Part shown: positions 1 to 43,426 of the stretch, in pieces
How the letters are laid out: the number at the start of each line of letters is the position of its first letter
How positions within the stretch are numbered: the stretch's first letter is position 1
Assembly (NCBI RefSeq): GCF_029937855.1
Contig: NZ_JAPYPC010000031.1
Coordinates: 1 to 43,426 of the forward strand
Reading direction: 5' to 3'
DNA length: 43,426 nucleotides
DNA from: Christiangramia sp.
GTDB taxonomy: Bacteria; Bacteroidota; Bacteroidia; Flavobacteriales; Flavobacteriaceae
Notes under the pieces: model-generated
The model's database searches: none
What the model was told of the DNA's origin: nothing
Seen by the model: only the letters and a program-made list of their open reading frames with translations
Program-made: the position numbers and the translations under genes

Positions 1-3
1 AAA

Positions 4-77
4 CTTGCGCATGGTTCCTGTGCTGTTTTTATAGCGTACGGGAAGTTAAGCGTAATGTAAAAACAACATAGGGCGCA
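4..77. repeat. 74-bp hairpin repeat, copy 1 (left of fructan locus)
   Basis: This copy matches 12197-12270 over its full length with only a handful of substitutions. It can fold into a long imperfect hairpin: TGCGC at 6-10 pairs with GCGCA at 73-77, 17-32 pairs with 57-72 with one mismatch, and TACG at 37-40 pairs with CGTA at 51-54. An unpaired stretch at 11-16 on one side makes the stem asymmetric. The central part is the most conserved between copies. It contains no gene. The folded, asymmetric shape recalls integron attC sites, but no integron integrase is present and core sites were not confirmed. Confidence 0.8.
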
Positions 78-270
78 CCTACATATACGATTGTGGCAAC
101 TGGGTTGGCCGTTTTAATATTGCGATTCTACCATTGATATAGCTTAGCTAGTTTCCTACCTTATCATCTTTGTATTGTCCCCATTTACAATAGAATTATA
201 ATTTTATTTGAGCTTTCTGGTGTTAAATAATCTTTAAATTCTATTTTAGAAGGTAGATTAAAACTAATCA

Positions 271-2994
271 ATGAAGTCTCTAATTAAGTTTCTACATCTC
301 ATATTTATTTTTTTATTATTTATCTCATGCAATCGGGAAAATATTGAAGATAAATATAAAATCGGTTTCTCACAGGCGATGACCACAGATAATTGGCGTA
401 GGGAAATGAACAAATCCATGAAGCTGGAAGCCGCTTTACATCCGAATGTCGTACTCGAAATTAAGGATGGAGAGAATAGTATAGCTAGACAAATTATTCA
501 GATTGAAGAGTTTATCAAAGATGATATAGATGTACTCGTAGTTTCTCCTATTCAGTCCATCCCTATCACCCCGGTTATTGAAAGGGCTATGAATGCGGGA
601 ATCCCAACGATAGTTATAGACAGAAAGATTGAAGGAAGCAATTTTACGGCTTATATAGGTGCAAATAATATTGAGGTAGGGCGCAATGCCGCCAAATATA
701 TTATATCTAATTCAAAAGGACCAGCAAATATTTTTGAGATCACCGGCGAAGAAGGTTCTTCTCCTGCCTTTGAGAGAAGCGAAGGCTTTAGAGGAACGAT
801 CAATCAGGTTTCAGAGTTTAAAATCACTCATACTATTAAAGGAAATTGGGAAAAGGCCTCTATAGAAACTGAATTATCAAATCTTTTAGATTCCATTGAG
901 CCACCTAAATATATTTTTGCACATAACGACCGAATGGCTTTAGGAGCCTGGGAAGTTGTGAAAAAAAAATCTCTTGAAGATCAAATTGAAATCATCGGAG
1001 TGGATGGCCTATTTGGCCCTAATGGGGGTATCCAGTTAGTAAAGGATAATATTCTGGCCGCGACCGTGCTCTATCCAACGGGAGGCATGGAAGCAATAAA
1101 GCTGGCAGAGGATATACTTAATAATGAAAGTATAGATAAAAGTAACATCCTCAAAACAGTTATTATTGATTCTGTGAATGTTGGTATTATGCAAAATCAG
1201 TTTGATAAGATGAACCAACAGCAAAATGATATTGAAAATCAACAAGCTGTTATAGACAGACAGATCCAGACCTATAATTCACAATCTGAACTTGTTCAGT
1301 TGATGATAGTCTTATTAAGTTTGCTTTTAATATTAACTATCTGGAGTATTTATCTTGTGGTTAAACTTAGAAAAAGAAAACGAAATCTTGAATCAAATAA
1401 TACTAAAATTACAGCTCAACGAAATAAGATTAAGGAATTTGCCGACAAGTTAAAAATTTCCAATGAAAGTAAGATTAACTTTTTTACCGCATTATCGCAT
1501 GAATTCAAAACGCCCTTAACGCTTATTACAAGTTCAATCGAATCTATTTCAGAACGTCCGTTAAGAGAATCTCAAGAAATCACCTACGAAACCAATCTTA
1601 TAATCAATAACTCCAGAAGATTATTAAGGCTAATAAATGAGCTATTGGATTTTAAAAAATTAGAAAATGGAACTTTTATACTCAGACCTACAAGAACTAA
1701 AATCAAGACCTTTTTAGAAAATATTGTAAATGATTTTAAAAGTGAAGCCGTAAAGAAATCTATTGAATTAAAATTTTTTTCAAAATCTGATGATCTGGAA
1801 GTATATATTGACAGGGAAATGATGGATAAGGTTTTCTTCAATATTTTGTCAAATGCCTTCAAGTTCACACCAAAGAATGGATCCATCCAAATTTCAATTG
1901 AAGAAGATGAAGAGCATATTAAAATTATTTTCAAGGATTCAGGAATTGGAATTCCGAAAGAAGAATTCCAACATATTTTCGATCCTTATATGCAAGGCAG
2001 CAATAATTCAAAACCTAGTTCGGGGCTAGGTTTATATATTACCAGGCAATTTGTAGAATTGCATAAAGGAAAAATCGTTGTTTCCTCTCGTCAGGGAGCT
2101 GAATTTAAAATTTCGTTATTGAAAGGCTTCTCACATTTAAATGAATATGATTTTACTGATATTCGGCAAAAAGATGAGGGTGAAGACCGCCGCAATATAA
2201 GAGAAGTCACTATTCCGGAAAATTTTTCTAAAAATATTAATTTAAATGAAAATGCAGAATCTGTTCTAATTATTGAAGATAATATGGAACTCTCCTATTT
2301 ACTTCAGAAGAGATTAAGTTCTGAGTATCATGTCCAAATTTCCGATGGAAGCGATGGAGTTGAGAAAGCTCTGGAATTAATTCCAGATATTATTATTTGT
2401 GATATCCATTTACCTGATAAGGATGGCTTTGAAATTTGCACAGAATTAAAGAATGATTTGCGAACCTCTCATATCCCAACTATAATCCTAACAGCTTTAA
2501 ATGATCAGGAATCCAGGCTGAAGGCCTTAAAGGCTGGTGCAGATGTTTATATCACCAAACCATTCAGTAATGAGATTCTTATGGAGTCTATAAAATCAGC
2601 TCTGTTCAACCGGGAAAAGCTTCGATATTATTATACAAATAGAATAGACAAAGTAACCGATGAGAATTTCGCCGGAGCTGAGCAGTTGTTTTTGAGGGAG
2701 CTTAATACTTTGGTGGATGCTAATCTTAAAAATTCTGCATTTACTGTAGAGGATTTGGCCTTGAAATTAGAAATTTCGCGAGTACAATTATATAGAAAAA
2801 TTAAAGCGCTGTTGGGAATTAGTGTTAATGAATATATTAATTCTCAGCGTTTGCGTAAAGCTAAAATCCTTCTACAGGAATCTGATATGAATATTTCACA
2901 AATAGCTTATGACGTTGGGTATTCTTCTCCAGGTTATTTTTCTACATCTTTTAAGAAAGAATATGGAGTTTCTCCAAAAGAGATAAAACCCTGA
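271..2994 (+). CDS. Hybrid two-component system regulator with periplasmic sugar-binding domain (fructose-sensing type)
   Basis: Senses a sugar in the periplasm and activates the adjacent fructan genes. The 907-residue protein has an N-terminal signal segment ending near FISC (about residue 20) and a LacI/ribose-binding-type periplasmic domain (about 30-310). A short coiled stretch, a membrane helix at about 340-365 and a histidine kinase follow, with phospho-acceptor His410 in SHEFKTPL, N box Asn528, G1 DSGIG at about 556 and G2 GLGLYI at about 585. The receiver domain has Asp711 and Lys763, and an AraC-type DNA-binding domain occupies about 800-907. This architecture, with a binding-protein sensor rather than propellers, is that of Bacteroides thetaiotaomicron BT1754, which binds fructose; the GH32 neighbour supports the same ligand. 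All catalytic residues are present. Specificity is inferred from context. Confidence 0.93.
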   Translation: MKSLIKFLHLIFIFLLFISCNRENIEDKYKIGFSQAMTTDNWRREMNKSMKLEAALHPNVVLEIKDGENSIARQIIQIEEFIKDDIDVLVVSPIQSIPITPVIERAMNAGIPTIVIDRKIEGSNFTAYIGANNIEVGRNAAKYIISNSKGPANIFEITGEEGSSPAFERSEGFRGTINQVSEFKITHTIKGNWEKASIETELSNLLDSIEPPKYIFAHNDRMALGAWEVVKKKSLEDQIEIIGVDGLFGPNGGIQLVKDNILAATVLYPTGGMEAIKLAEDILNNESIDKSNILKTVIIDSVNVGIMQNQFDKMNQQQNDIENQQAVIDRQIQTYNSQSELVQLMIVLLSLLLILTIWSIYLVVKLRKRKRNLESNNTKITAQRNKIKEFADKLKISNESKINFFTALSHEFKTPLTLITSSIESISERPLRESQEITYETNLIINNSRRLLRLINELLDFKKLENGTFILRPTRTKIKTFLENIVNDFKSEAVKKSIELKFFSKSDDLEVYIDREMMDKVFFNILSNAFKFTPKNGSIQISIEEDEEHIKIIFKDSGIGIPKEEFQHIFDPYMQGSNNSKPSSGLGLYITRQFVELHKGKIVVSSRQGAEFKISLLKGFSHLNEYDFTDIRQKDEGEDRRNIREVTIPENFSKNINLNENAESVLIIEDNMELSYLLQKRLSSEYHVQISDGSDGVEKALELIPDIIICDIHLPDKDGFEICTELKNDLRTSHIPTIILTALNDQESRLKALKAGADVYITKPFSNEILMESIKSALFNREKLRYYYTNRIDKVTDENFAGAEQLFLRELNTLVDANLKNSAFTVEDLALKLEISRVQLYRKIKALLGISVNEYINSQRLRKAKILLQESDMNISQIAYDVGYSSPGYFSTSFKKEYGVSPKEIKP

Positions 2995-3025
2995 TTTAGT
3001 CAAAAGATAAATTTCTCTATTAACC

Positions 3026-3054
3026 ATGATACATATTTGTAATTATAGTATCAT
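3026..3054. promoter_or_regulatory. Inverted repeat downstream of regulator gene, possible operator
   Basis: ATGATAC at 3026-3032 and GTATCAT at 3048-3054 are perfect 7-bp arms separated by 15 bases. They lie in the 233-bp gap between the regulator and the transporter. There is no T-tract, so a terminator is less likely than a binding site. Binding of the AraC domain is a guess. Confidence 0.25.
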
Positions 3055-3172
3055 ATTTAAAACTATATCGATTTCGTGTTTTTATCGGTTATCTTCTAAA
3101 GCCCTACCAATAAAGAGTTTAACTAAAAATTCACTATTCCTTAACATTATTGAAACTATTTGCTGAATTATT

Positions 3173-3192
3173 AAAATATAGCGAGATATTTT
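3173..3192. promoter_or_regulatory. AT-rich dyad upstream of sugar porter, possible operator or promoter
   Basis: AAAATAT at 3173-3179 and ATATTTT at 3186-3192 form a dyad 35 bases before the transporter start. It is the dyad closest to the start of the predicted transporter-GH32-SusC-SusD operon, so it is a candidate site for the hybrid regulator. No clear TAnnTTTG box was found here. Confidence 0.25.
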
Positions 3193-3227
3193 AAACATAA
3201 TTTAGTTTTTAGATAAAATAATTAAGG

Positions 3228-4568
3228 ATGAATAAAATTATCACCTGGTCTATAAGTGCTGCACTCGCCGGTTTCTTATTTGGATTTGATACGGTTGTCA
3301 TTTCAGGGGCAGACAAACAGCTTCAAGAATTATGGAATACAACAGATGCTTTCCATGGTTCTGTTGTAATGGCTATGGCATTATGGGGTACTGTAATAGG
3401 CGCTATTTTTGGAGGAATCCCTACCAATAAATGGGGAAGGAAAAATACTCTTATAATTATAGGAGTTCTATATTTTGTTTCAGCCTTAGGATCTGCATTT
3501 GTTAATGACCCTATTAGTTTTGCTGTGTTCCGGTTTCTTGGTGGATTGGGAGTGGGAGCTTCAACGATAGCAGCTCCTGCATATGTGTCAGAAATTGCTC
3601 CCGCCAGTCAAAGGGGAAAACTTGTCTCTCTTTATCAATTCAATATAGTATTGGGAATTCTTATCGCTTTTCTTTCTAATTACTTATTACGAAATACAGG
3701 AGCACAACCATGGAGATGGATGGTTGGTATTGAAGCTTTGCCTGCCCTTATTTATGTTGTTTTTGTATTCTTTATTCCAAGAAGTCCAAGATGGCTTGTT
3801 TCGAAAGGAAGAATAGAGGAGTCTAAAAAGGTCTTGCAAACTCTCAATCCAAATATTGATGTTAGCAACAAAATTATGGAAATCCAAGAGCTAGACGCAA
3901 AGGAGAAAACAGGGGAGAATATTTTCATGAAAAAGTATCGTTTTCCATTAATGCTTGCTTTTCTTATCGCTTTTTTTAATCAATTATCAGGTATAAATGC
4001 CTTTCTTTATTACGCACCAAGAATTTTCGAATCTGCAGGTTTAGGAGAAAGCACCGCGCTACTTAGCAGTATTGGAATTGGTGTGGTAAATCTATTGTTT
4101 ACACTTTTAGGGGTCTTTCTTATTGATAGATTAGGTAGAAAACAATTAATGCTTTATGGCTCCGTAGGATATATAATTTCTTTGTCCCTGGTCGCTGCAG
4201 CATTCTTCTTAAACTGGGGCGGCCTCTGGGTTCCAATTTTTTTGTTTTTATTCATAGCATCCCATGCTATTGGGCAGGGAGCGGTAATCTGGGTATTTAT
4301 ATCTGAAATTTTCCCGAACAGACTAAGAGCTTCAGGACAGGCCTTTGGTTCTTCAACACATTGGGTGCTGGCAGCAATAATTCCATCTTCCATCCCATTT
4401 CTGTTTTCAAGTATAGGTCCGGGATACGTATTTGCCTTCTTTGCTTTTATGATGATTCTGCAGCTAATCTTCGTAATTTTTATGATGCCGGAAACCAAAG
4501 GAAAATCTCTAGAGAAACTTAGTGAAGAATTTTCCCTTAATCACAATATATCAATTTCAAATAATTAA
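3228..4568 (+). CDS. MFS sugar porter, predicted fructose transporter
   Basis: Inner-membrane sugar:H+ symporter, probably carrying fructose released in the periplasm into the cytoplasm. The 446-residue protein has about 12 hydrophobic segments and the sugar-porter signatures: WGRK in the loop after helix 2 (about residue 69), PRSPRWL before the central loop (about 184-190), QLSGINAFLYY in helix 7, DRLGRK after helix 8, and PETKGKSLE after the last helix. It is the first gene of the likely operon with GH32, SusC and SusD, and ends 5 bases before the GH32 start. A transporter of this kind next to a fructokinase also occurs in the B. thetaiotaomicron fructan locus. The substrate is inferred from neighbours. 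Confidence 0.9.
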   Translation: MNKIITWSISAALAGFLFGFDTVVISGADKQLQELWNTTDAFHGSVVMAMALWGTVIGAIFGGIPTNKWGRKNTLIIIGVLYFVSALGSAFVNDPISFAVFRFLGGLGVGASTIAAPAYVSEIAPASQRGKLVSLYQFNIVLGILIAFLSNYLLRNTGAQPWRWMVGIEALPALIYVVFVFFIPRSPRWLVSKGRIEESKKVLQTLNPNIDVSNKIMEIQELDAKEKTGENIFMKKYRFPLMLAFLIAFFNQLSGINAFLYYAPRIFESAGLGESTALLSSIGIGVVNLLFTLLGVFLIDRLGRKQLMLYGSVGYIISLSLVAAAFFLNWGGLWVPIFLFLFIASHAIGQGAVIWVFISEIFPNRLRASGQAFGSSTHWVLAAIIPSSIPFLFSSIGPGYVFAFFAFMMILQLIFVIFMMPETKGKSLEKLSEEFSLNHNISISNN

Positions 4569-4573
4569 TCCAC

Positions 4574-6178
4574 ATGAAAAGAATAGTCAATTTAATAGTA
4601 TGCATGGTACTCTTCCTTTGCCTTTTTATCTCCTGTAATGGTTTTAAACAGAATTCCGAAAAAAATTCTGAAAAGGCCATAGCGGAAGTTCAAAAAGATG
4701 AGGATTTTCGTCCTAACTTCCATTTTACGCCTGAAAATAACTGGATGAACGATCCTAATGGGATGTTTTATTTTAACGGTTATTTCCACCTGTATTTTCA
4801 ACATTACCCTGAGGATAATGTATGGGGCCCCATGCATTGGGGTCATGCAATTAGCACCGATATGGTGACCTGGAAAGAGCAGCCTATTGCAATCTATCCA
4901 GACGAAAAAGGATATATTTTTTCCGGAAGTGCGGTAGTAGATAAGAACAATACTTCCGGCTTCGGAAAAGATGGTAAGACACCTATAGTAGCAATGTTTA
5001 CTTATCATGATCCTGAAGGAGAGAAGAAGGGTGAGAAAGATTATCAATCCCAGGCGATTGCATATAGCCTGGATGAAGGGCAAACCTGGACCAAATATGA
5101 AGCGAACCCCGTAATTGAAAATCCTGGAATTAAAGATTTTCGGGATCCAAAAATAACTTGGGATGGAATTCATCAGCAATGGGTGATGGTCCTTGCCACC
5201 TACGAGAAAACTTTGTTCTATACTTCTGAGAACCTAAAAAGCTGGACTCGACAGTCTGATTTTGGAGAAGGTATTGGAGCACATGGTGGAGTGTGGGAAT
5301 GTCCGGATTTTTTTCCCATGTATGTTGGAGATACTGATGAAGTGAAATGGGTGCTAATTCAGAGCCTGAACCCTGGTGGATATAATGGTGGATCTGGGAC
5401 ACAGTACTTTATTGGTGATTTTGATGGTAAAACATTTACTCCGGTTAAACAAATGGAAAACCTGGGAAAAGATCACTCCTACTGGCTGGATTTTGGAAAA
5501 GACAATTATGCCGGAGTCACCTGGGCAAATATTCCTGAAGAGAATGGCAGAACCTTATTTATGGGCTGGATGTCCAACTGGCAATATGCCCAGAAGGTAC
5601 CAACAGAAACTTGGCGAAGTGCAATGACTATTGCGCGCGAATTGCAATTGGAAAAAATGGATAATAATTATATCATCAGTTCTACTCCGGTAAATGAACT
5701 AAAGAGCTATCGCAGTAAGAATTATAAAGACCAGAATGTTCAAATAGAAGGAAATACAAAAATCATCGATTCAGCTAAAATAGATCTTACCAGTGCAGAG
5801 ATAAGATTTAAAATTTCAAGTCTTCAGGATTCAAAATATCAGTTCAAACTTTCTAATGCTTCTGGGGATGAGCTTCTTTTTGGATATGATCATTCCTCTC
5901 AGGAATTTTTTATTGACAGGTCTAAAGCCGGTCAGACCGAATTTTCTGAAGATTTCGCAAATAAAGTTTCTACAGCCCCTCGAATATCAAATTCAGAAGA
6001 TTTAAGGGGTATAATAATTCTGGATAAAACTTCCATTGAATTATTCTTTGATGAAGGAAAAACGGTAATGACTGAAATTTTCTTTCCAAACCAACCATGG
6101 GAAACACTTTCGGTCAATTCCGAAAAAGGATCATTTACCCTGGATGAAATAGAAGCCTATCAATTAAAATTTAACTAA
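4574..6178 (+). CDS. GH32 fructan hydrolase lipoprotein (levanase/inulinase type)
   Basis: Cleaves beta-fructosidic bonds in levan, inulin or sucrose. The three GH32 catalytic motifs are intact: WMNDPNG at 57-63 with nucleophile Asp60, RDP at 190-192 with the transition-state Asp191, and ECP at 242-244 with acid/base Glu242. A five-bladed propeller (about 45-360) is followed by the usual beta-sandwich module (about 380-530). A signal segment ends in LFISC, so the protein is probably a lipoprotein of the periplasm or cell surface. At 534 residues it has family-typical length. It follows the transporter by 5 bases and precedes SusC by 10. Endo versus exo action and linkage preference cannot be read from the sequence. 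Confidence 0.95.
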   Translation: MKRIVNLIVCMVLFLCLFISCNGFKQNSEKNSEKAIAEVQKDEDFRPNFHFTPENNWMNDPNGMFYFNGYFHLYFQHYPEDNVWGPMHWGHAISTDMVTWKEQPIAIYPDEKGYIFSGSAVVDKNNTSGFGKDGKTPIVAMFTYHDPEGEKKGEKDYQSQAIAYSLDEGQTWTKYEANPVIENPGIKDFRDPKITWDGIHQQWVMVLATYEKTLFYTSENLKSWTRQSDFGEGIGAHGGVWECPDFFPMYVGDTDEVKWVLIQSLNPGGYNGGSGTQYFIGDFDGKTFTPVKQMENLGKDHSYWLDFGKDNYAGVTWANIPEENGRTLFMGWMSNWQYAQKVPTETWRSAMTIARELQLEKMDNNYIISSTPVNELKSYRSKNYKDQNVQIEGNTKIIDSAKIDLTSAEIRFKISSLQDSKYQFKLSNASGDELLFGYDHSSQEFFIDRSKAGQTEFSEDFANKVSTAPRISNSEDLRGIIILDKTSIELFFDEGKTVMTEIFFPNQPWETLSVNSEKGSFTLDEIEAYQLKFN

Positions 6179-6188
6179 AACTAATATT

Positions 6189-9100
6189 ATGAGATTAAAA
6201 CTAATTTTACTCATTCTTTTTATAGTGCCCATAAGTTTTCTTTCGGCACAAGAAATCGAGGTTTCGGGAACCGTTACTACAGCCGAGGAAGGAATGCCTC
6301 TTCCGGGTACCTCGGTATTCGTTAAGGGCACAAGCAATGGAACATCCACAGATTTCGATGGAAATTACCTTCTGCAAAATGTTCCGGAAGATGGCGTGCT
6401 GGTATTCACTTTTGTGGGATATAAAGAAACAGAGATACCTGTAAATAGCAATACACAGATAGATGTAGCATTGCAGGCAGATGCTGCTTTATTAGATGAA
6501 GTTGTACTTACCGGTTATTCAAGAGAAAGAAAGGTAGATGTAACCGGAGCTATCACGGTGGTCGAAACGGCGCCTTTAGAGGGGCAAAGTAGAAGTTCAG
6601 GTAATGCCATGCAGGCATTACAGGGAAGAGTTCCTGGATTATTTGTAGAAAAATCAGGAGATCCAACCGGCGCAAGCAGTAGGGTTCTTATTAGGGGTAT
6701 AACCACCCTAGGTAATAATGATCCATTATATGTAATAGATGGAGTTCCTACCCAAAGACAGGAAGTATTCTCTTCTCTTAATCCAGATGCTATAGAATCT
6801 ATTCAGGTACTTAAAGATGCTTCAGCTTCTTCCCTATATGGAGCAAGAGCGGGTAATGGTGTGATCGTGGTTACCACCAAGAATAAAAGTGGACGTGCAG
6901 AGAAAGTAAGTGTGAGTTTCAATTCAAATTTTTCAGTACAGTCTGAAAAACAACAACGTTACGACATGCTCAATGCATTACAGAGAGGCGAGGTTTTATG
7001 GAGAGCTTCTGTAAATGATGGTGCCGATCCTGCTTCCGGTTATGGAGAAATTTATAATTTTGACTGGAATATGGATTTTGATAATCCTGTATTAAATAAT
7101 GTATCAGTAAGGCCGTTTGTTGGAGGAGACGAAACTGTTCCAGTGGGAGATACCGACTGGCAGGAAGAAACTTATGAAACAGGATATGTTTACAATAATG
7201 AACTAACTGTTTCAGCTAATTCTGAAAAATCTTCATTCCTTGTAAATCTTGGTCATCTTAAGAATACAGGTATTCTTAAATACACCAATTATGAACGTTA
7301 TACAGCTAAGATCAATGCAAATACAAGTTTGTTTGAAGATAAGGTGCGTTTTGGTGTAAATACTCAGTTTTCAACCTCAGACGAAACGCTGGCATCTCCC
7401 GATGTAGGAAATGCACCTACTCCTGGTTTGGCTATATCCCTTGCTCCAACAATTCCTGTATACGATATTAATGGAAATTTCGCAGGACCTATTGGAGCCG
7501 GGTATTCAGACAGAAATAACCCTGTATTGATACAATTTTTAAATCGCTGGGATAATGCCGAAAAAAATAATTTCTTCGGAAATATTTATGTTGAGGCAGA
7601 TCTTCTGGAGAATTTAACTTTTAGATCCAGTTTTGGTATAGATTTTAGCGATTTCAAAAGAAAAGATATAGAGCCACGAGTAAATAACGGCTTTATAACC
7701 AGAAGTAATAACAGCCTCACATTTGATACTAATAAGTACACGAGTGTAGTTTTTACAAATACGCTTAACTATAAGCTGGAACTGGGAGATCATAATTTTG
7801 GTGTTCTCCTGGGGTTAGAATCTGTTAAGAACGATTTTGATAGAGTGCTTGCAAGAGCTGAGGGTTTTGCCGTTGAAGAAGAATCTTACTTTGTACTCGA
7901 TGCCGGGACAGGTGCCAGAACTTCAAACGGAAATTCTTCAGGTAGCAGATTGCTTTCTCAATTTGGTAAGGTAAACTATTCCTTTGATAATAGATATTTA
8001 GCTTCTGTGACTGTGCGTAGAGATGGTTCTTCCAGGTTTGGGAAGAATAATCGATACGGTGTTTTTCCAGCAGTGACTGCAGGTTGGAGGTTAAGTAATG
8101 AAGATTTTTTAAATGAAAGCGAAATTATTACAAACCTTAAGCTAAGAGCTGGTTATGGTGAAGTGGGGAACCAGTCTATTGGAGACCTTGCCAGATTCGG
8201 ACTTTATGAAGCGAGATACGGGTCAACTCTTTCTCAATTTACCGGGGGGTTCTTTGAGCAATATTATAATGTAGGTACTGCTTACGATATCAATGGAAAT
8301 AATACAGGAAACTTGCCTTCTGGTTTTGTTTCTGTTCAGGCTGAGAATCCAGACCTTAAATGGGAAACCACTAAAGAATGGAACTTTGGGGTAGACTTTG
8401 GACTTTTTGATAATAAACTGAGCGGTTCGTTTGATTATTTTACAAGGGAGACAGTAGATATTTTAACCACTCCTCCCATTCCTTCTGTACTTGGAGAAGG
8501 ACAGCAGCGGGTTTTAAATGGAGCTACAACGGAGACTAAAGGTTGGGAGTTTGCCCTTGCATATAGCAATACTTTAGATAATGGGCTTACTTTTTCGGTG
8601 TCAACCAATCTATCTTCCTTTTCGGATGAGATTACATTTCTACCTGAAGAAGTACGCGCAGGATTCCCGGGAACAGCAGAAAACTCTATACTGGGACAAT
8701 CTCAATTTTCCATATTTGGATACAGAACAGATGGATTGTTTCAAAGCCAGGAGGATATAGATAATTCTCCGGAACAGGTAGGTGCCCGCCCAGGAGGTAT
8801 CAAGTTTCAAGACCTTAATGGTGATAATGTTATAGATACTGACGACCGTGATTTCATAGGGACAACTTTACCAGACCTTGAATATGGTGTTAGAATAGAC
8901 CTTGGATATAAGAACTGGGATTTTTCAGTATTTGGATCTGGCGTGACAGGAAGAATTGGTCAGGATCCTTATATATTCTGGAACAATTTCGTTCAGGGAA
9001 GGGAAAATGCCGGGCTTGGTGTGCTAGATGCATGGACCCCAACCAATACAGATACCGATATTCCTTCCTTATCACTGGCATTTAACGACTTGAGAACTTC

Positions 9101-9341
9101 CGATTATTTGTACAGGAATAATTCATATTTCAAGATTAGAAACGCCCAGTTAGGATATTCCCTGCCTGAGGCTCTAATTGAAAAACTAGGTGTCCTGGAA
9201 AGCTTCAGAATATATCTTCAGGGAGAAAACCTGTTTTGGTTTACACCTAATGATTATATAGGATCTGATCCGGAAAGAACAGATGTAAATCGAATCCCTG
9301 TACCTACCGTGGTTTCCCTTGGTCTAAACGTGAATTTTTAA
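6189..9341 (+). CDS. SusC/RagA-type TonB-dependent outer-membrane transporter
   Basis: Imports fructo-oligosaccharides across the outer membrane using TonB energy. The signal peptide ends near FLSAQ (about residue 21). A carboxypeptidase-regulatory-like domain occupies about 24-95, with the characteristic GTSV and TDFDGNY segments. The TonB box region DEVVLTGYSR is at about 103-112, the plug domain at about 115-220, and a 22-strand barrel fills the rest, ending in the aromatic LGLNVNF. At 1050 residues it is full length and uninterrupted. It lies 10 bases after the GH32 gene and 10 before SusD, consistent with one transcript. The substrate is inferred from the GH32 neighbour. Confidence 0.96.
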   Translation: MRLKLILLILFIVPISFLSAQEIEVSGTVTTAEEGMPLPGTSVFVKGTSNGTSTDFDGNYLLQNVPEDGVLVFTFVGYKETEIPVNSNTQIDVALQADAALLDEVVLTGYSRERKVDVTGAITVVETAPLEGQSRSSGNAMQALQGRVPGLFVEKSGDPTGASSRVLIRGITTLGNNDPLYVIDGVPTQRQEVFSSLNPDAIESIQVLKDASASSLYGARAGNGVIVVTTKNKSGRAEKVSVSFNSNFSVQSEKQQRYDMLNALQRGEVLWRASVNDGADPASGYGEIYNFDWNMDFDNPVLNNVSVRPFVGGDETVPVGDTDWQEETYETGYVYNNELTVSANSEKSSFLVNLGHLKNTGILKYTNYERYTAKINANTSLFEDKVRFGVNTQFSTSDETLASPDVGNAPTPGLAISLAPTIPVYDINGNFAGPIGAGYSDRNNPVLIQFLNRWDNAEKNNFFGNIYVEADLLENLTFRSSFGIDFSDFKRKDIEPRVNNGFITRSNNSLTFDTNKYTSVVFTNTLNYKLELGDHNFGVLLGLESVKNDFDRVLARAEGFAVEEESYFVLDAGTGARTSNGNSSGSRLLSQFGKVNYSFDNRYLASVTVRRDGSSRFGKNNRYGVFPAVTAGWRLSNEDFLNESEIITNLKLRAGYGEVGNQSIGDLARFGLYEARYGSTLSQFTGGFFEQYYNVGTAYDINGNNTGNLPSGFVSVQAENPDLKWETTKEWNFGVDFGLFDNKLSGSFDYFTRETVDILTTPPIPSVLGEGQQRVLNGATTETKGWEFALAYSNTLDNGLTFSVSTNLSSFSDEITFLPEEVRAGFPGTAENSILGQSQFSIFGYRTDGLFQSQEDIDNSPEQVGARPGGIKFQDLNGDNVIDTDDRDFIGTTLPDLEYGVRIDLGYKNWDFSVFGSGVTGRIGQDPYIFWNNFVQGRENAGLGVLDAWTPTNTDTDIPSLSLAFNDLRTSDYLYRNNSYFKIRNAQLGYSLPEALIEKLGVLESFRIYLQGENLFWFTPNDYIGSDPERTDVNRIPVPTVVSLGLNVNF

Positions 9342-9351
9342 AAATACAATC

Positions 9352-11094
9352 ATGAAAAATTTTAAATATATTATTACAGGACTATTGCTTTCGAGTTTAT
9401 TTATATCCTGTTCAGAAGATTTTCTAGAATACGAACCGGAAGGAGTTCTTTCCAACGAAAATGTAGCTACTGCTGAAAATGCTGAATCTCTCGTGATTGC
9501 GGCTTATGCAGGCATTGCAAATGACGATATGATAGGCCCGTTAACAAATATGTGGGTGTATGGAAGCGTTCGCTCTGATGATTCTTATAAAGGCGGCGGA
9601 GGTCGTGGCGATGTTGGTGAAGTAGACAGATATGAACAGTATTATTTAACAGTTCCAGATCAAGGAGAATTTATGGCTCCAAGAACATGGACTAACTATT
9701 ATAAGGCAATTTCAAGAATCAATTTTGCCTTAAGGGTTATCAATGATATTCCTGATGAAGAATATGATCTTAAAACTACCAGACAGGCAGAATTAATGTT
9801 TTTAAGGGCTCACTGTCACTTTATGCTTAAAAGAATCTTTAAAAAAATACCCTATATCACTGAGAACCTAACACAGGACGAGGTTGCAGATACAGGGAAC
9901 GACCTTCCGAACCAGGAATTATGGGACATGATCGCTATAGATTTTCTTTTCGCTTATAATAATTTGCCTCAGTCTCAGTCTGAAGTAGGAAGAGCTAATA
10001 GGAATGCTGCTGCTGCTTATCTTGCTAAAACGAGACTCTATCAGGCATATGAACAGAATGAAAATCATCAGGTAGTGAATATAAATACTGCTATGCTTCA
10101 AGAAGTGATTGATTATGCGAATGAGGTTACTGGTAGCCTCGAACCTGATTACGGTAATAATTTTCTAGTAGAATTTGAGAACGGACCAGAATCGATTTGG
10201 GCAGCTCAATTTTCTATTGATGACGGTACCAGAGTTGGAAGAGTAAGTTTCGTTACAGGATTAAATTCTCCTCATGGAACAGGGCTTTATGGATGTTGCG
10301 GATTTCATCTAGCCAGCCAAAATATGGTAAATGCATTTAAAACGGACGCTAATGGATTACCTCTTTTAGATTCCTTTAATGATTCAGATATTTTGAATAA
10401 TGTTCAGGAAGATGGAACAGTATCTGTTCCGTCTAGTCTAACGGTGGATCCAAGATTAGATCATACTGTGGGAGTTCCTGGTAGACCTTTTAAATATAGA
10501 AATACGGTGAATGAACAGGGAGATATGATCTACAAATTTAGTTGGGCCAGAGATCCCGGCGTGTATGGATTTTTCGGCAATATGAAAGAACAACAAGCTC
10601 CCGATTGTTCCTGTTATGTGAAGGAAGGGCCTTTTGTAGGTACCTCGCGAAACGTCATCTTTATTCGGTATGCAGATGTTCTACTGTTTAAGGCAGAGGC
10701 ACTTATTCAGTTAGACCGCTATGATGAGGCTTTACCTTTAATTAATGAAGTGAGAACAAGAGCAGCAGCAAGTACCCAGAAGCCTGTAGATGCGGGAGCT
10801 TCGGATATCTATAATGTAGGACTATATGATTCTTTTCCAAGTAAAGAAGTTGCCTGGAAAGCACTTAAATTTGAGAGAAGACTTGAATTTGGAATGGAAG
10901 GTCCAAGATTTTTCGATCTTGTGAGATGGGGTGAAGCTGAGGAAACCCTGAACGCTTATCTTGAAGAAGAAAAAACAAAAAGAGATTTTTTAGCCAATGC
11001 GGTTTTTACTGCTGGTAGGGATGAGTATTATCCCATTCCACAACGTGAGATCGATTTTACCGGGGGACTGTATGTTCAAAATCCTGGATATTAA
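9352..11094 (+). CDS. SusD/RagB-type surface glycan-binding lipoprotein
   Basis: Partner lid of the SusC transporter, binding fructan at the cell surface. The signal peptide has lipobox LFISC with Cys20, followed by acidic SEDFLEYEPEG, which fits a surface-export signal. The N-terminal SusD-like region carries the tetratricopeptide-like helices (about 70-240) and the C-terminal RagB/SusD region ends with FERRLEFGMEGPRFFDLVRWGEAE and the PIPQREID stretch typical of the family. Two cysteine clusters, GCCGF and DCSCY, might form disulfides. At 580 residues it is normal length. A terminator hairpin begins 25 bases after the stop codon. Confidence 0.96.
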   Translation: MKNFKYIITGLLLSSLFISCSEDFLEYEPEGVLSNENVATAENAESLVIAAYAGIANDDMIGPLTNMWVYGSVRSDDSYKGGGGRGDVGEVDRYEQYYLTVPDQGEFMAPRTWTNYYKAISRINFALRVINDIPDEEYDLKTTRQAELMFLRAHCHFMLKRIFKKIPYITENLTQDEVADTGNDLPNQELWDMIAIDFLFAYNNLPQSQSEVGRANRNAAAAYLAKTRLYQAYEQNENHQVVNINTAMLQEVIDYANEVTGSLEPDYGNNFLVEFENGPESIWAAQFSIDDGTRVGRVSFVTGLNSPHGTGLYGCCGFHLASQNMVNAFKTDANGLPLLDSFNDSDILNNVQEDGTVSVPSSLTVDPRLDHTVGVPGRPFKYRNTVNEQGDMIYKFSWARDPGVYGFFGNMKEQQAPDCSCYVKEGPFVGTSRNVIFIRYADVLLFKAEALIQLDRYDEALPLINEVRTRAAASTQKPVDAGASDIYNVGLYDSFPSKEVAWKALKFERRLEFGMEGPRFFDLVRWGEAEETLNAYLEEEKTKRDFLANAVFTAGRDEYYPIPQREIDFTGGLYVQNPGY

Positions 11095-11118
11095 TTTAAT
11101 TTTTTTGATTTAGTCTTT

Positions 11119-11147
11119 AAAAACACGGGGTTCATCCTCGTGTTTTT
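11119..11147 (+). terminator. Rho-independent terminator after susD
   Basis: A 12-bp stem (AAAAACACGGGG against CCTCGTGTTTTT read across the loop TTCAT, with one G.U pair) is followed by a T-rich tail. It separates the SusC/SusD operon from the fructokinase 43 bases downstream, so the kinase is probably on its own promoter or on read-through transcript. Confidence 0.8.
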
Positions 11148-11189
11148 TATTAAAAAAATATTATCTCGCTTTATAATCCTAATACAAAA

Positions 11190-12086
11190 ATGATGACAAG
11201 AAAATTAAAAGCAGTATGTTTTGGAGAGATACTGTATGATGTCTTCCCTGATAAAGAGAGAATTGGTGGTGCACCATTAAATGTAGCCAGCAGACTGAGC
11301 AGTATGGGAGTATCTACAGAGATGATTAGTAAGATTGGTGCTGATGTGGAAGGAAATCAATTGCTATATTATCTTAACTCACGAAATATAAAAACTGGGA
11401 ACATTCTTAAAGATGAAAAGTACAAAACCGGAATGGTAAATGTTAGCCTTTCAGCCAATGGTTCTGCTACTTATGAAATTAAGTATCCTTCAGCCTGGGA
11501 TAAAATTGATGTTACCCAATCCATGATTAATTCAGTTGAGCAGTCTGATGCATTTATATTTGGTAGTTTGATTGGCCGAGATGAAGTAAGCAGAAAGGCC
11601 CTCTTTAAACTTATACCACAAGCCAAATACAGGATACTGGACTTTAACCTACGTTCGCCGCATTATTCAAAGGAGCTACTAAAAGACCTAATGCAGCATT
11701 CTGAATTTATAAAGTTCAATGACGAAGAGCTTTTTGAAATTGCCGGTATACTGGGTTCCAAATATAACTCCTTAGAACAAAATCTGCTTTTTATTGCGGA
11801 TAATTCTAATGCAAAATCTATTTGCGTGACAAAAGGTAGACATGGTGCTGTGCTCCTGCACGACAAAACACTTTATTATAACTCCGGTTATAAGATAGCA
11901 GTAAAAGACACTGTTGGCGCAGGAGATTCATTTCTTGCTACATTGATTGCAAAACTTATGAAGGGAGTATTACCTCAATCAGCATTGGATCAGGCTTGCG
12001 CCATGGGTGCTTTAGTAGCTGGGAATATAGGTGCCAATCCTGATATTTCTGAAGAGACTTTAGAGCGGTTTATACATCCAAAATAA
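11190..12086 (+). CDS. PfkB-family carbohydrate kinase, predicted fructokinase
   Basis: Phosphorylates fructose in the cytoplasm, the last step of the locus. PfkB signatures are intact: IGGAPLNVA near the N terminus (about 26-34) and the C-terminal DTVGAGDSF with catalytic base Asp246 in GAGD, the anion-hole motif. At 298 residues it has family-typical length. The first two codons are both ATG, so the start may be 11190 or 11193. It is the final gene before the second copy of the flanking repeat. PfkB proteins also include ribokinases and other sugar kinases; fructose is favoured by the GH32 and sugar porter upstream. Confidence 0.9.
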   Translation: MMTRKLKAVCFGEILYDVFPDKERIGGAPLNVASRLSSMGVSTEMISKIGADVEGNQLLYYLNSRNIKTGNILKDEKYKTGMVNVSLSANGSATYEIKYPSAWDKIDVTQSMINSVEQSDAFIFGSLIGRDEVSRKALFKLIPQAKYRILDFNLRSPHYSKELLKDLMQHSEFIKFNDEELFEIAGILGSKYNSLEQNLLFIADNSNAKSICVTKGRHGAVLLHDKTLYYNSGYKIAVKDTVGAGDSFLATLIAKLMKGVLPQSALDQACAMGALVAGNIGANPDISEETLERFIHPK

Positions 12087-12383
12087 ATAATTTTGAATTT
12101 TCCACAACGTCATTTTTAATATAAAAAAAATTAGGTTTAATTACCATTTTTAAACTTAAACCTTCTACAAATTTTCCCATTTCTCCCATAACTAACCTTG
12201 CGCGTGGTTCCTGTGCTGTTTTTATAGTGTACGGGAAGTTAAGCGTAAAGTAAAAATAGCATAGGGCGCATAACACTTATGCGACAAAATTTACTGTAAT
12301 AAATTACCATTTTATAGGGATTTCCAAAGCATTTACTGTAATAATTAGGATAATTTGCGACAAGGAAATTGTCATGACAAATG
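12087..12383. other. Non-coding junction between fructan locus and mobilizable element
   Basis: This 297-base stretch has no convincing gene. It holds repeat copy 2 at 12197-12270. Two nested direct repeats follow: TGCGACAA at 12280-12287 and 12356-12363, and ATTTACTGTAATAA at 12289-12302 and 12331-12344. A palindrome TTGTCATGACAA lies at 12369-12380. No copy of the tRNA-Leu 3' end was found here. Confidence 0.6.
12197..12270. repeat. 74-bp hairpin repeat, copy 2 (right of fructan locus)
   Basis: Direct repeat of 4-77 in the same orientation. The mismatched pair C23/A66 of copy 1 becomes a C-G pair here (12216/12259), while G25-C64 becomes G.T (12218/12257), so the fold is kept. The outer TGCGC/GCGCA arms are identical. 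It lies between the fructokinase and the mobilization genes. Confidence 0.8.
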
Positions 12384-12830
12384 CTACTTATTTTCTTCCA
12401 GCCACTCGCTATATCCATTTTTGATTTCTGGATTTTCTGAAAGATAATTTTTAAAGAATTCACTTTCGGAATTCATCATTTGGTACATTTCAAATTTCTC
12501 TTCGGCTGCTTTTGTGGCGGATGATTTAAAATATCCCAATAAGCCTAACATTAATATTCCGAAAATACCGAATAGGAGGAGCATATAATTGGGCATCAGC
12601 CTGGCATTTTTTAATTTCTGATCAATGCCTTTCAGTATATCATCCTTCAACTGATCATTCTCTTCCTGCTTTTCCAGGAAAGCGTTCAGGTTCTTTTCCA
12701 ATGCCTCGGTGCTTATGGGAATACTCATTTGCTCAATTTCTCCGGAGAGTTTGCGCAGCTTTAAAATGGCCAGCTTAAAATCAGCCATCTCATCGGTCAT
12801 CAGCTCCATGATCTCATCTAGTTTTTTCAT
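12384..12830 (-). CDS. Small membrane protein of mobilization operon, function unknown
   Basis: A 148-residue protein, not recognised as a named family. An N-terminal charged, helical, probably coiled-coil part (about 1-70) is followed by one hydrophobic helix, LLLFGIFGILMLGLLGYF (about 80-100), and a charged cytoplasmic-looking tail ending SEWLEENK. It is the last gene of the minus-strand mobilization operon, 12 bases after the relaxase stop. Position and shape suggest an accessory to conjugative mobilization, perhaps linking the relaxosome to the membrane; this is inference. Confidence 0.7.
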   Translation of the reverse strand: MKKLDEIMELMTDEMADFKLAILKLRKLSGEIEQMSIPISTEALEKNLNAFLEKQEENDQLKDDILKGIDQKLKNARLMPNYMLLLFGIFGILMLGLLGYFKSSATKAAEEKFEMYQMMNSESEFFKNYLSENPEIKNGYSEWLEENK

Positions 12831-12842
12831 ATCTTATTTATT

Positions 12843-13709
12843 TTAAAATCCCATCCCGGTATCCAGCCCTCTTTTGATCACTTGTTTTATTAAGTCTTTG
12901 GCTATTTTACTAGCCATATTCGTACTAAGCTGTACCGTCTTATCCATCAGTTTTAAACCACTGGATATTTCTTTCATTCCAATACCTTTCGCATATTGGC
13001 TAATTTCTCCAATAATTTTTCCTCCAGTCATGGACCGGTGTACCTCACTCCCTTTTAAATTAGCTCCTTTGTATTCAAACCGAAAACCCTGTAGTTGATT
13101 TGATTTATTGATGGAAGGAATTACCTGTACATCACATGACTTCATTTTACTGATATATTCATCCAGTGATTTAGGCCGGGTTTCCATTACTTTATTATTG
13201 ATATGTCTAATGGCCAGTCGCTGCCAGTTCAATTCTTTTAGTTTTTCCTGTTGTACATCCCGAACCCTGGTAAGCCCTAGCTCCTTGGCTACATTGTCTG
13301 CTGCGATCTGACTTCGTTTTCCAATGAAACTATCATTATAAGCTTTTCCGTCAAAACCAATCCGGTTCACATATACATGCACATGGGTATGTGCCTTGTC
13401 CCGGTGAACAAAAGCAATGGCCTGCCTGTTCTTTAATTCCATTTCTTTGAGGAATCTGCTGGTGATCTCTTTAAGTTGCGCTTTGCTCATCTCCTGTCCA
13501 TCCTTAACGGTGGGACTTAATATAAAACTGAGGGTATTCTGGGTGCACCGCTCATTCTGTGACTGGATGATCTTAAATTCTTCTGTGATCTCTTTCGGGG
13601 TCTCTCCGGCCAGCTGGTCTTTATAAATCACTTCGGCCTCTTTTTCCTGGTTCCATCCATATTCTATAGAGGCACCGGTGCTAGCTATAGAATGTCCTTT
13701 CCCAATCAT
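12843..13709 (-). CDS. Relaxase / mobilization nuclease (MobA/VirD2-like)
   Basis: Nicks oriT and leads the single strand into a recipient, using a helper conjugation system. Relaxase features are an N-terminal GKGHS start with Tyr17 in SIEYGWN as a candidate nicking tyrosine, and the three-histidine metal motif HTHVHVYVNRI with His107, His109 and His111. It has 288 residues, short but typical of Bacteroidota mobilizable elements (often 300-430), and lacks a long C-terminal helicase or primase part. Its ATG overlaps the MobC stop by 4 bases, so the two are translationally coupled. The putative oriT lies just upstream of mobC. Confidence 0.9.
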   Translation of the reverse strand: MIGKGHSIASTGASIEYGWNQEKEAEVIYKDQLAGETPKEITEEFKIIQSQNERCTQNTLSFILSPTVKDGQEMSKAQLKEITSRFLKEMELKNRQAIAFVHRDKAHTHVHVYVNRIGFDGKAYNDSFIGKRSQIAADNVAKELGLTRVRDVQQEKLKELNWQRLAIRHINNKVMETRPKSLDEYISKMKSCDVQVIPSINKSNQLQGFRFEYKGANLKGSEVHRSMTGGKIIGEISQYAKGIGMKEISSGLKLMDKTVQLSTNMASKIAKDLIKQVIKRGLDTGMGF

Positions 13710-14002
13710 TTTTTGAAGCTTTTTAAATGGTTCCTGATTTCTTCAGCTAAATGCTGTACTTCCTTTGACAACTGGGGATTACTTTTTTTAAACATATTGC
13801 TGATCCGGCTAAAATTGTTTTTATACTGAACCAGTAGCTGATAGCATTCTAATTGCTCTGGGGTAATGCGTTCGACCATATTGATCTTAAAAGCAGTAGA
13901 ACGCAAATATTCAGAAAGGGAAATTCCCGCCCTGGCTGCTCTTTTTTTGAGTAGCTTTTTCTCGTAGATCGAGCAGCGTATCTGGATGTATTCCCGTTTC
14001 AT
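13706..14002 (-). CDS. MobC-like relaxosome accessory protein
   Basis: Small DNA-binding protein that helps the relaxase act at oriT. The 98 residues start with MKREYIQIRCSIYEKKLL and AARAGISLSEYLRSTAF, a ribbon-helix-helix pattern common in MobC/BmgB-like proteins. A helical C terminus follows. It overlaps the relaxase start by 4 bases and starts 34 bases from the oriT-like inverted repeat, the usual arrangement. Assignment rests on pattern and context. Confidence 0.82.
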   Translation of the reverse strand: MKREYIQIRCSIYEKKLLKKRAARAGISLSEYLRSTAFKINMVERITPEQLECYQLLVQYKNNFSRISNMFKKSNPQLSKEVQHLAEEIRNHLKSFKK

Positions 14003-14035
14003 TTTTAATATTTATTTTCTTTGCAACCTCCGGGC

Positions 14036-14076
14036 GCAAAGCAAGATTGTCATGACAATGACACATCTTGCTTTGC
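14036..14076. other. Putative origin of transfer (oriT)
   Basis: Perfect 12-bp inverted repeat: GCAAAGCAAGAT at 14036-14047 and ATCTTGCTTTGC at 14065-14076, with a 17-base spacer. A second perfect palindrome, ATTGTCATGACAAT at 14046-14059, overlaps the left arm and spacer. The structure sits in the 118-base gap between primase and mobC, where oriT is expected. There is no T-tract, so a terminator is unlikely. The nick site was not identified. Confidence 0.65.
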
Positions 14077-14120
14077 CTTCCAAAATGAAATCTCCCTTGT
14101 GGCATTTACTTTTTTTAAGG

Positions 14121-15017
14121 TTATTTTTTATTCAATTCTTTCATTACTATCTTAGTTGAAATCAGCTTTTCATTCAGGTCTTTATATCCCTGAAATAGCT
14201 CATTTCTATCTTTTGTGTTCTTATAATCCTGAAGTAGCTTTTTTCTATTTTTATTTCCAGGCAGATCATTGTCGAGGTACAGATCAACTTTCGTATAACT
14301 TTTAAAATGGGGAGTGACTTTTTGTAAAAAAGCTAAAGAGTTCAAAACAACGATATCTGAATTTATAAATTCACCGGGAAATAATTCAGCCAGGGATAAC
14401 AAATCAAACATGCCTTCCAAAAGAATCAAGCGATCTGAATGTGTCTTTAGATAGGTATAGGTTTTTGGTGAACTGGATCCTTTGAAATATCTATTCCGAA
14501 GTTCCCATCCCCCTTCGTTGTTTTGCAGACCCAAAGCGAAATACTCCTTCCCATTTAATCGATACCAGACTTCTTTACAATATTGTACTGCTATGTAGAT
14601 CGAAATTTTCCTGGAGCCTAAATATTGAATCAATCCCGGATGTTGTATTGGCTTCACTTCAAACACTAAAATTTTTGAAGCAGTCCTCTTTTTTAAAATG
14701 GGCTGCTGAAAAGAAAAAGAAAGCTGCTTATTGTTTAGAAATTCTAATGCTTGTTTTACCGAACACTTTTGTATTGCTACAATCAAATCCAGCACGTTTC
14801 CGCCCGTTCCTATTCCATGGTCATACCATCGGTTCAATTTTAGAGACACCTTGAAAGAGGCCTGCGTTTCTGACCGTAGGGGACTCAGAAACCAGGCTTC
14901 TTTTTCCGCTATCCTACTTGGAAAGTGCCCTAGTTTTGCGAGTGTTTTCACGATGCAAATACTACGGGCTCTTTCGCAGGTAAGTCCTGGTATGTTCCTT
15001 TTTTCTTTCATCAGCAT
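14121..15017 (-). CDS. TOPRIM-domain DNA primase of mobilizable element (PrmN1-like)
   Basis: Probably primes replication of the excised or transferred element. The N-terminal part (about 20-110) resembles the DnaG zinc-binding region in layout (LAKLGHFP, WFLSPLRSE, WYDHGIGTGGNVLDLI) but lacks the usual zinc cysteines and histidines. The C-terminal TOPRIM domain has EGMFD as the acidic motif and LDNDLPGNK as the DxD motif. The frame opens earlier with GTG at 15038, but ATG codons at 15017 and 15011 are more likely starts. The product is about 298 residues. NBU1 encodes a primase beside its relaxase in the same order. It reads away from the octamer cluster at 15071-15288. Confidence 0.85.
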   Translation of the reverse strand: MLMKEKRNIPGLTCERARSICIVKTLAKLGHFPSRIAEKEAWFLSPLRSETQASFKVSLKLNRWYDHGIGTGGNVLDLIVAIQKCSVKQALEFLNNKQLSFSFQQPILKKRTASKILVFEVKPIQHPGLIQYLGSRKISIYIAVQYCKEVWYRLNGKEYFALGLQNNEGGWELRNRYFKGSSSPKTYTYLKTHSDRLILLEGMFDLLSLAELFPGEFINSDIVVLNSLAFLQKVTPHFKSYTKVDLYLDNDLPGNKNRKKLLQDYKNTKDRNELFQGYKDLNEKLISTKIVMKELNKK

Positions 15018-15070
15018 ATTATTTGACTTAAAATGCACCTATATGAGTATTTTCTTGTTTTCTCAATTTT

Positions 15071-15288
15071 TGTCATCATTTTTATTTTTGATGCCACTTT
15101 GATGACAAAACGATGACAGTCTTAAGTCTTACTATTACTGGTCTAAGAAGATTCTGTCATCATTCATCAAAAAATGAAGAAATGATTAATCTTATTTTCT
15201 CAGCAGTATCCAAAAAAATGATGAAACGATGCCAACTGACGTAACCTCCCGAAAAACCAGGAGTTTCCGTGTCATCACTTTGTCATCA
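15071..15288. repeat. Cluster of TGTCATCA octamers, iteron-like
   Basis: Five exact copies of TGTCATCA or its complement TGATGACA occur at 15071-15078 (+), 15100-15107 (-), 15155-15162 (+), 15270-15277 (+) and 15281-15288 (+), with a 7/8 match at 15111-15118 (-). Two neighbouring pairs are spaced by 11 bp, about one helical turn. The cluster fills the non-coding gap between primase and helicase. It is a candidate replication origin or operator of the element. Confidence 0.7.
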
Positions 15289-15317
15289 ATTCATCATTCC
15301 ACTTCAATTTCTGTGAT

Positions 15318-16526
15318 TCAGTCCGAATGCTGATCTTCAAAATTATCCAGGATAAAATTTTTATTTATAGTGAAATAGCGTCCTTTGGTATTCGATAGGT
15401 TGGAGCTGCCATCCTCCCAAAGCGTAAACTTTTCATAACGGTTCGAGTTGGATATATTTTCAAGATTCCAGTCTTGCTTTAGAATTTTCCTAATCTGGGT
15501 CAAATCTGTCCTTAGCCTTGTTTTACTAAGTGCATTTAACGCGTCCATGGGGCATAAATTTATTTCCTTAAGATCATGCTCTTCCATGACCATTAGTAAA
15601 ATACTGGCCAACTCCTTCTCTACTCGGTTTCGGTTATTCTGAACCAGCTTGAATAGAGCTGGAGTTTCAATTTGTTTGGGGGTAAACCACATTCGGGTTT
15701 GATGTGTACTATGTAAAGAACGGTGCTGAAGGAAGTGTAAAAAAGCTGGGATCTCTTTTTCCAGGGCTTCTAAAAATCCGGTATTTTCCTTTTTAATCGA
15801 AGGAATCTTTAATACCCAGAACCGGGTTTCATGATGATCTATTTTTATGAAATTCTCTTCATTATTGCTACAAAGGATAAACTTCCCAAAAAATTCTACT
15901 TCCCGCTTGTCTTTGCCCTTAGCCTCCAGCTTGTTGAAATTTGTCGTGCTTAAATATTTGATACGCTCGGTCAGTTCTTCTTTATTGAATAAGACCTCGT
16001 CAATACAAATCAGTAATTTATTAGCCCAGTCAGCATTAAACTGACTGCTAAAACTGTCATTGGTAAGATAGGTCAGGTTATTTTCAAAGATCTGTTTCAG
16101 CCATTTTAAAAATGTACTTTTTCCGGTAGATCGCTCCCGGGATACCAAACACAAAATGGGAAGTATTTGAGTAGGTTTAGTAAATAATAATTGCAGGTAA
16201 TCTAATCCCAACTCATAATGATCCCCGAAAATATGTTCTATAAACTCCCGAGATTTGGGACAGCTTCCTTCCACAATCTGATGACTTAGGGGAGAATAAA
16301 TATTGTAAAAATTATGATAGGTAGATTGAAAGTTTAAATGGCTTGGAATACAGGTAAATCCATCAAATTTCGGAATGCTGGCCAGAAATGTTTTGCCGTG
16401 GTCCTGCCGAATGGTTTCAATGTTCCATGACACCAGAATTTCATTTCCATTCCCGTTAATAGTAGGAGCCTCTACAAGTTTAAAATATTGTGTGCCTACT
16501 CGTATATATTCAATCTCAGTCTTCAT
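15318..16526 (-). CDS. Primase-helicase family ATPase (DUF5906-like, SF3-type)
   Basis: Likely replicative helicase of the element. The 402-residue protein has a Walker A region SRERSTGKSTF (about 140-150), Walker B LLICIDEVL, and a following KFILCSNNEENFIKIDHHETRFW stretch with the sensor asparagines and arginine typical of SF3/DUF5906 helicases. The N-terminal 100 residues and the C-terminal helical part are not recognised. With the TOPRIM primase downstream and the octamer cluster between them it makes a plausible small replication module. Mobile elements in Bacteroidota often carry such a protein beside the integrase. Confidence 0.82.
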   Translation of the reverse strand: MKTEIEYIRVGTQYFKLVEAPTINGNGNEILVSWNIETIRQDHGKTFLASIPKFDGFTCIPSHLNFQSTYHNFYNIYSPLSHQIVEGSCPKSREFIEHIFGDHYELGLDYLQLLFTKPTQILPILCLVSRERSTGKSTFLKWLKQIFENNLTYLTNDSFSSQFNADWANKLLICIDEVLFNKEELTERIKYLSTTNFNKLEAKGKDKREVEFFGKFILCSNNEENFIKIDHHETRFWVLKIPSIKKENTGFLEALEKEIPAFLHFLQHRSLHSTHQTRMWFTPKQIETPALFKLVQNNRNRVEKELASILLMVMEEHDLKEINLCPMDALNALSKTRLRTDLTQIRKILKQDWNLENISNSNRYEKFTLWEDGSSNLSNTKGRYFTINKNFILDNFEDQHSD

Positions 16527-16865
16527 CTTAATCTGGATGTAAATCAGCTTAAAAACTTACTGACAAAACATCAATTAAATATACTGAAAATCGATTATAA
16601 TTACATATTATTCAGCAATAATATAATTTGACTGAGAATAGTGTAATTTGATGCGCTGAAATTTATTTTATGTAATTTCTGTGTAGCAAATTGTATCAAA
16701 TGATTGCTTTTGAAATTTGATGTTTTTTCAATAAAAATAAAAAAACAATAAAAAATGTCTAATCTGGAGGTAATTAACAATAGATATTAAATTACGCTGG
16801 CTATCCTATTTACCAAATATTATGTTTTTTGGTGATCATATTCACCAAATATTGATTTTTTACTT
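16527..16865. other. AT-rich gap between helicase and integrase with inverted and direct repeats
   Basis: This 339-base gap has no gene. TTGGTGA at 16829-16835 and TCACCAA at 16842-16848 form a perfect 7-bp dyad. ACCAAATATT occurs directly at 16812-16821 and 16844-16853. TGTAATTTGATGCG at 16642-16655 matches TGTAATTTGATACG at 18301-18314 on the other side of the integrase gene in 13 of 14 bases. These could be integrase arm sites or the helicase promoter region. Confidence 0.5.
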
Positions 16866-18086
16866 TTACTCTCGATCATTTGCTAAAATTCGTGCTTTCA
16901 ATAAATTCATATCCTCACTCAGTTTCTCATCCAGGATTTTCGCATAATGCTGGGTAGTTTTTAAAGAGCGATGTCCAAGCATTTTACTCACCGACTCTAT
17001 TGGAACTCCATTAGTGAGGGTCACTGTAGTAGCAAAAGTATGTCGAGCCATATGAAAAGTCAGATTCTTTTTGATTCCGCAGCGATCAGCAATTTCTTTT
17101 AAATAACTGTTCATACGTTGGTTAGTATATACCGGTAAAAGTTTTCCGGTTGGATTATCCCGGTTCTTATATTTTTCAATAATTTTTTCTGCAACCGGAA
17201 GTATAGGAATACTGCTTAAGGTTTTAGTCTTGGCCCTCTTTACCTTAATCCATTGGTTGCCATCAATCCCTTTTACGATATCATCGGCGGTCAAATTAAA
17301 TACATCCACATAAGCGAGCCCCGTATAGCATGAAAAAAGAAAAATATCTCTCACCTGTTCAATTCTTGGAATATCGAATTGCTTTTCCATGATTTTAATA
17401 ATCTCCTCTTTGTTTAAAAACTCCCTGTCTATAACCTCGCGTTTAAGTTTTAAATTATAGAAGGGGTCTTTTTCAATCCAGCCGTTGGCATGTGCTACAC
17501 GAACAATTTTTTTAACATAGGCCAGATACTTCATGGCAGAATTATGGGAAAGATTTAGTTCCGTTTTTAGATAGTAGATAAAGCTGTTTATAAATTTTAT
17601 GTCAATATCCTTTACTGGATAGTCTTTAAGTTTAAAATAAGACGAGATGAATGCAGCTAAGTGTTTTTTCGTTGTTTTATAACGTTGGAGCGTTCTAAAG
17701 GAATAGTCCTTTCCAACCAGCCTGTCCATTCTCGTATTGTGCTCATCAAACATTTCAAGTATGGATTTCTGAGTATTAGAATTACCTAAATAGACATTCT
17801 TAATAACCGTCACATTGATATCGTCCTGTCTGTCCAATAGCTTTTGATGGATTTCATGAACCCGGTTACGCATTATATCCAAATTTCTATTAATGATCTT
17901 AGCTTCTGAAGAATACCCTCTAACCATATTACCTTTAGAATTCCATTTCGTTAAATCTACCTTTCTCATAGCACTAATCTCTGCTCTTTTACCATTGTAG
18001 GTAACTCGCATATATATTGGAACTTTTCCCTGCTTATCTATTTTATTTCTTTTGATATAGAATAGAACTGACAATAAGTGTTGCAT
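16866..18086 (-). CDS. Tyrosine recombinase / integrase (IntDOT/IntN1-like)
   Basis: Catalyses integration and excision of the element. The 406-residue protein has an N-terminal arm-binding domain (about 5-90), a SAM-like core-binding domain (about 105-210) and a catalytic domain (about 225-390). It retains HMARHTF with His345 and Arg348, His372 in LGHRS, and nucleophile Tyr381. The first catalytic arginine is replaced by Ala258 in TGLAYVD; loss of that arginine is known in Bacteroides integrases such as IntDOT. The gene is transcribed away from tRNA-Leu, with its 5' end 236 bases from the tRNA. NBU1 integrates at a tRNA-Leu 3' end, so the same target is plausible. Confidence 0.93.
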   Translation of the reverse strand: MQHLLSVLFYIKRNKIDKQGKVPIYMRVTYNGKRAEISAMRKVDLTKWNSKGNMVRGYSSEAKIINRNLDIMRNRVHEIHQKLLDRQDDINVTVIKNVYLGNSNTQKSILEMFDEHNTRMDRLVGKDYSFRTLQRYKTTKKHLAAFISSYFKLKDYPVKDIDIKFINSFIYYLKTELNLSHNSAMKYLAYVKKIVRVAHANGWIEKDPFYNLKLKREVIDREFLNKEEIIKIMEKQFDIPRIEQVRDIFLFSCYTGLAYVDVFNLTADDIVKGIDGNQWIKVKRAKTKTLSSIPILPVAEKIIEKYKNRDNPTGKLLPVYTNQRMNSYLKEIADRCGIKKNLTFHMARHTFATTVTLTNGVPIESVSKMLGHRSLKTTQHYAKILDEKLSEDMNLLKARILANDRE

Positions 18087-18170
18087 AACCTGAGTATTTT
18101 GTTTCTAAGATATGCAATTATTTTAAATTTAAAATCTTATAAAACACTGTATATCAACGTTTTTAACACC

Positions 18171-18211
18171 ATTCGGTGACCTATTTTTTGATTCCCAAAA
18201 GGTCACCGAAT
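18171..18211. promoter_or_regulatory. 12-bp perfect inverted repeat upstream of integrase
   Basis: ATTCGGTGACCT at 18171-18182 and AGGTCACCGAAT at 18200-18211 are perfect arms with a 17-base spacer. They lie about 85 bases upstream of the integrase start and 111 from the tRNA end. No T-tract follows, so an operator, an excisionase or integrase arm site, or a recombination site is more likely than a terminator. The GGTGA core recurs in the dyad at 16829-16848. Confidence 0.6.
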
Positions 18212-18264
18212 AGGACACCTTTTAGATGTATTCAATTGATATTATATGATGTCAGGAAAAATAA

Positions 18265-18298
18265 AAAACCCCGTAAACAGTGAAGTTTACGGGGTTTT
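18265..18298. terminator. Terminator of tRNA-Leu (bidirectional hairpin)
   Basis: Perfect 14-bp stem: AAAACCCCGTAAAC at 18265-18278 pairs with GTTTACGGGGTTTT at 18285-18298 across the loop AGTGAA. A- and T-tracts on both sides allow termination in either direction. It lies 24 bases beyond the tRNA 3' end on the minus strand. Confidence 0.88.
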
Positions 18299-18321
18299 GA
18301 TGTAATTTGATACGTTAAAAG

Positions 18322-18403
18322 TACTCGAGGCGGGAATCGAACCCGCACTCCCGAAAGAACTGGATTTTGAATCCAGCGCGTCTACCAATTCCGCCACTCG
18401 AGC
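18322..18403 (-). tRNA. tRNA-Leu (anticodon CAA)
   Basis: The minus strand folds as a class II tRNA: a 7-bp acceptor stem (GCTCGAG with CTCGAGT, G.U at the first pair), D arm GGCGGAATTGGTAGACGC, anticodon arm CTGGA-TTCAAAA-TCCAG with anticodon CAA, long variable arm TTCTTTCGGGAG, and T arm GCGGGTTCGATTCCCGC. The discriminator base is A. CCA is not encoded. It borders the integrase side of the element. Confidence 0.95.
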
Positions 18404-18413
18404 TAGTGGATGG

Positions 18414-18421
18414 CAAAAATA
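18414..18421 (-). promoter_or_regulatory. Candidate -7 box for tRNA-Leu
   Basis: On the minus strand the sequence TATTTTTG matches the Bacteroidota TAnnTTTG box, 10 bases before the tRNA 5' end. No clear TTG -33 element was found at the expected spacing. Confidence 0.45.
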
Positions 18422-18618
18422 TAAAAAAATTGGTTCAGAAAAATGAAATAGCAAATTATTTATCTGAAGATAAAATTGTGAATTATATAATAGAAGTCGA
18501 TTTTTTCAAACAGAGAATGTTTTACCAAAAATTCGATTACGATAATTTATATCACCACGCAAATCTTGCCAACAGGAGGAATTAATTATAATTAAATGGG
18601 ACGCATTTTACAAAAAAC

Positions 18619-19419
18619 TTATATTGAGATTACTCCCCCCGTAAGACACTTGGCCACAAGTTGTGGGGTATTGCCACAACCACTTTTTTCAAGTATATTT
18701 TTCCTGTGGGTTTTAATGGTATGTGGTGAAAGATTTAAAGCACTCGCAATTTCATTTGCATTACGTCCTTTAGCCAACTCACTCAAAATCTCTTTTTCTC
18801 TTTCAGATAAAAGATCTTTGAGATTTTCATTTTTAAATTCTGAAAATTTGGGATCAAAACAACCATGCGAGGTATTGATATTATAATATGACTCCCCGTT
18901 TGAAAGATTTATAAATGAAACATCCTTTGTACTGGCAGCTCTCAAATGCGAAATATCTGAGTGTACACTGAATACATGTTGAAATATTCCATCTTCTGTA
19001 ATTGAAAGGGGTGTTGCTTGCTGTAAAATAGTACGAATTTTGCCATGAGCATCTTCCATCTGGTAAGTATAAAGAACTTTATATGAAAGTATTTCTTCAG
19101 AATCGAGAAATCTCAGGTAGAAATCCCGAATCACGTTTTCTTTTTTTTGGATATTTTCAATTTCACCGGGTAGAGCGGTTTTAAGCAGATCCTGCATGCT
19201 TACATTTTCACTATCTATCCCAATAAAATCTTCTACTGAATTGGAAACAAGATCCAATTCAAGATTATGAAAGTTGATTATATAATAATAAGATCGCCCG
19301 GGAGCGAAAAATGCGGCAAGCTGTTTAAACTGTTCCGAAGCATCGTACTCCTGGTTATTTTTTATCTTTTCAGAATATTCTTTTTTCCAGTAATCTGAGA
19401 TTTCTCTGAATTGATTCAT
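18619..19419 (-). CDS. LuxR-type transcriptional regulator with PAS-like sensor (paralog 1)
   Basis: The C terminus is a LuxR/GerE helix-turn-helix (LLSEREKEILSELAKGRN, then ASALNLSPHTIKTHRKNIL, about 200-262 of 266). The N-terminal 190 residues look PAS-like (SYYYIINFHNLELDLVSNSVEDFIGID), suggesting a cytoplasmic ligand or partner sensor without receiver phosphorylation. There is no membrane helix. The frame extends to 19464, but ATG 19419 is chosen because it gives MNQFREISDYWKKEYS, which aligns with the start of the paralog at 20553. The two genes are tandem and similar along their whole length. The signal is unknown. Confidence 0.85.
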   Translation of the reverse strand: MNQFREISDYWKKEYSEKIKNNQEYDASEQFKQLAAFFAPGRSYYYIINFHNLELDLVSNSVEDFIGIDSENVSMQDLLKTALPGEIENIQKKENVIRDFYLRFLDSEEILSYKVLYTYQMEDAHGKIRTILQQATPLSITEDGIFQHVFSVHSDISHLRAASTKDVSFINLSNGESYYNINTSHGCFDPKFSEFKNENLKDLLSEREKEILSELAKGRNANEIASALNLSPHTIKTHRKNILEKSGCGNTPQLVAKCLTGGVISI

Positions 19420-19740
19420 TTTTTGAAAGTTAAACAATCTCCAATATAAGTAATTCGCCATCAAAATAAAAAGCAGTCAATGACCACTTTTATTAAGCGG
19501 ATTAAAATTATTCTATTCAGCAGAAATCGAATTTAATTCTGAAGAGCTTAAGGGTAAGAATAAGCATCTTATTTTTTCCGGATATTGCTCTTGAATTTTT
19601 TTTAAAGGAGCCGTAGGAACCTTATAATAGTTTGAAATCTTCTCCTAATACATCCTTCAACGATCTAAATCAGGTTTTAGATTTTGGCAAAATATAGGTG
19701 GATTGACAAAATTCCAAGACGTGTTCCGAAGCCTTAGCTA
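19420..19740. other. Spacer between the two LuxR paralogs
   Basis: These 321 bases hold no convincing gene. A weak hairpin at 19469-19491 (AAAAG..GTCA with TGAC..CTTTT) might end transcription from the upstream paralog. The length suggests paralog 1 has its own promoter. Confidence 0.4.
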
Positions 19741-20553
19741 TTAACCCAGACTTGGAGAAATGATGCCATTAATAAGGCACTTTGCCACTAACTCTGTGGT
19801 GTTTGTGCAGCCGCTTTTCTGTAGAATATTTCTTCGGTGGGTTTTAATGGTATGATGGGAGAGATTCAGCTCCCTGGCAATTTGTTCTGCATTTAAGCCT
19901 CTGGAAAATTTTACAACTATCTGCTTCTCCCTTTCAGAAATAAGTTCAGATAGATCATTATTACCGTCATGACAGGCCCGGGGATCAAACTTTCCCCTAG
20001 CGACATCTACATTAAAATAAGATTTTTTGCCCTCTATATTAATAAACGATACCGCATTGGTACTGCTCACTTTCAAATGAGAAACATCAGTTTGGATACA
20101 TAATACATGCTCTGGCATCCCATTTTTCAACACGCTTAATGGAATTGCCTGATAAAGCATTGTTTTTATTTCCCCGCTGGGAGCCCTCATTCTATAGGAA
20201 AACATATTCTTATATGAAAGTGCACTATCTGTATCTAAAAACGAGGTATAAAAATCACTAACAACCCTGCTTTTAAGTTTAATATTTTCAATTTCTTCAG
20301 AAAGTACCGTTTTCATCAGGTCTTGAAGTTCTACATCTTCAGCCTTCATTCCCACAAAACCTTCTACAGATTCTGAAACATATTCCAGTTCAAAATCATG
20401 AAGATTTACGATATATAAATAAGAATTGCCAATAGCAAAAAGGGAGGCATAGCGCTTAAAATCGGCAGAAATTTCAAAAGGACGATATTCCTTTACCTTG
20501 CTGGAATATATTTCTTTCCAGTAATCTGAGATCTTCTTAAGATCTTTATCCAT
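19741..20553 (-). CDS. LuxR-type transcriptional regulator with PAS-like sensor (paralog 2)
   Basis: A 270-residue paralog of the neighbouring 18619-19419 gene with the same layout: KISDYWKEIYSSKVKEYRPF at the start, a PAS-like region with SYLYIVNLHDFELEYVSESVEGFVGM (about 50-75), and a C-terminal LuxR helix-turn-helix with LISEREKQIVVKFSRGLN and HHTIKTHRRNILQKSG. The most conserved parts are the DNA-binding helix and the QAIPLSV/QTDVSHLK segment. Tandem duplication is likely. It starts divergently from the HupE-like gene, 548 bases away. Confidence 0.85.
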   Translation of the reverse strand: MDKDLKKISDYWKEIYSSKVKEYRPFEISADFKRYASLFAIGNSYLYIVNLHDFELEYVSESVEGFVGMKAEDVELQDLMKTVLSEEIENIKLKSRVVSDFYTSFLDTDSALSYKNMFSYRMRAPSGEIKTMLYQAIPLSVLKNGMPEHVLCIQTDVSHLKVSSTNAVSFINIEGKKSYFNVDVARGKFDPRACHDGNNDLSELISEREKQIVVKFSRGLNAEQIARELNLSHHTIKTHRRNILQKSGCTNTTELVAKCLINGIISPSLG

Positions 20554-20703
20554 AATAATTGGCTTGGAAAGGTAAATATAAAGCTTGTGAAAAATCTAAC
20601 GAATTTGTTTGGACCTTTTTTATTTATCCGTAAAGTTTCCTAAACCGAAAAAGAATCTCATACTGAATTTGTTTCAGAATCTTATAATGTAAATCAAGGG
20701 AAT

Positions 20704-20766
20704 ATGGAGACCCTCAAATCGAGTCGACGGAATCAAATAAATTCAGGAAATGAAAGAATTTTTTAA
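20704..20766 (+). CDS. Possible 20-codon small ORF before an isolated terminator
   Basis: ATG at 20704 opens a 20-codon frame (METLKSSRRNQINSGNERIF) ending at 20766, preceded by AAGGGA at 20696-20701. A terminator hairpin follows 17 bases later. No homology is recognised and such short frames arise by chance, so this is only a candidate leader peptide or part of a small RNA. Confidence 0.18.
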   Translation: METLKSSRRNQINSGNERIF

Positions 20767-20783
20767 TCTAAGTGGAAAATATA

Positions 20784-20814
20784 AAAAGCCTCCAGAGAAA
20801 TTCTGAAGGCTTTT
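20784..20814. terminator. Isolated terminator hairpin between divergent genes
   Basis: AAAAGCCT at 20784-20791 pairs with AGGCTTTT at 20807-20814, with an inner CAG/CTG pairing and a GAAATT-type loop. The T-tract is slightly better on the minus strand. It sits between two genes that point away from each other, so neither known gene needs it. Confidence 0.65.
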
Positions 20815-20981
20815 ACGTGACCAATAACAGTCAAAATTGAAAATTTAGATACACATTATCTGTTCTACCCCAACAAAACAATTCGGAAATTCGACCCTAC
20901 TCAAATTCCCGCAAGTATCAATCAATAATCACAAGTACCATTTATTGGACGATGCTAAGATAACCCCAAGGCTTTGTTTAA

Positions 20982-21051
20982 AAAATACCATCAAAGTGGT
21001 ATTTTAAATAGGTAATGATCTGCAATTTTTGGCAGCGTAAATACCACTTTG
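20982..21051. promoter_or_regulatory. Repeated operator-like motif upstream of HupE-like gene
   Basis: AAAATACCA at 20982-20990 and TGGTATTTT at 20997-21005 are perfect 9-bp arms. The half CAAAGTGGTATTT is repeated inverted as AAATACCACTTTG at 21039-21051, and another AATACCA occurs at about 21089. The third copy overlaps the TTTG of the predicted -33 element, as expected for a repressor site. Confidence 0.5.
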
Positions 21052-21078
21052 CTTTTATAGGAATAAATTGTACTTTCG
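21048..21078 (+). promoter_or_regulatory. Candidate promoter of HupE-like gene
   Basis: TTTG at 21048-21051, 19 bases of spacer and TACTTTCG at 21071-21078 (one mismatch to TAnnTTTG) fit the Bacteroidota -33/-7 layout. Transcription would start about 15-18 bases before ATG 21102. Confidence 0.5.
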
Positions 21079-21101
21079 ATAATTCCCTAATACCACCAAC
21101 C

Positions 21102-21689
21102 ATGTCCCAATTTTGGCTGTATTTTGAACTTGGGCTAGACCACGTTTTGGACTGGCAGGCATACGATCATGTACTTTTCTTAATAGTTCTGGTAGCTTCG
21201 TACGGTTTTAGCACCTGGAAGCGGGTCTTATGGCTGGTCACTCTTTTTACGTTGGGCCATACTCTTGCTCTTTTCCTGTCGGTTTACGAAATTGTAAGGG
21301 TTGATGCCAATTATGTAGAGTTCTTAATTCCCGTAACCATCTTGGCGACGGCTATTTTCGATATCGCCACAGCGGGGAGAAAAGTTAAAAATAACAACTT
21401 TAGTATACTTTATTTCACCACCGCCTTTTTCGGAATCATTCACGGCCTTGGTTTCTCTTCTTACTTTAAAATGATCGCTGCGGGATCTGAAAGTAAATTC
21501 TGGCCATTGGTAGAATTTGCTTTAGGAATTGAAACTGCACAAATTATAGTGGTGCTGGCTGTTATGATCATCGGCTTCCTGCTTCAAAATATACTGAATG
21601 TTTCCAAAAGGGATTGGATCATAGTCACAGCCTCCATTGTCATAGGAATTATTCTTCCCATTCTCGTAGAAAGTTATCTGGCCTTGTAG
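21102..21689 (+). CDS. HupE/UreJ-family membrane protein
   Basis: A 195-residue membrane protein with about 5-6 hydrophobic segments and the HupE/UreJ_2 histidine motifs: LDWQAYDHVLFL near residues 15-26, LFTLGHTLALFLS, FGIIHGLGFSSYFK and FALGIETAQ. Members of this family are proposed to move nickel or other divalent metals, or to act in hydrogenase/urease maturation, but no hydrogenase or urease gene is present here. The frame extends to 21015, but ATG 21102 is chosen because it starts at the conserved MSQFWLYFELGLDH and lies just behind the predicted promoter. Confidence 0.85.
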   Translation: MSQFWLYFELGLDHVLDWQAYDHVLFLIVLVASYGFSTWKRVLWLVTLFTLGHTLALFLSVYEIVRVDANYVEFLIPVTILATAIFDIATAGRKVKNNNFSILYFTTAFFGIIHGLGFSSYFKMIAAGSESKFWPLVEFALGIETAQIIVVLAVMIIGFLLQNILNVSKRDWIIVTASIVIGIILPILVESYLAL

Positions 21690-21778
21690 ATTAAAAAATC
21701 TTTAACCTCAATTTTTCACAATAATCTTTTAATTTGCAGGCTATTATTAATATCTGCTAATGAGACTTTATAGTTGCC

Positions 21779-22210
21779 ATGAATAAGAAAAAACAGCTAA
21801 AATACGATAAGGCATATTTGAGAATTGCCCGGGAATGGAGTAAATTATCTCATTGTAATAGAAAACAGGTTGGCGCGTTAATTGTAAAGGATAGAATGAT
21901 AATTTCTGACGGATACAATGGTACACCAACTGGGTTTGAAAATTTTTGTGAAGATGAAGAAGGTTATACCAAATGGTACGTTTTACATGCTGAAGCCAAT
22001 GCAATCCTTAAAGTAGCAGGTTCCACGCAATCATGTAAAGATGCTACGCTGTACATTACCATGTCACCGTGTAAGGAATGCAGTAAATTAATACACCAAT
22101 CTGGTATAAGCAGACTGGTTTATCAAATTGATTATAAAGACAATTCCGGGCTCAATTTTCTAAAAAAAGCAGGAGTTGAACTTGAGCAAATAACAGCACT
22201 CGAAGATTGA
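21779..22210 (+). CDS. dCMP/cytidine deaminase family protein (deoxycytidylate deaminase)
   Basis: Converts dCMP to dUMP, supplying thymidylate synthesis. Zinc motifs are intact: HAEAN with His70 and catalytic Glu72, and PCKEC with Cys98 and Cys101. The N-terminal part (WSKLSHCNRKQVGALIV, GYNGTPTGF) and the 143-residue length are those of bacterial dCMP deaminases such as ComEB. Its TGA stop overlaps the TTG start of the following S41 protease, so the two are likely co-translated. The nrdAB and dGTPase genes 5-9 kb downstream also act on deoxynucleotides. Confidence 0.92.
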   Translation: MNKKKQLKYDKAYLRIAREWSKLSHCNRKQVGALIVKDRMIISDGYNGTPTGFENFCEDEEGYTKWYVLHAEANAILKVAGSTQSCKDATLYITMSPCKECSKLIHQSGISRLVYQIDYKDNSGLNFLKKAGVELEQITALED

Positions 22211-23796
22211 AAGGAAGAAAAATATACACGCCACTATTACTTAGTATCGCCTGCGCCATTGGCTTAATTCTCGGCGCCAGGCTGGATTTTGATCCTACAG
22301 ATGAGCTTTTTTCTGCGAACCCTAAAAAACAAAAGCTTAACCGACTTATAGACTACATAGATTATGAATATGTAGACGACGTGAATACAGATAGTATTGT
22401 AGATGTAACGGTAAATAAAATTCTGGAGAACCTCGATCCTCATTCGGTATATATTCCAAAGGAGGAATATGCCCGGGTTACCGAAAATATGAAAGGTGAT
22501 TTCGTGGGTATTGGAGTAAGTTTTTACAAAATTCAGGATACTATAGTGGTGATAAAAGCACTGGAAGGTGGGCCAAGCGAAAAGATTGGTATTCGCGGTG
22601 GAGATAGAATTCTATATGCCAATGGTGAAAAACTATTTGATCGGGAAATAAGTGATGACTCCATTACCACTCAACTTAAGGGTAAGGCAAATACAAAAGT
22701 TACCCTAAAGGTTTTAAGAAAAGGAATTAAAGACCTGCTCACTTTTAAACTGAAACGCGGAAAAGTTCCTCTTAAAAGCCTTGATGCTTCTTATATGCTT
22801 ACTGAAGATTTAGGCTACATTAAAATAGACCGTTTTTCTGAAACCACTTATGAAGAATTTAGCGAGTCAATTAAAGACCTGAAGCGAAATGGAGCAAAAC
22901 AAATAGCTCTGGATCTTAGAAACAATCCCGGCGGGTACCTTTCAGAAGCCATCAACATTGCCGATGAATTTATTAAAGACGATAAACTCATCCTCTTCAC
23001 CAAAAATAAAAGCGGAGCTATTGAAGAAACCTATGCGCAAAAAAAAGGCGACTTTGAAAACGGGAAAGTTTTTGTGCTCATCAATGAAAATTCTGCCTCC
23101 GCAAGTGAAGTGGTGGCCGGAGCTTTGCAGGATAACGACGTGGGCATCATTGTGGGACGCCGTTCTTATGGCAAAGGCCTGGTGCAACGTGAAATGGAAT
23201 TAGGTGACGGTAGTGCTGTTAGGCTCACTATTGCGCGGTATTACACTCCAACGGGAAGATCTATCCAGAAACCTTATGAAAATGGCAACGAGTCTTACTT
23301 CAATGACTATATGCGGCGCTACAAAAATGGCGAATTGAATAATGCCGACAGTATCGAGGTAAATGATTCTTTAAAATATAAAACTCCGGGTGGCAAAATT
23401 GTCTATGGGGGCGGCGGTATCATTCCAGATATTTTTGTTCCCAAAGACACCGATTCTGAAAAAGAGAAGCTTACATTTTTACTTCGCAGTGGATATATGA
23501 GCCGTTTTGTTTTTGATATCCTGGAAAAAAACAGGGAATATTACAATGCTGTCCCTAAAGAAGATTTCAGGGACAAGATCATAATTACCGAAGAAATGAT
23601 CAACGATTTTGATCGGTATTTACGTACTATGAACCTGGGAATTGAAAAAACAAGCGAAGAACGCAAACCACTATTAAAGAAATATTTAAAGGCCGAAATT
23701 GCTCAGCAACTTTTTGGCACTAATGCATTTGAACGATATTTAAATGAAGATGATCGAATAATTCAGAAAGTGATTGAGTTGTCCAGGGAAAAATAA
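22207..23796 (+). CDS. S41-family C-terminal processing peptidase (CtpA-like)
   Basis: Periplasmic serine protease with a Ser/Lys dyad: Ser298 in NSASASE and Lys323 in RRSYGKG, 25 residues apart as in CtpA. An N-terminal membrane anchor or signal (LLLSIACAIGLILGARL, about 9-25) is followed by a helical region, a PDZ domain (about 90-170, GDFVGIGVSFY) and the protease core (about 190-385). A C-terminal extension runs to residue 529. The start is TTG at 22207, overlapping the deaminase stop; the frame is closed by a stop at 22183 and has no upstream ATG or GTG. Coupling to the deaminase gene looks likely. Confidence 0.92.
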   Translation: MKGRKIYTPLLLSIACAIGLILGARLDFDPTDELFSANPKKQKLNRLIDYIDYEYVDDVNTDSIVDVTVNKILENLDPHSVYIPKEEYARVTENMKGDFVGIGVSFYKIQDTIVVIKALEGGPSEKIGIRGGDRILYANGEKLFDREISDDSITTQLKGKANTKVTLKVLRKGIKDLLTFKLKRGKVPLKSLDASYMLTEDLGYIKIDRFSETTYEEFSESIKDLKRNGAKQIALDLRNNPGGYLSEAINIADEFIKDDKLILFTKNKSGAIEETYAQKKGDFENGKVFVLINENSASASEVVAGALQDNDVGIIVGRRSYGKGLVQREMELGDGSAVRLTIARYYTPTGRSIQKPYENGNESYFNDYMRRYKNGELNNADSIEVNDSLKYKTPGGKIVYGGGGIIPDIFVPKDTDSEKEKLTFLLRSGYMSRFVFDILEKNREYYNAVPKEDFRDKIIITEEMINDFDRYLRTMNLGIEKTSEERKPLLKKYLKAEIAQQLFGTNAFERYLNEDDRIIQKVIELSREK

Positions 23797-23811
23797 TACT
23801 TTGGAATTCTG

Positions 23812-24114
23812 ATGGAAAATTTTTTACAATATCTATCGGCGATTTGGCCCCTAGCACCTTTATTCCTGTTCATTATCGCCATCTCATTCAGACTCCTGGA
23901 TAATAGCACTTATCTTTTTCTCAAAAAGGATATTCTGGTTAATTCTTCTAATGTTTCAAGAAACCTTCTAAAAAAACAAATAGCTTCCAGCGATGATACT
24001 CAGTTTAAAAAACAGTTAAAACGTGCCTTATTATTTAGAAATCTCCAGCAGAGTTTCATGATAATGGCTGTGGCTACACTTCCCCTGAGTTTTATATTAT
24101 ACTTTTTAAGATAG
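23812..24114 (+). CDS. Small membrane protein, function unknown
   Basis: A 100-residue protein with hydrophobic segments at each end (WPLAPLFLFIIAISFRLL, about 12-29; SFMIMAVATLPLSFILYFL, about 80-99) and a basic, hydrophilic middle (KKQIASSDDTQFKKQLKRAL). It starts 15 bases after the S41 protease gene and is probably in the same operon. Its last 9 bases overlap the convergent oxidoreductase gene. No family recognised. Confidence 0.7.
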   Translation: MENFLQYLSAIWPLAPLFLFIIAISFRLLDNSTYLFLKKDILVNSSNVSRNLLKKQIASSDDTQFKKQLKRALLFRNLQQSFMIMAVATLPLSFILYFLR

Positions 24115-24714
24115 TTTATCATGCACCTTCGTATGCTCTCCATTATTCCAGTCGGTTAAAATATCGGTTGCTACCGCAGCACCGCTTCCGCTGGCAATAG
24201 CAAACTGACTGCGCCATCCGGCCAGTGTACCCGCTACATACAAACCAGGTCTCACTATATGATCCTCATTCTTTAGTTGAATTCTATTTTTAGCGGCTTT
24301 AGCCTTTTTATGCGGAATAAGGTACTCTTCAAGTCCATTGATATTAAACGGATTGTTATAGCCGACTGCTACCACGACTTTTTTAGAAGAGTATTCACTT
24401 TTATTGGTAATTACACGGTACCCGCCATCTATTTCAGTGACTTCTTTTACTTTTTCCTTCGTAATCTGTTGCATTTCCGGGTAGAGATCAGAAAGATGTT
24501 TCGCCCCTGCTTTTAAAACATCCAGTCCTTTTGTCCCGGGTAAAATTCCGAATACATTTTGGAGTAAGGCAGATTGTAGATGGGAAGATTTTTGATGCAG
24601 GATAATTCCCGCTTTTCTATTTTCAGCGTAAGGCTTATCAAGGGCAGAACCTATTACGAGTGCGCAGGAAAGGCCTGCAGCCCCACCACCAATGATTAAT
24701 ACATCAAAATCCAT
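24106..24714 (-). CDS. FAD-dependent oxidoreductase, short thioredoxin-reductase-like
   Basis: Starts with the dinucleotide-binding motif DVLIIGGGAAGLSCAL (residues 4-19) and ends with the FAD-binding GLYVAGTLAGWRSQFAIASGSGAAVATDI typical of thioredoxin-reductase-like enzymes. At 202 residues it is about 100 shorter than TrxB and lacks the CxxC redox motif and the separate NAD(P)H domain, so it is a reduced single-domain flavoprotein rather than a true thioredoxin reductase. It is the last of three minus-strand genes (MarC, 64-residue protein, this one). The substrate is unknown. Confidence 0.82.
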   Translation of the reverse strand: MDFDVLIIGGGAAGLSCALVIGSALDKPYAENRKAGIILHQKSSHLQSALLQNVFGILPGTKGLDVLKAGAKHLSDLYPEMQQITKEKVKEVTEIDGGYRVITNKSEYSSKKVVVAVGYNNPFNINGLEEYLIPHKKAKAAKNRIQLKNEDHIVRPGLYVAGTLAGWRSQFAIASGSGAAVATDILTDWNNGEHTKVHDKLS

Positions 24715-24716
24715 AT

Positions 24717-24911
24717 TTATTGGTGTTTTTTAGAAATGGTTCTGGAAACCAGTAGAATTACCATAAGCACAATCACACAAAGACTGGCAGCAATTACAAT
24801 CAACGCATTACCACTATCACCTTCCAGTACATTATCCAGGTCTAGAGACTGAACACTAATTCCAATAAAAGCGACAGCTAAAAAAATAATAGTATAAATA
24901 AAATATTTCAT
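24717..24911 (-). CDS. Small two-helix membrane protein, function unknown
   Basis: A 64-residue protein with two hydrophobic helices (YTIIFLAVAFIGISV, about 5-19; ALIVIAASLCVIVLMVILLV, about 36-55) separated by an acidic loop, ending in a basic tail. Its start overlaps the MarC stop by 4 bases (ATGA) and the next gene starts 2 bases after its stop, so the three are one operon. Family not recognised. Confidence 0.7.
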   Translation of the reverse strand: MKYFIYTIIFLAVAFIGISVQSLDLDNVLEGDSGNALIVIAASLCVIVLMVILLVSRTISKKHQ

Positions 24912-25489
24912 GAAAATAAATTCTGAATGTTCGTAGCGAAAAGCTTTACGGCGATTGCCAAAAGGATAACACCAAACACTTTTCGTATTACATTAATCCC
25001 CTGGCTTCCCAGAACCTTTTCAATCTTTCCGGAGGATTTTAAAACCAGGTACACAAATATAATATTGATAACGATAGCTACAATGATATTTACCGTTTCA
25101 TATTCAGCCTGTAAAGAAACCAAAGAAGTCATAGTACCGGCACCTGCTATCAATGGAAATGCAAGAGGAACCACTGAAGCGGTTTCCGGGGCATCATCCC
25201 TGTAAAGGCTTATTCCCAGAATCATTTCTAAAGCGAGAAAGAAAAGTATAAAAGAACCCGCCACCGCAAATGAATTTACATCTATACCTATAAGATTTAA
25301 AATCTCCTTTCCCAGAAAAAGAAAAACGATCATAATAATCCCCGCGACGATAGAAGCCTTTTCACTTTGAATGTGACCAACTTTTTTACGCAGATCAATG
25401 ATGATCGGGATATTCCCAATAATATCTATCACCGCAAAAAGAATCATCCCTGCAGTAAATATTTGCCTGAAATCTAATACTTTAAACAT
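24908..25489 (-). CDS. MarC-family integral membrane protein
   Basis: Inner-membrane protein with about six helices. It opens with FRQIFTAGMILFAVIDIIGNIPI, the typical MarC N terminus with the conserved asparagine-proline turn, and contains PLAFPLIAGAGTMTSLVSL, the second conserved loop. Length of about 193 residues is normal. The first in-frame codon is GTG at 25492 followed directly by ATG at 25489; ATG is chosen. A good -33/-7 promoter lies just upstream. MarC proteins have no settled function; the old link with antibiotic resistance in E. coli was not upheld. Confidence 0.9.
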   Translation of the reverse strand: MFKVLDFRQIFTAGMILFAVIDIIGNIPIIIDLRKKVGHIQSEKASIVAGIIMIVFLFLGKEILNLIGIDVNSFAVAGSFILFFLALEMILGISLYRDDAPETASVVPLAFPLIAGAGTMTSLVSLQAEYETVNIIVAIVINIIFVYLVLKSSGKIEKVLGSQGINVIRKVFGVILLAIAVKLFATNIQNLFS

Positions 25490-25514
25490 CACCAGTAATT
25501 TTCAAAATTGCGTG

Positions 25515-25544
25515 CAAAAGTACTTTAGATTATCTGATTGACAA
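25515..25544 (-). promoter_or_regulatory. Promoter of the marC operon
   Basis: On the minus strand TTG at 25544-25542, a 19-base spacer and TACTTTTG at 25522-25515 match the Bacteroidota TTG/TAnnTTTG promoter exactly. The predicted leader before ATG 25489 is about 18 bases. Confidence 0.65.
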
Positions 25545-25611
25545 TTCAAGTACCCTGTTAATTTTATATGAATTTTATCCTTCAAATTCTTCTTCGTAAA
25601 ACATAGAAAAT

Positions 25612-25619
25612 TATCTTTG
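25612..25619 (+). promoter_or_regulatory. -7 box of DUF3109 gene, near-leaderless
   Basis: TATCTTTG matches TAnnTTTG exactly and ends 4 bases before the ATG at 25624. Transcription would start at or next to the start codon. The -33 position reads TTC instead of TTG. Confidence 0.5.
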
Positions 25620-25623
25620 TCCC

Positions 25624-26199
25624 ATGTTTCAATTAGGCAAAACTTTAGTTTCTGAAGAGATCATTAAGAATGATTTTGTGTGTAATCTTTCATCCTGTAA
25701 AGGCGCCTGCTGTATAGATGGGGAAGCTGGCGCTCCCGTTGAGCCAGAAGAAAGAGCGATTATGGAAAAAATTTATCCTAAAGTAAAACCATATTTGCGT
25801 AAAGAAGGTATAGAAGCCATTGAAAAACAGGGCGTTTATATCACCAGGGAAAATGGTGAAATAGAGACTCCCTTAATAGATGATGCCGATTGTGCTTACG
25901 TAACTTTTGATGATAAAGGCACAGCGCTCTGCGGAATTGAAGAAGCATACAACCAGGGAGATATCGACTGGAAAAAACCGGTTTCCTGCCATCTGTATCC
26001 GGTTCGGGTTCAGGATTATTCTTCTTTTGCTGCTGTAAATTACCATCGCTGGGAAATTTGTGATGACGCCTGCAGCCTTGGAGCAGAATTACAGGTTCCT
26101 ATTTACAAATTCACCAAAGATGCCCTTATTCGGAAATTTGGTGAGGATTGGTATAATGAACTTGAAGAAGTTGCTAAAAATTTCACTGTTAACAAATAA
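25624..26199 (+). CDS. DUF3109-family cysteine-rich protein
   Basis: A 191-residue soluble protein with the DUF3109 cysteine pattern: Cys20, Cys25, Cys29 and Cys30 in FVCNLSSCKGACC, then DADCAYVTF, ALCGIEEAY, SCHLYPVRV and EICDDACSLG. The layout resembles YkgJ-type metal- or Fe-S-binding proteins, so metal binding is likely, but the family has no known activity. It is divergent from marC and probably monocistronic. Confidence 0.88.
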   Translation: MFQLGKTLVSEEIIKNDFVCNLSSCKGACCIDGEAGAPVEPEERAIMEKIYPKVKPYLRKEGIEAIEKQGVYITRENGEIETPLIDDADCAYVTFDDKGTALCGIEEAYNQGDIDWKKPVSCHLYPVRVQDYSSFAAVNYHRWEICDDACSLGAELQVPIYKFTKDALIRKFGEDWYNELEEVAKNFTVNK

Positions 26200-26778
26200 G
26201 GCAATAGATTAATTTTCAGTAATATATATTATATTTTTCGCTACTAATTCCCTATATTTAAATTCTTCAAATCCTGAAACCTACTGAAAAGATTTTTTTT
26301 TAAATCTTTCCCCCCCCGCGATTAAATACAAGTAAAAATTTTAGGTGTCAGATTTCTATCCTGGAAGTTGAATGTGGCATATTACCTAATTAAAAAAAAT
26401 TTTATTCCAATAATTTTATAGGTTGCCAACCAAAAAATTAGTTCTGTTTTCTAGAAAACCGGTAAAAATTTTACCGGTTTTCGTATTAAATAAAACTTCT
26501 AAAGAAAGGAATTTGAGTGTTTTTTTGGCTCGTTAATTTCTTTCATTTTAGATATTATATTTTTAAATTCATAAAATTATTAACAATTTATAATATGTTG
26601 TAATACAGTATTTTACACTTTACCTTTAACAAGACCCTATGAAAAACTTAGGTTTAAGCGTGTTGAAAACTTTGTTGAAAACGTTTAGCCAGAATTCTTT
26701 CATTATACGTCTCATTTTTAAATATTTGTTAAACACTTTTCAATAAAAACCAGCTGAAACCCAAATAACTAGAAAAAT
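26200..26778. other. Long AT-rich region upstream of nrdB
   Basis: These 579 bases hold no gene. They contain an eight-C run at about 26310-26317, a 14-bp-arm palindrome at 26454-26482, an imperfect dyad of the form ACAA...TTGT near 26582-26600, and the direct repeat TGTTGAAAAC at 26661-26670 and 26673-26682 (12-base period). The repeats and dyad may regulate the ribonucleotide reductase operon. Confidence 0.45.
26454..26482. terminator. Palindromic terminator-like hairpin
   Basis: GAAAACCGGTAAAA and TTTTACCGGTTTTC are perfect 14-bp arms around a single central A. The ACCGG core with flanking A and T runs suits bidirectional termination. It is 255 bases after the DUF3109 stop and 296 before nrdB. 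Confidence 0.6.
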
Positions 26779-27756
26779 ATGGCCCAAACAGAACCCATTT
26801 TACAGGAAAATAAAGATCGTTTTGTGATCTTTCCAATTAAACATCATGACATTTGGGACTGGTATAAAAAAATGGAAGCTTGTTTTTGGACCGCAGAAGA
26901 AATAGATCTTCATCAGGATCTTACAGATTGGAATGACAAGCTAAATGCCGATGAACGCTATTTCTTAAAACATATATTGGCATTTTTTGCTGCATCAGAC
27001 GGGATTGTAAACGAAAATCTTGCTGAAAACTTTGTAAATGAAGTTCAGTATTCGGAAGCCAAATTTTTCTACGGATTTCAGATCATGATGGAAAACATCC
27101 ATTCTGAGACTTATTCTTTACTAATTGATACTTATGTAAAAAATGAAAAGGAAAAAGATCAGTTGTTTAAAGCTATAGAAGTGTTTCCTGCCATCAAGAA
27201 AAAAGCAGACTGGGCATTGAAGTGGATCGAATCTGATTCATTCGCTGAAAGATTAATTGCGTTTGCAGCGGTAGAAGGAATTTTCTTTTCAGGAGCCTTT
27301 TGTTCTATATTTTGGCTGAAAAAACGTGGATTAATGCCGGGTCTAACCTTCTCTAATGAATTAATCTCCAGGGACGAGGGGATGCACTGTGACTTTGCAG
27401 TACATCTTCATAACCACCACCTGGTGAACAAAGTGCCTAAAGAAAAAATACGCGAGATCATTATTGATGCTTTAAATATAGAACGTGAGTTTGTAACTGA
27501 ATCACTTCCGGTAAGCCTTATAGGAATGAATGCCAAGTTGATGACTCAATACCTTGAGTTTGTAACCGATAGGCTACTGGTAGAGCTGGAATGTGAAAAA
27601 GAGTACAATGTGTCTAATCCATTCGACTTTATGGATATGATCAACCTGCAGGGTAAAACCAATTTCTTCGAAAAACGCGTTAGCGAATACCAGAAAGCAG
27701 GCGTTATGAACAAAGACAAAGAATCAGATGAAATCAGTTTTGATGCTGATTTCTAA
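26779..27756 (+). CDS. nrdB: Ribonucleoside-diphosphate reductase, beta subunit (class Ia)
   Basis: Holds the di-iron tyrosyl radical of aerobic ribonucleotide reductase. All expected residues are present: iron ligands Asp74 (AASDG), Glu105 and His108 (MENIHSE), Glu166 (AVEGIF), Glu200 and His203 (RDEGMHC), and radical Tyr112. The sequence is close to the eukaryotic R2 pattern ([19 protein letters not shown]). At 325 residues it is family-typical. It precedes nrdA by 154 bases, an inverse of the E. coli order. A 579-base upstream region suggests complex control. Confidence 0.96.
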
Positions 27757-27765
27757 AGAGCAACT

Positions 27766-27789
27766 GCGCTGCGTCCCCCAACGTAGCGC
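27766..27789 (+). other. GC-rich hairpin in the nrdB-nrdA spacer
   Basis: GCGCTGCGT at 27766-27774 pairs with ACGTAGCGC at 27781-27789 (9 bp, one G.U) across the loop CCCCCA. No T-tract follows. A second GC stem, CCGGT at 27834-27838 with ACCGG at 27846-27850, lies downstream. They may protect mRNA or set the NrdB:NrdA ratio. Confidence 0.5.
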
Positions 27790-27910
27790 CGGTTGAGCTT
27801 TAATATTTTCACCCGAAATTTTAATTTAATAATCCGGTTATAACCACCGGCCTGGGATGCTAATGCTTTTTCCCAAGAGGTTTCAGCATCACTAACTAAA
27901 ACTGTAGCGT

Positions 27911-30370
27911 ATGTACGTAGTAAAAAGAGACGGCAGGAGAGAACCCGTCATGTTCGACAAAATTACAGCAAGAGTTAAAAAACTTTGCTATGGCCTGAAT
28001 GAACTTGTAGATCCCGTAAAAGTAGCCATGAGGGTAATCGAAGGCCTTTATGACAATGTTACCACCAGTGAGCTTGATAACCTTGCAGCAGAAATTGCAG
28101 CGACCATGACTACTGCACATCCAGATTACGCTAAGCTTGCAGCAAGAATTTCAGTTTCCAACCTTCATAAGAATACTAAAAAGACATTCTCTGAGGTAAT
28201 GACAGATTTATATGAGTATGTAAATCCCAGAACAGACGAAAAGGCTCCGTTGCTTTCAGATGAAGTTTACCAGGTAATCATGGACAATAAGGAGAAACTG
28301 GATTCTACTATTATCTATAACCGTGATTTTGGCTATGATTATTTCGGATTTAAAACGCTGGAAAGATCTTATCTTTTGAAATTAAACGGGAAAATTGCAG
28401 AACGCCCACAGCATATGTTGATGCGCGTTTCTATTGGCATACATATAAATGATTTAGACGCTGCTATAGAGACTTATGAGCTGATGTCTAAAAGATATTT
28501 TACACACGCTACACCTACTTTATTCAATTCTGGCACCCCAAAACCACAAATGTCTTCATGCTTTCTTTTAACCATGAAAGACGACAGTATTGATGGGATT
28601 TACGATACGCTAAAACAAACCGCAAAGATCTCCCAGTCGGCCGGAGGTATCGGTTTATCTATTCATAATGTTCGTGCAACCGGATCTTATATTTCGGGAA
28701 CAAACGGTACTTCTAATGGAATTGTACCTATGCTTCGTGTTTTCAACGATACCGCCCGATATGTGGACCAGGGAGGCGGAAAAAGAAAAGGATCATTCGC
28801 GATGTATGTGGAACCATGGCATGCAGATATCATGGATTTCCTGGATTTGAAAAAGAACCACGGAAAAGAAGAAATGCGCGCTCGCGACCTGTTTTACGCC
28901 ATGTGGATGCCAGATCTATTTATGAAAAGAGTGGAGCAGAATGCACAATGGACCTTAATGTGTCCTCATGAGTGCCCAGGCCTTTTTGACACCTACGGCG
29001 AAGATTTTGAAAAGCTATATGAAAAGTATGAAGAGGAAGGTAAAGGCCGAAAAACCATAAAAGCACGGGAGCTTTGGGAAAAAATTATGGAATCCCAAAT
29101 TGAAACAGGAACTCCCTATATGCTCTATAAAGATGCGGCTAACAGGAAATCTAATCAAAAGAATCTGGGAACCATCCGTTCTTCAAATCTTTGTACTGAA
29201 ATTCTTGAATATACGAGTCCAGATGAAGTTGCAGTTTGTAACCTGGCTTCGATCGCACTTCCAATGTTCATCAAAGGAAACGAATTTGATCATAAAGAAC
29301 TTTTTAAGATCACCAAACGTGTCATAAAAAACCTGAACACGGTAATCGATAGAAATTACTATCCGGTTAAAGAAGCTGAAAATTCTAATATGCGTCATCG
29401 CCCTGTAGGATTAGGTGTGCAGGGGCTTGCCGATACTTTCATTAAATTACGCATGCCATTTACTTCAGATGAAGCTAAAAAGTTAAATCAGGAAATCTTC
29501 GAAACCCTATATTTTGGTGCCGTTACGGCTTCAATGGAACTGGCTAAAGAAGAAGGTCCTTATTCCACATTTAAAGGTTCACCAATTAGTGAAGGTGAAT
29601 TTCAGTATAACCTCTGGGGAATTAAAGATGAAGATCTCAGCGGGAGATGGGATTGGTCAAATTTACGCAAGCAAGTGATCAAGAATGGTGTTAGAAACTC
29701 ACTGCTTCTTGCGCCTATGCCCACAGCTTCCACTTCACAGATATTAGGAAACAATGAGGCATTTGAGCCCTATACGTCAAATATTTACACCAGAAGGGTG
29801 CTTTCCGGAGAATTCATTGTAGTGAACAAGCATTTACTGGAAGACCTGGTTGCCCGGGATCTTTGGACAGACGATGTGAAGAATGCCATAATGCGTAACA
29901 ACGGTTCTGTTCAGGATATTGATATTATTCCTGATGATCTTAAAGAACTTTACAAAACGGTTTGGGAGATGAGCATGAAGGATATTATTGATATGTCCAG
30001 GCATCGTGGCTACTTTATAGACCAGTCACAATCCCTTAACCTGTTCATGGAAAATGCCAATTACAGCAAATTAACTTCCATGCATTTCTACGCCTGGAAA
30101 AGCGGACTGAAAACAGGCATGTATTATCTTAGAACAAAATCTGCGGTGGATGCCATTAAATTCACCCTGGAAAAAGAGAAGAAAAAAGAGCCTGTCGCGG
30201 TAACATCTGAAGCACCTAAAAAAGCTGCCGAGAAATTAAAAGCAAAAGCTGAACCGGTAATATCAAAACAATCTGAACAGGAAGGTGCGCTGTCTCCAGA
30301 AGAATTAAGAGCGATCATTGCTCAATCTAAAGAAGGCGAAGGCGATGACTGCCTGATGTGCGGATCTTAA
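27911..30370 (+). CDS. nrdA: Ribonucleoside-diphosphate reductase, alpha subunit (class Ia)
   Basis: Reduces ribonucleoside diphosphates to deoxy forms with NrdB. An N-terminal ATP-cone (about 1-90, [17 protein letters not shown]) is the allosteric activity site. Active-site residues are present: Cys217 and Cys443 as the redox pair, Cys428 as the thiyl radical and Glu430 in NLCTE, Tyr738-Tyr739 in GMYYLR for radical transfer, and the C-terminal CLMC (Cys814, Cys817) that is re-reduced by thioredoxin. At 819 residues it is full length. A lysine- and alanine-rich stretch at about 755-785 is the flexible tail. Confidence 0.97.
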
Positions 30371-30399
30371 AAATTTGGCTAATTCAAATTTGAATTAAG

Positions 30400-30432
30400 A
30401 AGAGGGAGGTAAGTTTTTGCCTCTCTTTTTTT
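30400..30432 (+). terminator. Terminator after nrdA
   Basis: AGAGGGAGG pairs with GCCTCTCT with a small bulge, followed by seven T residues. A 16-bp perfect palindrome, AATTCAAATTTGAATT, lies just before it at 30381-30396. Confidence 0.7.
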
Positions 30433-30564
30433 ATTTCTACTGGCATTAAGATTCTGAATAAAATACCCGGATCCCTTCCGCAAAATTTTTAAACGAAGCT
30501 TTTTTAATTATTTTTAGCCCACTGAAATCTACCGATTATTAATTAGTGACAACTATCATTAAAA

Positions 30565-31911
30565 ATGAACTGGGAACAACTCTTATCTTTAAAGCGATTT
30601 GGAGACACACATAAAAGACTTAGAAAAGAACAGGATGAAACCAGACTTGGTTTTGAAGTAGATTATGACCGGATAATTTTCTCATCTGCATTTAGGAGCC
30701 TTCAGGATAAAACACAGGTGATCCCGCTTTCCAAAACAGATTTTGTCCATACCAGATTAACTCACAGTCTAGAAGTTTCAGTAGTAGGTCGCTCCCTGGG
30801 CAGGCTAACCGGGCAAAAGTTATTGGAAAAACATCCACATTTACGAGACACCTACGGCTATCAAATGAATGATTTCGGAGCCATCGTTGCTGCAGCTGCC
30901 TTATCCCATGACATTGGAAATCCCCCCTTTGGCCATTCCGGAGAAAAAGCCATAGGCGAATATTTTAGTCATGGAAACGGAAAACGGTTCAAAGATCGCC
31001 TTTCAGAAAAAGAATATCAGGATCTTATCAAATTTGAAGGTAATGCCAATGGTTTCAGGATCCTTACAGAAAACAGGCCGGGAATTGAAGGAGGCCTTAG
31101 ATTGTCTTATGCCACCTTGGGTGCATTTACCAAATACCCAAAAGAATCCCTTCCACATAAACCTTCTAAGAACATTGAAGATAAAAAATTCGGTTTTTTC
31201 CAAAGTGAGCGTAAAACTTTTGAAGAAGTTGCTGAAGAATTAGGTCTTAAGACCACAAGAGAAGGAAACAATATTGGTTATACCCGCCATCCATTAGCTT
31301 TTCTTGTAGAAGCGGCAGACGATATTTGCTATACCATTATCGATTTTGAAGACGGTATCAACCTGGGATTGATCGATGAAGATTATGCATTGGAATATCT
31401 TATTAAACTGGTAAAAAATAACATCAACACAGGGAAATATAACCAGTTAAAAAACACGGCAGACAGGCTTGCTTATTTACGCGCATTGGCTATAAATACT
31501 CTTATAACGGAAGCTGCCGAAATTTTTCTTCAAAATGAAGATTCGATTCTAGAAGGTGAATTTCACGAATCTCTTTTTGACAAGAGCAGTTATGAAGCAC
31601 AGATCAAAGATATTATCAAAATAAGCGTAGAGAAAATTTATCAGAGTGAAGAGGTGATAAGCAAAGAGATTGCCGGCTATAGAATGCTTTCTTATTTGCT
31701 GGATATTTATACCAAAGCAATACTTCCGGAAGGGAATGATGAAGATTCTAATTTTACAAGGCTCGTCCTAAAATCAATTCCCCAATTAAATTATCTTGGA
31801 GAAGAACATTCAGTGTATCAAAAATTAATAGGAATTTGTTCTTACACCGCTTCCCTTACCGATGGCATGACCGTGGCTTCTTTTAAAAAATTTCAGGGAT
31901 TAAATGCCTGA
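30565..31911 (+). CDS. dgt: Deoxyguanosinetriphosphate triphosphohydrolase
   Basis: Hydrolyses dGTP, and probably other dNTPs, to deoxynucleoside and triphosphate, tuning the pool made by the upstream reductase. HD-domain residues are present: His62 and His67 in HTRLTHSLEVS, then His115-Asp116 in SHDIGNPPFGHSGE. FRSLQDKTQVIPL at the start is a dGTPase signature. At 448 residues it is typical of the long dGTPase type. It follows nrdA after a terminator, with its own likely promoter. Confidence 0.93.
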   Translation: MNWEQLLSLKRFGDTHKRLRKEQDETRLGFEVDYDRIIFSSAFRSLQDKTQVIPLSKTDFVHTRLTHSLEVSVVGRSLGRLTGQKLLEKHPHLRDTYGYQMNDFGAIVAAAALSHDIGNPPFGHSGEKAIGEYFSHGNGKRFKDRLSEKEYQDLIKFEGNANGFRILTENRPGIEGGLRLSYATLGAFTKYPKESLPHKPSKNIEDKKFGFFQSERKTFEEVAEELGLKTTREGNNIGYTRHPLAFLVEAADDICYTIIDFEDGINLGLIDEDYALEYLIKLVKNNINTGKYNQLKNTADRLAYLRALAINTLITEAAEIFLQNEDSILEGEFHESLFDKSSYEAQIKDIIKISVEKIYQSEEVISKEIAGYRMLSYLLDIYTKAILPEGNDEDSNFTRLVLKSIPQLNYLGEEHSVYQKLIGICSYTASLTDGMTVASFKKFQGLNA

Positions 31912-32020
31912 ATTTAAGAATTTTAATTATTAGCTTCCATATTAATTAGATATTATTATATTTCAGCGGTATTCACAATATTGGTGTTTCAAATCCCAGC
32001 CTGCCACCCAAAATATTTAC

Positions 32021-33154
32021 ATGAAAAAAATTACGCAAATTCTTAAAAATAATCATCAACAGATTATTGAGACCTGGGAAAAGGAAGTTTTACAAAATGT
32101 AGTTGCATCGAGATACACTAATAAAATTGCTCTTTACGATCATATTCCCAATATTCTTGATGATATTATAGATATTACCGAAAGACATGAAACAATAGAA
32201 TGGGATACCGAAGATTATAAAATCGCCAGGATTGAAGAAAATAGTCTGGAACATGGTAGGCACAGAGCTTCTTCAGTCAATTTTACGGCAGACCAGATCC
32301 TTCGCGAATACATAATATTCCATAATGTAATTTTACAAATATTAAACGAGCATAATTACCAGGATGTTGCGATCTTCCATTTGCTTAAATGCTGTATAGA
32401 TAAAGCTGTACTTAAATCTATACAGTCTTTTACTGAATCTATTCAGGAAATGCAGAATAAACTCATCGGGACCCTTGCGCACGATATTAGGAACCCATTA
32501 TCTGCAGCACGCCTGGGAGTAGAAATGTTAGACCTTGACACCAGCCCCGAACGTATTCAAAAAGTCAAGAAAATGACAATGAACAGCGTGGATAAAGCCT
32601 TGAATATGGTAGAAGGCCTGTTGGATTCAATCTCCATAAAAGCTGGTGAAGGAATGATGTTGAGTTTTTCTAAACTAAATTTATATAAGGAAATCAAAAC
32701 AATATTTGAAGAAGCTCAGGTAATTTATTCCGAAAATATAACTTTTGAATGTGAGGATGAGGATCTGGACGGAATTTATGATCCCATTGCCATAAGACGG
32801 CTTTTAGAAAACCTTCTTACTAATGCAGTTAAATATGGAGAATCTGGAAGACCTATAAGATTAAAGGTTACTAAAGAGAATGACCAAAATTTAAACCTGT
32901 CTTTACATAATCACGGCGCCCCTATTCCTGAAGAAAAACAAAAGGAAATTTTTGAATTTTTAGATCATAATAAAGATGGCAATCGCAAAGATCTTAAAAG
33001 TTGGGGAATTGGCCTTACGCTGGTAAAAATGGTTGCTAATGCCCATGGTGGCAAGGTTTCTCTTAAAAGTGAAGAAGGTTTTGGAACTGAATTTACTGTC
33101 ACTATTTCCCGTACTATTAACGAACCCGGAAAACAACGTACAAAGCTTAAATAA
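32021..33154 (+). CDS. Cytoplasmic sensor histidine kinase with RsbRD-like N terminus
   Basis: A 377-residue kinase without membrane helices. The N-terminal helical part (about 1-140, WEKEVLQNVV, then EEHGRHRA-type segment and DQILREYIIFHN) resembles RsbRD-type sensor domains. The dimerisation helix has His154 in LAHDIRNPLSAA, and the ATPase domain has N box NLLTNAVKYGE and G2 GIGLTLVKMVANAHGG. No response regulator is adjacent, so it is an orphan kinase. The signal is unknown. Confidence 0.88.
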   Translation: MKKITQILKNNHQQIIETWEKEVLQNVVASRYTNKIALYDHIPNILDDIIDITERHETIEWDTEDYKIARIEENSLEHGRHRASSVNFTADQILREYIIFHNVILQILNEHNYQDVAIFHLLKCCIDKAVLKSIQSFTESIQEMQNKLIGTLAHDIRNPLSAARLGVEMLDLDTSPERIQKVKKMTMNSVDKALNMVEGLLDSISIKAGEGMMLSFSKLNLYKEIKTIFEEAQVIYSENITFECEDEDLDGIYDPIAIRRLLENLLTNAVKYGESGRPIRLKVTKENDQNLNLSLHNHGAPIPEEKQKEIFEFLDHNKDGNRKDLKSWGIGLTLVKMVANAHGGKVSLKSEEGFGTEFTVTISRTINEPGKQRTKLK

Positions 33155-33213
33155 TTTCTTGAAACCGACGATCTATCCCCGACGCAGAGCCCTCGGAATT
33201 TAAAAGATTAAAA

Positions 33214-34206
33214 TCAGAATTCGTAAACCACTCCCACACCCAGCATTTGTTTCAATTGAATACGCGGACCGGAAGTTTCCAGTTTACCATCATTATTGGT
33301 GTCCTCCTTAAATTTCACATCATCATCATAACGAATATGTGTGCCTACATTGGCTTTTACAAAATCGTTCACCTTCATATTCACGGCTAATTGCCAGTCT
33401 ACATCGATGTTCCCAAATTTATTGAGATAATCTGAATATAGACTCAGCTGATTGTTTAGGTTGATATTCTCCCATACCTCTTTACTAAAATCGCTGGTAA
33501 CCAGGAAACCAAATTCAGTTCGTAACTTTTCACCTTCCCTAATAATATTCCCAAGCTCGTCTGTTACCGCAGGTTCCACTCCAAACATTCCTTCATTGGC
33601 TAGTTTTTGATCAAGCACAAAAGTAGATTTAAATGTGATAGGCGAAAGATAAACGGTTAAGTCTTCTTCGGGATGGGAGAATTCGGTTCCCGCACCAAGG
33701 AAAGTATAACCAGGAGCCATAAACTGAGAAATAGGAACCTCCGTATCTGGATATTTATACCCGTTTGAAAACTGCGTATTAAAACTAAACCTGGCTGAAT
33801 AATACCAGTTTGAGATACTGTCCTTTCTAAATCCAAACGAAGAACTAAATCTAAGTTCATCCTCTGTTTTCCTTATTTCCCTACCTTCCTGGGCATTGAT
33901 CCCGTAGCGTAAAGTCGCCGCATTTTTCCAAACGGTATGATCTTTTTCAAAATCCCTCTGGAAATTGGCATAAAATAATGCTGAAACCGAATTATTTCCT
34001 CCTGAATTCCAGTTCACAAAAGCTACTTCACTAAGATTAAGTCCGAACGTATTCTTTTCTGTCCAATAGATCAGCATGGAATCTGAAGTAGTAGTGTCCT
34101 TTGAAGCTACTGCCGTAGTATCATTTTCCACAACATACTTAAATTCAGAAGCTAAAGTTTTAATTGATATAATACAGAATAAAAATAGTAAGATTTGGAG
34201 CTTCAT
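33214..34206 (-). CDS. DUF3078-family outer-membrane protein
   Basis: A 330-residue exported protein with an N-terminal signal (LLFLFCIISIKTLAS). It carries DUF3078 features: FGLNLSEVAFVNWNSGGNNS near the start, ALFYANFQRDF, and TLRYGINAQEGREIRKTEDELR. Alternating aromatic strands suggest a beta-barrel. The C terminus ends in an aromatic residue (GVGVVYEF), typical of outer-membrane barrels. It is widespread in Bacteroidota but has no assigned function. It is 39 bases from the 3' end of dxs. Confidence 0.88.
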   Translation of the reverse strand: MKLQILLFLFCIISIKTLASEFKYVVENDTTAVASKDTTTSDSMLIYWTEKNTFGLNLSEVAFVNWNSGGNNSVSALFYANFQRDFEKDHTVWKNAATLRYGINAQEGREIRKTEDELRFSSSFGFRKDSISNWYYSARFSFNTQFSNGYKYPDTEVPISQFMAPGYTFLGAGTEFSHPEEDLTVYLSPITFKSTFVLDQKLANEGMFGVEPAVTDELGNIIREGEKLRTEFGFLVTSDFSKEVWENINLNNQLSLYSDYLNKFGNIDVDWQLAVNMKVNDFVKANVGTHIRYDDDVKFKEDTNNDGKLETSGPRIQLKQMLGVGVVYEF

Positions 34207-34245
34207 TTATGGGCTAAGGTTTTCGGAATTGCGAAAATAAAAAAA

Positions 34246-36021
34246 TCAATTCATAGATTCCAGCGTTTGCTGTATTCCTTGAACGTTAATTTTTGCGATT
34301 TCTTGTAATTCGTCCACACTTCCTTGCTCAATAAATTCGTCAGGAATTCCTAGTACTTCTACATCTCCCTTATAATCATGCTTTGAAGCATATTCTAAAA
34401 TTGCAGATCCAAAACCTCCATTCTTAACTCCGTCTTCCACAGTGATAATTTTAGAAAACTTCCTGAAAATTTTATTCAGAATTTTCCTATCCAGGGGCTT
34501 TACGAACTTCATATCATAATGAGCGATCTTTGCCTGTTTACTTTTTTCAAGATTTTCAATAGCGTTTTTTACATTTCCCGCCATATTGCCAATGCTCAAA
34601 ACTGCAATTTCCGATCCTTGCTTTAAACACGCTGCTTCTCCAATTTCAATCTTTTTAAATGGCAACTTCCAATCTTTTAACACACCTCTCCCTCTTGGGT
34701 ACCGAATAATCATGGGAGAATCCAATCCCAACTGCGCGGTATAAAGCAAATTTCTAAGTTCTACTTCATTTCTGGGGGCGGCAATGATAAGATTGGGAAT
34801 AGGCCTGGCATAAGCGAGGTCAAAAACACCATGATGGGTTGCGCCGTCTTCTCCCACAAGTCCCGCTCGATCCAGACAAAACACTACCGGCAATTTTTGA
34901 AGAGCCACATCGTGGATTAGTTGATCGTAAGCTCTTTGTAAAAAGGTGGAGTAAATAGCACAAAAAACAATAAATCCCTGTGTAGCCATTCCTGCGGAAA
35001 GCGTAACGGCGTGTTGTTCGGCAATCCCAACATCAAAAGCACGCTCCGGAAATGCCTCCATCATATATTTCAGGGAACTACCGGTAGGCATTGCGGGGGT
35101 AATCCCAATGATCTTTTCGTTCTTTTTAGCCAGCTCTACAAGGCTAAGCCCAAAAACATCCTGGTATTTCAGCGGAAGACCATCGGTATCATATTTCAGT
35201 AATTCCCCAGTTTCTGGCTCAAATTTACCTGGGGCATGATACTTCACCTGGTCTTCTTCAGCCTTTTTAAGCCCTTTTCCCTTTTTGGTGATTACATGAA
35301 GGAATTTAGGTCCCTTGATTTGCTTCATTTTCCTAAGGATATCCAAAAGACCTTCAAGATCATGACCATCAACCGGACCAAAATATTTAAAATTGAGCGC
35401 CTCAATTATATTATCGCGGGCAGGTTTATGCCCAACCCTCGCTTTGGTAAGGTATTCCTTTAAAGCGCCAACACTGGGATCTATGCCTATAGCATTATCG
35501 TTAAGAATTACCAGTAAATTTGCTTTGGTTACCCCGGCATGATTCAAGCCTTCAAAAGCCATCCCACTGGCAATAGAGGCGTCCCCAATTACAGCTATGT
35601 GTTGTTTTCCAGTCTCCCCTTTTAAATTTGAGGCTATGGCCATCCCCAGTGCCGCCGAAATAGAAGTAGAAGAGTGTCCCACCCCAAAAGTATCATAATC
35701 ACTTTCTTCCCGTTTTGGAAATCCGCTTAAGCCATTTAACTGCCTGTTGGTATCAAAAATATCCCTTCTTCCTGTTAGAATCTTATGCCCATAAGCCTGG
35801 TGGCCAACGTCCCATACCAGAAGGTCTTCAGGCGTATTAAAGATATAATGTAAAGCCACGGTAAGCTCCACAACGCCGAGACTCGCACCAAGGTGTCCTT
35901 CTTTAGTAGCTACGATGTCAATTATGAATTTACGAAGTTCCTGCGCGAGTTGCTGCAGTTCTTTTGGATCCAGCTTTCTTAACTCTTCAGGACTGTGTAT
36001 ATTTTTAAGAATCTCGGCCAT
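34246..36021 (-). CDS. dxs: 1-deoxy-D-xylulose-5-phosphate synthase
   Basis: Condenses pyruvate with glyceraldehyde 3-phosphate, the first step of the non-mevalonate isoprenoid pathway, using thiamine diphosphate. It has GHLGASLGVVELT (about 42-54), GHSSTS at 115-120, the cofactor motif GDASIASG at 146-153 with NDN at 174-176, and the transketolase pyrimidine domain with EQHAVT and DRAGLVGEDG. At 591 residues it is slightly short, as usual in Bacteroidota. ATG 36021 is preferred over 36045 because a TAACTTTG box lies between them, just before 36021. It is divergent from tadA. Confidence 0.96.
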   Translation of the reverse strand: MAEILKNIHSPEELRKLDPKELQQLAQELRKFIIDIVATKEGHLGASLGVVELTVALHYIFNTPEDLLVWDVGHQAYGHKILTGRRDIFDTNRQLNGLSGFPKREESDYDTFGVGHSSTSISAALGMAIASNLKGETGKQHIAVIGDASIASGMAFEGLNHAGVTKANLLVILNDNAIGIDPSVGALKEYLTKARVGHKPARDNIIEALNFKYFGPVDGHDLEGLLDILRKMKQIKGPKFLHVITKKGKGLKKAEEDQVKYHAPGKFEPETGELLKYDTDGLPLKYQDVFGLSLVELAKKNEKIIGITPAMPTGSSLKYMMEAFPERAFDVGIAEQHAVTLSAGMATQGFIVFCAIYSTFLQRAYDQLIHDVALQKLPVVFCLDRAGLVGEDGATHHGVFDLAYARPIPNLIIAAPRNEVELRNLLYTAQLGLDSPMIIRYPRGRGVLKDWKLPFKKIEIGEAACLKQGSEIAVLSIGNMAGNVKNAIENLEKSKQAKIAHYDMKFVKPLDRKILNKIFRKFSKIITVEDGVKNGGFGSAILEYASKHDYKGDVEVLGIPDEFIEQGSVDELQEIAKINVQGIQQTLESMN

Positions 36022-36027
36022 ACCCAA

Positions 36028-36035
36028 CAAAGTTA
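36028..36035 (-). promoter_or_regulatory. -7 box of dxs
   Basis: TAACTTTG on the minus strand matches TAnnTTTG exactly and ends 6 bases before ATG 36021, giving a nearly leaderless transcript. No -33 TTG is at the standard spacing. Confidence 0.5.
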
Positions 36036-36112
36036 CATTATGCAAATTGAATTCTGATTAAGACATTCCAAAGGAATCCCAAAATTTATATCTTTCCTGA
36101 AAATTTTAAAAG

Positions 36113-36562
36113 ATGCTGTCTCCCTTTAACGATGAATATTTTATGAAAAAAGCTTTGGAAGAAGCTGAATTAGCTTTCGAAAAAGGGGAAATTCCGGTAG
36201 GGGTTGTGGTAGTTATAAATGACCGTATCATCGCCCGCGGCCACAATCTTACCGAAACACTGAATGATGTAACTGCTCATGCTGAAATGCAGGCCATCAC
36301 TGCGGCCGCAAATTTTCTGGGTGGAAAGTACTTACAAAAATGCACCATGTATATCACTCTGGAACCCTGCCAGATGTGTGCCGGAGCACTTTATTGGAGT
36401 CAGATCTCGAAAATTGTGTTTGGAGCTGAAGATTCACAAAGGGGCTATAGAAAATTCGGTGTACAGCTCCATCCAAAAACCGAAGTAAAATCAGGAGTTT
36501 TGGAAGAAGAAGCCTCCTCTTTGTTAAAACGTTTTTTTATCGAAAAGCGGAATTTGAATTAG
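36113..36562 (+). CDS. tadA: tRNA-specific adenosine deaminase
   Basis: Converts the wobble adenosine to inosine in tRNA-Arg(ACG). Zinc-deaminase residues are intact: His56 and catalytic Glu58 in HAEMQA, Cys86 and Cys89 in PCQMC. The N-terminal MKKALEEAELAFEKGEIPVG and the HNLTE segment are TadA features. At 149 residues it is full length. A TATCTTTC box, one base from the consensus, lies at 36089-36096. Confidence 0.94.
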   Translation: MLSPFNDEYFMKKALEEAELAFEKGEIPVGVVVVINDRIIARGHNLTETLNDVTAHAEMQAITAAANFLGGKYLQKCTMYITLEPCQMCAGALYWSQISKIVFGAEDSQRGYRKFGVQLHPKTEVKSGVLEEEASSLLKRFFIEKRNLN

Positions 36563-36633
36563 CAAATAAAATGTTATTAAGAGCAGAACATAGTGGAGTG
36601 AAGGATCTTCTCAAATGAAAATTCTGCCGGATT

Positions 36634-36941
36634 GAGATTTCTCCCTACGGTCGAAATGACAAAATATCTCGACAGGTTCACGGCATCACCCTCAACTAGT
36701 TTAAGGATCTCTACAGATGCTGAAATAAATTCAGCATGACGAGGATTAAAAGTATATGACACGGTGAACGAAGTGAAGCAGTCTCTATGTAAGAGATTCC
36801 TTCGCTACGCTTGGAATGACGTGAAAAAACGTACTCACCTTGTAAAAGAAAATCCTCACGTTCCCGGAATGACAAGGTCACCCTGAACTCGTTTCAGGGT
36901 CTCTAGCTAAAGATGCTGAAACTAGTTCAGCATGACGAGGA
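36634..36941. repeat. Dispersed intergenic repeats, two families
   Basis: The 389-base gap after tadA holds no gene but is filled with repeats. Family 1, pattern GA(G/A)ATTnCT...GAATGAC, occurs at 36634-36660, 36793-36820 and 36848-36873. Family 2 occurs at 36686-36745 and 36878-36941 and carries two small hairpins; in the second copy these are CCCTGAA/TTCAGGG at 36881-36899 and TGCTGAA/TTCAGCA at 36914-36932. The hairpins share a CTGAA/TTCAG core. A related hairpin lies at 43353-43368. Confidence 0.7.
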
Positions 36942-36951
36942 AGAACGAAAA

Positions 36952-37734
36952 TTATTTCAATTCTTCAGGTAATTCAGTTACTTTGATATAATCTACATAG
37001 AATTTATCTGGAAGGGCTTCATCTTTAATTTCAGCTCCACCTAAATTTCCGCCTACCGCCATATTGATCAAAAAATAGAAGTCTTTTCGAAAAGGATAAT
37101 GTTTAGCATCATACTGTTCCGGAGTGAATTTATAAAGCTGCTTATCGTCAACGAAAAATTCGATATAATCTTTAGTCCAGACTGCTTTATATTTATGAAA
37201 ACCTTCTTCAATACCTTCAATTTTCGTCTTTTTTGTATTCACCGTATTTCCATGACTTGCCGGGGTATGTAGTGAAGTAAAAATCATTCCCGGCTCCCGC
37301 CCTATGTATTCCAGAATATCAATTTCACCACTGGCAGGCCAGCTAACCTCGCTAATATCAGTACCCAACATCCATATAGCAGGCCAGAGGCCTTTGCCTG
37401 TAGCTACTTTTGCCCCTACTTCTATAACTCCAAACGTAAATTCCACATTATCTTTCGAATTTATCTTTCCGGAATAATATTGATTATCTTTTTTCACGGC
37501 GGTGATCACCAGATTTCCACCCTTTACCTCCACATAATCGCGGTCATATATCTGTCTTTCATTATTTCCCCAACCACACAAATTTGGGCAACCATCCCCT
37601 TCTTCATAATTCCAGATACTCGTATCCAGGCTATCTCCATTAAAATCCTCCTGAAATATCACTTTTTCCTGAGCTTTTATTGAGTTGACAATTCCGAAGA
37701 ATAAACTTAAAAATAGAACTGGATAACTTTTCAT
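36952..37734 (-). CDS. GH16 beta-glucanase (laminarinase-like)
   Basis: Endo-acting beta-1,3-glucanase, probably on laminarin. A signal peptide ends near NSIKAQ (about residue 22). The catalytic motif GEIDILE carries nucleophile Glu137 and acid/base Glu142, and WPAIWMLG precedes it as in laminarinases. At 260 residues the single GH16 domain is complete. Its ATG shares one base with the stop of the GH3 fragment, so it was the last gene of an operon. The operon now begins in two gene fragments, so expression of this intact enzyme is uncertain. Confidence 0.93.
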   Translation of the reverse strand: MKSYPVLFLSLFFGIVNSIKAQEKVIFQEDFNGDSLDTSIWNYEEGDGCPNLCGWGNNERQIYDRDYVEVKGGNLVITAVKKDNQYYSGKINSKDNVEFTFGVIEVGAKVATGKGLWPAIWMLGTDISEVSWPASGEIDILEYIGREPGMIFTSLHTPASHGNTVNTKKTKIEGIEEGFHKYKAVWTKDYIEFFVDDKQLYKFTPEQYDAKHYPFRKDFYFLINMAVGGNLGGAEIKDEALPDKFYVDYIKVTELPEELK

Positions 37735-38936
37735 TATTTGCTGAAATTAAATTTTACGGTTTGTACTTCCTCTGAATTTCCACCTACCATAAGTTCAAAC
37801 TCTCCATCTTCTGCTTCCCATTTTCCTGAAGCGGTATAAAATGTAAGCATTTCTTCAGTAATATTAAATGTAACAGTTTTGGTTTCTCCCGGTTCAAGCT
37901 CCACCAATTCAAAGCCTTTTAATTCTTTGATGGGCCGGGCAATGCTTGCCACAAGATCATGCAAAGAAAGTTGCACAACTTCTTTTCCCTTTACCTCTCC
38001 GGTATTAGTTATTCGTACACTTAAACTAATTTCTCCTCCTTCATTTAAATTTTCAGAAGAAAGTTTTGGTGCTCCATACTCAAAATTGGTATAACTAAGT
38101 CCGAAACCAAAAGGATAAAGAGGTCCGTTTTCAATATCTGTATAATGAGAATATGTCACATGTTGATCGTTAGATGGCCTGCCCGTGCTCATTCGATTGT
38201 AATATAAAGGTTCCTGCCCTACAGCTCTTGGAAAAGAAACCGGTAGCTTACCGGAAGGATTATATTTTCCGGTAAGAACATCTGCAATTGCATTTCCACT
38301 TTCAGACCCCAGTTGCCAGGTCTCAACAATAGCAGGAATATTTTCAGAAGCCCAGCTTAATTCCAGCGGTCTTCCGTTTATAAGTACGAGAACAATATTT
38401 TTATTGACCTTTTGAACTTCTTTCAGCAACTCCATCTGCAATCCGGCAAGGCCTATATTTACCTGACTTCTTCCTTCTCCAGACTGGAATGCATCCTCTC
38501 CAAGCGCCATAATCACCAATTCCGCTTCTTTTGCTTTATTCACCGCCTCAGGAATTCCAGATCTGTCGGTCTTGTTGATTTCCAATGGCATTAAAAAGCT
38601 GCGTTCTCCTTCTCCCAATGTTACTCCTTTTGCATAGGTAATTTCAGCATCTAAATTGGCATTCTTTAATCCTTCAAGTACTGAAGCTGCGGAATTGCTT
38701 TCTCCCTGCGCTCTCCAGTTCCCAATTGGAGTATCTTTATCATCGGCCAATGGACCGATCACCGCTATTTTTTTTACCGAAGATTTTATCGGCAAAAGAT
38801 GACCTTCATTCTTTAAAAGAACGATTGATTTTTTCGCAATATCACGTGCAATTTCCTGATGTTCAGAATAAGGAACTTCAAGATCTGCATTCATATATCG
38901 ATAAGGATTCTCAAATAACCCTAATTTGAACTTTAA
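37734..38936 (-). pseudogene. GH3 beta-glucosidase, C-terminal half only
   Basis: The open frame from 38894 gives 386 residues matching the second half of BglX-type GH3 enzymes: IARDIAKKSIVLLKNEGHLLP, GEDAFQSGEGRSQVNI, the EEWAL-like sandwich region, PLYPFGFGLSYTNFEY and the C-terminal fibronectin-like domain. GH3-like sequence continues upstream without a start codon (LKFKLGLFENPYRYM, about 38892-38936). The N-terminal barrel of about 370 residues with the nucleophile Asp and any signal peptide is missing, so the product cannot be an active glucosidase. It directly abuts and overlaps the truncated regulator. Confidence 0.88.
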
Positions 38937-39486
38937 AGAGACCCTCTCCTACCAGTTGAAAAAACAATTCTCCCTCATGATTGTAAATTCCCGAGACTGG
39001 TTTCCCCAGGGCATTATCCATCATATACATTGAATCTTTTAAAGGATCGTAATAATAGATGCCGCCAAAACTTCGAAATAGAATAAAACCATCGATGATT
39101 TCAATGTCCCAAAACTGTTCTCCATCCCCAATCCCATTAGGAAATCTGGACACCAGACTGGTATATTTTAAGACACCAAGTTCATTCCTCTCCCAATAAC
39201 CAGCTTCCATATAAGCACCGGTATAAATACGCTCTCCAACCACTTTGAGAGATCTAACTACCGTATTATTTGGAACAGGATATAGATGCCATTTTTCGCC
39301 ATTATATTCCAGTAAACCGGTACTATTGGCAAAATACAGATTTCGATGTACGTCCTGGGCAATCATCCAATTTTGGTTACCTGCCGAATATTTATTTGGG
39401 TCATAATTCGCAACCGGTGGCAATTCCTGCGTCCGCGTTCCGAAAAAACAAAAAAGAAGAAATAGTAAAATAAGTTTTTTACTCAA
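38911..39486 (-). pseudogene. Propeller/triple-tyrosine-type LuxR regulator, N-terminal fragment
   Basis: These 191 residues match the start of the roughly 900-residue exported sensor-regulators of flavobacteria: signal peptide (LILLFLLFCFFG), then NQNWMIAQDVHRNLYFANSTGLLEYNGEKW and further beta-propeller repeats (YTGAYMEAGYWERNELG, YTSLV). The frame then runs into GH3 DNA and stops after GEGLFKVQIRVI. The remaining propeller blades, the Y_Y_Y domain, the membrane helix and the LuxR domain are absent. The first codon is TTG at 39486, possibly a mutated ATG. Such regulators often control laminarin loci, which matches the GH16 and GH3 next to it. Confidence 0.82.
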
Positions 39487-39683
39487 AGGAATAAATCAAA
39501 TTAGGTATTGCTAAAAACTCAAGGAAAATTATCTTAAATTTCTACAGCATTTTTATTAATAAAAATTTTAGTCCTGGATGTTAAAGTATTATAAAGAGCT
39601 ATGCTATCCTAAGATTATTAGATTTTTTTGAAAGTTATAAAAACTACAAAGGCAACTCAATCAAACAAACACCCCTAGCTTCT

Positions 39684-42600
39684 ATGAGCATTATAAAAGA
39701 CCTATACAAAAATAAAATTTCCAAAGATTTAAGCTTTTTAACCCTATCCCTACTTTTCACAATTTTTTCAATCCAGGCACAAGAAGGACTTTCGAACAGT
39801 AAGGAGAAGGTGCATTCAGTCTATATTACCTCCAATACGGCGTTGAGAAGTAATGAATCCAATCAGAAAATACTAAATCAGATCGTGGAAGCTTCAAAAA
39901 AAGGAGATTCTGCTAGCCTTGTGATCGTAGGTAACATCGTACCTAAAAAAGGATTCCCGGATAAGGATAATGGTCGTGACCAGGTAGAACAGGATCTTCA
40001 GAAAAACTTACTCGATCTTATAGAGGATTTTAAGGGGAATATCATTTTTACTCCGGGCTATAATGAGTGGCAGGATGACGCTCCGGATAATATAGATGAT
40101 CTTGAATCCTTTTTACAGGATAATTCCAGGGCAAAATTTTGGCCTAACGATGGTTGCCCTATTGAGAGTGAGAGCCTGAGTGAAGAGGTGCAGCTTATAA
40201 TGATAGATTCTCAATGGTATCTTGAAGATTGGGATGAGCATCCCTACATTAATAATAAATGTGAAATTAAAACCCGGGTCCAGTTTAGGGAAGCATTTAA
40301 TGATGAACTGGAGGATAGCCAGCTGAAAACTGTAATTGTGGCTGTTCACCACCCCGTGATGACCCAAACAAAATTAGGTTTTTTTCAGAAAATCATAGGT
40401 GCAGGAAGCCAGACCCGGAGAAACCCTCAGCTTAAACAACTGATGGGAACTCTTGAGGCACTGGCCAGGCAGTATAATGATGTTATTTTTGTATCTGGGA
40501 ACGACCAAAATCTGCAATATGTTCAGGACGATAATGTAGAACAAATCATAGCCGGAGTTACTGAAAATCCTGCAAAGGCAAAACCCGAGAAAGACAATGG
40601 GGATTTCGCTACTTACGACCTTGGTTATGCTAAAATAAATATTAATAAAGATGGAAGTTCCAATGCAGAATTTTTTAAAGTTTTGCCTTCAGGTTCAGAA
40701 AAGATTTTCAATGCCCAAATCTCCAGAGAACGTTTAAGCCTGGACGAAGTTGAATGGCCAGAAACCCGGCTTGGGAAAACTACCATGGCTTCTGTGTACA
40801 CCGAAGAAGAAACAGATAAAGATGGCCTTTTCAAGGCGATCTGGGGAGAACATTACCGTCCTTTATATAGCAGAAAATTTGAATTCCCGGTTTTGTACCT
40901 GGATACAATTCCGGGAGATCTGGAAATTTTAGGTGCAGGAGGAGGCCACCAATCCAGATCTTTAGGCTTTGTTGATGAAGATGGACATGAATACACGATG
41001 CGGGCTCTTAAAAAAAGCGCCTTACAGTTTCTACAAACTACTGTAGTAACTACTCATTATGTCGAAGATTTCCTGGAAAACACCGTAGCTGAAAGATACG
41101 TTCAGGATTTTTATACCACTGCATTTCCCTACGGAACCTTTCCTGCCGGAAGGTTTATGGATGAATTGAACATTTTTCACCCAAATTCAAGTCTTTATTA
41201 TGTTCCTAAACAGGAAGCATTGGGGATTTATAATGAAGATTATGGCGATGAATTATATATGTTTGAAGCACATATAGGTGGTGAAAATAAAGATCTTGAA
41301 ATCTTTGGAGGTGCTGAGGATATTTTAAATACCTCAGATCTTTTACTCGATATGCGGGAAACCAAAGATGTGTATGTAGATGAAGACATGTTTATTAGGG
41401 CAAGGTTACTTGATATGTTGCTTGGAGACTGGGATAGACACGAAGGCCAGTATGAATGGGCCGAATTTGAAGATAAAAACGGCAGGAAAAAGTACCTTCC
41501 CATTGCCAAAGATCGTGATCAGGTATTTCCTAAAACCGATGGTTTTGCATTATCCCTCTTGCGAATTGGCTTTCCGGACTTTAGAGCGATGGAAGAATAT
41601 AGTCCTATGGTGAAAAGACCAAAATGGTTCAATATTGCCGGTTATCCACTGGACAAGGCATTTATTAGAAATGCAGAATGGGAAGATTGGCAAAAACAAG
41701 TTAATTATATTCAGCAAAATATTACTGATGAGGTAATTCAGGAAGCTTTCAATGTTTTACCTGAAGATTTAACTGAGGATGCTTATGTAGCTGAAATAAA
41801 AAAGACCATGAAAGCTCGTAGAGGCAACCTTGAAAAAATTGCAAGGGATTATTATAAGCACCTAGCAGAGTTTGATATGTTCACAGGAACCGAAGATGAC
41901 GATAAGTTTATAATTACAAGAAAACCAAATGGAATAACCACTATCAACCTGAAAAATAAAGATGGTGAAGATCTTGCTGAAAAATCTTATAATTCAGATA
42001 ATACGAGAGAAGTTTGGGTGTATGGTCTGGATGGAGACGATGAATTTCAAATTACTGGAAAAGGTTCCAGTTTGGTTCCACTTAAAGTAATAGGTGGCGA
42101 AGAAAACGACATTTATGATTTTCAAAATACAAGACGCGCCAAATTATATGACTATAAGAGCAAGGAAAATACTATTAAAACTCCGGGCGCACGTAAAATG
42201 CTGGTAGATTCTTATGAGATCAATAATTATGATCCCTATAAAAAGAAAATAAGACAATATACTTTCTTTCCGAGTGCCGATTTTAATTCAGACCAGGGTT
42301 TTAGCCTTGGAGTGAAAAACACCTATACCACGAAAGGACTCGTTAGGAATCCTTTTACTGCCAGGCATAGTTTATCTGCTAATTATTTTTTCGCTACGAC
42401 CGGATTCGATGTAAAATACTCAGGTGAGTTTGCACATATTTTTTACAACTGGAATCTGGGGCTTGATGCCTATTATTCCAGTCCGAATTTTGTCATCAAC
42501 TATTTTGGAACAGGGAACGAAACAGAATACGACCAGGATGAAGTAAGTAAAGATTATAACCGGGTGAAAATTCAGCAGTGGAGATTTGCGCCTTCGTTAA

Positions 42601-43301
42601 TTTATCGAAAAAATGAGAAGGTAAAATTCAATATTAAGCCCATCATTGAATCTCTGGAAATTACTTATGATGAAGGAAGGTTTATAGCCGATGCTTTTAA
42701 TCCGTCCAACGATATATTTGAAAGTCAGCTTTACGCGGGGGGAGAATTAAATTATAACTACTTTAATAAAGACCGTATTGCATTCCCTTCCAGAGGTATC
42801 GAGTTTGATCTTATTGCAGGTTATAAAACCAATATTGACGATCACGATAACAAATTTGGGTATGTAAGCCCAATGCTTTCCTTAAATTATCCGCTTCACG
42901 AAAGTGGATTCGCCGCTATCGCTACTAAAATAGGAGGTAAAGCCATTCTTGGAGATAATTATGAATTCTATCACGCCGCTACCCTGGGAGGTGGAAACAG
43001 AAACAGCCTGAGAGGCTATAGAAATGAACGTTTCAACGGTAAATATGCCTTTTATCAGAATTTTGATATAAGAAGTGGGATCACCCAATTTAGAACAGAT
43101 TTTGTTCCGGTAAGAGTGGGAGCTAGTTTAGGTTTTGACTATGGTAGGGTTTGGGTAGAAGAAGATGACAGCAATGACTGGCACACCAACTATGGTGGAT
43201 CTATTTTTATAAACGCTTTTAAAGCCTTCACAGGAAACATTGGATATTACGTAGGTGATGAAGGAGGCCGAATAAATTTCACCTTTAATTTCGATTTCTA
43301 A
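39684..43301 (+). CDS. Outer-membrane protein: degenerate metallophosphoesterase, kinase-like middle domain, Omp85 barrel
   Basis: A 1205-residue exported protein (hydrophobic signal segment about 17-32, FSIQAQ). Residues 45-340 match the metallophosphoesterase domain of large Bacteroidota surface proteins (NDGCPIE, MIDSQWYLEDWDEHP), but the metal motifs are altered: SN at 50-51, GN at 83-84, GYNE at 125-128 and GNDQ at 272-275, with only HH at 222-223 kept. Residues 400-640 have a Gly-rich segment (417-421), YTMRALKK (437-444), GDWDRH (581-586) and AKDRDQVF (608-615). The C terminus, about 840-1205, is a beta-barrel with the Omp85 motif LRGY at 1109-1112 and a final Phe. The phosphoesterase part is probably inactive. 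Function unknown. Confidence 0.85.
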   Translation: MSIIKDLYKNKISKDLSFLTLSLLFTIFSIQAQEGLSNSKEKVHSVYITSNTALRSNESNQKILNQIVEASKKGDSASLVIVGNIVPKKGFPDKDNGRDQVEQDLQKNLLDLIEDFKGNIIFTPGYNEWQDDAPDNIDDLESFLQDNSRAKFWPNDGCPIESESLSEEVQLIMIDSQWYLEDWDEHPYINNKCEIKTRVQFREAFNDELEDSQLKTVIVAVHHPVMTQTKLGFFQKIIGAGSQTRRNPQLKQLMGTLEALARQYNDVIFVSGNDQNLQYVQDDNVEQIIAGVTENPAKAKPEKDNGDFATYDLGYAKININKDGSSNAEFFKVLPSGSEKIFNAQISRERLSLDEVEWPETRLGKTTMASVYTEEETDKDGLFKAIWGEHYRPLYSRKFEFPVLYLDTIPGDLEILGAGGGHQSRSLGFVDEDGHEYTMRALKKSALQFLQTTVVTTHYVEDFLENTVAERYVQDFYTTAFPYGTFPAGRFMDELNIFHPNSSLYYVPKQEALGIYNEDYGDELYMFEAHIGGENKDLEIFGGAEDILNTSDLLLDMRETKDVYVDEDMFIRARLLDMLLGDWDRHEGQYEWAEFEDKNGRKKYLPIAKDRDQVFPKTDGFALSLLRIGFPDFRAMEEYSPMVKRPKWFNIAGYPLDKAFIRNAEWEDWQKQVNYIQQNITDEVIQEAFNVLPEDLTEDAYVAEIKKTMKARRGNLEKIARDYYKHLAEFDMFTGTEDDDKFIITRKPNGITTINLKNKDGEDLAEKSYNSDNTREVWVYGLDGDDEFQITGKGSSLVPLKVIGGEENDIYDFQNTRRAKLYDYKSKENTIKTPGARKMLVDSYEINNYDPYKKKIRQYTFFPSADFNSDQGFSLGVKNTYTTKGLVRNPFTARHSLSANYFFATTGFDVKYSGEFAHIFYNWNLGLDAYYSSPNFVINYFGTGNETEYDQDEVSKDYNRVKIQQWRFAPSLIYRKNEKVKFNIKPIIESLEITYDEGRFIADAFNPSNDIFESQLYAGGELNYNYFNKDRIAFPSRGIEFDLIAGYKTNIDDHDNKFGYVSPMLSLNYPLHESGFAAIATKIGGKAILGDNYEFYHAATLGGGNRNSLRGYRNERFNGKYAFYQNFDIRSGITQFRTDFVPVRVGASLGFDYGRVWVEEDDSNDWHTNYGGSIFINAFKAFTGNIGYYVGDEGGRINFTFNFDF

Positions 43302-43352
43302 AATTAGGATATAATTAAAAGGAGGCTGCCTAAAAAGTTTGAAAAAACTCAT

Positions 43353-43368
43353 CCTGAATTCATTTCAG
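43353..43368. repeat. Related CTGAA/TTCAG hairpin downstream of the Omp85 gene
   Basis: CTGAA and TTCAG arms flank a TTCAT loop, matching the core of the family 2 repeats at 36686-36941. It is preceded by GGAGGCTGCC and lies in the 125-base non-coding stretch at the window end. Confidence 0.5.
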
Positions 43369-43412
43369 ATCTTCTAAGTTCAATATATAAATGCAACTCA
43401 AATTAAATCATT

Positions 43413-43426
43413 GGGGGCTAGCCCCC
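43413..43426. repeat. GC-rich palindrome at window end
   Basis: GGGGGCTAGCCCCC is a perfect 14-bp palindrome in otherwise AT-rich sequence. The window stops here, so any larger structure is cut. Confidence 0.5.

Follow-up and report, generated by a model that had tools for sequence, protein, structure and literature searches.

How does the beginning of a regulator gene come to lie against the end of a GH3 gene, in another reading frame, at a place where related genomes carry an intact PUL? The window, by which we mean the whole stretch of DNA analysed (contig C80, 43,426 bases), belongs to a 3.9-Mb draft assembly of 80 contigs that is 99.89% complete. Laminarin is a main algal storage sugar, and we are highly confident that one deletion of ~12-13 kb gutted the interior of a variant A-type laminarin PUL in this Christiangramia/Gramella genome. 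The features on which the argument turns are as follows.

39684..43301, plus strand: flanking anchor, divergent 1205-aa conserved protein adjoining the regulator in 17/17 fetched relatives (orthology)
38911..39486, minus strand: regulator stump, ~187 N-terminal aa of a regulator of ~935 aa, followed by a few codons from the junction and a stop (frame lengths, homology)
38929..38935, minus strand: deletion junction, with putative microhomology TAAAGT(T) common to regulator and GH3 (homology ends and relatives' sequences)
37734..38948, minus strand: GH3 stump, with C-terminal and Fn3-like domains and without the N-terminal catalytic barrel of ~353 aa (Pfam, homology)
36952..37734, minus strand: surviving GH16 (260 aa), orthologous to the gene that ends the intact PUL, EIDILE present (Pfam, BLAST)
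36113..36562, plus strand: flanking anchor, deaminase gene, which we take to be tadA-like, after GH16 in 17/17 fetched relatives (BLAST orthology)
34246..36045, minus strand: flanking anchor, presumably dxs-like, past the tadA-like gene in 17/17 fetched relatives (BLAST orthology)

The junction and the genes around it

On the minus strand, regulator homology runs up to ~38926 and GH3 homology starts from ~38942 in a different frame, with an overlap of 17 nt. Similarity to the regulator ends at residue 185-187 in all 17 relative loci compared, at V186/Q187 of ...GEGLFKVQ (window ~38926), and similarity to GH3 begins at query residue 3 in all 16 loci with a GH3, which corresponds to residue 353-355 of a 754-759-aa enzyme. 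The preliminary description had reported regulator homology through GEGLFKV, with GH3 homology starting close by in another frame, and had read this as a deletion scar. Comparison with the 17 relative loci confirms the observation, and because these loci are syntenic and share the same flanks, they bear out the deletion. The join does fall within the range first given for the scar (38892..38945), but it is better placed at 38926-38942. The genomic context excludes a chance origin of the junction.

The frame at 38911-39486 is a 191-aa N-terminal piece that has no Pfam or NCBIfam match of its own and is 55-72% identical to the regulators of the 17 fetched loci; the full-length regulator of G006, the single copy tested, has a Y_Y_Y domain and a weak C-terminal LuxR-type HTH match just below cut-off. 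The GH3-stump frame (404 open codons) is open from 38948, with its first ATG at 38894 and its stop at 37734-37736. Pfam found the GH3 C-terminal and Fn3-like domains in this piece and no N-terminal barrel (PF00933), whereas a full-length relative has all three. Its top NCBIfam match, under that model's cut-off, was BglX at positions 351-764 of 765. Because all NCBIfam enzyme matches of the GH3 and GH16 pieces stayed below cut-off, the substrate assignment rests on gene order and published work.

The GH16 gene, described earlier as intact, is indeed complete, with EIDILE kept, and it stands in tandem on one strand with the regulator and GH3 stumps. With this GH16 as query, 80 named loci were matched, of which the best 13 were Christiangramia/Gramella and the others Flavobacterium or other Flavobacteriaceae. 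Identity between the window and its relatives is 64-83% for GH16 and 69-83% for GH3 (16/17). The 1205-aa flanking protein had no Pfam match at E <= 0.001. The spacer between the tadA-like gene and GH16 contains a 35-nt repeat in two copies (89%), at window positions 36711-36745 and 36907-36941.

The intact locus in relatives and what the window lacks

Of the 23 other Christiangramia/Gramella genomes searched, 17 provided the locus for comparison, and its gene order is the same in 17/17: divergent 1205-aa-type protein, regulator, SusC, SusD, one more gene, GH16, an optional 290-aa GH16, GH3 (16/17), GH16, tadA, dxs. SusC and SusD were named by Pfam in G006 alone and by BLAST or position in the other loci; the gene after SusD was PKD-like in the sole copy tested. 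The regulator is full length in 17/17 fetched loci and GH3 in 16/17. A regulator fragment was detected in 24/24 genus genomes, the window's own included, with an open frame of 929-973 aa in all 23 others versus 194 aa in the window. Relatives were checked for the same junction, and none of the 23 has a truncated regulator frame.

In the 16 of 17 relatives with a GH3, the DNA between the positions of the two breakpoints measures 11,834-13,610 bp (median 12,824), and this DNA is absent from the window. Missing are SusC, SusD and the gene that follows, a large GH16 of ~550 aa, the GH3 barrel and ~80% of the regulator, and in 7/17 relatives the 290-aa GH16 additionally lies within the missing stretch. 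The earlier guess that SusC/SusD had lain between the breakpoints was right, both being found at this place in 17/17 fetched relatives. The pair is absent at the window locus; two relatives have a divergent pair, and in one both genes are split between frames. The window locus occupies the same chromosomal place and contains orthologous genes to the relatives' intact PUL, with flanks common to 17/17. It holds one GH16 and the C-terminal GH3 half, not two GH16 framing a GH3, and is a PUL remnant, not a working member.

The relatives themselves vary. The optional 290-aa GH16 occurs in L087, L089, L091, L092, L093, L098 and L106; between G003 and G014 this gene is 93% identical, against 87% for GH3 and 56% for SusC, as if recombination had moved the G003 copy. 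A 580-aa frame (L099 of G004, 14562-16304) stands where the other 16 loci have GH3, and in G002 an extra 582-aa frame separates GH16 from GH3. In G013 the large GH16 fell under the 45% identity filter used, and a 376-aa GH16 occupies that place. In the draft locus L106 (G016), SusC and SusD are each split over two frames, either a second decaying PUL copy or sequencing errors. SusC/SusD of G013 (L092, 4919-9596) and of G002 (L097) stand apart: their SusC proteins reach 32-37% identity, both with one another and with the six further genus copies compared; against G014 queries, these two genomes match at 35-36% in SusC and 26-28% in SusD, the G002 SusD match containing one stop, and at 60-89% in regulator and GH3. 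From these sequences, the importer of the G013 and G002 laminarin PULs looks swapped.

The lost genes, the mechanism and the age of the deletion

Searches of the rest of the assembly for the missing genes turned up paralogues but no orthologue. With 12.4 kb of the close relative G011 as query (late regulator to GH3 end), the window's genome was matched at six places, namely at the GH3 stump itself and at five short stretches of paralogous sequence (65-85% identity, of which the longest has 444 bp and 65%); for SusD and the gene that follows it, the search was at the DNA level, inside this query. The 743 aa of the G011 regulator that have no counterpart in the stump gave a single match in the window's genome, a 31% paralogue on C36. 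The SusC of G006 gave 24 matches (best 37%, paralogues) and the divergent SusC of G013 gave 25 (best 36%); apart from short N-terminal matches of <=45%, the closest SusC proteins that the genome has to offer are paralogues of 36-38% identity.

The genome has two GH16 genes in total (C80, C13), the same two at a stricter cut-off, and two GH3 genes at E <= 1e-60 (C80, C36). Two GH16 is not a unique number, since G017 has as many with its locus intact; in the incomplete genomes G010 and G023 the count is one and two, respectively. GH30 (PF02055) occurs in 3/24 genus genomes, including this one. The GH17 model PF00332 was silent in 24/24 genus genomes and in control genomes alike, so presence cannot be judged from it; a passage of PMC4891872 gives one GH17 apiece for two Gramella type strains.

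One other PUL was considered as a replacement and rejected. The PUL on C36 (L103, G000:C36:66500-86400) has GH3, GH43, an esterase, two PF10091 genes and SusC/SusD, and the N-terminal part of its regulator is ~40% identical to the laminarin regulator. Its regulator and GH3 are paralogues (~40% identity) and its content is not laminarin-like; we take it to be a beta-1,2-glucan locus from its appearance. Five other SusC loci were inspected through selected genes of each. Those on C46 (GH26, GH130, a GH5-like gene, then GH30 and esterases), C62 and C78 have a mannan-type, an alpha-glucan-type and a fucose/sulfatase-type look, respectively, and four C25 genes and one C24 gene scanned contained no glycoside hydrolase.

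These searches bear on whether the junction was made in the cell or at the bench. The assembly is a draft in 80 contigs, and a library or culture artefact may lie behind the junction. Nevertheless, we consider it improbable that an assembly or library artefact dropped the interior or misjoined the two halves. The shared sequence predicted at the join is only 6-7 nt, and the assembly has no N there; assembler k-mers are much longer. Furthermore, a misjoin should leave the missing genes as separate contigs, and no orthologue was found on another contig of this nearly complete assembly.

How, then, might a deletion have arisen? The closest regulator match (G006) agrees with the window through TAAAGT and the closest GH3 match (G003) agrees from TAAAGT on; because both reach this motif, we place a putative 6-7 nt microhomology at 38929-38935. 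For a random join, the odds of a shared stretch are ~0.0013-0.0019 for at least 6 nt and 0.0004-0.0006 for at least 7 nt. TAAAGT is found at the regulator site in 2/17 relatives (G006, G001) and at both sites within one genome in 1/16 (G006). When the regulator and GH3 sides of each relative are compared around the join, the longest in-register identity is 2-9 nt, and at the predicted junction columns <=6 nt (n=16), which indicates no long repeat. Inserted DNA at the join, such as an IS, was rejected, since the overlapping homologies leave no space for it; a repeat search on the window is uninformative on repeat- or IS-mediated deletion, since such an event leaves one copy.

Deletions at short microhomology in bacteria are products of illegitimate recombination. 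Our best guess is a short-homology deletion of this kind, with the microhomology read from the sequences of relatives and not from the strain's own parent. The deletion joined regulator codon ~186 to GH3 codon ~355, probably by RecA-independent recombination at the short (6-7 nt) microhomology; with it went the regulator remainder, SusC, SusD and the gene that follows, the large GH16 and the catalytic barrel of GH3. Neither stump can act as a regulator or a glucosidase, and the last GH16 is intact without its cognate importer. Although a single event is the reading we favour, stepwise loss may have left the one visible junction.

We estimated constraint with a branch model on a tree from three flank genes, in which several deep nodes have support <60. 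On the window branch, omega was 0.061 for the GH3 piece (background 0.059; neutrality rejected, 2dlnL 119), 0.063 for the regulator stump (0.064), 0.079 for GH16 (0.053; 2dlnL for the difference 1.59) and 0.020 for dxs (0.043), and omega = 1 was rejected for all four. Unlike GH3, dxs is more constrained than its background. The GH3 omega profile reaches a drop of 3.84 between 0.09 and 0.10, and a linear estimate limits the neutral share of the GH3 window branch to roughly <=4%, an age bound that is rough because synonymous sites are near saturation (with degenerate branch lengths in some taxa) and deep nodes are weak. Since the GH3 stump is still constrained, the deletion is probably young; on the simplest reading, it happened late compared with the divergence of the species. 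The GH3 half may have kept a role, though it lacks the catalytic barrel.

Constraint of this sort can also be read as function. The surviving GH16, perhaps with the C-terminal GH3 piece, could be read from the regulator promoter, free of laminarin control, and the intact, constrained GH16 and the tandem arrangement of stumps and GH16 are in keeping with such remodelling. A recent deletion, however, predicts constraint on a long terminal branch equally well, and the barrel-less GH3 stump is just as constrained as GH16, and we therefore rate remodelling as quite unlikely. An adaptive form of the deletion, in which a 'selfish' importer gave way to a strain limited to secreting a GH16 laminarinase, putatively expressed from the former regulator promoter without laminarin control, and to using or releasing shared products, appears less likely still. 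Least likely of all is a locus that had been incomplete in this lineage from the start, or an ancient loss from which parts persist: the genus does vary (the divergent SusC/SusD of G013 and G002, G004 without GH3 here, the split genes of G016), but the join lies inside two genes that are full length in all (regulator) or 16 of 17 (GH3) fetched relatives, and both stumps are open and neither is relaxed.

Laminarin use and comparison with known systems

In laminarin PUL variant A, a GH3 is framed by two GH16 genes; a section of PMC6298971 states that this variant was first described in G. forsetii and, citing Kabisch et al. 2014, that it is upregulated by laminarin there. According to a passage of PMC4891872, G. 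echinicola and G. portivictoriae have a laminarin-like PUL as well. Because the gene order of our relatives matches variant A, we assign the locus to laminarin. Laminarin uptake via this locus must have been lost, and a PUL without SusC/SusD, regulator and GH3, we infer, cannot work. Complete loss of growth on laminarin is a step further that we likewise infer, since other contigs of the genome still carry a GH16, a complete GH3 and a GH30, and the GH17 model was uninformative. The loss may be strain-specific and not fixed in the species, the comparison covering one genome per species.

The fructan locus, thought earlier to have been kept, is present on the same contig (window 271-12086), with a hybrid sensor, transporter, GH32, SusC, SusD and PfkB kinase. 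Relaxase, Toprim and DUF5906 genes adjoin it (window 12846-16526), which suggests an integrated mobilizable element.

The deletion is an ordinary kind of gene loss, clean and well preserved. A search of titles and abstract openings found no report of such a deletion, which is no proof of absence. A clean, apparently young knock-out whose contig also carries a fructan PUL would offer a null strain made by nature, in which one could study how far marine Flavobacteriia depend on this single PUL and how PUL loss begins. Matches to GH16 and GH3 genes alone could mispredict laminarin use.

The junction resembles known microhomology-associated deletions in its short predicted shared sequence and in homologies that overlap without inserted DNA; it differs in that the mechanism is proposed from one junction and the sequences of relatives. 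Compared with laminarin PUL variant A, the intact relatives have GH16, GH3 and GH16 in order behind SusC/SusD, and the window's GH3 and GH16 pieces and flanks are orthologous to theirs. In contrast to these loci, the interior of the window operon is gone, and an N-terminal regulator stump, a C-terminal GH3 half and the last GH16 are left.
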